Source: Siphonodentalium dalli (taxonomy: Eukaryota; Mollusca; Scaphopoda; Gadilida; Siphonodentaliidae). Taken from it: a stretch of DNA of 64,000 bases. Made by a program: the position numbers and the translations under genes. Shown in pieces: positions 1-64,000 of the stretch. The notes beneath the pieces are model-generated. The model had not been told where the DNA came from. It made no database searches and saw only the letters and a program-made list of their open reading frames with translations. Position 1 is the stretch's first letter. Each line of letters opens with the position of its first letter. The DNA lies in the NCBI GenBank assembly GCA_032622095.1, contig CP136061.1, forward strand, positions 196,586,935 through 196,650,934, in the 5' to 3' direction.

Positions 1-151
1 TCCCGATCCAGCCCGGACCCCCCATATGGACTATATGAGTGATTTTAAGGCAATATAAGTGCAGGGGTGTCATGGAAACTTACTCAGGGTCGCTATTTAC
101 CCTCAAAATGCCGGCATCGGCGAAAATGTTCGCCGTGAAATGAAGCTAATA
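1..151 (-). repeat. Fragment of the 527-bp satellite, inverted
   Basis: The sequence is the reverse complement of part of the satellite unit that fills 1939-5858, including the motif CCGGCATCGGCGAAAATG. It is cut at 151 by the transposon at 152-1938 and resumes at 1939 in the same orientation. It is therefore the left part of one inverted unit, and the array probably extends beyond the left window edge. Confidence 0.9.
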
Positions 152-1938
152 GAGACCTTTCGCAAAACTCACGTTTACGATTACGGATACGGATAGGGTA
201 CTACGTCACCAACCTTTGTGTACTTTCTAATCGTTCTCGTATTTTACTATCCGTAATAAACGGTTACGATTTCATGGTTTTTAATAAGCTCAAATAACAC
301 CTTAAATTTATTTTCTGGAATATATCACTTTACTCCGTTCGAGACTGTATATGTATATCATGTAAACCATCCAGTTGTATTGAGCTACGACCTCGATATG
401 CTGTTTAGATTGTCAATCACTGTACTCGTCGTCGTGAATCACGAGCTTCCCGCGAAATAAGATCGCTATTCACAACGGATAGCCATCGCTGGCTGCGACA
501 GAAAACTTTACAGTAAGAGGAGTGCACTATGAAACCAGTCGCCAAAAATACAGTTTATAGTGTGCGATGCATGAGGAGTTTAGAGTGATTATTATGTGCA
601 AGATAGTACACAATATATAGTGAAATTCAACAATTATTTAATTCAACAACTCACGGTCGTGTCCTAGCGTGCGCAGTTATAGAATGCATCAGGAGAGCCT
701 AAAGAATGGCATGACCCTATTAATGAAAAGTGAAAGATTTTGTGTTCTCTTCCCCTTTCCCGAATTGAATAGTTCATTCAATTAATAATATTCGGTTTTC
801 GGTAGAAGTTGGGTTTTATATATCTCTCTCGTAGAGTCTGCAATGCAGGGCATTTAAAATAACATGGAATTCATAACCGATTTTAAAATTACATGGAATT
901 CATAACCGAGTTCTAAGTTACATAAAGTACTCTGTCTCAGTAATCTGAACCTACCCTGGATCCCGATTCAACTGGTAAGTAGTAATTTCTGCTCCTGAAC
1001 CGTAACTAAAAGAATATTTGGCACACCCACCGACATCACCAGTGCTCAGCAGTCTCTGTCAGGTTTGTTCTTTGCATTTATTTTTAATTTAAAAAACACG
1101 CACAAATGCGGCATTTAAATTTAAGGTACTCAATCTGATTAGTTGTCCCCATATCATTAGATTCCAACAACAATATTGTTTTGAAATGCCGCTTCTGTTA
1201 TCAGAATCGAGTAATTGCTCAACATTAATGCTAACCACAGTCAACTATATTATAAAATTGCCCAAAACCTGTTATTTATCAACATTTTGTTCAACGAAAT
1301 TTTGCCGGTTTGTCAAATATCTGACAAAAAAAGCAACTTGATGCATATCGCTTCTATCGTGTCGACTTTGTTTCTATTTGGTAGTAACAAATCAGAAGTG
1401 ATGCACATCAGCCAGCTCACAACCTTATGTCGGATTTCCTAAACCCAAAGATGTGTAGCCGAAATCGCATTGAAATCAAATCGCGGACATGAAGGGACTT
1501 GACCGATGGCGTCGTGGTTGACGTGAGGTCCAAATTCAGGAACCCCTCTTCCTCATCAGCATAACGTCTATCTGGTCATCCATGCTAACAAAGAACTGTA
1601 TTTCCACCACATATGACCTGGCATTTATACCTGTATTGCCACAATATATCACGAGAATCCCGGGTCGTACGTTGTGACTGGTCGAATTATTGACAATATT
1701 AACAGGTCATGATTATCGCAATGTTGTAAATGAGACGATAAGTGAAGTATTAAGGGACTGTATACCAAAACAAACGCTTTGAGTTGTAAAAGTGGTACGA
1801 AATAATGATCGTACGTGTTCGTCAAAACTCTTACGCGTAATCGTTTTGCGTAAGGACTTTTTGGCCATACGGATAGACTTACGACTACGAATAGCTATCC
1901 GTATTCGTAATCGTAAAAGTGAGGATGCGAAAGGTCTC
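152..1938. mobile_element. TIR DNA transposon inside the satellite array
   Basis: The left end reads GAGACCTTTCGCA and continues into TTTACGATTACGGATACGG. The right end is the imperfect reverse complement, finishing TGCGAAAGGTCTC. TAATA stands on both sides (147-151 and 1939-1943), and other satellite units have a single TAAYA at this point, so this reads as a 5-bp target duplication (a 3-bp reading is possible). No transposase was recognised. The longest reading frame inside is 75 codons, so the element is non-autonomous or decayed. Superfamily is not assigned; PIF/Harbinger-like is one possibility. Confidence 0.75.
1147..1334 (+). repeat. Dispersed repeat shared with 48660-48905
   Basis: About 190 bp match 48660-48905, with runs such as TATCAGAATCGAGTAATTGC and CCTGTTATTTATCAACATTT in both. 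The second copy carries an expanded CAA tract where this one has only CAACAACAA. It is nested inside the transposon at 152-1938. No gene is seen in the rest of 152-1938. Confidence 0.75.
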
Positions 1939-4900
1939 TAATAGCCCGGACCGCCCCTGCTGCGTCCATGTGTGATTTTAGTATCCGTACCTGTGCGGGG
2001 GTGTCAATGAAATCCAAATACGCACGGAGAGTGGTCAAGGTCAAACGGAAGTGCCGCTTATTAACCCCTAAACTTCCCAGATTCAGCCAGAATAAAAAAA
2101 TTGCGCCCCCAATAAACAAATTCACAGCCCGGACCCCCTTAATGTCCTCGTACTTCTAATAACTCCTTACATATGTGTTGTAGAACTACCCTCGACTACA
2201 CTCACGAAGATACAAGGGCGAGTCTCCCACGAATGCCTGGCAATTAACCCCCAAAATGCCGCCTTCGCCGATTATGTTTACCGATAACAACCCGGACCGT
2301 CCCTGCTGCGTCCAGGTGGGATTTTAGTATCCATACCTGTGCGGGGGTGTTAATGAAACCAAAATACGCACGGAGTGATCAAGGTCAAACGGAAGTGCCG
2401 CTTATTAACCCCTAAACTTCCCAGATTCAATCAGAATTAAAAAATTGCGCCCCCAATAAACAAATTCACAGCCCGGACGCCCTTAATGTCCTTATACTTC
2501 TAATAACTCCTTACATATGTGTTGAGGAACTATCCTCGACTACACTCACGAAGATACAAGGGCGAGACGCCCACGAATGCCTGGCCAAACCCCCAAAATG
2601 CCGCCATCGCCGATTATGTTTACCGATATTTAATATCGCAACTTCTGTTTGACCTTGAGCACTCTCCGTGCGTATTTGGATTTCATTAACACCCTCGAAC
2701 AGATATGGATAGTAAAATCACCCCTAGACACAGCAGGGGCGGTCCGGGTTGTCAGCGTCGTTGTCGGTAAACATATTCGGCGATGGCGGCATTTTGGGGT
2801 TAATTGTAAGACTTTCATGGACGACTCGCCCGTGGTTATTCATGAGTGTAAGGAGTTATTAGAAGTACGAGGATATTAAGGGGGTCCGGGCTGTGAATTT
2901 GTTTATTGGGGGCGCAATTTTTTAATTTTTGCTGAATCTGGGAAGTTTAGGGGTTACTAAACGGCATTTCCGTTTGACCTTGACCACTCTCCGTGCGTAT
3001 TTGGAAATCATTAACACCCCCGCACAGGTATGGATACTAAAATCCCACCTGGACGCAGCAGGGGCGGTCCGGGCTGTTAGCTTCATTTCGCGGCGAACAT
3101 TTTCGCCGATGCCGGCATGTTGAGGGTTAATAGCGACCCTGAGTGGGTTTCCATGACACCCCTGCACTTATAATGGCCTTACAATCACTCATATAGTCCA
3201 TATGGTGGGGGGTCCGGGCTGGACTGGGATGGTCCGGGCTGGTCCGGGCTGTCAGCGTCGGTATCGGTAAACATAATCGGTGATGGCGGCATTTTGGGGG
3301 TTAATTGCCAGGCATTCGTGGGCGACTCGCCCTTGTATCTTCGTGAGTGTAGTCGAGGGTAGTTCCGCAACACATATGTAAGGAGTTATTAGAAGTACGA
3401 GGATATTAAGGGGGTCCGGGCTGTGAATTTGTTTATTGTGGGCGCAATTTTTAAATTCTGGCTGAATCTGCGAAGTTTAGGGGTTAATAAGCGGCACTTC
3501 CGTTTGACCTTGACCACTCTCCGTGCGTATTTGGGGTTCATTAACACCCCCGCACAGGTATGGATACTAAAATCCCACCTGGACGCAGCAGGGACGGTCC
3601 GGGCTGTTAGCTTCATTTCGCGGCGAACATTTTCGCCGATGCCGGCATTTTGAAGGTTAACAGCGACCCTGAGTGGGTTTCCATGACACCCCTGCACTTA
3701 TATTGCCCTTAAAATCACTCATATAGTCCATATGGAGGGTCCGGGCTGGGCCGGGATGGTCCGGGCTGGTACGGGCTGTCAGTGTCGTTATCGGTAAACA
3801 TAATCGGCGATGGCGGCATTTTGGGGCTTAATTGCCAGGCATTCGTGGGCGTCTCGCCCTTGTATCTTCGTGAGTGTAGTCGAGGGTAGTTCCACAACAC
3901 ATATGTAAGGAGTTATTAGAAGAACGAGGACATTAAGGGGTCCGGGCTGTGAATTTGTTTATTGGGGGCCCAATTTTTTAATTCTGGCTGAATCTGGGAA
4001 GTTTAGGGGTTAATAAGCGGCACTTCCGCTTGACCTTGACCACTCTCCGTGCGTATTTGGGTTTCATTAACACCCTCGCACATGTATGGATAATAAAATC
4101 ACACCTGGACGCAGCAGGGGCGGTCCGGGCTGTTAGCTTCATTTCACGGCGAACATTTTCGCCGATGCCGGCATTTTGAGGGTTAATAGCGACCCTGAGT
4201 GGGTTTCCATGACACCCCTGCACTTATATTGGCCTTACAATCACTCATATAGTCCATATGGGGGGTCCGGGCTGGACTGGGATGGTCCGGGCTGGTCCGG
4301 GCTGTCAGCGACGTTATCGGTAAACATAATCGGTGATGGCGGCATTTTGGGGGTTAATTGCCAGGCATTCGTGGGCGACTCGCCCTTGTATCTTCGTGAG
4401 TGTAGTCGAGGGTAGTTCCACAGCACAAATGTAAGGAGTTATTAGAAGTACGAGGACATTAAGGGGGTCCGGGCTGTGAATTTGTTTATTAGGGGCGCAA
4501 TTTTTTAATTCTGGCTGAATCTGCGAAGTTTAGGGGTTAATAAGCGGCACTTCCGTTTGACCTTGACCACTCTCCGTGCGAATTTGGGTTTCATTAACAC
4601 CCCCGCACAGGTATGGATACTAAAATCCCACCTGGACGCAGCAGGGACGGTCCGGGCTGTTAGCTTCATTTCGCGGCGAACATTTTCGCCGATGCCGGCA
4701 TTTTGAGGGTTAATAGCGACCCTGAGTGGGTTTCCATGACACCCCTGCACTTATATTGCCCTTAAAATCACTCATATAGTCCATATGGGGGGTCCGGGCT
4801 GGACCGGGATGGTCCGGGCTGGTCTTGGCTGTCAGCGTCGTTATCGGTAAACATAATCGGCGATGGTGGCATTTTGGGGGTTAATTGCCAGGCATTAGTG

Positions 4901-5858
4901 GGCGTCTCGCCCTTGATTCTTCGTGAGTGTAGTCGAGGGTAGTTCCACAACACATATGTAAGGAGTTATTAGAAGTACGATGACATTAAGGGGGTCCGGG
5001 CTGAGAATTTGTTTATTGGGGGCGCAATTTTTTAATTCTGGCTGAATCTGGGAAGTTTAGGGGTTAATAAGCGGCACTTCCGTTTGACCTTGACCACTCT
5101 CCGTGCGTATTTGGGTTTCATTAACACACTCGCACATGTATGGATACTAAACTCACACCTGGACGCAGCAGGGGCGGTCCGGGCTGTTAGCTTCATTTCA
5201 CGGCGAACATTTTCGCCGATGCCGGCATTTTGAGGGTTAATAGCGACCCTGAATGGGTTTCCATGACAACCCTGCAGTTATATTGGCCTTACAATCACTC
5301 ATATAGTCCATATGGGGGGTCCGGGCTGGACTGGGATGGTCCGGGCTGGTCCGGGCTGTCAGCGTCGTTATCGGTAAACATAATCGGTGATGGCGGCATT
5401 TTGGGGGTTAATTGCCAGGCATTCGTGGTCGATTCGCACTTGTATCTTCGTGAGTGTAGTCGAGGGTAGTTCCACAACACATATGTAAGGAGTTATTAGA
5501 AGTACGAGGAAATTAAGGGGGTCCGGGCTGTGAATTTGTTTATTGGGGGCGCAATATTTTAATTCTGGCTGAATCTGGGAAGTTTAGGGGTTAATAAGCG
5601 GCACTTCCGTTTGACCTTGACCACTCTCCGTGCGTATTTGGGTTTCATTAACACCCCCGCACAGGTATGGATAGTAAAATCCCACCTGGACGCAGCAGGG
5701 ACGGTCCGGGCTGTTAGCTTCATTTCGCGGCGAACATTTTCGCCGATGCCGGCATTTTGAGGGTTAATAGCGACCCTGAGTGGGTTTCGATGACACCCCT
5801 GCACTTATATTGGCCTTACAATCACTCATATAGTCCATATGGGGGGTCCGGGCTGGGG
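1939..5858. repeat. Satellite array, 527-bp higher-order unit
   Basis: Near-identical units recur every 526-530 bp; the segment starting GTCCGGGCTGTGAATTTG recurs near 2882, 3412, 3939, 4466, 4993 and 5520. Within a unit, the start GGTCCGGGCTGT followed by a TTTNGGGGTTAAT block occurs three times at about 165-185 bp spacing (near 4651, 4826 and 4993). The unit is therefore a trimer of diverged monomers of about 175 bp. Units at 1939-2630 run opposite to those at 2640-5858, with the switch near 2630-2645. The many 60-100 codon open frames here repeat with the unit and are not genes. Confidence 0.93.
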
Positions 5859-5898
5859 GTTAGGCACACCGGGCGGTGTTTAGTCACACCGCACTATA
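5859..5898. other. Junction between satellite array and duplicated block
   Basis: The sequence CACACCGGGCGGTGTTTAGT and its neighbours belong neither to the satellite nor to the block shared with 50931-64000. This marks the left breakpoint of the large duplication, only about 330 bp before the signal-peptide ATG. Confidence 0.6.
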
Positions 5899-6226
5899 CT
5901 ATATGACGTGCGCTTATCTGAGAACAAAAAAATGTGTCAACAAAACCGCGGCATTGGCGAAAAATTGTATATATCCCATTCATGCTGGCTGGGCCATATC
6001 TATTCACCCACATATGACGTGAATTAGAATTAAAATAGCCTGATAAAATGTCTGCATATAATTATGTCATTGACTCGTGTATACGCGACGAAGACGTCAT
6101 GTGATTGTGAGGTTTATGTCTGTGTTATCAACGTGAGTTAACGGCTATAAGGAAAGAGCATGGACCATATTAACCTATTCGATATCTTTACCGCAGTGTG
6201 ATAACAGTGTCTGCCCAAAGCAAGCG

Positions 6227-6287
6227 ATGGATAAAGGGTGGTTGTTGTATTCCTTGTTATTTGTCTTGACGTTCAGCGTTTTATATG
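6227..6287 (+). CDS. Exon 1 (signal peptide), TSP1 gene copy 1, donor lost
   Basis: ATG followed by 19 codons reading MDKGWLLYSLLFVLTF and SVLY: a short charged start, a hydrophobic core and no stop, as expected for a secretory signal peptide. One base of the next codon (phase 1) precedes the intron, matching the phase-1 acceptors of all later exons. In copy 2 (51259-51319) the exon is followed by GTGAGT, a strong donor. Here the same position reads ATGAGT, so the obligatory GT is gone. Reading through gives a few residues and then a stop. A weak GT that keeps phase 1 lies at 6303. Copy 1 may be silenced, may use that site or another first exon, or the base may be a sequencing error. The upstream leader and promoter are not defined. 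Confidence 0.7.
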
Positions 6288-6398
6288 ATGAGTTACGTCA
6301 TGGTTGATGGATAGATCTCATATTAATCAAGCTAGATTTCTGGCTTGCACTGTGATGAGGTACATGAAGTCATTGATACCCACATTGAACTAACATAA

Positions 6399-6626
6399 CC
6401 CTTTCGCGACAGGAGCTTCGCTGGTGCAGCATTAATGGCCATATGTCAGTGCATTCGCTTATGTATGCGAGTCTCCAATGGGGAGCCTCGCATATATAAG
6501 AACATGCACTGGCTTACAATGTTAAGGTAAACATTGATAGGCCAACGCATTCTCTTATATATGCAAGGCTCTCTATGCATTGGCACATGGGTTTCGCAAA
6601 CTTCCAGGAAGGTCCATCATGGAGGG
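6399..6626. mobile_element. piggyBac-type MITE in intron 1 (copy 1)
   Basis: The element runs from CCCTTTCGCGAC to GGAGGG, followed by TTAA. The left TTAA is mutated to ATAA here but intact in copy 2 (51427-51430). It contains hairpin-prone motifs of the kind CATTCTCTTATATATGC, shared with the MITE at 42761-43213. It is present in both copies, so it predates the duplication. Confidence 0.6.
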
Positions 6627-7189
6627 TTAAGATACATCTATTACCACACCCCTTCAAACTTATTCCTGGACTATATTTTCATCAGGTATCTTCCAATTAA
6701 AATTTAACCCCTATAGATGACGACCATCTGTAATGTGTGTGATGTCGTGGATTTGAACAAGTTGTGATCCTCAGAAGGACAGAGTCTACTGTGATAACGT
6801 CCGGTGAGGGGTGACATTTAGAAACGAGCATCGAAAATACACACATGAAGTCACCGACCATTTATCCAATCAAGCAACAAACTTTCAGCAATCCATTTGA
6901 ACCTTTTTGTTGTTGTGAATATGTATGCTGTGGCCTAGTGTTCTTTCTGCGAATCAAACAGACCGCGCGAACAAGCGGTCAGCCCCGAAATACGGTAAAT
7001 TGCACGGAATGTATATATACTAAGCGATAAAAGTTTACCAGTGGTACACATGCATTTGATTACATATAAGTATCAACGAGTCAGCGATTATTGTTTACAA
7101 ACAAATGTGATAGTGTCACTTTTGTGAGCACAGAGCTATACATGGACATAATATACATATAGGATTCATTGGAATACCGATACACGCTA

Positions 7190-8420
7190 TCTATATCTAT
7201 ATTTGCGAATGTCTGTCTGTCTATATATAGAAATTCACAGGGGACCATCTAGATGGCACCAAAGGGGTATACTAGGGGTAAATTTTTACGAGAAAGATAA
7301 TGGTGCTGGTTAGAATGTTTTAAAGTGACGCCGTTGTTGTCAGGGGCAGAACAAGGGGAGGGGCAGAACTATTTTTTGTTCGCCGATTGCCACGAAACTT
7401 ATATATAATAATCCCCATGATATAAGGAATCTAATAGTATGGTTTATATATGTCAAAAGTGGCGCCGTTCGAGTCAGGGATGCACGGAAGGGGAGAGGGG
7501 CACCAAAATTGATAAAAACTAATTTTAGCGCCGATTTCCACCAAATTGATATATATTCTTTTCCATGATACAAGGAATCTTATGTAATTTAAAGACGCCA
7601 AATTGCTGTAGTTTGGATGAAAAATTGTGGGGGGGGGGCACTAAATTTGATAAGAATGGATTCAGTCGCCGATTGCCACCACACTTATACAATATCATCT
7701 CCATGGTATGAGGAATCTAATGGTGTGGCTTAAATCTGTCAAAAGTTAGGGGTGCACTGAAAGGCACAGGGCACCAAATTTGATACGCAATATTTTTAGC
7801 GCCAATTTCCATCAAAGTGATACACCTTCTTATCCATGACATGAGGAGTTTAATCGTGTGATTTACAGACGCCATATTGGTGCTGTTTGGGTGTGAGATG
7901 GGGGTCGGGTGGACACTAAATTTGATCAAAATTTGTTTAGTCGCCGATTAGCTTATAAATAAATAATGATATCATGCAGGAGTCTAATTGTGTAGTTTAA
8001 GGATCTCACAAGTGAGGCCAATCGAGTCAGGGATGAATAGAAGGTGAGAGGGAGACAAAACAGATAAACAGTATATTTAGCGCCGATTTCCACCAGATTG
8101 ATACATATTCTTCTCCGTGAAACGAGGAATCTAATCGTGTGGTTTAGATACGCCAAATTGGTGGCGTATTGGCGAGAGATATGTGGGCCCTAAATTTGAT
8201 GTATACTCCCCAATTTTCACCAGTTGTATATATATATGCATTTCCATAATGAGTCTAAGTGTGTGGTTTAATGATGACAAAAGTGGCACCGCTTCAGTCT
8301 GAAATAGGACAGGAGGGTCACCAAAACTGATAAAAAAAATATGGTTAGTGCCAATTACCATCAAATTCATACACCTTCTTCTCAAATGATACGAGCAATC
8401 AACTCGTGCGTGTTAAAACG
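7190..8420 (+). repeat. Degenerate tandem repeats of about 145 bp (copy 1)
   Basis: About seven diverged units share GCGCCGATTTCCACC, then an ATATATATTCTT stretch, CATGATA-AGGAATCTAAT, GTGTGGTTTA and GTCAAAAGTGGC. Spacing is about 140-150 bp. The left end, TCTATATCTATATTTGCG followed by CTGTC repeats, resembles the Helitron 5' ends at 36694 and 61599, so this may be the body of an old Helitron. No 3' hairpin was found. Short open frames here are repeat by-products. Confidence 0.7.
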
Positions 8421-8635
8421 TATAATGAGCTAACAATCCTGATACATAGAAGAAATCATTAAACGTATATTTATCATTTTATTTAAGAAATACACATATT
8501 CTTGCAAACTGGGAGACCTCGAACAATCAGAGGATTGCAATAAACAACTCATGTAGCTGATATACGTACATAGCAACATTTCTTTTAAACTAAGAATATT
8601 TCGCCAATATATAGCGCCACGAACAGAGGAGCACC

Positions 8636-10456
8636 AGGGGCCTATACTATAGAATACAATTTTTGTAATATCAGCGTTAATTTGTGATTTACTATTTTTG
8701 TAATACATATTTTGTGTTATATAGTATTCGACTGTATTTCTATCAGTGTATTTCTTTCATTGTAGATTGAAACTCAACATATGGGGAAAACTCTTTATAT
8801 GCAAAATACATTGACATGTAATGACTTATATGATCTTTTTGGCGAACCATCTATATACCGGGATTCACTTGACCGGAAAATCTTTGCATTTGGTGGCGAA
8901 AAAGGGGGCCTGAAAGTTTCATCTGTTCGTATTTTCATAGTACTCGAACGCTACAGCTTTGTAATATGTAAAAATTCGCAATACGGAATGATAAAGTACT
9001 GGCTAAGCGGGTTCTATAGTACAGCAATAATACCATTTTTGTGAAAATTCATTATTAGATTACAAATGCACAGGCTACATTATTGATTTTTCACGACGAT
9101 TATCCCTGCGGAAAATGATGAGTGCGATTAGCTGGGTACATGTTCTTTGTAATGCGGTCACGGAATCTCAATTGTTAACCCATTGAGATGGTTTACGCTC
9201 AATGGATTTGAAAGGAGATAGCCATGTCAGCGGCCTAGATTTTAATTATGAATGGAATTAAAGAGTTATAGTTGTCGGGCTTGGGCTCAAAACGTATATA
9301 TATAAACGAGCTTTGTGCGAAGGTACACGGATACGCGGTGAATCGGGGGTGGTGGCATTTCGTGTTGAAACAGTTACTGTTAATTTCAGGCTAAGTTGCG
9401 TTAAGAATCAGTGGACCCCAAATGTTTACCATGACATTATGTAACATATTTGAACCGCATGGCATTTGTGTGCTCAAGAAGTTTGCGTTCACCTTGTGGT
9501 CTAAACAATTTAATTTGGCCAATAGTGCCGCACAGAATGTTCCATGAGTGAATTTTTAGAAACAATCGGGGTCCCCCGCTCCTTAACTTACCAATGTAGT
9601 AGTGCGTGTTGGTTATAACCAAATGTCATATGTTTACCTAACTTCAGCCGCTTAGTTGGGTATACATGGAAGGTACTGAGAATTAGGTATAGTTTAATTA
9701 GATGGTGCTATATATATGTTTTAAAATCGAGGTTGGATTTCCCCGGAGACCCTGGACGAGGGAGTGTTGGTCCACATTGGAACTTCCAAATGAACACCCA
9801 TCCTTTACACAGGTAGAAAATAACAAGTCCGAGAACAGCCATCGCAGCCCATCATGGGTTGAATTTTTCCAGCTGCATGTTACCTCAAACTTTTCAACTA
9901 TTAAGGTCTAGATGTCCCCACTAATATTTCAGCCAGACAAAGCTAGCTAGACAAATTAGATTCCATCCTTGGTAATATTGCTATATAAAGTTGATGTGGC
10001 CATTTGAACGGCAACCGATGTGTGTGTTTGCCGACCTTTTTCGACAAACCGTTAATAAACATGTAACATAAAACATCTGAAAATGGTAAGTATTCCACAC
10101 GATACTGAAAAAATAACTTTTCATCGTGCGCAATTGTGGTCAAAATAACCCAAGTATCGGAAACTAGTCACACATAATGTACCTTTATTCATCAACTAAA
10201 TCACTCACCAACTGACACAAATATGCATTGCCATATCATTCGCATATATCATTAGAGTAATTTCCCTTGACAAAATCACAAATGTTTGGATGTGCGTTCA
10301 ACGAACGGTGGTCGATAGTACTCGATTTGCCGTCTTTTTATGATTTACAAGAAATCGCATTCGCTGGTAGATTACAGTGGTCCATAGTACTCGACACCTT
10401 CTGTACGGCTCAAATAAGCCTGCTATTACAAAATTGTATTCTATAGTATAGGCCCC
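8636..10456. mobile_element. TIR element private to copy 1
   Basis: The left end AGGGGCCTATACTATAGAAT and onward is matched by an inverted right end finishing TATAGGCCCC, about 30 bp of arm. Copy 2 has the uninterrupted sequence GAGCACCTGGAC at 54230, so the edges are clear. No direct target duplication is visible. The terminal CAGGGGC recalls hAT elements, but the lack of an 8-bp duplication does not fit. The longest open frame inside (8781-9044, 87 codons) is not recognised, so the element is likely non-autonomous. Internal motifs such as ATAGTACTCGA recur near 8938, 10314 and 10386. Confidence 0.75.
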
Positions 10457-10921
10457 TGGACATTTTTTTTTAAACAACTGTATCTTCATGGAGATATGAT
10501 AGCCAGGTGCCCTCAAAATCTTAGTCTAACCCACTAGATTGATTTTTTTGATACATCTCTATATATGTAAAACCTAATTGTCGTCTTTTATTTTTGCGAA
10601 CTAATATGTTTATGATGTTCATGTTTCATGTCATAACGTCTCACGTATACGCAGATGTAAATGAATAAATACTTCTTTATTGGTGGAACGGATTAATCGC
10701 GATAAACAAAATGACAATCTACAATGTGAGCCACTACTTGTATTCCATGTTTAAGAATCCTGTTTTGTGATGCTATTTGGATATACAATTCATAAGAATA
10801 CGTGTAACACTTTGATAAAGAGTATCCTCTATTCCCACCAAATATCCACACAATGAAGAGGGTTTCACATCACTTTAACATGGGCAACGACGGGTAACCC
10901 TGCTAGTAGCTAATATGAACA

Positions 10922-11110
10922 TGATAGGATAGGATAGAATATTTTATTTCCAATACACATATATATTACATAATAATGATGAAAATTATGGATAATTCTG
11001 TCGTATATTGTGGGGCATGGCATAGTCTGGCAAGACTGTCTACCTGCCATGCCCAGTATGGTGTATATAGAAATTAATAACAATAGTAAGATGGCCACGC
11101 GTGAGCCGTG
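10922..11110 (-). mobile_element. Retroelement 3' tail, antisense
   Basis: On the minus strand the stretch ends in AAATAAAATATTCTATCC followed by repeats of TATCC. Such short tandem tails are typical of CR1-like LINE or SINE 3' ends. The same element sits in copy 2 near 54690-54890. No reverse transcriptase is seen, so it is a truncated fragment. Confidence 0.5.
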
Positions 11111-11133
11111 CACAGATTGTGTATATGTAATTT

Positions 11134-12140
11134 ATGAGTTTAGCGCTTAATTCAAGGGTGTGTGGAAATGGATACTACCCGAGGGCTATTCAATATCATG
11201 TATATGGTTCAAATGCAGATGATTGGGTAGTATTTTTGGCGGATGAGGGTACAGGGACTACTGATTCGTATTGGTTGACGTTGAAACCGTTATATGTACA
11301 CTTAACGGGGTACGATCTGGGGGACAGTCTGGTAATTCTCGATTGTTTGCATTTGATATTGTTGATATTATTGATAAGATAGAGAAAGGTACTTACTATA
11401 CGTTCATGATTATATAGCGATTGATATTCAGGCAGGGTTAATGGACGGGTTGTTAGACATTCGTAAACTAGATGGTCCAGTCGAGAGTCCATTAACCGAC
11501 TTAAAACAGAGTTTCATAATATACAAGGAGAAAGTACATTTATACAGACGAAACATTCCGATTAATGAGACGTTTACGAACTTTTTTTCTGGAGACAAAA
11601 ATAATCCTCAACTGACAGCAAAACCACACCCCTTGACCCGACTCGTGTGAGTGGGAATTACATGTCGATTTTGCCGTGAACAAAATAGACACAATGATAC
11701 CAAGCGGTACACCTTTGTCAGTAAATAAAAGTTGATGTACGCAAACTTGATAAATTATTTGTTTTGTGCTGTACATTGTATAGTATATACACGTAATATA
11801 TACTGTTGATGCAATTACATGTATCTATATTTTGGGCACGTATGCATTTTAGAACATTTTTGACTCAATATCAATGTTGTTTCCAGAAGAACAGTAACAC
11901 TATTAGTGGAGTCTCGAATCTATTAGATCCCCCTGGTATGCCTTATACTGACTATGGCCATGGGGTTCACAAGTACTATGCAGATGTGTGTTAACGTGGA
12001 CGTGTGCAAGAAGTGAACTATTTCTCTGATATATAGAGGTCCCATTTGGAGCTCGTTGTGCATAGATTGGGAGACATGACCATTCTAGATTTTACGAATG
12101 TCGACTTGTGGTGTAGATATATGGTATAAAGCATGATATA
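11134..12140 (+). pseudogene. Decayed coding-like stretch, copy 1, unrecognised
   Basis: Several open segments in different + frames follow one another. 11134-11382 includes NADDWVVFLADEGTGTTDS, 11441-11650 includes YRRNIPINETFTNFFSGD, and 11806-11994 includes MPYTDYGHGVHKYYADV. Copy 2 (54912-55900) keeps the same segments with similar stops and frame breaks, plus one frame-preserving 6-bp insertion. This suggests an old gene or transposon/virus-like coding region already broken before the duplication. The minus strand is also open (11196-11492), so direction is uncertain. No family was recognised. Confidence 0.35.
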
Positions 12141-12144
12141 AAGT

Positions 12145-13112
12145 GCACATTCGGAGAAATATAAGGTCCAGGTAAAACAAAGGAGCTGGGTTTTAAATCA
12201 CAGTTAGGATATCTTAACATGATAGGTTGAGGCTATATAGGATTATTGACGAAATGACTGAGATATATGAAGAAGTGTTTTAAAGAGCAATCGCTATAAC
12301 ATTTTGTAAGTATTATGTGACGCTATCGTATGTTTACGTTATCGGTGTGGGATGCGTCTCGGTTTCGTGACTTTTGACCGAATACTGATAATCTCTGAGG
12401 CCCAGTTATCTGGCCTAAAATTTTAATAATTACGATAAAATGAAACTGGTTGTGGATTGGAAATGTCGCAAAGTAGAACGTACCCTGTATATATAGTTGT
12501 CGCAATCGGTAGAGGCCAACCAAAATCGGTCGACGTGCAACCTCTTGTGACCATCAATAACCATTATCGCCACGCCGATCTCTTACATTTATAGTTATAT
12601 AAACGTTACTATTTTTCGACTGATGAGGCCAAGTAGGCCTATAAATAATTTCTAACGGTCTCCTGGATCAAGTTCTCAGACCATCAACTTCGGAGGCGGA
12701 ACATTTTTGGATAACACTCGAAACTTTGAGCAGTTGCACAATGTATCTGGGACGCTTTAATTTCCATGACAAATTGGTTATACCCCAAATATGTGGGTAT
12801 TTGAAATAAAATGACATAAATTGACCCGACATTTCTATAATAACCCACGAAAACACAATTGATTAAGCCTAGCTTATATTAATTTTCGGGCCGTTGCGAT
12901 ATGCCTCACAGCCACAACACCAATAGGACAAACACGACAAGAATCAACTTCAGAGAAAAATTGAAACGCACGCCAATACTAATCCCTAATGTGGAATGAA
13001 TGCACATATTTATTTTTGGTTTTAACAGATTTAATAGGGATATTTTGAAAGTAAGTATATATGGCCATAACCATCACATGCATGAATGGACTTTTATGTG
13101 TGATATCATTAT
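12145..13112. other. Intron 1 stretch without recognised features
   Basis: AT-rich sequence closely matched in copy 2. Copy 2 is interrupted here by Helitrons at 56329-58413 and by the TIR element at 58778-59290. The empty A|T site for the former lies in AGTTATATAAACG near 12594-12606, and that for the latter in CGCCAATACTAATC near 12972-12985. No exon with convincing splice sites was found. Confidence 0.6.
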
Positions 13113-13767
13113 TTATCATATGACTCAATCATTATTTACTTTGGAAGCTATGTCATAAATCAATTTCATATCAATTACTAATTCATATCACCTTCCGATA
13201 ATTTGATTGGTTTGTTGACAAAAAGTGTGTTCTGATTGGCTGAATGGCAGCCGGGGGCCGAGCCGCATCTCTGACTAAATGCAGGTCAAATTCGTGCGCG
13301 TCAAATACATGAATCAACGCGATGCTGAAATTCTCGCAATTATAATCTTGAAATATATAGTTTTGGATATTGTTATACGATAAATAGAATATGTAATTCG
13401 TATTTATCTAATAAACATACGATATAATGTCACAAACTGAGAACAGAATAGCGCACTATATCTTCGCGTGAATATTATTTCTGCTAGTTCACCAGGTGTA
13501 ATTGGGCTTCCGGTGCAATGAAGTGACGTCACATTAACCTTTTGCTGTCGATGTCATATAGCTAATTGTGTGCGTTTTGGATATCATAATTAATTTATAG
13601 GTGTCATATGATAAATAGAATATGTAATTCGTGTTTTTCTCATATGATATTTATGAAACTCGTCACGAATTTTCAGTTTTCTCTCGCCGGAGGCTCGAGA
13701 AAACTGAAAATTCTTAGACTCGTTTCATAAATATCATATGAGAGAAACACTCATTTCATATCCTCTA
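13113..13767. mobile_element. 655-bp insertion private to copy 1 with a foldback
   Basis: Copy 2 reads straight through (TGATATCATTATATTCTAAT near 59417), so this block is an insertion in copy 1 or a deletion in copy 2, with TAT on both sides. At 13638-13743 it holds a near-perfect hairpin, with arms TCTCATATGATATTTATGAA and the reverse complement, then TTTTCAGTTTTCTC paired with GAGAAAACTGAAAA. A motif GATAAATAGAATATGTAATT occurs twice (13379 and 13610). No coding capacity. Confidence 0.65.
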
Positions 13768-14041
13768 TATTCTAATACGAACATGTTACAAATGGTAGTT
13801 GTTCAGTGGAAATAATGTTGGACATCTTTATGACAAAATATTTCATGTACTGAATATTCAGGCATCCTTATTAATCCAGCTACAATGTACATATATAGGC
13901 TCCATCACATGGACGCCCAATCTACGCGTCAAATAGTCACGCATCTAACAACTGAATCTCTCTGTTATATAACATAATGCTCAATTACAAAGGTAACTAT
14001 TATTGATATGTATAGTATAATTATATATATTTACTTTTCAG

Positions 14042-14200
14042 AACATATCCGGAATAAAGGCGTAAATGCCAGAGGAAGCTCCCGGTCCTTCCGATCCTCC
14101 TTTCGGTCCTCGTCCTTCCGGACCACGCGGCTTATTCGATCAGTCCCGCTAGTTCGGTCCACTCGCTTTGTTCGGACTTCCCGGTTAATCCGGGTGTCAA
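14042..14200 (+). CDS. Exon 2 (Arg/Ser-rich), TSP1 gene copy 1
   Basis: Bounded by TATTTACTTTTCAG on the left and the consensus donor CAA|GTAAGT on the right. It is 159 bp and phase 1 at both ends, so it joins exon 1 and exon 3 in frame. The open frame gives about 53 residues, very basic, with recurring SFRSS, RLIRS, FVRTS and RLIRV patterns: arginine beside a hydrophobic residue every few positions. It would be the N-terminal part of the secreted protein. No domain is recognised; heparin or matrix binding, or an antimicrobial-like segment, are guesses. A second frame reads short Gly-Pro-Pro stretches but has stops. In copy 2 the exon is 9 bp longer, again a multiple of three. Confidence 0.7.
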
Positions 14201-14709
14201 GTAAGTACATACATGTCAAGTAGGCTGTATACTGTACAACAATAAGTGTGAATGTGCCACACGAAATATGCCTTATTTAATGCTGGTTATAGTATAACAC
14301 GCTTCATATCTAATTGACTCGTCTCTCATTACGAAATTGCTGAATTGTGTTGCACGGATTTCGTTTGGAAATAGTACATAGATGTCTGACTGATTGGATA
14401 ATATTTCCCCGCCTCGGAGACTGAGAAATGTATGTCATGCATGACGGGCGAAGTTACTAGAAGTTTTTAAATCTAAACATCCGTATATCAGATCAAATCT
14501 AGTACATACACGTATACACGCAATTTATCGTTCTTGTCACATTAAAAATACACTGCTTACGTATACGCTGGTATATATGTGGTTCGGTTCCTGATATTGA
14601 TCACATCAAATGGCAGACAAAGATTGCTCTGTCGTAATTTAAATTGAACGATGGTTAATAATGGCCTGTCATATTTAACACACCTACATGTAAATTACTA
14701 ATTCTTATA

Positions 14710-14742
14710 ATAAAAAAAAAAATATATATATATATATATATA
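14710..14742. repeat. Poly-A and (AT)n microsatellite
   Basis: A run of A followed by about ten AT units. It is shorter in copy 2 (near 60515-60527). It lies in intron 2. Confidence 0.9.
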
Positions 14743-14954
14743 GATACATATGCATAGAGTCGACAAACATTCGAGGTGCAGAAAATAAACATATTTCAAA
14801 AATAGAAATCTAATAGCACTGAGCTTTGAAGGGTATAGATTCCCCGACTCAACTCAAATACATGTATATTCTCTCCAAAAGCCGAAGAAATAGTAATTTA
14901 GGGGCGTTAAATCTGACAGGGAATCACTAAAATAATGTGCAGTGATTACTCTAT

Positions 14955-15125
14955 ATACTCAATGCATATATACGACATATACCGCGTTCTACTCTACGCA
15001 ATGGCTGTATACGGCATATACCCCGTTCTACTATACGCAATGCATGTATACGGCATATACCCCGTTCTACTATACGCAATGCATGTATACGGCATATACC
15101 GCGTTCTACTCTACGCAATGCATCT
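14955..15125 (+). repeat. 39-bp tandem repeat, about four units (copy 1)
   Basis: Units carry CGGCATATACCCCGTTCTAC then TATACGCAATGCATGTATA; the period is 39 bp. Because 39 is a multiple of three, two frames stay open and simulate a repetitive protein (GIYPVLLYAMH). No splice or start context supports translation. The core ATATACGGCATATACCGCG reappears beside the foldback near 15545. A 22-bp perfect palindrome follows at about 15184-15205 (GTATGGAACGT and its complement). Confidence 0.9.
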
Positions 15126-15381
15126 TTATTACACGTTTGTTCCTAGAAATACAGTGCTATTGCTGTTCCATATTTACAAATCCGTATGGAACGTACGTTC
15201 CATACGCATGCATCTCGTTGACGTAAAATGACGTACATGACGTTCGCCTCAACCATGAAACTGGAACTATTTAAATAAAAGAATCATCACACATAACAAA
15301 AACGCCCTGTATGAGCATAAATAAACCTTTAATCCTGTATTTTTAATGCACGGATTCTAGGACGCGAAGAATGTAATAAAA

Positions 15382-15543
15382 ACAGAACGAAACGATGTAT
15401 AAATTGGTTTGTCGATATATACGGCACTCGTGCTGTCGCGGAAGGATAGAACTCGAGGCACAAGCGCCTCTCGTTCTATCCTTCCGCGACAGCACGAGTG
15501 CCGTATCGACAAACCCATTTACACATCGTGCATGTCGTTCTGT
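15382..15543. repeat. Long foldback in intron 2 (copy 1)
   Basis: Arms of about 75 bp pair almost completely: the left arm includes GTGCTGTCGCGGAAGGATAG and the right arm its exact complement. A loop of about 15-20 bp (GAGGCACAAGCGCCTC forms its own stem) lies between. Transcribed as intron RNA it would fold into a long hairpin. It is present at the same place in copy 2 (61162-61319). It is most likely a foldback MITE; a hairpin RNA precursor is possible but unproven. Confidence 0.85.
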
Positions 15544-15988
15544 GTATATACGGCATATACCGCGTTCTAGGGACTGTGTCACAGACATGTCCAGCTATTT
15601 TCAATTTTTCGCACAGAAGTGAAATAAACGCTGTTTATTTCTACATGTACCATACCAGGAATAGAACAGGAGTAGACCACGTGCAAATGATTGTTTTTGT
15701 TTGGAACCCAAACTTCGTGTTCAAAGTTGTATTTGTTATCACTTCAATGCGTCTTTCAAAAATGCTCGTAGCAAGGTAGTTCAACAATCTATCGACCTAT
15801 AAGATGCAGCGAAAAGCGTATATTATTATATATATGTATTTTGGAGCGCAGCCGCAAAGTGACTTTAATTTATTATTGGTATAACTCTCCAGTAACGAAA
15901 TATCGTGTGTTAAAACATCTGGTTATAAACATTACATCGTATGTTATATGCCATAACATGCAGTGATACATTCATTATTAATTCATAG

Positions 15989-16132
15989 CTGGACACTGGA
16001 CATCGTGGCACAGTGGTTACTGCAGTGTCACCTGCGGCACAGGTTCTGAGACAATAACACGGTTTTGCAGTGGCGGAATCAATTGTATTGGCTCACCATT
16101 CAGCAGTCAAGATTGCCACCGAGAGCCATGTG
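15989..16132 (+). CDS. Exon 3: TSP1 domain 1, TSP1 gene copy 1
   Basis: Acceptor TTCATAG, donor TG|GTGAGT, 144 bp, phase 1 at both ends. The 48 residues form a full thrombospondin type 1 repeat: HWTSW (a WxxW C-mannosylation motif), CSVTCGTG (the CxxTCG O-fucosylation motif), then four more cysteines, ending CHREPCG. The total is six cysteines, as usual for the family. TSP1 repeats act outside the cell in adhesion, matrix binding and axon guidance; which of these applies cannot be told. It corresponds to 63615-63758 in copy 2, with which it differs at three residues. Confidence 0.92.
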
Positions 16133-16224
16133 GTGAGTCTAGCTATATCTACTGTTGTGTACAGAGAACGTCAAACTTGTTGTAAGATTCACATGCCCTG
16201 CAGTTTACTACACATGTCGGGACA

Positions 16225-16640
16225 TTGAAGATCTCTAATTCGGCGTAATTCTATAGGAATTTGATTACTAAATTCGATTCCAGCTGGAATAGAATTTAGT
16301 GCACGATGTTAATAAATTTCGTATACAATTTCGACGAATTTGAGATCCATTTTAGCTAATCACATTTTAGCAAGGAAAAACGATATCGAAACGGCTGGGA
16401 GTTAAACACAAATTAATATTGATTTCCTTATCACAACCAAAGAGGAAGTATAAGAAGCCTTCAAGAACAAATATAGTTCCATTTTAAATGTGTCTTTCAT
16501 CAATGTTGACAAAATTGTTCAATAACATTTATCACCCATGTCTATCGCACAGGCAACACTAAATAACCCAACACAAATTGAATATCATAACTATATTCTA
16601 ATTAACATAATACTAATTCCGGCGCATTATTTAATAGTAT
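16225..16640. repeat. Dispersed repeat, inverted partner at 24310-24715
   Basis: Shares TTTTAGCTAATCACATTTTA-like and AATATTGATTTCCTTATCA-like segments, in inverted order, with 24310-24715. It also shares the segment around AACCCAACACAAATT. The two partners bracket exons 4 and 5. Its left part is also at the right end of copy 2 (63850-64000). Confidence 0.7.
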
Positions 16641-18590
16641 TTTCGAACCGATGCTGTGTTATTGATGTAAGTTGGTACATTTCAGCCCATCAACTAAGTT
16701 TTTTCTGAGATAGACCATTCCAGTACTATAAAATAACAAAAAGATGGAGTGTTAGTGTACTCCAATTCGCCCCAACCAATCCGCTCGCTGTCGAAATGAA
16801 TCCCAGTTAAAGATGGTACGCCGAAAATATCATTTCACGTCGATGTTGTTGTGAACAATGAGTATTCGACTATTGTTAAATTCCAACCAACAATGCAAGT
16901 AATTTACAAGAATTTACATTTGCTTGAGTACTCGAGTACTCAAGTCTTGCTTTACAACTGTACAAGATTAGGAAATTACCGAGGAACGTTCTCCGTAAAA
17001 TAATTACACTGTCTTGTGATTTTATAGCACAGGAGTGACAGGACCCAGCATTTAGTGTGGCTTAGGCAAGCTATCTGATATTTATGTTTTTTGAATGACA
17101 CGACAATCATTTTGGAAAATTTCCAACAATAGCCTATTGGTGTCAGGTTGTAACTGTTCAACAGTTAGAACACATAAGGTACCAATATGGTGGGTGCGAG
17201 TGAATTTCATGGAAGTACACGGAAGTCAGTTGGAGCATTCCGTTAAAGGGGTACTGTACACAGGGACGTGGCTAGAGGGTCACTGTTGGGGGTGTCCACC
17301 TTGGCCAATTCTCCAATTCCACCCCTTGAATCTCATCAGACCAAACACAAGTTTTGCATAATTCCATTTGCACCCCTTGAACCTCAGTGCTCAGGCCTAA
17401 TATCCTATATATTTATAAACCATGGTTCTACATTCCCGGTATGAGAACATTAAAATATTTTAACCTGAAAATTGCATAAATCCTAACATCTTGTGGTCTA
17501 ACTCCAGACAAATGCACACGGTTACGGACAAGAGACCAGGACACACCGGGCCGACCACCGGTACACATGATCATGTAAAAAATATGTTGATACGGGGCGT
17601 ATACGCAAGCCACTCACTGACTAGTGACTATACAATAACTTAAATGAGTATGTGGGACTAGTACCTTGCATATGATATAACATTTTGTTTATACATTTGC
17701 TTGAAAACTGTTAAAAAAATTACTCGACAACGATAATCTGTATTTTCGCATTCCGGCTAATCTGCCATCCGTAACATTACTTCGTACTCAACAGACTTTC
17801 AGATAATGGAAATATGGTTACCTTATTCTACGACTCAGAGACTATATAAACCATCAACAACATTTGAGTATAGTATCCCTTTAAATCAATTGCCTTTCGT
17901 CGGAAAGGTGTGGTGTATATGTATATGTCGTTTTCGCTGGGCTAGCATTACCTAGTTATTTAAAATTCCACGCATGACGATGTTATTTTAATAATTTATT
18001 CAAAAGACCTGAAATACAAGGATTATATTACTTATTCGTGTCTATATTTCTGGTCGCTTTGCGGTTATATTTCACTATTTACTTTATCAACTAAATCAAA
18101 ACAAGAAATGTTTTCCTAAATGTATATAATAACCCTTTGTGTCGGGTAATTTACTAATTTTAAAGTGATGAGAAATTCTTTGGTATAGGGTGATTAAATA
18201 AAAATTGAGAATAATCCTGCTCAAATTAGTAATTTTTGCAAATATTATATCCAAAATGACAACACACAAGGTCATTCTTATATAGTAATTGAATGCAGTG
18301 ACTCTCGATGGCGAAATAGTTTTCGTTAGTTTATCGCCGATTGTTTCGACCCGAATCCGGAAGTAAATATTTACAATTTAGCGTAGTTCCGACGATGTTT
18401 TCTATGCAGTTGTATACGGTCGATTTGCTTGAGATTTTCGGCGATGTTAGTAGAATGCTACATTCATCCAGTTGACATAGCGCCTGAGTACTAACTTATC
18501 AGTGTATCACATCGGAACAAGTCCTTAATATGTCTTTAACATTAGAACATTAGGAACACAACATTACATAGTGCTTTTCCGATATTCCAG
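16641..18590. other. Intron 3, mostly featureless
   Basis: Contains a perfect 22-bp palindrome (CTTGAGTACTCGAGTACTCA and onward, 16922-16943). GTTAAAGGGGTACTGTACAC near 17244 resembles the end of the MITE at 28650-28955. Around 17300-17395 there is a short direct repeat (TTCCACCCCTTGAATCTCA and TTGCACCCCTTGAACCTCA). No other exon with phase-1 splice sites was seen. Confidence 0.6.
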
Positions 18591-18731
18591 TCCAGCATTG
18601 GTCATCCTGGTCAGAAGAAGAGTGTCCGGAATCGTGTTTGAGGTCTGATACAAGATACTGCATGGTCGAACCTTGCGTTGGCGAGACGTCAAGAACAGTT
18701 GATTGTTATGGATCTCTGTGTCTTGACCAAG
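18591..18731 (+). CDS. Exon 4: TSP1 domain 2
   Basis: Acceptor CCGATATTCCAG, donor AAG|GTACAT, 141 bp, phase 1-1. It starts QHWSSWSEEECPESC and has six cysteines (EEC, ESC, RYC, EPC, VDC, SLC). WxxW is kept, but the O-fucose motif is not, because CPESC is followed by L instead of G. It is a divergent TSP1 repeat. It follows exon 3 in frame. Confidence 0.88.
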
Positions 18732-18804
18732 GTACATAATTAGTCATAGAGTACACAGTGGGACCTCGGTAACACTCAGTTGGTAATGTGATTGGCAGAT
18801 AGGT

Positions 18805-18990
18805 CGACTCGTTCAAGTTCAAGTTTTTATTTGTAATGTATATATCAACATAACAATGGTAAAAAAGTAACAAACAACAAATAGCGGTAATACATTACTG
18901 GGTGGTGGCATGATCTTCTGGTCGTCTTCATGCCATCTCCCAGGACAAAACTTCCTTTCTGGCTCTGAACTCCCCTGGTCAGAGGTCATA
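18805..18990 (-). mobile_element. Retroelement 3' tail, antisense, in intron 4
   Basis: On the minus strand the stretch ends ACAAATAAAAACTTGAACTTG, an A-rich end with a short tandem tail, as in LINE or SINE insertions. The body includes CCACCACCCAGTAATGTATT on the minus strand. No coding region. Confidence 0.45.
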
Positions 18991-20369
18991 CTTTCAAATT
19001 AAACTTGTGCTTAAATGACATTGCAACTTTTATCAACAACATAGTAATGCTACTGCAATATCATTGGATAATAATTATTGCAGTTTTTTCATTTAATGAA
19101 AATTGTTGAATGAAAATGAAAATGATGATGAGACAGAACAAGTGTCTAAATATCTAAACAGATATCAGTTTCCTATAATTTGTTAGTGATATGTTATATG
19201 TTATGACTACCTCATGACATGACGCCTGGACAGCAATCATGACAATATAAGTTGTTACACTCAACTTTTTCAAGGTAAGACTCAATTAACTCTAGTGTAA
19301 CCTGGCGTTTAAAGTTGGTACGTGGCATATACTCGTGTAGCGGAACATGTTTGTCAATAGTTTCCCTGTGTTGGTGGTTTCTACGTGCAGTGATGATTTC
19401 CCGGGAAGTGGCGATATAGTAGTTTAAGGGTATATTAACCCAATTTGATAAGATTTTTCAACAGTTGGAAATGTCATGCATAACAAATTATTCTGATATT
19501 TGTATTTATATTTTAATAAATATTCAGTCTAAAATCTGTTTTGACCAGGATTTGAGTACTTTCCTACAATCAGTGGAACATTGAGACCAAAATGGTAATC
19601 AGTTGAAGATTTCGATGCATAAATATTGTTTTTGGTTGGAATAACTTGAAATATCATTTGCAATAATTAAACTTGGGTGGATGCAGTTTCCCATAGCCAT
19701 ATAAACCGTTTTGTGTACGTACACTCTTAAAAAAAATAGGTACTCTAGAGTACATACGTAGGTACTAAGCTTTGTCCCAGTGGGAGTACCTAATTGTTGG
19801 TACTCTAGAGTACCTACTAAATATTTAGGTCACCGATGCCATGACGCACACGATATGAAGTGCCAAGAAATACACGCTTTCTTGACACGCCCATTATATT
19901 ATCTGAAGTACCAAATATCAAGACAGGTACTCTGAAGTATTTATATACTATGCATAGTACCTAGCAATGTGGTACTTCAGAGAACCAAACATATAGGTAC
20001 TATGCGGAGAACCTGCCCATATACCAAGCACTCGAAAGTACGAAAAATGGCCTACTGCAAATTTAACAATGTGGCATGTTAGATTCCAAATGATGCTACG
20101 GCGTTTAAACATCGAATTAAGTACAAAACCACATGGACTCCCTTGCATAGTGCTAAATGAAATATTCCGAATTATACATGTATTACTTTTATTAGTATAG
20201 AACCTTGATCGTGTTTTTGTACCGTACTTAATTCAAGGTTTAATATCTCGATTTCAGGATTTCCCTGAACTGTTCCCTGCATGTGGAGTAAAATTGGTCT
20301 GAATGTCTAAAATAATCGGCCAAATTTCTTAATTTGTGTGCAATAATATTAAAGTAAACATAAATCAAA

Positions 20370-21070
20370 TATCTTAAACAGGTCTGGATGAAACACCAAT
20401 CCATCAAGAATAGCCCGATAAATAAAAAACTACCTTGCGATAAATCGCAAACATTTGCGAATCGCAAACTACTTTGCAATAAATATATGCGATTTAGTGC
20501 AAAGGTTTTCGATTGATCACAAAGGTTTGCGATTAATCGCAATGGTTTGTGATTTATCGCAGATATATTTTTATGCATTGACACTAATGGGCTTGAACGG
20601 TATAAATATAAATCAGACATCTTCAACAGGTCTGGGTAAACCACCAATCGATGTATAATAGCACGGTTGGGCTAAAATAGACCGATCGGTCTTTCACAGC
20701 CAGCATGCATGTGTGATAAGGGGAGCAAACCTTTTCGATAAATCACAAAACAACTTTGCGAAAAATCACAAACACCTTTGCAATAACTCGCAAACCTTTG
20801 CGATAAATCTCAAGCATCTTTACGATAACTATAAAACTACTTGGTGATTATACTTTACAATTTATCGCAAACATGTTTGAGATTTATCACAAAGGTTTGT
20901 GATTTATTGCAGATATATTTGTATGCGTTGGCACTAATTCATTGGGCTTGAATCGTATAAACATAATAAATCAGACATCTTAAACAGGTCTTGATGAACC
21001 AAAACTCGATCTGCATGTATAATAGCATGGTTCGGGCTAAAATAGACTGATCGGTCTTTCACAGCCAACA
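20370..21070. repeat. GCGATAAATCGC-rich repeat, two to three units
   Basis: Units share CAGACATCTT-AACAGGTCT, ATAATAGCA-GGTTGGGCTAA and GATCGGTCTTTCACAGCCA. These alternate with dense copies of TTGCGATAAATCGCAAA in both orientations. The two best copies are about 365 bp apart. A related copy lies at 28280-28440. The 135-codon minus frame at 20240-20647 is a product of this repeat. Confidence 0.75.
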
Positions 21071-22319
21071 TGCATGTGGGACACGGGTAGCAAACCAATA
21101 CTTAAAACAAAATTAATTCTGATCTCTTTCGCAGGACACCATATAGTTATTTACTGAGAATATTCAAAATAAACATACATTACATGTATACAGATATTCA
21201 AACAAACAGATTCAAATTGTCAAGAAATTTAGAGTTCCCCACTCTTGCAACAGTGATCACTTTGCCAGGAAGACCGATCGGTCTATTTTAGCCCGATCAG
21301 ACTATTATAGTTAATCTGTGGTCCACGCAGACCTTTCTTTATACCCATAATAAATGTTCCAGAACCTGACGTACAGTATGTAAATAGCATGCGATAAGCA
21401 AAATACTCAACAATGGGGAGACCATTAACGGTGGTTAATTAAAAGTGACACCATGTTGTTTGCAAAATACCGTTATAGTACTCACTAGTCCTCGCCACAA
21501 TATTTTGGTGTTGAATGGGTCACCGGAATTATTATCACTCTCCCAAACAAATCGACACAGTGTTGAGTGTTTTGCGTATCGTACACTTCCAATGTGATGT
21601 ATCGGTACATGTATATGAACAAATGCTAAGATAACACAAAGAGAGTTTAATGTATTTAATATGTGATCAAGTTTGGTACAGCCATAGTGAATAAATTATT
21701 CTCCATTCGCATCTATACGTCAACGAGTCAATGTCATTTCCTGATCACCAGAGCCATATAATGTAGAATTTCGCGAATATGGTTTCCAGTTATGGAAGAC
21801 TCAGGTTATTTCCTAGCAAAGCGGAAATAACCGAATCGTTCAGAATGATAGCCACACATGTTTTTATAAGAACATGATGCATCTGGAAATTGTAATGGTC
21901 TACATGTACATGTATGTATACAGCTATGTTCTAATTGACCCCCCCCCCCCCTCTTAATGATGATGACCACCGATTTTACTCGACCGCGTTGATGCTATTA
22001 ACCATGATCAATGACAATCCTACCATGGATGACCTTCATACCTTTTTAAAGTCAGCATTATAACCACCACATAGTGTATATTTCTGGCATGGATTGACAC
22101 TGCATCGATGATGCAGTTGCGAATGTCGGTCAGTAACCCAACTTCAAATGTTGATTACACTGTAAACAAATTATTAATTGATACATATGTATATTGTTTT
22201 GTGTATATTTAACACGGTGCATGGCACTCACAAAAAGCTGGACTTTGTGTAAGGTGGCCATTTGTAAAATTAATACAGTGGTCGCAAAATATTATTACTA
22301 ATACCGTAGTATGATTACC

Positions 22320-22760
22320 GGCGGTTGCCACATGTCAACCACTTGACCATGGTTGAACGGCGGTATGGTATAACCGGTGCCATTAACGCTCTACAACCTT
22401 GTTAAAGGGGACGATTAATTAGAGCATAGCTGTAGTACGTTACCGGTACAGTGAACAAAGTCAAATTCTAATAAAAGCTTGTGACGGATTCAGTGATAAT
22501 GTGTGTCCCAGAATTGGATCCGTGTCTCCGAGATTATCCGTCATCCCATACATATATCACAACAATATCACAGCGTCAACGTCGTTTCGATCAAAAGAAT
22601 AGCAGACTCCCATTATCCCATAACTGGGCGATATGTTATGCCGTATAAGAAAAATATCAATCGTGGTGATACCACTTGACTGTGGTTGAATGGCGGTACA
22701 ACTGCTGTCATTAACGGCCTACAACCAGTCCATGCATACATGTACATCACAACACTAGGC
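22320..22760. repeat. Imperfect direct repeat in intron 4
   Basis: A segment near 22335-22395 (ACCACTTGACCATGGTTGAA, then CCATTAACGCTCTACAACC) recurs near 22665-22730 (ACCACTTGACTGTGGTTGAA, then TCATTAACGGCCTACAACC). No gene is seen at 21080-23919 apart from such repeats; a C12 tract lies at 21939. Confidence 0.65.
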
Positions 22761-23919
22761 CTATAAATCAGTTCGTCGCAGACTCCGTAGAAACATTCAA
22801 AACAATATTCAGCAGACTCCGAAACTGGTAGACATGGCCACACATATGTTTCAATGAAATATGATGTATCATGAGACGAGTGACTGATCTGTGTCCACAC
22901 GTCAGTTCGCGATAATTAATTCCGAAGACGACAATATCGACACATCATTCTGACTAAACTTTCTCAGTTTCTTCGTTGTTGTTGTTGTTTAGATTGTCAT
23001 GTACTAATCATTGGTTGACATCATAACTTTGGGGAATTATTCTCGCGTCAGTTCCAAGTGTAACACCTACAACAGCATTGGCTTGGACAGCTGTTGGAAT
23101 GTTGTAAACAGTGACAGTCGAATTAACAACTCGAAAATATCACCATCGACCGGTTTTTGTAGTTTAAAAGCTTCCCCGATTCACACCCAGACCAAAATCA
23201 AACAGTGTTTACATTATTCCAGAACTTCTACAACACAAGAAGTAACCTATTTGATCCAATTTTGCCAAATTTTGCCAAAATAAATTCATTTTTCATTTCA
23301 ATTTTCACGCCTTCGTTGTAACTTAGCAACCGGCAAATTATTATTGTTTCATTTTAGGCCACACTAAAACTTCAAATGTGTACCTGTAAGTCGAGGCCGA
23401 ATTCGCCTTTAAATACAAAATGCAAGCGGGTGTTGCGTCGCGTTTCTCCGTTGTTATAAGATTCTTGTAAACGATAGATCGATGACAGCGAGTCGATGAG
23501 CGGCCATTTTTTCACTTTAATTTGATCATTTGCACACGACACTCGATATCGACACACGTGACGGTCTCACCCAATCAGCTTGGAGCCAACGATCAGGTTA
23601 TGTGCGGAACCTATCATCTAGGTTTTATAGCGTTAAACAGGTTCTAAAGGCGTATAGTACCAAACTGTTAAGCACTACAGGAGCTATAGGTTCTTTGGAG
23701 TACCTAAATCAATTGCTTTATTTAAGAGTGTATTACCTGAAAATTTCGCACCAATTGATATGAATCTTCCCACAGCTGTGTGATGCGTTCGTCTTTCTGT
23801 CGTCTGTTCATTTGTCCTGAACATCCATCTAGATGAATCCATTCTAACTTTTAAAATTGATGGGACAATCCACTCAGTGGGAGAATTGTTAATCATAATT
23901 AACGATGTTGTGATTACAG

Positions 23920-24054
23920 GCATGTGGTCGGCGTGGTCAGAAGGTCATTGTAATGCGTTATGTGGCCAGGGCACAAGGACGAGGCACAGAACATGCACTG
24001 GACAATGTGATGGCAGTAGCAGGAATGTGTCCCAGTGCATCAAGAAGTGTTGGG
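23920..24054 (+). CDS. Exon 5: TSP1 domain 3
   Basis: Acceptor TTGTGATTACAG, donor GGG|GTATGT, 135 bp, phase 1-1. It encodes GMWSAWSEGHCNALCGQGTR and then five further expected features: an RxRxxC segment and paired cysteines ending IKKCWG. Six cysteines in total. The WxxW motif is present. The usual O-fucose S/T is replaced by L (CNALCG), so that modification is not expected here. NVS is a possible N-glycosylation site. Confidence 0.9.
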
Positions 24055-24309
24055 GTATGTACATGTCATATGCGATAATAATCAGATAAACATTCACGAC
24101 AATATTCGTTATGACACTTCCAACGTGCAATAAATCAGCCCAACAATCGACAATTCTTATACCTCATTCGTCTTCAAATTGGCGGAGAACCATTTTCTCA
24201 CGCATCCCATAGATGTATTTATCACATAATTAGCTCCTAATCCCGGCATCATATTGTCTAATAAGACACACGTGTCTTATTGACACGCACAGTTACGTAA
24301 TAGCTTATA

Positions 24310-24715
24310 ACTCAATGGTGACGATGCCAGAACTATATTACACCTATTATGTTAGACTATAATTGTGATATTAGATTTGTGTTGGGTTATTAAGTGTTGA
24401 CTGTGGGATAAACATGGGCAATAAGAACGGTTGAACAATTTAGTCAACACGAAAAGACACATTTAAAATGAAACTATATATTTTTTCTTGAATGTATATT
24501 TACTTCCACTTTGGCTTTGATAAGGAAATCAATATTAGTATTCGTTTTGAGATCGATTTTCCTTGCTAAAATGAGATTATGTGATAAAATTGATTTCAAT
24601 TTCGTCGCAATTCAAATAAATTTATTAACCTCGTCAAGTAAATTCGATTCGAGCCTCGGCTCGAATCAAATTTATTGAGCTCGGTTAATAACTTTCGTAT
24701 AGAATTGCGACTCAT
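24310..24715. repeat. Inverted partner of the repeat at 16225-16640
   Basis: Reverse-complement matches include GATAAGGAAATCAATATTAG and TTTGTGTTGGGTTATTA. It holds a short hairpin, GATTCGAGCCTCGGCTCGAATC. It lies in intron 5, opposite in direction to the copy in intron 3. Confidence 0.7.
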
Positions 24716-25834
24716 TAAAGATCCCCTATGTACGTATTTAACCCGTTCTATACTAAATACTAATTGGGAAATAGTTAGCAGGTCGTTTTATTGAAAGCTC
24801 GGAACCCGAGCGATCTCTCCAATCAACGCTAATCGCGTCTCAACTCGATCATCAATTCGCCGATCACGAGTTTATATGCGCCTAACTAAACTCTGTGCAT
24901 ACATATAACTATAAAATCAGACATGTTTCTTTAAGAACATGAGCGTTGTGTTACCAAAAGGGCAGCGGAATAACAATCTATTCATATTTTCAAAATAACT
25001 ACACCATGCAGATCTGATATATGTTACATATATATATACTTTCCTTCATGTCGCCTGTGAGAGAGTAGCCCAAGTTAAATCCAACATCACTTGGGTGGGT
25101 GCAAAGGTGCAAGAATATTTATTTCTAATTGTATCCTTATTATAATGTGTGTGCCTTAAGTATGTATATATGTCTGTCTCCCTGACCATCCTGTTATATT
25201 TATCTCTGCAATAAAAATAAAAACAAAACAAAAATAATGATATTCGTGAGGAAATGTGATGAGCGCTGTTAATACACATTGCGTTTATTCTTTTATAACC
25301 TCACTTCTTTCGATTCCATTGTAAAGCGGGCATTTGATTGGTCTAGAGGCTAGTACGCAACCCGAGATACCAGTGTACGTATAGCTGTTCAAGCAGGTTA
25401 CAATCAACTAATTATATAGAGTTACTCTTCTTGAATTTGTGAGAACTCGAGTCCGCACAGAACAAAAAAATGGCTGTTTTACCTCACCGGCGTGACGGTA
25501 TTATAGCTAAAGCAGCAATTATCAGCAGAATCATGGCAAAACGATATGTGTATTCATTAACGAGCACAAACATTATATATACTTATTTCATTGTGTGTTA
25601 AATTTGTCCCATTTTCTATCTATATACATGGTGGAGATGGCAACAACAGGCATTTAGCTGGAAATTAGTAGGACCACATGGTCATGGATGTGCATGCTGT
25701 TTTTATTTAAACCACAAAATCGCGTATCCTGCATTTTCCGATATCATAAACATGTAGGCGTGTCACATATGATAACCATGTCATCATACATAAGTATACG
25801 CCATAAGTATAATCGGCATGAAATACAGGTACAG
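24716..25834. other. Rest of intron 5
   Basis: AT-rich sequence with a short A-rich retroelement-like stretch near 25205-25240. No exon or convincing mobile element otherwise. Confidence 0.5.
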
Positions 25835-25984
25835 CTGGCGGATGGACGCCTTGGACAGAATTTGGCCACTGCAGTGCATCTTGTGGAAACGGCGCCATGA
25901 AAAGAAGTCGGACATGCTTCAATTTGGGCGGTTGTTCTGGTCTCTCCGAGGAAACAAAAACATGCAACTTGGGAGAGTGTCACG
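25835..25984 (+). CDS. Exon 6: TSP1 domain 4
   Basis: Donor ACG|GTGAGT, 150 bp from the acceptor TACAG at 25834, phase 1-1. A second AG six bases upstream (AAATACAG|GTACAG) would add two residues without changing frame. Residues run GGWTPWTEFGHCSASCGNG, then RSRTC and three more cysteines ending NLGECHG: six cysteines, WxxW and the O-fucose motif CSASCG. It is a canonical TSP1 repeat. Confidence 0.92.
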
Positions 25985-26021
25985 GTGAGTAATATTTTGA
26001 GGCTGTGCATGGGAGGTTCTT

Positions 26022-26045
26022 TGGGGGGGGGGGGGTGGGTGGGGT
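26022..26045. repeat. Poly-G tract
   Basis: A run of G interrupted by T just after the exon 6 donor. Similar G or C runs of 9-12 bases occur at 7630, 21939, 32709, 32906, 33599, 35213 and 57580; length calls in these are unreliable. Confidence 0.8.
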
Positions 26046-26149
26046 GTTTCATGCTCCACAAACGTTTTAATAGTTGACAAATTCATGTTTGACACAATAA
26101 TCAGTAGTTGTTGTTTATGTTGGATCAACTTGGATGTTGTCCAAACCAT

Positions 26150-26720
26150 AAGTTTACCATTCATTTCGGCCACATTAGCGTGAAAATTTGGGACTCTTGT
26201 GGGTACAGTTTGGGAATTTCCGATAGTTGGAAAGCTTGAGGTGCCAGTTGGAACATTTAACATATAGAAATGATCAGAATTCCCGATACAAATCACGAAT
26301 AATGGAGATAACGCGTTATAATTTGATGTTAACAGGATATGTCCCATTTATAGATTTATACCACGTAAATCACCGGTGTTGGCCAGCCAGTGCGTCTATG
26401 CGTTCGTCCGCCACATATTTTTTCCTGGTGATAATTCAGCTAAAGTTGTCTGATTGTTTAAAAAAAAATTATAATTATATATTACCCACAAGACTCGGAA
26501 AATACAGGTCAAATTCGCATTTCGTTTTGGTCCGCCCAATTTTCCCTCAGTTATGGTGCTTGTTATAAAATGCCGATTATTTTGATTTCTGAATGATAAC
26601 TTTAGGTAATGTTATGCTTTTTAACTTTGGTATATGGATTAATTAAGTGAAAATACAGGTCAGGTTCAAATTTGGATTCGGTCTGTTGTTAACGCGGAGT
26701 TATGGCCCTTGTCGACTTAG
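26150..26720. repeat. Old transposon-like repeat in intron 6
   Basis: Two loosely matching units of about 140 bp (ACAGGTCAAATTCGCATTTC near 26504 and ACAGGTCAGGTTCAAATTTG near 26654), each followed by AGTTATGG-GCTTG or AGTTATGGCCCTTG. No coding region. The 142-codon minus frame at 25919-26347 overlaps exon 6 on the other strand and is not supported. Confidence 0.4.
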
Positions 26721-27930
26721 TTGATTTGAAATCAGGGATGGTAAGATATGAATAAATAAATCTATGTAGACATTTTATACTTTTGAAAAAGACTTTGAAA
26801 TAGCTACGAGATGTTTTGATTTTTTTGCACAGAAGGGAGAAGTCTGATTCTTCAATTAAGTCTATAAATTGAATACGTTTTTATCACAGGCCCATGGGGA
26901 AAATTACTGTCACACATAAAAGTTCTGAGTGACGCCAAATATTTTGATCGGGGTTTATTTTAAATTTTCTTATAGATCAGAATTAATCAAATCGTTCGAA
27001 ATTTGAGATAAATTACTGCGTAATATTAATATCTAATTATTTGATTGGTTATCGAAAACAAAAATGAATGTTATTTTTACGAATGAGATCATTTTGGTAT
27101 ACATTATAATATACACAAACTAGGTTTTATTTTTCTAATGCGCTTTTACGAGGGAATTCACAATTAAAACAACAAATGTTATCATAATAAACCTTCAATG
27201 GATGCACCAACAGCTTATATCTATTAACTTACTCTTTCTTGTTTCATTGCTCGTCGAATGGGATTGGTTTCCATTGTAATGCGCAAAGCAACTTTTTATC
27301 GTGATATGGGTCCCGTTCACACACTCCCGTTCATAACATGCATTTGTGGCACAGTTACTAACTATACGTGATAAGTAAAATACATATAATTACACCTGTA
27401 ACGATATCGATGAACCGAATTTACCTTCAATTATATAGCATCCAATTGTACATGTACCATAAGAATCAATCATACAGGTATTTGAAGGACAATATCGATA
27501 GAATCGTTATAATGAGGAGCTACGGAGGAGATTTTACTTTACATATCATGTCGTTAGCTTCGGTAAAGGTGCTTCGGTAAAGGTTCATATGCCGACACCA
27601 TGTGGTTTTCTACGAAGAAATGCCTGCAACACAGGAAAAACTTCACAGTGTGGACACGCTAACTTGACCGACTCACACTGATTTTGTGATATTCATGCAG
27701 GGCATTGGTACACATTTAAGTGAGTCTGTCCATTCGGTCGCTCATATACACACAATCATGTTGGTATGAAAGGGAACCAAAATGTCAATATCCCCTTCTG
27801 TGCATGTTATAACGATATTTATATAACCGCAACATATGTATAATCCAATATGTTAATTTAGTGTGCGTATATATATACTAAATTATGTTATGTCACGCCA
27901 TGTTATGTTATACATGTATGCTTCATGCAG
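26721..27930. other. Rest of intron 6
   Basis: AT-rich sequence without a recognised exon or transposon end. Confidence 0.5.
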
Positions 27931-28218
27931 ACCGCTGTTTCGGACGAAACAGTTCAGATATAAGCTGCGACGAGAACACCACCTTCTTTGTGACTAAAGC
28001 AACGTGCAACACCAGTGCTGTCGTCGACGAATCGTGCCGATTGGCTGTGCAAACGAGCACAGATAAGGACAACTGCACAAGCGACATAACTAAACAAACA
28101 AAAGAGGCGTGTGAGACGGTGACGTCAAACTCGTGTGCGTTCTCAGAGATATCACGTCATCTGGCAAATACAACTATGGAAAATTGCGACGAAGCTTGTG
28201 TCTCTTATATGTGTAGAG
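27931..28218 (+). CDS. Exon 7: ten-cysteine domain of unknown family
   Basis: Acceptor CTTCATGCAG, donor GAG|GTATGT, 288 bp, phase 1-1, giving 96 residues in one exon. It begins DRCFGRNSSDISCDENTTFF. It has ten cysteines spaced mostly 9-13 residues apart, and several N-glycosylation sequons (NSS, NTT, NTS, NCT, NTT). It is acidic and Thr-rich, which fits an extracellular disulphide-bonded domain after the TSP1 repeats. I do not recognise the fold. The even cysteine spacing suggests helical hairpins, but that is a guess. Confidence 0.82.
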
Positions 28219-28269
28219 GTATGTTTTAGTGCTGACTCGGCCATAACTTATTTTGTGGACGACAATATA

Positions 28270-28445
28270 CGGAAGCCCATCAGTGCCAACGCATAAAAAT
28301 ATATCTGTGATAAATCGCAATTTTTTGCGATAAATAGCAAACTACTTTGCGATAACACGCAAAGATGTTTGCAATTTATCAAAGGTTTGCGATTTATCGC
28401 TAGATTTTTCGCAAAGTTGTTTAGGAACACAACGAGGAGCAAACT
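28270..28445. repeat. GCGATAAATCGC repeat, second locus
   Basis: Shares TTTGCGATAAATCGC motifs and the segment CAGTGCCAACGCATA (inverted) with 20370-21070. It lies in intron 7 close to the exon 7 donor. Confidence 0.65.
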
Positions 28446-28649
28446 GCAAAGCAGATTTTACTCCCCTAGCTACACTGGTCTGACCATTGCCACCACTTAT
28501 ACAGACTGTATTAAATCTAGCATTTTTTTATTTAAGACTTTTGTCGACTATAATTCATTCTGATTTGATCCAACCAATTTCCAAATGAATATTATCAGTT
28601 CATTTTCTCGGACTATTGCTGAATGAATTGTAACCGACAATAATTTTAA

Positions 28650-28955
28650 AGGTGTACGGTACACTAAATACAGCCATGTATGGTACCATCTTCTCTTATA
28701 TTCAACAGGATATATGCAACAAATGAAAGCATTTGAGCCATGGATGAGTGCAATATATACTCATGTGCTCCATGAACGATGTAGCCATAAACTCATTTTC
28801 ATGATAATTACCATGTTGTTTTCACCGTTCATAAAGTAAATGAGTGTATTTTGCACTCGCCAATGGCTAAAATGCATTCACTTGTTGCATACATTCAATT
28901 GAGTATAATAGAAAATGGTTCCCATAAAGCGCCGGATTTAGTGTACAGTCCCCCT
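28650..28955. mobile_element. TTAA-flanked MITE in intron 7
   Basis: TTAA at 28646-28649 and 28956-28959 flank inverted ends AGGTGTACGGTACACTAAAT and ATTTAGTGTACAGTCCCCCT. It is 306 bp with no coding region. Ends of the AGG...CCT type with TTAA fit Kolobok-like or piggyBac-like elements. Confidence 0.75.
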
Positions 28956-28959
28956 TTAA

Positions 28960-31603
28960 ATAAAGGCATGCAATGTTTCCTTACATTCTGAATGTGTGAA
29001 GATACGGAATACTATTAAATATAATTAATGAACTCAGAAAAGTCCATACTGCATGATGTCCTGTAAATTAATCATATGTTCCATCTTACCTGATAGAAGT
29101 AAGACAGACGCTCTTTACCCAGACAATGAATACTAAGATTCCAATACGATTTTTGCAAGGGATGTAGCGTTACCTTATATGTACTACAATTACGTACGGA
29201 CATATTTTGATCACCGACAAGATCAAGCAACATACGCAATAATGAACTAGATTTTATTTGAGGGCGGATCCACGCTGGGCATTCGGTGCGGAAGATAGTT
29301 ATCGGTCTCTAAATAGTAATGTTGTCAATCGGTGGGTAGCCACTTTCAGGGGGTTACAGATAAATCGTCGGCTGGACGCATTTCTTTGTACATATTTGAA
29401 GGACATTTAGTGCCTAAAATGTATGCAAATTGTTCAGCTAACTTGAATTGTGAAGGCCCATAATCTACGTAGGAATGTTACACGTATTCCAGTATATATC
29501 ATGTCATGAATCCCTACCGCACATGGCTAACGCCCGCGGAGCGTAGAGTAGAGATTCGTGGCATGATATAGTATTTCAATACAACGGATAATTTTACGGT
29601 GCTGAAGTGAATTTTATGAGTTTCTCCCGTATAACACAAACAAACACATTTGTACATTAATTCACCTATCTAAATATGACTGTGAGACTGTATCAGCGGT
29701 TAAGTGACAGTTGAGGTGATATGAGTGATTAAAGTGACTTCGGTCCTGTTCGGTCACCAATTTTCATGGAATTTTAACACCAAAATGAGAGTGGCCAAAA
29801 TGCAAGCTTGGCGGTTTTGAGGAAGGTGACTAAAAGACAAGCTTGGCGGTTTGAAATTTTTAAAAGCATTTAGAGCACAATCCCATTGTTGCAATCGTTC
29901 CCCGATTTTTGGTAAAGCACACCGATTCCCAAGGCTGGCGAATGAATAGTTCAATGATTACCCCATTGTTAGGCACACTCAACTCACAACAGACAAATCG
30001 CACGGTCGCTTGGAAGTAGCTTCAATTACCAGAGGCCACAGGGGCACGAACAGCGCTCTGCTTCCCCCAAACACACTGCCATTATACGCCGTTACTATTT
30101 ATGCACCTCTAATATACTAAGCAGGCACATATATAGGGACGGCGTATAAGGGGGGGGGGTGCGGGTTGGGGATGCACGTCATCTTGTATAATAACTGAAG
30201 CTACATTGAAACGACCGCGCGATTTGTTTGTTAAGAGTGGCGCGTCTCGAACAATGGGATATCACTGAAATATTAGTTTGCAAGCCTTGGGAATTGGGTG
30301 TGATTTACCAAAAATACAATATATATATATATACATCAACAGGACGAACGGAGGGGGTGGCAATAGTAACACATGCATTGGTTGAATTATTTATCAACTA
30401 TAGTAGAATAATTACATTTATTATAATTATTCCACAAAACTAATCCAGTTCCGAAAATATTCTCAGGACCACTAATCCAACGATGAAACTAAACGAATTA
30501 ACATTTACATTTAGAACAACTAAATAGTGATATATCCAATAATCCAACAGAATCACCACTTCACTATATAGCGCTCCACATATCCGATATAACTAACAAC
30601 ATAACTTGTATCTGGAGAATCTGGAGGAACCAATGGACTATTATGGTAGTAATTTCGAAACAGTTTCTTGAAAAGGCGACACGTTTGTCACATAATAATG
30701 CTGTGCAGCATTACCTTTGGCAAAAAAGTAGTTGGTTGTTGGTTACAGGTCCAAATTCCATGTCATCATTCTGGCAGCCAGACTTCTTCGGAATTCATGA
30801 TCCACTTATACAATGTATATAATTATAGTAAGACACAATCATGCGACTTCCACATTTGACTTTCCAAACACATCTGCGAGTGACTTGGTTTGTGAAAACG
30901 CGTCACACGTTAATCCGTGTCGCTTCGGACATATTTATTCACATTCAACGGCGATCACTGCATGGGTAATCACGATGATTGGTGTGGCTAACGGGTCATT
31001 GTGTTCATCTCGGCCAGCGCACGGCTTGTACGTCGTGTTCAACGCACGATCAATTGCGTATTTCGAGATAATCGCATTATGTGCGGTCAATTGTGCTCTA
31101 AGTAGGTCAGAGCACGCGAATAGTTCTTTACCAGAATAAATCTCGTCTCCGACTCGATTTATTCTGGTAAAGAACGATTCTTGTGCTCTAACCATTACTT
31201 AAACGCTGTTTTCGCGTGAATTATGTTGGAATAGCATCAGCCAATTTTCGTACACTAATCGACAATATTGGCAGTAATGTCCCCGATGTGCATCAAATAC
31301 GCCCAATACGGACTTATTTGTAATATGAATACGCTCGTATACAGGAATGTTTTCGTGCCCCATTTACGTTCACATAGAGCGTAATTCAGATTCAAATAAT
31401 GCCAATATGGGCGTATTTGGGTTTTTTAATAGGTTCAATATGGACGCATCTTCAAGAGAACAGGCTGATTCGTGATATAAGGTACCGGCCCGGCCATGCA
31501 TGACTGAGTCTAGGTTGACTGAGACGGTCGTTTGGCCTGCATGTACGCGAATACAAGCCACAGAAATTCACTTCAACTCGCTGAATTAAATTTTGTTTTA
31601 CAG
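28960..31603. other. Rest of intron 7
   Basis: No exon recognised. At 31109-31190 a foldback pairs CGCGAATAGTTCTTTACC and onward with its complement around a 12-base loop. Around 30030-30160 lie GGCCACAGGGGC and GGGACGGCGTATAAGG motifs, also found near 47660-47740. Two copies of AAGCTTGGCGGTTT lie at 29803 and 29840. Confidence 0.55.
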
Positions 31604-31758
31604 TTCCAATTACAACACCTGCTACATGGCAGTGGACAACAAATCCATATCACCCAGGGTATGAACTCGCAAGAACTGGGGCCGCCGATAGACCTTCGCA
31701 TGCAACACTATTAATTGCTATCACAACTCTGGTGGTGACAATTTCCGCGCTTGGTTGA
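31604..31758 (+). CDS. Exon 8: last exon with GPI-anchor-type C-terminus
   Basis: Acceptor AATTTTGTTTTACAG, phase 1 in, then 51 codons to TGA at 31756-31758. After a Thr/Pro-rich start (VPITTPATWQW), a small-residue stretch TGAAD is followed by a short polar spacer (RPSHAT) and a hydrophobic end LLIAITTLVVTISALG with nothing after it. This is the layout of a GPI-attachment signal; the likely cut site is in TGAA. A type I transmembrane anchor is less likely because no cytoplasmic residues follow. No clear polyadenylation signal was pinned down. Confidence 0.82.
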
Positions 31759-32938
31759 TATTGAATTCTCGCAAAAGGATGCTGACTTGCGGCTATTGCA
31801 AAGGAGCGCAGGGACATGGCAACAGTGTGATGGTTTCACCCCAAAAACTTACACCCGTTGGAATGTTTATGCCTTGCACAACATGATAGTTGACAATGTT
31901 AGAGAACAATATATTGATTTATAGTTCTGATATAGTTTGGACTGAAATGGCAATCAGTTCGAAATTACCAACCATATATAGGTTATATATATATAGGTTG
32001 GATATTTCAATGAGTTGGAATATTTGAGGTACATGTACATGTTAGAACAATTCAACTCAAGTCGGGGTGGGGTTAATCAATTCAACGGACTTGGACATTT
32101 CGGTCTTGCTCCAGGGACGGGTGGAGTAGGACAATTCAATGTGGACAGAATACGAAATGTGTTATGTGCGAAGATGAACAACAAGAGAACAAATTGTAAT
32201 ATAAGTAGTCGGTTGCAAACGCGTTACATTACCTGCTTTCTGTACCACAGCTGACATATATATGATCGGGGATAGGATTGTGTTTTATTTCTGTTTAATG
32301 TCAACAGAGATTAACGCACATGCACATAAGTGTACAAATACACGAATGGTATGATGTTAACTCATTTGATTAAGTTCGACCAATTAAGTGTTATATTCTA
32401 ACACGCAGCTGAAATTCCCCATAATTATACACGTTACTAAAAGACAGAAATTACAGGAAATTACGGGATATATTTGACTCGTTATACCAAAGTGCAAATT
32501 TCTCCTCTCTTATTATAAATATCTTTATTTCCTCCATTCACGGATAGTTATGAATAATATAAATTGACGATGTGTTTAGAAAATCACTTGTGGCGTATTT
32601 AAATATGTGGATCACATTACATCGAAATTCACCATATAATGGCGGTTTTCTCTGAACGAATGCCCGATTATATCAGTGTGATTCATACGGTAGTAATGCA
32701 TATTTGTTTACCCCCCCCCCCTATTCTCAGTTAACGCAAAATGTTTACTAATATATTATGTTAAAGAATTTATATTTTCAACTTATGATAATTGTCAGTT
32801 GTTTTCGTTGACATGTAATACTCACATCTGCATAATAACCGATATTATGCTTCAGTCTCATCAACTGTTTCTTATATTATTCATGTGCGTTTATTGGGGA
32901 TGTCACCCCCCCCCCCCCGAATCATAAATACCAACTAA
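31759..32938. other. Downstream of the TSP1 gene: nothing recognised
   Basis: Presumably the 3' UTR and intergenic sequence. The 79-codon open frame at 32015-32254 has no recognisable features. Confidence 0.5.
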
Positions 32939-33322
32939 AGGCACGGATGGCCTTCACGGTGGGTATGATGTTAAAATGGTTACACATGTTAAAATTGTCA
33001 TAAACAGAAAGACTATTAAACTATGGACATATTTTGTACTTATACCAATCATATATATCGCATAAATAGTATGTTATTGTAAAGTTTGTACGTTGTGTAT
33101 GTAAACAAAAGCCAGGTTATGTAACATGTTTGGCTTTTGTTTACATAACGTAGCGTACGAACTTGACAATAACATACTAAATACGCGATATTTATGATTG
33201 GTATAAACACAAAGTATGTCTATTTTTAAATAATCTTTCGATCTGTTTATGGCGGTTTTATAAATAACGGATGTGACTATTTTAACAGTAATACACAACG
33301 CAAAGGCCATCCGTCCGTGCCT
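32939..33322. mobile_element. Foldback MITE, TTAA type
   Basis: The ends AGGCACGGATGGCCTT and AAGGCCATCCGTCCGTGCCT are flanked by CTAA (left, one base from TTAA) and TTAA (right). Almost the whole 384 bp is palindromic: for example GTATGTTATTGTAAAGTTTG and ACTTGACAATAACATACT are arms around 33100. It is the same family as the element at 53443-53935, by its termini. Confidence 0.8.
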
Positions 33323-33699
33323 TTAACAGAGAGGGGAAAGCTTTTGAACCAAATAAGAACATATGGACTAGAAGACTGCATGAGTAAATTCACACTAATA
33401 TCACAGCGTTCACACGTCTGCTGAAGTAATATCCATAACTTAAATGAATTGGACTGAAGTACATCAATTAATTATAATATATGTCATTTCGAGTCAGACT
33501 GTTGACGTTTAGTTGTCTTGTCGGATAATGTTGTCGCTTTTAGCTTTTAATACATGTTAGCTTCTATATGTTACAGTCAACCTTTAAAATCAGTCGCTGG
33601 GGGGGGGGGGCAATCATATCATGAAATGACTAAAACTTTCAGCTATTTCATGAAACTGCTGGAATACAGTTATATTCTTTACACTACATGTACATGAAT

Positions 33700-34150
33700 G
33701 TGTCTGATACGTTTAGTCAAATCGTGTAAATAAATGGCTTTTAAAATACACGTCATAACAAGTCTGAGTTTATCGCTAGAATTAGCACAGCTCGCATCCA
33801 TGTTGCCAGATCTGATGTTTGATCATGACAAGACTGGACAATCCCTGAACCATACATGGTTCTGTTAGAAGAGACGAAGATGACGTGCTGAGAAAGGACA
33901 TGATCATAACATTGATTACTAGCAATAATTTCGACAATTGAATAATGGGCAACACCATTTTTTTCAGTTTACCAAAATTTTATATGGAATAACTTGATAT
34001 ATGTCTTTCTGATAACATTTTGTGAGATTACTGCCCATAGTTTAGTCAAATCGTGTAAAAGATTGCTTTCAATAGGTTCAAACTCTTCACAACAAGTCTG
34101 AGTTTACCGCTACAATTACTACATACTCGCCTCCATGGTGACTGAAACTA
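33700..34150. repeat. Imperfect direct repeat, spacing about 328 bp
   Basis: TTTAGTCAAATCGTGTAAA and AACAAGTCTGAGTTTA occur together near 33714-33770 and again near 34042-34108. The motif TTTCATGAAATGACTGA recurs around 33618-34225. No gene recognised in 33323-35470. Confidence 0.65.
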
Positions 34151-35479
34151 TTGGTCATTTCACGATAGGACTGACCTGCACGGCCATTTCATGAAATGAC
34201 TGAATATGCTGGGCATTTCATGAAATGGCTGATTCACAATGTGACTATAACATACCGTATACTAAATCCTCAATGCCTAGTACATATAGCTACATTGGGT
34301 CGTTTGTTGAACGTATTATATGAAAGTTTCCTACTAATTAATAGTTATCCTATGCACCAAGGGTGCTTATACCTAAGGCAGGTAAATGACGTCATATATT
34401 TTTTTCTATATCCATCATTGATTTTTCAAGATAGCGGGTATAGATTTTGGAGAAATTGTCACGTGACTTCCGGTTAGCAACCGTGTGGAGATTGCAAAAA
34501 ACGCGGAATTGGAAATGAAGGATCGCGATAAAATTGAAAGTAACTACTTCACAACTTACGAATAATTCACATGTGATTTCGGTCTATTAATTTCATTTAG
34601 ACCAATTTCGTTGGTTCGCTTAATGAATACGAAAAATGAAGAAGTCATGACGAGAATCCAGACAAAATTTTACAATGCACGACATGCCTTGTCAAGTTGG
34701 CATGTCGTCTCCGTCGTAACCACTGCATGATGTTACATAAATTATTCTTAGAGTTATGTCGCCGAAAAAAGGCAAATTTGAGGCACATAATGTGTGGTTG
34801 CTCCACTACGGGTCACGTACGATTCATATTAGTTATCCTATGCACATGTGTTATCTTTTCGTATGTTTGTCATCTTCTCATGTTCCTGGACACGGGCCCC
34901 TCCGAATGACTAATACTATATTCCAGCGTATACTTTTATAACTGAGTGGGAGAACCCATTTAGTATGAAAAGGGTGAAATTATATTTCAAAAGAAGTGGA
35001 ACATCACAATCAACTCTGTAATTCATTTGTGCATGACCGCCCATTTGAAAAAGACATTGTTTATATGTACCACTTGGTGTTGGACCCTAAAATAATAATA
35101 GACTAGAAAATTGTGTATGTCTTTAATCTGTTATACATTTAGTTGTTATATTATTGGTTAAATATTCTTCGGTAAAATTGTGTTGATGTTAAATTCGTTG
35201 AGTTTTTTTTTACCCCCCCCCCCCAGCCCCGCGCGCTATCAGCATTCAGGCAGAAACATACATGCAAACAAGTCCGTCAGAGATTGGGAAATAACTTCTG
35301 GGTCTGATTCTTCATCTCCAGTTTAAGCCCGCGAGTTTAAACCCGCGAGTTTAAACCGGGTTTAAATCACCCACATTGACCGTCCAGCCAAGTCTGTTTT
35401 AGGAGGGCTTTTATGATCGCTCAGTGGCTAGCTGATTCGATGAGACACGCACGAAATCAAACTACTCAATTGCCAGGCG

Positions 35480-36120
35480 GATCACAAATAGACCGGTAGA
35501 ATGGCTATTGATACGCCCTCAACTAACGCAGACAAGCGCACGATTATAACAACCATTGTTTGAGAGTGAATCAATTGCCATGATGACACCAAGCCTCCAC
35601 TCTCATCTTATAGATTACACCGTCAGTTGATATTATTTACAGCTCCACCCATTTTACTGATTGTGTAACAATTGCAAAACTTCGTCCAGAAAAGACGTCC
35701 GTGACACAAACAATATATACATGCACGTTACAGGTGTGAGCGGTTCTCGCGTATAAATGTACAATTAATATATGCTCGAATCACACGCATGCAGACCAGT
35801 AGAACGGTTATTGGCACGCCCTCAACTAACGCGAACAAGCCGGCGTACGCTTAACACCAAGCTGCCACTGTCATATTATGGACACGTCGTAAATCGAGAT
35901 TACGCTTAACACCAAGCTGCCACTGTCATCTTATAGACACGTCGTAAATCGAGATTACGCTTAACACCAAGCTGCCACTGTCATCTTATAGACACGTCGT
36001 AAATCGAGATTACGCTTAACACCAAGCTGCCACTGTCATCTTATAGACACGTCGTAAATCGAAATTATTTACAGCGCCACCCATTTAATTGCAAACCGCT
36101 GTCCAGAAACGACATCATCT
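35480..36120. repeat. Repeat block with a 55-bp tandem (35846-36067)
   Basis: Four head-to-tail units start CGCTTAACACCAAGCTGCCA at 35848, 35903, 35958 and 36013, an exact 55-bp period. The larger block is a direct duplication: 35480-35730 and 35790-36250 share CGCCCTCAACTAACGC, TTATTTACAGC-CCACCCATTT and ATGCACGTTACAGGTGTGAG. Confidence 0.85.
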
Positions 36121-36693
36121 CAGGTATCTCCCCCCTCCAACAACTCGGGTTTGTTGGAACGTCGAATTATATGGTTTAGTTACCGGTTTGAGGTTATAAA
36201 ACGCAAATAAATGATTTTCAAGTGACACCAAAATATCTCCATGCACGTTACAGGTGTGAGCGCTTCCCGCTTATCAATTTCCAATAAAAAAATATTCTCG
36301 TTATCTCACCGCGAAGGTCTGCATTATTGGCAAGTACAATTATATAGTTCAAACTTCATACTGTACAATAAACTGATATGCACAAGAGAAGTGATCATTG
36401 TAAATATACGTCTTTGTGTTTTTTTTCTTTCTCTCTCACCACACTAAAATTCATCAGTTCATCAATCTTCTCATTACATGGTATTTCTTCATCTTACACA
36501 ATCTTATCTTCCACTTCTCACTGACCACTATATGTCCACTATTCTTTTCTTAGGAGATGACTCTATATAAGCATCTAATGTGTGTTGTCAAATCCTCTTC
36601 TCTCTCCAAGTCTCTCTACATATATACACCAGAAAACTAAGATGCATGCATCAGGTCGGCCGTGAACTATCTACCATAGAATTGTTGTAGCTA
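36120..36693. other. No recognised feature
   Basis: AT-rich and pyrimidine-rich stretch (TTTTCTTTCTCTCTCACC near 36422); no gene or repeat end assigned. Confidence 0.4.
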
Positions 36694-37067
36694 TCGATTA
36701 TACATTTTGGAACACCTGTCTGTATGTATATGTGTATGCATGAATGCATGTGTGTATGTGTTATAGACTCTAACACTGCTCGAATTTGGTATTTAACGTG
36801 TCAACTTGACCTCGCTCATAGGCATGTTTCTGGACCTTGACCGATCCGACTAACAAATTGTGTGTACGACTACTTCGATCCCGGGAGCAATATGGACGGG
36901 TCAAATTTCACGTGGGACCATGTTCTCGAACGTGCTGATATAGGCATGTTTCTGGACCAATTGAACAATAATTTGGCCAGACGCTGTATATACTGGGTAC
37001 TGTCCTGATGGAGGCGATCACAAAAAAATCACTAACTAGCCCGAACGAAGTCGAGTACATCAGCTAG
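36694..37067 (+). mobile_element. Helitron-like element, first of a tandem pair
   Basis: Starts A|TCGATTATACATTTTGG-AACACCTGTCTG. It ends with the weak hairpin AGCCCGAACGAAGTCGAG, then ACATCAGCTAG|T. The TC start, CTAG end, 3' hairpin and A|T flanks fit a canonical Helitron. At 374 bp with no Rep/helicase it is non-autonomous. The next element begins directly after it. Confidence 0.65.
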
Positions 37068-37554
37068 TTTAATATATATTTTGGACGTTTGTCTGTCTGT
37101 TTGTCTGTTAGCTATGACCGGGAAAACTGCCGGACAGATTTGACGAAATTTGATACCTTGGGGAAATTATTTCCAGGGAGTATTTTGGACGGGTCAAATC
37201 TTGATCCCGACCTGACTTTGACATTCAAAAAGATCAATTCAAGGTAAAATCTGGTAAAACGGAAGTATTTCAACGAAATTTGATACCTACTGTTACTTTT
37301 GTCCCAGGAGTGTTTCGGGTGGGTCAAATCATGACCCTGACCTGATCTTGACATTCAAAATTGTCAATTCAAGGTCAAATCGGGTAAAGCCGGGCGGATT
37401 TCGACGGGTACTTTTGTCCGGGGAGTGTTTTGGACGGGTCAAACCGTGACCCCGACATGACCTTCACCTTTAAATAGTCAATTCAAGGTTAAATCGCGCA
37501 ATTCTCCGAAAATCAGAGGGGAACATCCCGGACGAAGTCGGGTCCACCAGCTAC
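37068..37554 (+). mobile_element. Helitron-like element, second of the pair
   Basis: Begins TTTAATATATATTTTGGACG (TC mutated to TT). It ends with the hairpin CCCGGACGAAGTCGGG, then TCCACCAGCTAC|T, one base off CTRR. The body has repeats of about 130 bp, each with TTCAAGGTCAAATC- and GGGGAGTGTTTTGGACGGG-like segments. It is related to the minus-strand element at 56329-57055. Confidence 0.6.
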
Positions 37555-37789
37555 TATTATATATTTCTAGATTTAGTTACAAACTAAATACCTGTATATT
37601 GTACAAAGAAATGTTTGACAAATATATCTGTATCAATATTACCATACGGGTCATTAAAATAGATACGACGAAACAAATTTTGAAGGGTGCATGTATCAGG
37701 TAAATTTTTATATTTCAAATGATGACAGGAACGCGGAAAGTTGAAGTACCTACGTATAAACTGGCTATCGCATGAAAAGATATACATGT

Positions 37790-39065
37790 ATATAAAAACC
37801 AAAATAGAAGATGACTGCTGGCGACAATGTTTTCCAAAAAAATTCAAAGCATTCGATAGCTCCCATCTAGTTGTCAGCCCGAAGATCAATATGAAGTTTG
37901 GTGACTATCAGATGAGGGATATGTCTGTACAGTTGCTAAACAATTCAGTCATGCAAAAGAGGATAAAAGAGTAAGATACCAAATTGCTGCCTGTGGTAAT
38001 GTTTTTTAACGAAATTCGGGAAAATTAGATTACTCTCACCCTGGTTATCCAGAAGATCATTGTGGAATCTGGTGACGATCGGACAAGGGGTGTCGTCTGT
38101 AGGATCAACCAAATTATTTAGCCATAAAAATAGTAAAATTGAAGATCACCGCTGGCAGTGATGTCTTCACAAGGACAGTTTGAGAACAAAATATGGCTCA
38201 CATCTAGCGGTGACCCAAAATATCCACATGAGAAAAAGTTCTCCAATAAAAGCTGGCTGCAGGGTGCGCCAATTGATTCAAATTCGAAATTTAGCAGGGT
38301 GTACTGCTTGTTGCCATGTTTTCCCCGCAAATTTGATAGACTGATGGACAAAACCACTGAATCCGTTGAATCAATATACATGGATTAATTTATATGCATT
38401 GTTATACACAGTACTGAAAATAACTATATTGCTAGTATACACAAAATAAACCATATATCATGGCTATGGGTTCTAATATCCGAACATGACAGCTGAGAAC
38501 TTGGTGTGAATTAAAGAGTGGTGGTTTCTCAAGCATATCTAACCCTCCACGCAGAAATATGCCATTAAATGTCATAAGTATAATCTAGCTTGAGGACAGA
38601 AGTGATCCATAAAACCCCCTTTAATTCAACCAGGTCCTCGCGTGATGTATGGTCGATCACATGATGATCTAGGGGGGGGGTAGAATTGTTGTATAAAAAC
38701 AGCACTGCATGTAAATATAAAATAAAATAGTGCTACATCTTATTACAGATTATTGCCATATATAATCAGTGATTATACAGACAGTCTGACAAAATAAAGT
38801 TCCAGTGACACTCTATCCGAAGAGGGGAATAATTTCATCTGTTACAGTCAATGGAGCAATTATGAATCTGGAAAGGTGAAATTTCTAAGTAATACTATAT
38901 ATCGACATGACGCGATACCATATAACGTAAATGCAATATGGCCGCTGGCGACCATTTTTTCCTATGAAATTAAAAACATATTTGATAGCTCTCATCTGAT
39001 AGATCAATATCAAGATAAATATGAAGTTTGGTGATGATCGGATGAGTGAAGTGGACTGTGGTCTG
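37790..39065. repeat. Diverged copies of a GCTGGCGACAATGTTTT-type repeat
   Basis: Similar segments near 37815, 37990, 38148 and 38942 combine (C/G)CTGGCGAC-ATTTTTT, a GATAGCTCTCATCT segment and ATGAAGTTTGGTGA-GATCGGATGA. This pattern belongs to an old dispersed repeat. Open frames of 76-87 codons here are by-products. Confidence 0.55.
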
Positions 39066-39085
39066 TGCTAAACGGTTTAGTAATG

Positions 39086-39420
39086 CTTAAAAAGATTCTT
39101 TTCTTAATATTTTTATGTTCACTTTATAAACTTCACTGAGTCATCTTTGTCATGTATTGAGTTTGATATCTTTTGTTAACAGTTTATAAATCATGTATGT
39201 CTCATGTTTGTAATTTTAATTTATGTGTTTATTATCATTAAATAAAGTTGCATTCCTTAAAAAGATTCTTACCTCAATGTTTTTATGTTCACTTTATAAA
39301 CTCCACTGAGTCATCTTTGTCATGTATTGAATTTGATATCTTTTGTTAACAGTTTATAAATTATGTATGTCTCGTGTTCGTTATTATATTATATACACTT
39401 TATAGTGTGTTTTCAGAACG
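39086..39420. repeat. Tandem duplication, two units of about 168 bp
   Basis: CTTAAAAAGATTCTT, then TTTTTATGTTCACTTTATAA and TGAGTCATCTTTGTCATGTA, occur from 39086 and again from 39256. ATTAAATAAAGTTGC at the end of the first unit contains AATAAA and may be a retroelement or transcript 3' end. Confidence 0.8.
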
Positions 39421-39728
39421 GAAAAAAAATGAATAAAATCAACAAATTTGTAAATTTAAAAACAATTCAAACGTTGCTGTATTCCATGTCCCAGCCCGGA
39501 CATATACACCAAATTTCAATAATATTCACAGAGAAACAACGGACCAAACGCTATATAACACCCGTATACATCTTTTATTCCGAACCGGACTTAGCCTCGG
39601 GTACATGTTATAGTAGGTACCGAATTGACACACGTCGACTGGGGCGAGTTGGCCCTGGGGCGATTAGGCCGATTAGGGCACCTTCTATAATTTACCGTAT
39701 GTATCCGTTTACGCGTAGATTACTTTAG
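39363..39728 (+). CDS. Unassigned 121-codon open frame
   Basis: The longest frame in the region between the two TSP1 gene copies that does not lie in an obvious repeat. The acceptor-like GTGTGTTTTCAG near 39417 precedes NGKKMNKINKFVNLKTIQ, and the C-terminal part is arginine-rich (RIDTRRLGRVGPG). No domain, no clear promoter and no partner exon. It could be chance. Confidence 0.15.
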   Translation: MYVSCSLLYYIHFIVCFQNGKKMNKINKFVNLKTIQTLLYSMSQPGHIHQISIIFTEKQRTKRYITPVYIFYSEPDLASGTCYSRYRIDTRRLGRVGPGAIRPIRAPSIIYRMYPFTRRLL

Positions 39729-40017
39729 AATGTTCCGCAATTAATACCGTAAATAGAGCGACCATATTTGACAGAGAATGCCTCTGTTATTGATTATCAA
39801 GTTGCTATACATTAAAAACGACAAATTCACAATCTGGCGTATTATTCTGGCTGTCGGGGCTGAAAATATAAGGTCTACCAGGAAAAAAATAGCAAGCCAA
39901 ATTTGTTATCCTGGAAAAAGGAGATCTTCGTGTATAACATAACCCGCTTTAGGAAAATGTTCTGCAGCGCCCAGAATAGGGGTGGGGTCGGACGTAAATT
40001 ATGAAGGTACGTATACG

Positions 40018-42240
40018 ATATGTTGTGGCATAGGAATTACTCAGTTATACAAGTATATGTGAAATAAAAGCACGGGGTCGAATATAGTGACACGGACAGA
40101 AAATAATACCATCGCGTCCATGCAATGGCCGTCAAAATGGCCGCAACTCCAAGACATACCACGACGAAAGCAAAATATTGGATAACCATATAGGAGTGAA
40201 AATGCGTATTTTTAATGTACAAGTATGTTATTTAGTTTCTTGAAAGGTACACAGATCATTAAAACAGATCCAACTGAAGGATTTATTGATCACTGCAACG
40301 CAAGTGAAACCCAATGGTTTATGTCTTTACAGTTCGGGTTTTCTGCTTATCCAACATCCAACTGTTCGGCCAAAATATAATAACTTTTGTCATGCAACAC
40401 ACAAAGTAATGCTTCGCCACACAGTGCATGGTAGTTTCATTTGGCATTGTGAATAATCATTGAATGTAAACATAAACACAACTGTTTCATTTGGCATTGT
40501 GATTAAATATTGAATGTAAACATAAATACATAAACTGAAGTGCACACCCTTGTGGTATAAAGACTAGTTACATTTATGGAATTTGTTCTAAATAATCGAC
40601 TCCTTAACCACAGCAGAATTATGGGTAACTTTTCAGGATTTAGACGGAAATATGGCTTCGCTTGTTGCCAACAAGCCATATTTCCGACTAAATCCTGCAA
40701 AAGCTACCCGTAATTCTGCTGTGGTTAAGGAGTCGATTATTTAGAGCATTACTGTATGTCCCAATGCTTATCATACTGCAAAGAAACACTCATTTCGTCA
40801 ATAGATTAGCGCCATATCTCACCTGATCAACGTTGATCAAAGTTTATGTAAGACTAATTTTTATGCTACTACCAAACCGGTTTATTAGAAGACAGTTTTG
40901 TTCAAATTACTTCAGTCCCCACTTTACAACTGGACTATACTACCACGCAATGCACAATATTAGTTTTCAGTATCGTTTTGTTTGAAAATATCTTACCAAT
41001 ACCACCCACCAATTGTGCTAAATAGCAGGGGACCATCGTTTAAAGTTGTTATTTCAGTGTTGAACATTCGCTAAATGTTGCTATTTGTGATTTTGTGTAC
41101 AACGACTATATGTAACATTATGGATAAGGGGTAAACGCGGTGATGCGGTTGCAGAAATCGCTGTACTTTTTACGTATATGTGTCTTTGGTGAATATAACC
41201 AAATATAATTTCCAGCTATAAACACAGTCTCGGCTACAGAATATGTAAACCATATTAGTCGAGTTTAGAATTTATTGAAGATAGGCTATGGTACTCCTTT
41301 GTGTTTTGATAAATCGTGTTCATGATATACAACCATGCACTATTGTGATAAAAGCGAAATATTCGTGTTTTGTCACCTGATTGGATGCAACTATGATTGC
41401 TATTGTGAGACATATACAATAGGATCTTCACATTTTACCCAGTACTACATGTATATGGAAAGAAAATGAACATTGATAGATAATCATATAGTGCTCTTTA
41501 CTGATTTAGGGCTACACAACAGACTATAATTAATATGGCAATGCAGATAAACTGTGTATTGAAAGAAAATTCAATTCACAGTAGATAGCCATGTAGTGCC
41601 CTTTGACTGGTTAATGGTAAAACAACAGATTCACCGGGACCCAGTAGACAGCATACTATTCAGGTGATGAATATCGCACAGTTTACATGGATATATTTGG
41701 AAGCAATACCATTTTAGGATGGTGATCATAAACAAAAGTGGATTATATTGCACCATCTGTGTAACTAAACTAATATATGTGTGTGTCGTTTAACTCTTTG
41801 AGACACATAAAGATACATATGATATTCGTTTTTGACAAACATAAAACTCATTGTGGAATAGATAGAAAGTCCGTATACTAAGCCATATCTACTGAGGCGA
41901 GACTAGTCTCTGAGTAAACATTCTGCGTAATGATATATACAAACAGGACACAAAGGCACCACCATCCGCGCTGACTTGCGCCACAGCGTGATTGTCCGCG
42001 CCAGCTTGTTTTTCCGAGTTTCAATGAAATGGCAATTCAAGCAAAATGCGCGGCGAGTGTAGTGTATATATAATTAAACAGTTAAATGGGATTTAATAGG
42101 AATGTATAATGATTCTGTGACATTTTCTAGAAGCGGAAATATATGTACTCAGAGCAGTCTCACGAATGTGACCGATCATCATTTATTTTGATATCTATAA
42201 CATCAAACCTGTGAAAATTCATTGTTAGCATGATAACTAT
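40018..42240. mobile_element. Repeat family member A (partners 43257-43575, 45405-47607)
   Basis: 40018-41455 matches 45612-46857 directly (for example TTCTGCTTATCCAACATCCA in both). 42060-42240 matches 46905-47045 in inverted order. On the minus strand 40037-40222 is open and contains LGVAAILTA and FLSVSLYS, shared with members B and C. The family is probably a mobile element; its class is not recognised. Confidence 0.6.
40588..40744. repeat. Foldback insertion with 70-bp arms
   Basis: AATAATCGACTCCTTAACCA and onward pairs with the complement at the right, around a short centre (CTTCGCTTGTTGCCAACAAG). The paralogous stretch near 46115-46150 lacks it, so it inserted after that local duplication. 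Confidence 0.85.
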
Positions 42241-42289
42241 TCATAGAGAACCGGATAAATTGTGTAGATCCTAATGATAATCCTGGACA

Positions 42290-42530
42290 AAGTCATATTG
42301 GACTCACAGAAGTCACATTGGACTACCGAAAGTCATATTTGACTCGCATCGAGTCCAATATGACATTTATACATATTTTTATCGGGACGCCGGACGTCAT
42401 TTTGATAACAATACAGATGGATAATAAAAATATGTGTTCACCACAACTCGTCCAAGTTGTGGTGAAAAGTAATATGACTTTTCACCACAACCTGGACTCG
42501 TACACAAAATGCATACTGTACACAGCATTG
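42290..42530. repeat. Cluster of short hairpins
   Basis: AAGTCATATTTGACTCGCAT is followed by its partial complement CGAGTCCAATATGACA. CACCACAACTCGTCCAAGTT is followed by GTGGTG, and a further copy TTTCACCACAACCTGGAC follows. No coding meaning was found. Confidence 0.5.
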
Positions 42531-42760
42531 TATAATAACTTTATGTTGTAACGATGAGTGTTGAAAAATCGGGAAATGTAACTAGTATTATATGGCAAGG
42601 GTATGAACTTCAGTTTCTGCTTTACATTAAAAAACTAATCAATATTCCGATTGAAACTACCACATACTGTAGTTCCATGCATGTCCGAAATTATTAGTAT
42701 TGGCCCGACTACTGGAATGAATCCCGAACAGTTATAAAGACGTAAATCATTGGGTTTTAA

Positions 42761-43213
42761 CCCTTTACCCAACAAACCGGCCAAAAACGCCCAAATAAAG
42801 CTTCAACAGCCTAAATATCTTCGGTCTGTCTCAATAACACCATACAAATATGTATATCATTGGAACCGGTTCATCGACCACATTGTGATGGTTACAGTTA
42901 TGCCCTGTGCCATTGCATTCTCTTATATATGCGAGTCGACCATAGGTCGCCTCGCATATATAAGAGAATGCATTGGCCTAAAAAAAATATTTTTTCACTT
43001 TTTACCATTTTTTCTTACATTCTTTAACAATTTTATAATTTTTTCTTACATTTTTTAACAATTTTTATAATATTTTTCTACATTCTTTGACAATTTTATC
43101 ATTTTTAATATGTGTTAAGCCAATACATTCTCTTATATATACGAGGCGACCTATGGTCGACTCGCATATATAAGAGAATGCATTGGCACAGGGCCGTTCT
43201 GTTGGGTAAAGGG
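42761..43213. mobile_element. piggyBac-type MITE
   Basis: TTAA at 42757-42760 and 43214-43217 flank perfect ends CCCTTTACCCAACA and TGTTGGGTAAAGGG. Inside are two hairpins built from CATTCTCTTATATATGCGAG and its complement (42913-42972 and 43127-43187), and a T-rich centre. It is 453 bp with no transposase. Confidence 0.88.
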
Positions 43214-43256
43214 TTAACTTCATTGCAATGACAAATATAATCCTTGAGATGGATCT

Positions 43257-43575
43257 GTGTTAATGATATGTGTACCTTTAAAGATATTTAGCAACATACT
43301 TGTAAATTACCAATACGAATGTTCACTTCTAGATGGTTATCCAAAATGTTTGTTTCGTCTTGGCATGGTTTGGAGTTGCGGCCATTTTGACAGCCATGTC
43401 GTGGCCGCTATTGCCTTATTTTCTGTCCGTGTCACTCTATTCGCCCCAATACTCTGATTAAAAAAACACCTTACTTCCAATGGCCGGAATATGGGCATTT
43501 TTAAAATCGCTGTAAAATTTTTTTATCAAAGCGAATTTTGGATATGTTATAAAGGAGATATTCAGGCTTCAAATG
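43257..43575 (+). mobile_element. Repeat family member C (fragment, inverted to A and B)
   Basis: Reverse-complement similarity to 40080-40260 and 45690-45870. The frame 43333-43461 (42 codons) contains WFGVAAILTAMSW and YFLSVSLYS, preceded by an acceptor-like CACTTCTAG. A weak match to the terminal frame follows near 43540 (NFGYV). Confidence 0.5.
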
Positions 43576-43906
43576 ACTAAATGACCAGCCTATACCGGGA
43601 AATAATTATTTTTCTCAGTCACGGGAAATAATGATTTATCTGTCACGGGATATTATATCTCAATGACATTTGGCACGAATTTTGACCATAATGAGGACTT
43701 TCAACGCTGTTTTAATTAGTTTTGTTTTTATTATTCATTATATGGCTAATCACCTCTGTTTAGATAGATAAATGTTGATATGTGTCTGTCCGCACGAGTC
43801 TGAACCATGGGTCATCATATCTCAATGTCAATTGAATTGGGTGGATATATTCAGTACAAAGACAGCTTTTAAATAAAAGGATCCGTTGATGTGATCAAAC
43901 AAGGTC

Positions 43907-44297
43907 ATGGTCCTGTTACTTCTACTTTGGGCATGCCTAGCATTTGCTGTATGCACCAAGGGGGTATATATATGCACCGGGCGACAATCCAACTCTTGTT
44001 TGCTACTAATTTGCAGGCTCCAGCATATCAAGTGATGTGTTTGCTGCATTCGCCTTTTACAGTCGGAGTGAAAATGAAGAGCGTTGTATTATTCAATGGA
44101 CCACCCTTCGCGTTCAGACAATGCGTCCAGCGGACAAAGCGCTGTACATAGCAATAAGCAATCTCAAACTACTTACATTTATTGATATAAATTTAATTTT
44201 GTATTGTCGGCAACAATATCAGATATATACATATCGGAACTATAAACTGTTAAACTCGCTTGTCGCGAGGGACAACTTGTCTGCATATTTTTATTAG
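43907..44297 (+). CDS. Possible small secreted-protein gene, two exons
   Basis: ATG at 43907 starts MVLLLLWACLAFAVCTKG, a strong signal-peptide pattern. GTATAT follows, and an acceptor TACTAATTTGCAG ends at 44020, giving a candidate intron of about 57-60 bp. After it two frames are open: in phase 0 a 44-codon frame to 44151, and in another phase a longer one to 44297. Only the short one joins in frame. No homology recognised. This is a hypothesis from sequence signals only. Confidence 0.2.
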
Positions 44298-44299
44298 TA

Positions 44300-45404
44300 T
44301 TATAAAGAATACATTACATATAAGGGATTGGAGGACAAGTTATGTAAAACTTATATGGACATCCGCTCCCTTTAGATCATACATGAAACATATAACAATT
44401 TATTTTGGATTTATACCAGGTTTGCATTGATTCGGTTCCCATCGACAACACACACAAATAAATAAACGTTTGATAGAATATCAGCATCGCCTGCATAAAT
44501 CACCCATACATAACACAATCATGAAGAAGATGGAGCGACTGACCAAACTTGGATATAATAGTAAATGGGAAGCGGACGAAGCAATGGGCAAATTCAAGAG
44601 ATGTACTCATTGGAATGTACATTAAAAGTCAAGATTCAGACATGGACGATGACATAAAAGATTCAGACGATGATTATATTTCTATAAACTTCATCCCAAT
44701 ATTTTTGTTTTGTCTTTGTTATATATGGTCTGTGGCTGTATGGCGATGGGTCTATTGCGATGAACAGCCATGCAGAATATTTTAATTTCCATTGGTTGTG
44801 TAAGAGCTCTTCGCTATAATAACATCTGAATGTGGCTATTGGTTCATCAGATACTCAAATGTGTGATACAGGCCATAACTTTTAATATGCTTTAAGTTGT
44901 AAAGATCGGAGTGAAAATATATGAAATGATTGTCTAATACTTTACCATGACACATGGATTTTCACAAAATGCTCTTCAAAATAAGTAAATGTTGGGGACA
45001 CAGAACTATATGTTTGTTATTTGGAAAATGCGTCACACAGAAGCAACATTACCTCACAAATGTGATTTATTGGTAAACTCGTTCAGAGAAACTTATGTGA
45101 TTACGAACGTCCAGAAAATTGTTGCATGGAGTGCATGCTATTGCAGTTTGTAATCGATCGCTTTTGAAATTAATTAAATCAAGGTGTTTAATGTTTAAAG
45201 AGGGTTAGCTACATTAAGGTAACAAATTTAAAAAAGGAAAGCTGTACACTAGATTGTGGTTCGAAAGCTATCAGAACATTCAAATTATACAAGCGTGGGT
45301 TTAAACAGTTGCACTCCTGTATGCAAAATGACCGCTTATATCTGTATATCTTTGGGTAATAAACATTTAAAAAAAAAACATATACCCGCCTGATTTACGT
45401 CAAG
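44300..45404. other. No recognised feature
   Basis: Contains a 78-codon + frame (44549-44785) with an acidic DSDMDDDIKDSDDD run and a hydrophobic segment. Without splice or start context it is not called a gene. Confidence 0.4.
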
Positions 45405-47607
45405 CTATAGTCTGGTCGTTGAGACTCGATTTTGAGGTGAACCTAGAACAAATTGTTTACAAGCTGTTTTCGGTGTCATTCGACGCGGAAAAGCATCAGG
45501 AACAACATATCCAAAATCCGAAAAAATCCGCGTTGGGGAAACTTTGTTATCCACGATGACGTCCAACATGGTTGTCTATGCTACATCAGTTCTCGATATA
45601 AGTCATTATACGATATATAGTGGCATCAGAATTATGCCGTTATATCAGTTTGTGTTAAATTAGAATGTGGGAGCGAGTAGAGTGACACGGACAGAAAATT
45701 ATACAATCGTTGCCATGAAATGGCTGTCAAAATGGCCGCAACTCCAAACCATACCACGTAGAAAGCAACATATTGGGTAACCACATAAGAGTGAAATACG
45801 TATTGGCAATATACAAGTCGGTTGTTAAATATCTTTAAAGGTACACACATCATTAAAACAGATAAATCTGAAGGATCATCGGTCACTGCACAGCAAGTCA
45901 ACCCCCCAATGATTTACGTCTTTAACGTTTGGGTGTTCTGCTTATCCAACATCCAACTGTTGGGCAAAACAAAAATTGCTCGTGCATGCAACACACGAAC
46001 TAATGTTTCGCCTCACAGTGCATGGTAGTTTCATTCGGCATGGTGATTAAATATTGAATGCAACGCCGAAATTTAAGTGCATACTCTAGAGGTATAAATA
46101 CTAGTTATATTTCCGGAATTGTCAACACTCCCGGTGATAATAAACGATACACGTATGTCGCAATGGTTATTATACTGTAAAGAAACACTCATATCTTCAA
46201 TGGATTAGCACCGAATCTCACCAGGTCAAAGAGAGTGTACATAGTACATTGTATGTAAGACTAATTTTCATTCTGCTATCAACCCGCTTTCTTAGTAGAC
46301 AATTTTGTTAAAATTACTTCAGTGGCCACTTTACAACTATAATAAGCTACAGCGCAATGCACACTATTAGTTTTCAGTATATTTTTGTTTGAAAATATAT
46401 TACCATTACCACCCACGTAATCGTGCTAAATATCAGGTGATCATCGTTTAAGATGTTATTCCAACGTTTAACATTCACCCAATATTGTTAGTTGTGGTTC
46501 TGTGTGCAACAGACATATGTAACATAATGGAAAATGGGTAAACGCGGTGATGCGGTTGAAGACAACGTAGTAAGTTTCGCGTAGATGTGGCCTTGGTGAA
46601 TTCAACCAAATATAATTTCCAGGTATAAACACAGTCTCTGTCACAGATTATGTAGGCAATTTTGGTCAAGTTTTGAATTTATTGAAGACAGTCTAGGTTA
46701 CTCATTTGTGATTTAATAAATTTAGTTCATGGTACACCATCACGCATTCTTGTGATAAAAGCGAAATATTCGTGTTTTATCACTTGATCTGAGGCAACTA
46801 TAACTACTATTTTGAGACACGTACAATAGGATCTACGCATTCTCCCCAGTACAATATGAACATAATTCATACCGTTTTATAGCAATTAATTTTTTAAGAT
46901 TTTATACCGTAGATATCAAAATAAATGGTGATCGGTCTCATTCGTGAGACTGCTCTGAATACATATATTTCTGATTCTAGAGAAAGGCCGCATAGTCAAT
47001 ACATCCCTACTAAATCCCGTTTAGCTGTTTAATTATACATATATCACACGATTCAAGATTAGCGGTACAGATAAAACTGCGTCATTTTTCCGTTTCTTTT
47101 CGCCCAAAAGTCCAGATTTAACCGTTCCACAAGACCCTGATTTCGATTGCTCTCTCGCGAGATACATCAGAAAGAATTCGTACATCTCTAATCAATAGTT
47201 TCTCTTATACTTGTAGTCATTCTTCCTCGCAATATTCGAGCGTTTGTTCACTCGTATAGGACTAGCTATTCAATTTTGCACTAAATGTAAATTTCATTCG
47301 ATTTTGTCCATTTTGGTGGCCATTTTGGGAAAAATATTCTACATGTATGGTTTACGACTAAGCAATGTATGTGTATATTTCAATTTATTACGAATTTGGC
47401 ATTAATTGGAACACCTGCCGCAGAATTCAGTATTTTCAGATAACAACAGTCATTATGGACGCCATCTTCAATAGAGAATTTTCCCCAAAGCGGATTTTAG
47501 CGGATTTTGGATATGTTGTTCCCTACATTCTGCCCGACAATATGACACCAAAAACAGCTTGTAAACAATTTGTTCTAGGTCCAATGCTTCAACGACCAGA
47601 CTACTAG
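45405..47607. mobile_element. Repeat family member B with inverted ends
   Basis: 45405-45569 and 47455-47607 are imperfect inverted repeats (CTGGTCGTTGA at the edges), so this looks like a complete 2.2-kb element with long inverted ends. Both ends encode, reading outward, a similar 50-54 codon frame with DFGYVVP and MTPKTACKQFVLG. The minus strand at 45632-45830 encodes WFGVAAILTA and FLSVSLYS, as in members A and C. No transposase is recognised, and the reading frames may simply reflect DNA similarity. Confidence 0.55.
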
Positions 47608-47639
47608 TCTCTTAGTCTCTCTCTATAACATGACGTAAA

Positions 47640-48100
47640 GCAGACGGGTATATATATATATAGGGACGGCGCATATGGGCAGTGCTATAGGGGCAAGCAG
47701 CAGCGGAGCGCGTTATATACAAGCCCCCTGTGGTCCGAGTCGTTTGTTGTGGGTGTTTGGGTAAAATGACATTAAATACAACAATCATGAAGCATTCGGC
47801 TGCATGCAAATTGTTGCGTGCATGAATCAATGTACTACAGTTGTTTGATTCATGCATGCAACAATTTTAAAAATAATTATGGATATCGGCGTGTCACATG
47901 CATATAATGATGTGTTATAAACAGGCATATCGGTTTCAAAAATAAAATAGGGGTATACTAATTATGATAGTATAGAATTGTTCCGCCGATAATTTGTTTC
48001 TACCGGGGTGTGACTCTCATTATGTTTGTATGTTTGTTTATGTCATGTATCACGCTTCTTGGCTGTCCAATAAATAATGGAATTGAATTATAAGTATGTC
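47640..48100. repeat. Small hairpin and retroelement-like tail
   Basis: GTTGCGTGCATGAATCAA pairs with TTGATTCATGCATGCAAC (47812-47862). Near 48045-48090, CCAATAAATAATGGAATTG looks like a retroelement 3' end. The stretch near 47660-47740 shares motifs with 30030-30160. Confidence 0.45.
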
Positions 48101-48659
48101 AGTTGTTTTCCGTGGGCCGATGGTTTACGTTTGCAATGGCGTACTTTCCCGGTAAAATTAACCATCTGCACGTTCTTTCCTCCAGCCATAAACATGATGT
48201 GAAATGACATATTGGCTGTTTTACGATTTGTCCCAATAAATCAACAAACCGACCGCATACGGAGAGGTAACAGTTCACCGGGAAATCAAGGATCTGCACA
48301 TAACTCATGGACCCTTAAGTTGGCAATAACTTGTGCCCCAATCCAATCAGCTATTTTTGCTAATAAAATATGTTTAAACTAACTCATGGACCCTTCTAAA
48401 CTTATCCACGCATGCGGTTCCATGACATTCGTTCCCCTGTCGTTGTGTTGATCACGAATATGCCTGTATCGGGAATCAAACCTGGTTTGCCACTGCTGTG
48501 CTTCATAATTACGTCAAATGCACTAAATATATGTACCTTAAACGGTTTGGGTCACCGAGGACATTACAGCTGCATATATATGATAAATGTACATGCATTC
48601 AACCACAATTGTAAACATAAATATAGCATTGCATAAAATGTACTGAATCCGATTCGATG

Positions 48660-48689
48660 GTCCCCATGTCATCAGATCCCAACAACAGC

Positions 48690-48723
<34 letters not shown>

Positions 48724-48905
48724 GCAATAGCAACAACAACAACATTTTTTGAAATTGCGCTTCAGTTATCAGAATCGAGTAATTGCCCAAAAATAATGCT
48801 AACCATAGTCAACTATAGTATAAAATTGCCCGAAACCTGTTATTTATCAACATTTTGTTCCACGAAATTTTTCCCGGTTCGTCAAATATCTGACACAAAA
48901 AAGCC
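48660..48905 (+). repeat. Dispersed repeat with (CAA)n expansion
   Basis: Partner of 1147-1334. A CAA microsatellite of about 20 units with a few CAG interruptions lies at 48684-48746. A minus-strand frame reading poly-leucine through it is an artefact. Confidence 0.85.
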
Positions 48906-48999
48906 CTTGATTTTAAAGTTATCCATCTTCATCCGCAATTTGGTCCGAGGCGGTCTTCTCGTCGACTCCAGTTAAAATTATGGGTGGGGGGGGGGGCTG

Positions 49000-49320
49000 A
49001 AAAATTATTTATTTAAAAAATCGATATCTGATCACTCTGAGCTTTGATGTGTGTGTTCCTCGACTCGAATCAACTATTTTTTACCACAAAAGCCAAGGAA
49101 ATATTAATTTGCGAGCGTTAATTCGGATTATTCATCTTTAAACAAGAAAACTTGACCCCCCATCATAGCATCTATTTATCGTTAAGGTGGTGACATTAAG
49201 ATAGTCTATCATGACCATGTCTCCTCCGAAATATATAATATAATATAACTAGCCTTTATTATTTAAATATTGATAATATACATATTGAAATAGAATATAC
49301 TATCCTATCCTATCTTAGAT
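49000..49320. repeat. Diverged dispersed repeats and retroelement tail
   Basis: 49020-49140 resembles 14790-14920 and 60575-60710 (TGAGCTTTGA-G-GTAGATTCC-CGACTC and AAAAGCC-A-GAAATA). At 49285-49315, ATACTATCCTATCCTATC is the + strand version of the tail at 10922. Confidence 0.5.
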
Positions 49321-50930
49321 GCCTTCGGGATTGTGGGCGTTTCTGATCGAGTGCTGCTTATTATCCCACCGTTCTATTAATAGATTGGTATGCTTATTGA
49401 TATGATGTGTTGTATAATTTTGATTGTTTTAATAAAACGGGATGAAGTTGAGCGCCTGCATGGATGTGCATCTGTGTTCCACTCCCAGACAAGGAAGACA
49501 AGAAAACCGTAGTCAGAAATGGTAACGAACGCCCTCATGATCATATTAGTAAGCATATCATTATATATAATATAACATATATTGGTTTCATGAACGCGCC
49601 ACTTCAGAATTCCGTTAAATCAACTAATCTTTCAAATTATTACACCAACTGAAGGTTTCTCATTCACCACACCAGAAAGCCTCTAAATGCGGTCCAAAAA
49701 TCTACTAATCGGATTAAATACACCCCGATACTTCACAATACGATATGTAATCTCCATTCCAACATCGGCATACTTCATCAGCAATGTTAGCTGTTATATT
49801 ATGCATTGTGTTCCCGAAATAAAACTAACTATCGAAAGCAATTAACGCGGTCATAAAAGTTACACACTACAACAATGAGACATCCGCGAAAAACATCCGC
49901 TAATACATACATCCTGCACAATGTATAACCGGTACGCAGTATAGCGAGTATGTTATTACAGAAAGCTCCTATTTTTTAATGAAAGTTTTATTCGTCAACA
50001 TATGTTACTATTTGATTATTATATATTATTAGACGATATATATCATACATGTATATACAATGTCGGGCATTGTTGATTAATCCTTTCTTATCGAAGTTGT
50101 TTCCGTTACCTATTTATCGTCATTCCGCTTTTTTGATTAGTCGCAATATTTGGCGTATGTGATTAAAACAGTTTGTTTTATATTTACCGAAATTAAATTA
50201 CATCTTCTGCAAATTATACTTGATGTCTCACTAATGACAAATGTTCTGCGAGCATCCCCATAGCTCCATGGACACTGCCAGATCAATCTGGCAGTATGCA
50301 CCCATATGGCGTAATAATGTCCTTAATTTGGCTTCCACGCTCCCAATAATTTCCCCGACTAAGTTGCATCCATATGGAAATGAGTAAATAGCATGCGTTT
50401 AAACTTTAAAGGCACATGGTTACGAACTTTTTTGTAATATTTACTGTTTTCTTCGAAGGATGAATGTTCTTTGTTAAGACGATATTTTTATTAGGGAGAA
50501 CCTGGTAGAACTATAGTTTTAACTTCAAATCTTCCTATGAATGGGTCCATATGTTCGATTTCATTATTTTATGCACACATACTATAGAGATAATATAGTT
50601 TTATAATGTCAACTCTGATTTGCATTCTTATTTAAGAGGTTGCACGCACTATACAACAAGACTGACTTACTTTGCGGACGATTTATCACACACAATAGTA
50701 AACTACGTAAAATGTCACGGGAACACTGTGTGTATAATAGGAGAATTTGTGTATTCACTGAGATAAAGAGCATTTGAAATCTATTCATAGACCAAGAGGG
50801 TGTTATTTAAAGTATACCTAGCCTTCCTTTATGTACACGCGCAGTTTAGTTGTACGGTTTTGTACAGAGCATAGTAGACCAGACTGTCCAGACAGATGAG
50901 TATTTTGCTGTATACCTACTATACACAAAA
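49321..50930. other. No recognised feature
   Basis: AT-rich sequence directly upstream of duplicated copy 2. Promoter elements for the copy 2 gene would lie at its right end, but no specific core motif could be assigned. Confidence 0.45.
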
Positions 50931-51258
50931 CTATATGACGTGCGCTTATCTGTGAACAAAAACATGTGTCAACCGCGGCAAAGGCGAAAAATTGTATATA
51001 TCCAATTCATGCTGGCTGGGCCATATCTATTCACCCACCTATGACGTGAATTATGAATTAAAATAGCCTGATAAAATGTCTGCATATAATTATGTCATTG
51101 ACACGTGTATACATACGCGACGAAGACGTCATGTGATTGTGAGGTTTATGACTGTGTTATCAACGTGAGTTAACGGATATAAGGAAAGAACATGGACCAT
51201 ATTAACTTATTCGATATCTTTACCTCCGTGTGATAACAGTGTCTGTTCAAAGCAAGCG

Positions 51259-51319
51259 ATGGATAAAGGGTGGTTGTTGTATTCCTTGTTATTTGTCTTG
51301 ACGTTCAGCGTTTTATATG
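51259..51319 (+). CDS. Exon 1 (signal peptide), TSP1 gene copy 2
   Basis: Same 20 residues as in copy 1 (MDKGWLLYSLLFVLTF...), ending one base into a codon. Here it is followed by the strong donor GTGAGT. It joins in frame to exon 2 at 59721, giving a predicted cleavage around the SVLY-E region. The start was chosen because it is the only ATG giving a hydrophobic leader that runs into a donor in phase 1. This copy appears competent for splicing. Confidence 0.78.
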
Positions 51320-51430
51320 GTGAGTTACGTCATGGTTGATGGATAGATCTCATATTATTCAAGCTAGATTTCTGGCTTGCACTGTGATGAGGTACACGAA
51401 GTCATCGATACCCACATTGAACTAACTTAA

Positions 51431-51657
51431 CCCTTTCACGACGGGAGCTTCGCTGGTGCAGCATTAATGACCATATGCCAGTGCATTCACTTATGTATGC
51501 GAGTCTCCAATAGGGAGTCTCACATATATACGAAAATGCACTGGCTTACAATGTTAAGGTAAACATTGATAGGCCAACGCATTCTCTTATATATGCAAGG
51601 CTCTCTATGCATTGGCACATGGTTTTCGCAAACTCCAGGAAGGTCCATCATGGAGGG
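51431..51657. mobile_element. piggyBac-type MITE in intron 1 (copy 2)
   Basis: Counterpart of 6399-6626, with TTAA intact at both sides (51427-51430 and 51658-51661), ends CCCTTT and GAGGG. Confidence 0.65.
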
Positions 51658-52189
51658 TTAAGGTACATCTATTACCACACCCCTTCAAATTTATTCCTGG
51701 ACTATATTTTCATCAGGTATCTTCCAATTAAAATTTAACCCCTATAGATGACGACCATCTGTAATGTGTGTGATGTCGTGGATTTGAACAAGTTGTGATC
51801 CTCAGAAGGACAGAGTATACTGTGATAACGTCCGGTGAGGGGTGACATTTAGAAACGAGCATCGAAAATGCACACATGAAGTCACCGACCATTTATCCAA
51901 TCAAGGAACAAACTTTCAGCAATCCATTTGGACCTTTTTGTTGTTGTGGATATGTATGCTGTGGCCTAGTGTTCTTTCTGCCAATCAAACCAACCGCGCG
52001 AACAAGCGGAATGTATATACTAATGTTAATAGCGATACAAGTTTACCAGTGGTATACACGCATTTGATTACATATAAGTATCAACGAGTCAGCGATTATT
52101 GTTTACAAACAAATGTGATAGTGTCACTTTTGTGAGCACATATCTATACATGGACATAATATACATATAGGATTCATTGGAATACCGAT

Positions 52190-53425
52190 ACACGCTATCT
52201 ATATCTATATTTGCGAATGTCTGTTTGTCTATATATATAAATTCACAGGGGACCATCTAGATGGCACCAAAGGGGTATAATAGGGGTAAAGTTTTACGAG
52301 AAAGATAATGGTGCGGGTTAGAATGTTCTAAAGTGACGCCGTTGTTGTCAGGGGCAGAACAAGGGGAGGGGCAGAAATATTTTTTGTCGCCGATTGCCAC
52401 GAAACTTATATATAATCATTCCCATGATATGAGGCATCTAATGGTGTGGTTTATATATGTCAAAAGTGCCACCGTTCGCGTCAGGGATGCACGGACGGGG
52501 AGAGGGGAACAAAAATTGATAAAAACTATTTTAGCGCCGATTTCCACCAAATTGATATATATTCTTTTCCATGATACAAGGAATCTTATTATGTAATTTA
52601 AAGACGCCAAATTGCTGTAGTTTGGATGAAAAATTGTGGGGGGGGGGGGGCACTAAATTTAATAAGAATGGATTCAGTCGCCGATTGCCACCACACTTAT
52701 ACAATATCATCCCCATGATATATGAGGAGTCTAATGGTGTGGCTTAAATCTGTCAAAAGTTAGGGGTGCACTGAAAGGCATAGGGCACCAAAATTGATAC
52801 GCAATATTTTTAGCGCCAATTTACACCAAAGTGATACACATTCTTATCCATTACACGAGGAGTCCAATCGTATGATTTACAGACGCCATATTGGTGCTGT
52901 TTGGGTGATATATGGGGGTGGGGTGGACACTAAATTTTATCAAAATTTGTTTAGTCGCCAATTAGCTTATAAATAATCATCTCCATGATATCAGGAGTCT
53001 AATAGTGTAGTTTAAGGATGTCACAAGTGAGGCCAATCGAGTCAGGGATGAATAGAAGGTGAGAGGGAGACAAAAAAGATAAACAGTATATTTAGCGCCG
53101 ATTTCCGTTCCACCAGATTGATACATATTCTTCTCCGTGAAACGAGGAATCTAATCGTGTTGTTTAGATACGCCAAATTGGTGGCGTATTGGCGAGAGAT
53201 ATGTGGGCCCTAAATTTGATGTACATGTATACTCGCCAATTTTCACCAGTTGTACATATATATGCATTTCCATAATGAGTCTAAGTGTGTGGTTTAATGA
53301 TGACAAAAGTGGCACCGCTTCAGTCTGAAATAGGACAGGGGGGTCACCAAAACTGATACAAAAAATATGGTTAGTGCCAATTACCATCAAATTCATACAC
53401 CTTCTTCTCAAATGATACGAGCAAT
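52190..53425 (+). repeat. Degenerate tandem repeats of about 145 bp (copy 2)
   Basis: Counterpart of 7190-8420, with a longer G tract near 52638. Confidence 0.7.
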
Positions 53426-53442
53426 CAACTCGTCCGTGTTAA

Positions 53443-53935
53443 AGGCACGTGCGGCCTTAATTGTCGAAATATTCATATTTGTTCCAAACACCGTAAACAG
53501 AAAAACATTAAAACGCGTACAGTTCCGTTCATATATACCATGACCATCGCGTAAACAGCATGTTATCATACGGACCTACTATATTTTATCTAAGCAAGAG
53601 CCTGATTGTGTTACAGAAGACAGCACAATGCTACTGGCTAATCACACACAAATGGCATAAACGCTTTTTATTAGTTCCATATCAGGTATTCACCAACAAA
53701 GAACGCTCTTTATGTTTACCATCATAATATAAACAAACACCAGAAAAGTAACTTTTTACGCTTTTGTTTACATAACAATGGTAAAACATATGACCGTAAC
53801 ATACTGTTTATGCGATATTTCTTATTTGTATACGGACAAAGTATATCTACATTTTGATGTTCTTTCTGTTTGTGGCGGTTTTTGACAGGTGGAGATATTT
53901 TCACAGGATACCCACCGCCAAGGCCAACCGTGTCT
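53443..53935. mobile_element. TTAA-type MITE private to copy 2
   Basis: TTAA at 53439-53442 and 53936-53939; copy 1 has a single TTAA at 8413-8416. The ends AGGCACGTGCGGCCTT and AAGGCCAACCGTGTCT match the ends of 32939-33322, and ACGCTTTTGTTTACATAAC inside matches that element too. It is an insertion after the duplication, with an exact empty site. Confidence 0.9.
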
Positions 53936-54689
53936 TTAAAACGTACAATGAGCTAGCAATCTTGATACATAGAAGTAATCATTAAACGTATATTTATCAT
54001 TTTATTTAAGAAATACACATATTCTTGCAAACTGGGAGAACTCGAACCATCATAGGATTGCATATTATAATGGATCATGTATATATTATAAAACAATTGA
54101 GTCTGTTCCATTCAATATAGTTCCCACAATTTTTTTTTACAATAAACCACTCATGTAGCTGATATACGTACATAGCAATATTTCTTTTAAACTAAGAATA
54201 TTTCGCCAATAGCGCCATGAACAGAGGAGCACCTGGACAAGTTTTTAAACAACTGTATCTTCATGGAGATATGATAGCCAGGTGCCCTCAAACTCTTAGT
54301 CTAACCCACTAGATTGATTTTTTTTATACATCTCTATATATGTAAAACCTAATTGTCGTCTTTTATTTTTGCGAACTAATATGTTTATGATGTTCATGTT
54401 TCATGTCATAACGTCTGACGTACACGGAGATGTAAATTAATAAATACTTCTTTATTGGTGGAACGGGTTAATCGCGATAAACAAAATGACAATCTACAAT
54501 GTGAGCCACTACTTGTATTCCATGTTTAAGAATCATGTTTTGTTATGCTATTTGGATATACAATTCATAAGAATATGTGTAACACTTTGAGTAAGAGTAT
54601 CCTCTAATCCCACCAAATATCCACAGCATGCAGAGGGTTTTAACTTTAACATGGGCAACGCCGGGTAACCCTGCTAGTAGCTAATATGA

Positions 54690-54890
54690 ACATGATAGGA
54701 TAGGATAGAATATTTTATTTCCAATACACATATATATTACATAATAATGATGAAAATTATGGATAATTCTGTCGTATATTGTGGGGCATGGCATAGTCTG
54801 GCAAGACTGTCTTCCTGCCATGCATGCCCAGTATGGTGTATATAGAAATGAATAACAATAGTAAGATGGCCTCGTGTGAGCCGTGCACAG
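54690..54890 (-). mobile_element. Retroelement 3' tail, antisense (copy 2)
   Basis: Counterpart of 10922-11110; GATAGGATAGGATAGAATAT marks the tail. Confidence 0.5.
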
Positions 54891-54911
54891 ATTGTGTATA
54901 TGTAATTTATG

Positions 54912-55900
54912 AGTTTAGCGCTTAATTTAAGGGTGTGTGGAAATGGATACTACCGAGGGCTATTCAATATCATGTATATGGTTCAAATGCAGATGATTGG
55001 GTAGTATTTTTGGTGGATGAGGGTACAGGGACTACTGATTCGTATTGGTTGGCGTTGAAACCGTTATATGTACACTTAACGGCATACGATCTGGGGGACA
55101 GTCTGGTCATTCTCGATTGTTTGGATTTGATATTGTTGATATTATTGATAAGATAGCGAAAGGTACTTACTATAATTTCACGATTATATAGCGATTGATA
55201 TTCAGGCAGGGTTAATGGACGGGCTGCTAGACATTCGTAAACTAGATGCCCCAGTCGCGAGTCCATATGCATTAACCGACTTAAAACAGAGTTTCATAAT
55301 ATACAAGGAGAAAGTACATTTATACAGACGAAACATTCCGATTAATGAGACGTTTACGAACTTTTTTTCTGGAGACAAAAATAATCCTCAACTGACAGCA
55401 AAACCACACCCCTTGACCCGACTCGTGTGAGTGGGAATTACATGTCGATTTTGCCGTGAACAAAATAGACACAATACCAAGCGGTACACCTTTGTCAGTA
55501 AATAAAAGTTGATGTACGCAAATTTGATAAATTATTTGTTTTGTGCTGTACATTGTATAGTATTTACACGTAATATATACTGTTGATGCAATTACATGTA
55601 TCTATATGTTGGGCACGTATGCATTTTAGAACATTTTTGACTCAATATCAATGTTGTTTCCAGAAGAACAGTAACACTATTAGTGGAGTCTCGAATATAT
55701 TATATCCCCCTGGTATGCCTTATACTGACTATGGACATGGGGTTCATAAGTACTATGCAGATGTGTGTTAACGTGGACGTGTGCAAGAAGTGAACTATTT
55801 CTCTGATATATAGAGGTCCCCTTTGGAGCTCGTTGTGCATACATTGGGAGATATGACCATTCTAGATTTTACGAATGTCGAATTGTGGTGTAGATATATG
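54912..55900 (+). pseudogene. Decayed coding-like stretch, copy 2
   Basis: Counterpart of 11134-12140. It holds NADDWVVFLVDEGTGTTDS, YRRNIPINETFTNFFSGD and MPYTDYGHGVHKYYADV in shifting frames, with a 6-bp in-frame gain (SPYALTDL against SPLTDL). Shared stops indicate decay before the duplication. Function and family unknown. Confidence 0.35.
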
Positions 55901-56328
55901 GTATAGAGCATGATATAAAGCGCACATTCGGAGAAATATAAGGTCCAGGTAAAACAAAGGAGCTGGGTTTTAAATCGCAGTTAGGATATCTTAACATGAT
56001 AGGTTGGGGCTATATAGGATTATTGACGAAATGACTGAGATATATGAAGAAGTGTTTTAAAGAGCAATCGCTATAAAATTTTGTAAGTATTAGGTGACGC
56101 TATCGTATGTTTACGTTATCGGTGTGGGATCCGTCTCGGTTCGTGACTTTTGACCGAATACTGATAATCTCTGAGGCCCAGTTATCTGGTCTAAAATTTT
56201 AATAATTACGATAAAATGAAAACTGGTTGTGGATTGGAAATGTCGCAAAGTAGAACGTATCCTGTATATAATGTTGTCGCAATCAATAACCATTATCGCC
56301 ACGCCGATCTCTCACATTTATAGTTATA

Positions 56329-57055
56329 CTAGAAGGTGACCCGACTTCGTCCGGGCTTTGACCTTGAATTGTCCACTTTGAAGGTCAAGGTCAAGTGGGG
56401 TCACGATTTGACCAGTCCAAAACATTGCCCGGACAAAAGTACCCGACAAACGTGCCCGTCGTAATCCATCCGCATTTACCCGATTTGACCTCGAATTGAT
56501 CATTTTGAAGGTCAGGTCGGGGTCACGACTCCACCCGTCCAATACACCAGTGGACAAAAGTAACCCTACGTATCAAATTTCGTCGAAATCCCATCAAAAT
56601 TGGCGATTTGACCTTGAATTGACCCGATTTCAAGGTCGAGGTCACGTCGCACGGGTAAATGAATATGCTTATGAGACTCCCCATACGAAAGTACCCCCAC
56701 ATACCAAGTTTCATCGAAATCCCGTGATATTCGGGCGTTTGACCTTGAAATGACCCGATTTCAAGGTCATGGTTACGTCGCACGGGAAAATTAATAGGCC
56801 TATGCCACTCCCCGGCCGAAGGTATCCCCATATACCAAGTTTCATCGAAATCCCGTGATATTCGGGCGTTTGACCTTGAAATGACCCGATTTCAAGGTCA
56901 ATGTCACGTCACACGGACAAATTAATAGGCCCATGCAACCCCCGGCCGAAAATACCCCCACATACGAAGTTTCATCAAAATCGGCTCGGCCGTTTTCGAG
57001 TTCATCGCGAACACGCACACCACACACAGACAGATCTTCCAAAATATATAATAGA
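56329..57055 (-). mobile_element. Helitron (minus strand), second of a tandem pair
   Basis: Read on the minus strand it starts TCTATTATATATTTTGG at 57055. It ends with the hairpin GCCCGGACGAAGTCGGG, then TCACCTTCTAG at 56329, followed by T. The body has repeats of 120-130 bp with GACCTTGAAATGACCCGATT. The previous four bases on the minus strand are CTAG, the end of the neighbouring element. Non-autonomous; no Rep/helicase. Confidence 0.78.
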
Positions 57056-58413
57056 CTAGCAGGTTAGCTGAATAGGTCACTCTCACCGGTTTTCTGTGAT
57101 AAAGTTACCCAGGTTCCTAATTTTGTGATAAAGTTACCCAGGTTGGTGAGAATTGTGATTAAGTTACCCAGGTTAAGCAAATCTCACAATATCAACTCGA
57201 TTTAAAAGTGACAGAGGGAAATATTATTCAGTTATGGCAAGTAATAGCCCTTATCAAGCATAAATTAAGACATATTAGTACTGTAGTTCGTCATTTTAAT
57301 CACAAAAATCAATAATTTGTTGCTAAACATGAACTATTATTAACCTGGGTAACTTTATCACATTCTTCTCCAACCTGGGTAACTTTATCACAATTTCAGG
57401 AACCTGGGTAAATGTATCACAGAAAACCGGTGAGAGTGACCTATTCAGCGCCACTGGCGTGGTTGGTCAGAAACATGACATTTAATATTTAATATTTTTA
57501 TTTTTTGTTGTTGAATTTTTTGTTTTTCAATGAGGTAATTGTGCCTTTTTCTGGCGGAAAAATTGACCCGATGAAATCCCCCCCCCCCCTTCTTAGGAAC
57601 GACAGACAACGCATTCTTTGATTTTCAATGAGTTAATTCATGGTACCGTCCTAAACTTCCCCGTTCCTAGGAACGACAGACTTTTTAATCAAGAGAAATT
57701 ATGACACCCGTCCCTAAAAGAGCTACGATTTTTTTAACCTGCCCGTGGCCATTGAGCAGCCCCTGACAGATGTTGTCCACCATTACGATATGGTCAATAG
57801 TCCCCGAAAAGAGCGGCCAGTCAATTAACCCCGCCGTGAACCCCATCACCAACGCGACGTAATTTTGTTTGGTATCATGTGTTGCGTTCTAAAAATAGGT
57901 CGATTACAGTGGATTCGTTCATGACGAAATATGAGTGCGACAGAGAATATTGTTTGATCTAAAACAACTCGAACGAATGGCAGTCTAGCTATTCACAAAG
58001 AATTGTAAATCAACTGCGTCTGTTCCCGTATATCTCTGTTGCTTTGAATTGTAGATCTAAAACAACTCGAACGAATGGCAGTCTAGCTATTCACAAAGAA
58101 TTGTAAATCAACTGCGTCTGTTCCCGTATATCTCTGCTGCGTTGAATTGTAAACAAACGCTCTTTTATAGCGATGCGTCAAAAACAAACGCTCATTAAAT
58201 TATCACTTGATTAACCACCGCAGTGCCGTTTTTTGTGACTGAGAGTGGAGAACTGGTGGTCTGAGCTTCTCAAAAACGCCGCGACGACGATTCCCGTCGT
58301 TTTTTACCCTTAGATGGGAACTCAATCGAGCCAGCCATTTTAGAGTCTATAGAGGACACATATATTTATATATTTATATATATACGGAGTTCTAAAAATA
58401 TATAGTAGAGAGA
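57056..58413 (-). mobile_element. Helitron-like element (minus strand), first of the pair, with nested insertions
   Basis: On the minus strand it begins A|TCTCTCTACTATATATTTT at 58413 and ends CCTGCTAG at 57056. Together with the neighbour it exactly fills the site that is uninterrupted in copy 1 (AGTTATA|TAAACG near 12594-12606). It carries a nested MITE (57068-57451) and a 97-bp direct duplication (57956 and 58053, GATCTAAAACAACTCGAACG). The 3' hairpin is poor, so assignment rests on TC/CTAG ends and the empty site. Confidence 0.6.
57068..57451. mobile_element. MITE with repeated subterminal motif
   Basis: Inverted ends of about 50 bp, starting GCTGAATAGGTCACTCTCAC. The motif GTGATAAAGTTACCCAGGTT occurs three times on the left and inverted three times on the right. 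About 385 bp, no coding region. Confidence 0.8.
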
Positions 58414-58777
58414 TAAACTTTACTAGTTTTCGACTGATGAGGCCAAATAGGCCTATAAATAATTTCTAACGGTCTCCTGGATCAAATTCTCAGACCATCA
58501 ACTTCGGAGGCGGAACATTTTTGGATAACACTCGAAACTTTGAGCAGTGACACAATGTATCTGGGACGCTTTAATTTCCATGACAAATTGGTTATACCCC
58601 AAATATGTGGGTATTTGAAATAAAATGACATAAATTGACCGACATTTCTACAATAACCCACGAGAACATAATTGATTAAGCCTAGCTTATATTTATTTTC
58701 GGGTCTCACAGCCACAACACCAATAGAACAAACACGACAAGAATCAACTTCAGAGAAAAATTGAAACGCACGCCAAT

Positions 58778-59290
58778 TGGCTGCGGACACACGTATCACA
58801 GTAGCGATGGCATAGTAGGTGTGACAATTAATTATGGTACAATTTTGGTGACAATTGGTCGTCATATTCCTGTGCTATAGCGAAACATGTCGCCCGCCGC
58901 ACATTCACACAATGAGTCTTTTCCAAGCTCTATCAGGGTCGAGATCGACATCTCAATGATTTATCAAACCGAATGTCTTGTCGCTGTTGATCGTTACTCA
59001 ACACGCAATGTTATATTTTTAATGCTAACGCACAAGACAATTCTGGACGATCGGTCGTGCAATTTTATGTATCGTAGAGAATACAACGTGGCTAAACGCA
59101 ATGAGTAGAGATCAACCTTGATGAACCTCAATGGGTTAATTGGTCAATCGACTCACTGTACGAATATGCGGCGTGCGACACGACTCCCTATGGCATATAA
59201 ATTATGTTGACCAATTGTCACCAAACTCTACCATAATTAATTGTCACACCTACTATGCCATCGCTACTGTGGTACGTGTGTCCGCAGCCA
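58778..59290. mobile_element. TIR element with 80-bp arms, private to copy 2
   Basis: Left TGGCTGCGGACACACGTA and right TACGTGTGTCCGCAGCCA; pairing extends about 80 bp with few mismatches. Copy 1 reads CGCCAATACTAATC across the site. AT (or, counting the arm edge, CCAAT) is duplicated. The internal frame 58887-59108 (73 codons) is not recognised. Confidence 0.88.
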
Positions 59291-59720
59291 ATACTAATCC
59301 CTAATGTGGAATGAATGCACATTTTTATTTTTGGTTTAATCAGGTTTAATAGGGATATTTTGAAAGTCAGTATATATGGCCATAACCATCACATGCATGA
59401 ATGGACTTTTATGTGTGATATCATTATATTCTAATACCGTAATACGAACATGTTACAAATGGTAGTTGTTCAGTGGAAATAATGTTGGACATCTTTATGA
59501 CAAAATATTTCATGTACTGAATATTCAGACATCCTTATCAATCAAAGTGCAGTTTCAGCTACAATGTACATATGTAGGATCCATCACATGGACGCCCAAT
59601 CTACGCGTCAAATAGTCACGCATCTAACAACTGAATCTCTCTGTTATATAATATAATGCGCAAATACAAAGGTAACTATTATTGATATGTACAGTATAAT
59701 TATATATATTTACTTTTCAG

Positions 59721-59888
59721 AGCATATCCGGAATAGAGGCGTAAATGCCAGAGGAAGCTCCCGGTCCTCCCGGTCCTCCCGGTCCTCCTTTCGGTCCTCG
59801 TCCTTCCGGACCACGCGGCTTATTCGATCAGTCCCGCTAGTTCGGTCCACTCGCTTTGTTCGGACTTCCCGGTTAATCCGGGTGTCAA
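59721..59888 (+). CDS. Exon 2 (Arg/Ser-rich), TSP1 gene copy 2
   Basis: Acceptor TATTTACTTTTCAG, donor CAA|GTAAGT, 168 bp, phase 1-1. Compared with copy 1 it has three extra residues from a CGGTCCTCC repeat (GSSRSSRSSRSSFRSS against GSSRSFRSSFRSS) and one Lys-to-Arg change. Frame and splice sites are kept despite the length change, which supports a real exon. Confidence 0.72.
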
Positions 59889-60739
59889 GTAAGTACATAC
59901 ATGTCAAGTAGGCGTTTAAATTGAAAACATCTACCTTCTCCCGCAAAATCAGACTATTATATTATTCAAGGTGTGACGGAATATCATGGCCAAAAGTAGA
60001 ACATCTATATATATTTGTGTTGATATACTGTACAACAATACGTGTGAATGTGCCACACGAAAATAGGCCTTATTTAATGCTGGTTATAGTATAACACGCT
60101 TCATATCTAATTGACTCGTCTCTCATTACGAAATTGCTGAATTGTGTTGCACGGATTTCGTTTGGAAATAGAACATAGCTGTCTGACTGATTCGATAATA
60201 TTTCCCCGCCTCGGAGACTGAGAAATGTATGTCATGCATGACGGGCGGAGTTACTAGAAGTTTTAAAATCTAAACATCCTTATGTCAGATCAAATCTAGT
60301 ACATATACACGCAATTTATCGTTCTTGTCACATTAAAAATTAAATGCTTACGTATACGCTGGTAAATATGTGGTTCGGTTCCTGAATTTGATCACACCAA
60401 AGGGCAGACAAAGAATGCTCTGTCGTAATTTAAATTGAACGATGATTAATAATGGCCTGTCATATTTAACACACCTACATGTAAATTACTAAATCTTATA
60501 AAATAAAAATAAAAATATATATATATAGATACATATGCATAGAGTCGACAAAAATTCGAGGTGCAGAAAATAAACATATTTCAAAAATAGAAATCTAATA
60601 GCACTGAGCTTTGAAGGGTATAGATTCCTCGACTCAACTCAAATACATGTATATTCTCTCTAAAAGCCGAAGAAATAGTAATTTAGGGGCGTTAAATGTG
60701 ACAGGGAATCACTAAAATATTGTGCAGTGATTACTCTAT

Positions 60740-60910
60740 ATACTCAATGCATATATACGGCATATACCGCGTTCTACTCTACGCAATGGATCTATACGGC
60801 ATATACCCCATTCTACTATACGCAATGCATGTATACGGTATATACCCCGTTCTACTATACGCAATGCATGTATACGGCATATACCGCGTTCTACTCTACG
60901 CAATGCATCT
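60740..60910 (+). repeat. 39-bp tandem repeat (copy 2)
   Basis: Counterpart of 14955-15125 with four units. The palindrome GTATGGAACGTACGTTCCAT follows at about 60969. Confidence 0.9.
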
Positions 60911-61161
60911 TTATTACACGCTTGTTCCTAGAAATACGGTGTTATTGCTGTTCCATATTTACAAATCCGTATGGAACGTACGTTCCATACGCATCTCGTT
61001 GACGTCAAATGACGTAAATGACGTTCGCCTCAACCATGAAACTGGAACTATTTAAATAAAAGAATCATCACACATAACAAAAACCCCTGTATGAACATAA
61101 ATAAACCTTTAATCCTGTATTTTTAATGCACGGATTCTAGGACGCGAAGAATGTAATAAAA

Positions 61162-61319
61162 ACAGAACGACACGATGTGTAAATGGGTTTGTCGATATAT
61201 ACGGCACTCGTGCTGTCGCGGAAGGATAGAACTCGAGGCACAAGCGCCTCTCGTTCTATCCTTCCGCGACAGCACGAGTGTCGTATCGACAAACCCATTT
61301 ACACATCGCGTCGTTCTGT
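61162..61319. repeat. Long foldback in intron 2 (copy 2)
   Basis: Arms from ACAGAACGACACGATGTGTA pair to the right edge CGTCGTTCTGT with fewer mismatches than in copy 1: the left arm has GTGTAAATGGG, fully complementary to the right arm, where copy 1 has GTATAAATTGG. Confidence 0.88.
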
Positions 61320-61598
61320 GTATATACGGCATATACCGCGTTCTAGGGACTGTGTCACAGACATGTCCAACTATTTTCAAATTTTCGCACAGAAGTGAAA
61401 TAAACGCTGTTTATTTCTACATGTACCATACCAGGATTAGAACAGGAGTAGACCACGTGCAAATGATTGTTTTTGTTTGGAACCCAAACTTCGTGTTCAA
61501 AGTTGTATTTGTTATCACTTCAATGCGTCTTTCAAAAATGCTCGTAGCAAGGTAGTTCAACTATCTATCGACCTATAAGATGCAGCGAAAAGCGTATA

Positions 61599-62261
61599 TC
61601 TCATATATATTTTGAACACCTCTGTTCGTATGTTTGTTTGTATGTTTGTGTGTATGTCATTGATACAAATCTACGATTCTCGACCGATCGGGACAAAACT
61701 TGGTACATGTGTGTAGTTTGACCAGGCGGTGGACGTTGTCGTATTGGCGAGCCCGCGCGGCGCCCGTGCAGCGCATGCGCAGACGAGATCTCGGAAACGG
61801 GTGGATCTATCGACTTGAAATTTGCTATGTGAATGTATCTTGCCCCGGATACGAATTTTATCGCGTCGCCGAGCCCGTGCGACGCCAGCTTCGCGCATGC
61901 GCAGACGAGATCTCGGAAACGGGTGGAGCTATCGACTTGAAATTTGGTATGTGAATGTATATTGCCCCGGATACGAATTTTATCGGGTCGCCGAGCCCGT
62001 GCGACGCCATCTTCGCGCGTGCGCAGACGAGATCTCGGAAACGGGTCGAGCTATCGACTTGAAATTTGGTATGTGAATGTATCTTGCCCCGGATACGAAT
62101 TTTATCGGGTCGCCGAGCCGGTGCGACGCCAGCTTCGCGCATGCGCAGACCAGATCTTGGAAACGGGTAGAGCTATCGACTTGAAATTTCGGGCTGGGTA
62201 GAGCTATCGACTTGAAATTTGGTTTTTGAATAGCCCGGACAACGTCGGGCTCATCGGCTAA
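61599..62261 (+). mobile_element. Helitron, tandem member 1
   Basis: Preceded by A, starts TCTCATATATATTTTGAACA, then CTGTTCGTATG repeats. It ends with the hairpin GCCCGGACAACGTCGGGC, then TCATCGGCTAA. Inside is a 122-bp tandem repeat (CGCATGCGCAGACGAGATCT in each unit), about four units. A partial duplication of the 3' segment lies near 62190. No coding capacity; the many open frames come from the 122-bp repeat. Confidence 0.9.
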
Positions 62262-62893
62262 TCTCATATATATTTTGAAGACCTCTGTATGTCTGTCTGT
62301 TTGTTTGTCTGTCTGTCTGTCATTAATACAAATCTACGATTCTCGACCGATCGGGACGAAACTTGGTACGTGTGTGTAGTTTGACCAGGCGGTCGTCGTT
62401 GTCGTGTTGGCGAGCCCGTGCGACGCCCGTACAGCGCATGCGCAGACGAGATCTCGGAAACGGGTGGAGGTATCGACTTGAAATTTGCTATGTGAATGTA
62501 TCTTGCCCCGGATACGAATTTTATCGGGTCGCCGAGCCCGTGCGACGCCAGCTTCGCGCATGCGCAGACGAGATCTCGGAAACGGGTGGAGCTATCGACT
62601 TGAAATTTGCTATGTGAATGTATCTTGCCCCGGATACGAATTTTATCGGGTCACCGAGCCCGTGCGACGCCAGCTTCGCGCATGCGCAGACGAGATCTCG
62701 GAAACGGGTGGAGCTATCGACTTGAAATTTGGTATGTGAATGTATCTTGCCCCGGATACGAATTTGATCGGGTCGCCGAGCCCGTGCGACGCCAGCTAAG
62801 CGCATGCGCAGACCAGATCTCGGAAACGGGTCGAGCTATCGACTTGAAATTTGGTTTTTGAATAGCCCGGACAACGTCGGGCTCATCGGCTAG
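62262..62893 (+). mobile_element. Helitron, tandem member 2
   Basis: Starts TCTCATATATATTTTGAAGA directly after member 1. It ends with the same hairpin and TCATCGGCTAG, and carries four 122-bp units. Very similar to members 1 and 3. Confidence 0.9.
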
Positions 62894-63448
62894 TCTCATA
62901 TATATTTTGAACACCTCTGTTTGTCTGTATGTATGTTTGTTTGTCATTTATACAAATCTACGATTCTCGACCGATCGGGACGAAACTTGGTACGTGTGTG
63001 TAGTTTGACCAGGCGGTGGACGTTGTCATATTGGCGAGCCCGTGCGACGCCAGTTTCGCGCATGCGCAGACGAAATCTCGGAAACGGGTGGAGCTATCGA
63101 CTTGAAATTTGGTATGTGAATGTATCTTGCCCCGGATACGAATTTTATCGGGTCGCCGAGCCCGTGCGACGACAGCTTCGCGCATGCGCAGACCAGATCT
63201 CGGAAACGGATGGAGCTATCGACTTGAAGTTTGTTTTTTGAATAGCCCGGACAATGTTGAATTTTATCGGGTCGCCGAGCACGTGCGACGCCAGCTTCGC
63301 GCATGCACAGACCAGATCTCGGAAACGGGTGGAGCTATCGACTTGAAATTTGGTTTTTGAATAGCCCGGACAACGTCGGGCTGGGTAGAGCTATCGACTT
63401 GAAATTTGGTTTTTTAATAGCCCGGACAACGTCGGGCTCATCGGCTAG
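62894..63448 (+). mobile_element. Helitron, tandem member 3
   Basis: Starts TCTCATATATATTTTGAACA directly after member 2 and ends hairpin plus TCATCGGCTAG, followed by T at 63449. The 3' hairpin segment is present twice or more (63361-63380 and 63419-63437), showing internal end duplication. Copy 1 has GCGTATA|TTATTATA at 15816-15830 with no insertion, so the outer borders of the trio are exact. Confidence 0.9.
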
Positions 63449-63614
63449 TTATTATATATATGTATTTTGGAGCGCAGCCGCCAAGTGACTTTAATTTATT
63501 ATTGGTATAACTCTCCAGTAACGAAATATCGTGTGTTAAAACATCTGGTTATAAACATTACATCGTATGTTATATGCCATAACATGCAGTGATACATTCA
63601 TTATTAATTCATAG

Positions 63615-63758
63615 CTGGACACTGGACATCGTGGCACAGTGGTTACTGCAGTGTCACATGCGGCAAAGGTTCTGAGACAATAACACGGTTTTGCAGTGGC
63701 GGAATCAATTGTCTTGGCTCACCATTCAGCAGTCAATATTGCCACCGAGAGCCATGTG
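63615..63758 (+). CDS. Exon 3: TSP1 domain 1, TSP1 gene copy 2
   Basis: Acceptor TTCATAG, donor TG|GTGAGT, 144 bp, phase 1-1. The same six-cysteine TSP1 repeat as at 15989-16132, with CSVTCGKG instead of CSVTCGTG, NCLGS instead of NCIGS, and SSQYC instead of SSQDC. WxxW and the O-fucose motif are retained. The gene continues beyond the window; exons equivalent to 4-8 of copy 1 are expected. Confidence 0.92.
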
Positions 63759-64000
63759 GTGAGTCTAGCTATATCTACTGTTGTGTGCAGAGAACGTCAA
63801 ACTTGTTATAAGATTCACATGCCCTGCAGTTTACTACACATGTCGGGACATTGAAGATCTCTAATTCGGCGTAATTCTATAGGAATTTGATTACTAAATT
63901 CGATTCCAGCTGGAATAGAATTTAGTGCACGATGTTAATAAATTTCGTATACAATTTCGACGAATTTGAGATCCATTTTAGCTAATCACATTTTAGCAAG

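Follow-up and report, generated by a model that had tools for sequence, protein, structure and literature searches.

Organization of the array

The DNA analyzed here is a stretch of 64,000 nucleotides from the Siphonodentalium dalli genome (2.23 Gb in 9 contigs), which corresponds to C1:196586935-196650934 and is hereafter called the window. As established by sequence alignment, its segment 61599-63448 holds three non-autonomous Helitrons (E1, E2, and E3), which are arranged head to tail with zero spacer. The relevant features, numbered from the first nucleotide of the window, are the following:

15816-15830, + strand: empty A|T site in a paralogous copy of the locus (copy 1), junction 15822|15823 (sequence, flank alignment)
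61599-62261, + strand: E1, non-autonomous Helitron of 663 bp, TC...CTAA (sequence, flank alignment)
61748-62189, + strand: internal repeats of E1, 122-bp unit (tandem-repeat search)
62232-62251, + strand: 3' hairpin of E1, 10 nt short of the end (sequence; same hairpin sequence folded)
62262-62893, + strand: E2, non-autonomous Helitron of 632 bp, TC...CTAG (sequence, flank alignment)
62411-63362, + strand: internal 122-bp repeats of E2 and E3, given as a single array by TRF
62864-62883, + strand: 3' hairpin of E2 (sequence; same hairpin sequence folded)
62894-63448, + strand: E3, non-autonomous Helitron of 555 bp, TC...CTAG (sequence, flank alignment)
63419-63438, + strand: 3' hairpin of E3 (sequence, fold)
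63449-63470, + strand: right half of the target, TTATTATATATATGTATTTTGG, a T and then TATATA, like a Helitron 5' end (sequence, target-site count)

All three members start with TCTCATATATATTTTGAA and contain the hairpin AGCCCGGACAACGTCGGGCT, which stops 10 nt short of the 3' end; the terminus CATCGGCTA(A/G) follows. The 122-bp unit is represented by four anchors in E1, four in E2, and three in E3. The initial annotation had described three tandem Helitrons without spacer, delimited by TC...CTAA, TC...CTAG, and TC...CTAG and having a 3' hairpin and a 122-bp repeat in common, a description borne out by the exact member boundaries and by the shared hairpin and anchors. The members thus exhibit the 5' TC and 3' CTRR ends of canonical Helitrons, a hairpin at the usual distance from the 3' end (10 nt, for a canonical position of about 10-15 nt) and insertion at A|T without target duplication, as judged from the empty paralog and from base counts in the flanks. 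Folded as DNA, the E3 hairpin (44 nt) reached -6.4 kcal/mol (z -1.8), while a typed 33-nt form of the shared hairpin sequence gave a z of -2.56; its stability is modest and its position is right for a canonical Helitron. A Helentron or HINE identity, which implies T|T insertion, was rejected, A being found at position -1 in 59 of the 63 left flanks that remained after those ending in CTAG had been dropped.

Several other features were noted in and around the array. E1 ends in CTAA (62252-62261), which re-creates an internal A|T, while the head-to-tail junctions among the matches listed genome-wide have CTAG. Inside E3, a 3'-end-like stretch joined to the 122-bp repeat (63244-63271) provides a marker for the history of the array. 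Directly downstream lies a thrombospondin type 1 (TSP_1) exon (63608-63760, E 3.6e-6), borne by a segment of which the search described below identified seven copies on C1, the aligned segment being found in copy 1 as well (15500-16100 and beyond). On the other side, long and near-perfect inverted repeats (61156-61325, arms of 41-42 nt, 93%) are located near a 39-bp tandem repeat (60735-60910), and a similar sequence occurs in copy 1 near 15390-15545.

Empty site and paralogous copies

Once joined, the flanks of the array match copy 1 (15500-16100) in a gapless alignment across GCGTATA|TTATTATA, and no target duplication is seen in this comparison. The exact empty A|T reported at 15816-15830, free of any duplication, is therefore upheld, with the proviso that the first T of a Helitron at A|T can be assigned to either side, as for any Helitron. 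The insertion site, AAGCGTATA|TTATTATA, is the same in copies 1-3 and in a further paralog, L002. Among the 40 candidates scored in a search with the left flank, seven copies reached at least 94% identity, and all of them lie on C1. The site is empty in copy 1 and in L003, L004, and L005. Copy 2, in the window, and copy 3 (L001) share the array, which differs between them at 2 of 1850 positions, while L002, a third paralog, carries on the same base three head-to-tail members of 575, 846, and 682 bp. Flank substitutions amount to 2.3% (73/3195) between copies 1 and 2 and to 1.8% (37/2068) between copy 2 and L002. The bases adjacent to the site in copy 1 match those of copy 2 and differ from those of L003, which argues against a recent conversion of a filled site to an empty one by an L003-like copy.

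Copies 2 and 3, located 61.67 kb apart (C1:196648294 and C1:196709967), are about 99.6-100% identical where compared (L001, L102, L103) and represent either a tandem duplication of very recent date or a duplicate introduced by the assembly. Assembly expansion of the array, named in the initial annotation as the outcome that would overturn its reading, is unlikely, as the array is present in copy 3, which could itself be an assembly duplicate, as three members are found in L002 and as 6,177 comparable junctions exist genome-wide.

The L002 array may be either an independent second use of the same base or the window array reshuffled, an ambiguity that slightly reduces confidence in serial insertion. 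Compared in 120-bp windows, the window array was better fitted by another locus in 25 of 29 cases, with 3 ties and L002 best in 1 (in E3). Over the whole element, the closest member pairs were W_3/L002_3 (4.0%) and W_2/L002_2 (4.3%), L002_1 being without the compared 5' region; these distances exceed the flank value of about 1.8%, which counts against a shared ancestry of both arrays. Conversely, the 4.0% of W_3/L002_3 lies below the 5% point (4.3%) of the distances between W_3 and other elements, and the rare joint inside E3 recurs in L002 and copy 3 and at no other locus among those compared, so that both arrays may derive from one ancestral array, later reshuffled. The branching of the flanks is mixed, with 2 polarized sites for copy 2 plus L002 and 4 for copy 1 plus copy 2, in alignments where the copy 1 flank was one base short; distances were obtained from correctly cut flanks.

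Divergence of the members and age of insertion

Substitutions between members reach 5.4% for E1-E2, 7.5% for E2-E3, and 7.3% for E1-E3, values which, set against the 2.3% of the flanks, have Poisson probabilities of 1e-5, 3e-10, and 9e-10, respectively. With CpG sites excluded, the distances are 4.4%, 6.8%, and 6.1% in the same order, with probabilities of 5e-3, 6e-7, and 1e-5. The three further paralogs with an empty site suggest that the state of copy 1 is ancestral. If so, the members of a concatemer acquired once the copies had split should be at most about 2.3% apart, a bound which is independent of L002. The members are two to three times more divergent than this insertion age allows, with gene conversion from other copies as a process that could inflate their differences. 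They were already different on arrival and not identical at insertion, as those of a concatemer would be.

This result bears on the two origins offered by the initial annotation, namely repeated insertion at A|T and rolling-circle read-through, in which replication passes the 3' terminator or circles, so that a concatemer made from one template is inserted once. At the window, read-through is disfavored by the excess divergence. As to matches elsewhere in the genome, the best others of E1, copy 3 aside, are 95% identical over 602 bp among the 40 candidates scored, while the E2-E3 unit has two full-length matches at 93%, copies 2 and 3 aside, among the best 40 of 5,825 candidates. None of the members thus shows a particular closeness to the one next to it, and separate arrivals are the simplest account.

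Relationships between array-mates at other loci

The sample comprised 163 elements from 82 loci, all on C1, with a usable 5' region in 157 of the 163. The first set was mostly drawn from first-listed 3' ends, the dense 13.75-13.79 Mb cluster being left out; the second, drawn from first-listed junctions plus one place where an A end meets a B-like one, favors well-preserved ends and was taken without a repeated block (31.73-31.83 Mb) and a single junction located at 47.9 Mb. Comparison over about 170 bp was possible for 70 adjacent pairs, which came from 41 loci. Neighbors differ on average by 5.5% and shuffled partners by 6.2%, with none of 2,771 shuffles as low; an earlier sample of 27 pairs had given p 0.41 for within versus between, whereas in the 70 pairs neighbors are slightly, yet significantly, more similar. 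Pairs at most 1.2% apart number 6 of 70 (0.7 expected), L093_1 and L093_2 being 99.7% identical over the whole element, and the array-mate is the nearest of all elements in 3 of the 70.

Siblinghood was evaluated by adding up the distances of the two mates to their respective nearest copies at other loci, a total that the distance between siblings should not exceed. By this test, which is weakened by homoplasy and gene conversion, it is rejected in 48 of the 70 pairs (34 by two or more substitutions), compared with 83% and 68% of random pairs. Most pairs therefore behave as unrelated copies, while siblings may make up a minority of perhaps a tenth to a fifth. The slight similarity of neighbors and the six near-identical pairs imply that some other process adds siblings. 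Of the two origins initially offered, serial insertion at A|T is thus retained for the window and for most sampled pairs, whereas read-through could explain no more than the six pairs that are near-identical in the compared region. Serial insertion predicts an age gradient with younger members at the 5' side, which was not significant over 42 arrays (23 in the expected direction, 18 in the opposite one, p 0.27).

Unlike neighbors would also result if a ready-made mixed array were transposed as a unit, its internal ends being skipped. Pairs of arrays matching at both positions at 2% or less are slightly in excess, with 5 seen and 2.3 expected. Yet two of these five involve L006 and L071, whose common left flank reveals a duplication of host DNA, and in another two L097 is matched with one of these loci. 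With the cut-off relaxed, the observed numbers equal the expected ones (10 vs 8.1; 27 vs 28.5), and the full-length matches of E2-E3 noted above are only 93% identical. Transposition as a unit is accordingly a quite improbable origin for the array.

Recombination has left traces. Within the duplicated host DNA, L006_3 (603 bp) combines the 5' part of L071_3 (99.5%) with the 3' part of L071_4 (100%), which indicates that arrays also change by unequal recombination. At C4:208947031-208950272, matches to E2-E3 are evenly spaced by 758-759 bp, possibly as a true concatemer or as a satellite in the making through unequal exchange. As the main cause, local amplification in which members or their 122-bp repeats undergo unequal recombination or gene conversion is very unlikely: although the fusion in L006_3, the look of tandem amplification on C4, and the E3 joint common to L002 speak for it, it needs two copies to start from, cannot join members of different families at their exact ends, and predicts near-identical neighbors, which are absent in most sampled pairs. 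It is best viewed as a secondary process, compatible with serial insertion.

Head-to-tail junctions across the genome

Counted as exact matches and hence as lower bounds, head-to-tail junctions number 6,177 genome-wide (35-bp pattern), for 18,198 3' ends and 17,146 5' ends, while about 0.66 would be expected from random A|T insertion. The reversed pattern gave 0 matches, as did all reversed controls with the exception of that for a B-like 5' end, TCTANTATATATTTTG (25,587 matches; reversed control 35). Head-to-head joints without spacer were likewise absent genome-wide with the exact pattern; with shorter arms and up to 8 bp between them, 12 loci were found, mostly with TA-type spacers, a count that could be lowered if palindromic joints are unstable or hard to assemble. 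For insertion at the remaining A|T sites of the 5' terminus, the expected pattern, TTTTGAA at most 8 bp downstream of a 3' end, gave only 4 matches.

Joints are not confined to one family. Besides joining its own kind, the 3' end of the family of E1-E3, called A, is joined to a B-like 5' end in 3,546 cases. About 34% of A 3' ends adjoin an A 5' end, the junction count including CTAA ends and the 3'-end count not, and 19% adjoin a B-like 5' end. Joining to resident 5' ends is thus a genome-wide habit, exerted in the same orientation and across Helitron families. Read-through from one template cannot give the cross-family junctions and, despite the precise CTAG|TC joints which form in Helraiser circles according to the accessible part of that study (PMC4778049), we consider it unlikely as the source of the array.

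Other Helitron families and the autonomous partner

Family B, too, has the appearance of a Helitron. At L007, an A copy is followed by two B copies, each of the form TC...CACCTTCTAG and with a hairpin-like stretch ahead of the end, and at L067 a B-type 3' end lies downstream of an open frame of 1697 aa. In L035 and L061, A elements are immediately preceded by a third type, which ends in AACCTGCTAG. As A elements also precede B, stacking between families occurs in more than one direction.

A candidate autonomous partner is found at L066 (C1, minus strand), an element of 8,675 bp with A-type ends (TC...CTAG). It contains an unbroken frame of 1,614 aa, in which a Pfam scan identified Helitron_like_N, PIF1, and Pif1 2B domains and which bears the motifs HSH and YVCKY. 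The 5' 323-373 bp are 83-87% alike between L066 and E1-E3, and the last 32-33 bp 97%. The array members hence have a partner with the same ends that encodes a RepHel protein, as canonical Helitrons do, and L066 probably mobilizes E1-E3, given these shared ends. The partner protein (P0001) had no match to the endonuclease family expected of Helentrons and HINEs (Pfam scan, E<=0.001). Beside L066, C1:13.75-13.79 Mb is occupied by a dense cluster of A-type and B-like Helitron ends on the same strand.

Target site

The target was examined in right flanks devoid of a recognized Helitron end, 28 in number and 24 after removal of repeats, once 9 flanks with TATATATTTTG-like ends, including that of the window, had been set aside. 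The first base is T in 22 of these 24, of which at least two have doubtful ends (L037 at 734 and L083). TATATA follows within 18 bp in 19 of the 24, compared with 4.0% of 13,543 control A|T sites taken from the window in both orientations. On the left, where the adjacent base is A as described above, TATATA occurs in only 11 of 63 flanks. The host target motif is thus one-sided, consisting of A|T with TATATA rightward, and resembles the 5' end of the element, since the element front TCTCATATATATTTT is of the same kind: a T and then the stretch ATATATAT. The empty window site reads TTATTATATATATGTATTTTGG, so that the motif preceded the insertion.

Use per site is about 36% for A 5' ends, 14% for B-like ends, and, by rough extrapolation, about 0.035% for generic A|T sites with TATATA. 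Own ends being used roughly 1,000 times more than generic sites, recognition must extend beyond TATATA. The genome-wide habit, the one-sided motif, and the stacking across families were not mentioned in the initial annotation.

Proposed mechanism

Collectively, these data make it probable that the array results from separate insertions, in the same orientation, of related but distinct Helitrons at resident 5' ends. Each copy would land at the A|T directly before the 5' end (TCTCATATATATTTT) of a resident copy, guided by a family preference for A|T with TATATA rightward within about 18 bp. As its own 5' terminus resembles this target, every copy would bear a strong landing site at its front and, since the host A remains on the left, the site would be re-created at every insertion and the array would extend in the 5' direction. 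Target recognition would be performed by the RepHel protein, the specificity which cuts the donor 5' end presumably also picking the target. Unequal recombination and occasional copying of siblings would then reshape the arrays.

A broader proposal is that a Helitron selects its targets by essentially the specificity of its own 5' end, which would make each copy a unidirectional landing pad, renewed at every insertion, for itself and related families, and that arrays in general have grown 5'-ward by targeted insertion rather than by rolling-circle concatenation. This generalization is put forward tentatively, as a conjecture that could nearly as well hold as fail. Were most arrays to arise at resident 5' ends, the argument from tandem arrays for rolling-circle transposition would weaken. 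The target rule of the transposase would become readable from genomes, the recipients being Helitron ends. In addition, the host might suffer less damage when new copies stack onto old ones, and satellite-like arrays might draw raw material from such stacks.

Comparison with known systems

The following comparisons rely on the accessible portions of the cited articles. Rice DHH_Mothra elements (PMC4683698) resemble those described here in being non-autonomous, abundant, and TC...CTAG, with a 3' hairpin and blocks of internal tandem repeats; their sequence is different, and the portions of that article at hand mention neither head-to-tail arrays nor insertion into Helitrons. In maize, two unlike Helitrons, adjacent and head to tail with a G/T joint, were read as consecutive insertions (Du et al. 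2008, PMC2267711). That study concerns one case in which the order of insertion was unsettled, whereas the present data comprise thousands of joints, together with a test of orientation, a motif at the target, and a paralog in which the site is empty. Tandem Helitrons with perfect head-to-tail joints are also reported from bat and silkworm (PMC4067079; for bat also PMC2267711), where they have been ascribed to terminator bypass; here, in contrast, most of the members sampled are dissimilar and numerous joints are cross-family. A three-member case in Metarhizium was left undecided between insertion and bypass (PMC5148889), and tandem Helitrons have been quoted in support of rolling-circle transposition (PMC5876387).

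As for the target, Helraiser (PMC4778049) similarly inserts at AT in AT-rich flanks, most strongly so on the side of the transposon 3' end, and has an AT-rich 5' terminal stretch. A preference for AT has been described in wheat as well (PMC13286980). In the parts of the Helraiser study considered, the 5' end is not stated to be a target, whereas the one-sided motif described here resembles the 5' end and predicts stacking. In the literature searched, mostly excluding subscription papers, we found neither a genome-scale test between insertion and read-through nor a statement that the 5' end is a preferred target. Adjacent Helitrons in maize and the 3'-side AT preference of Helraiser were thus known before, while the scale, the orientation test, and the target mimicry were not found in this literature.

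The proposed mechanism is reminiscent of IS608 and the IS200/IS605 family, in which the same rule serves to recognize the target and the donor end and the site is restored after insertion. These elements use another type of transposase, and their recognition proceeds by base pairing within the element.
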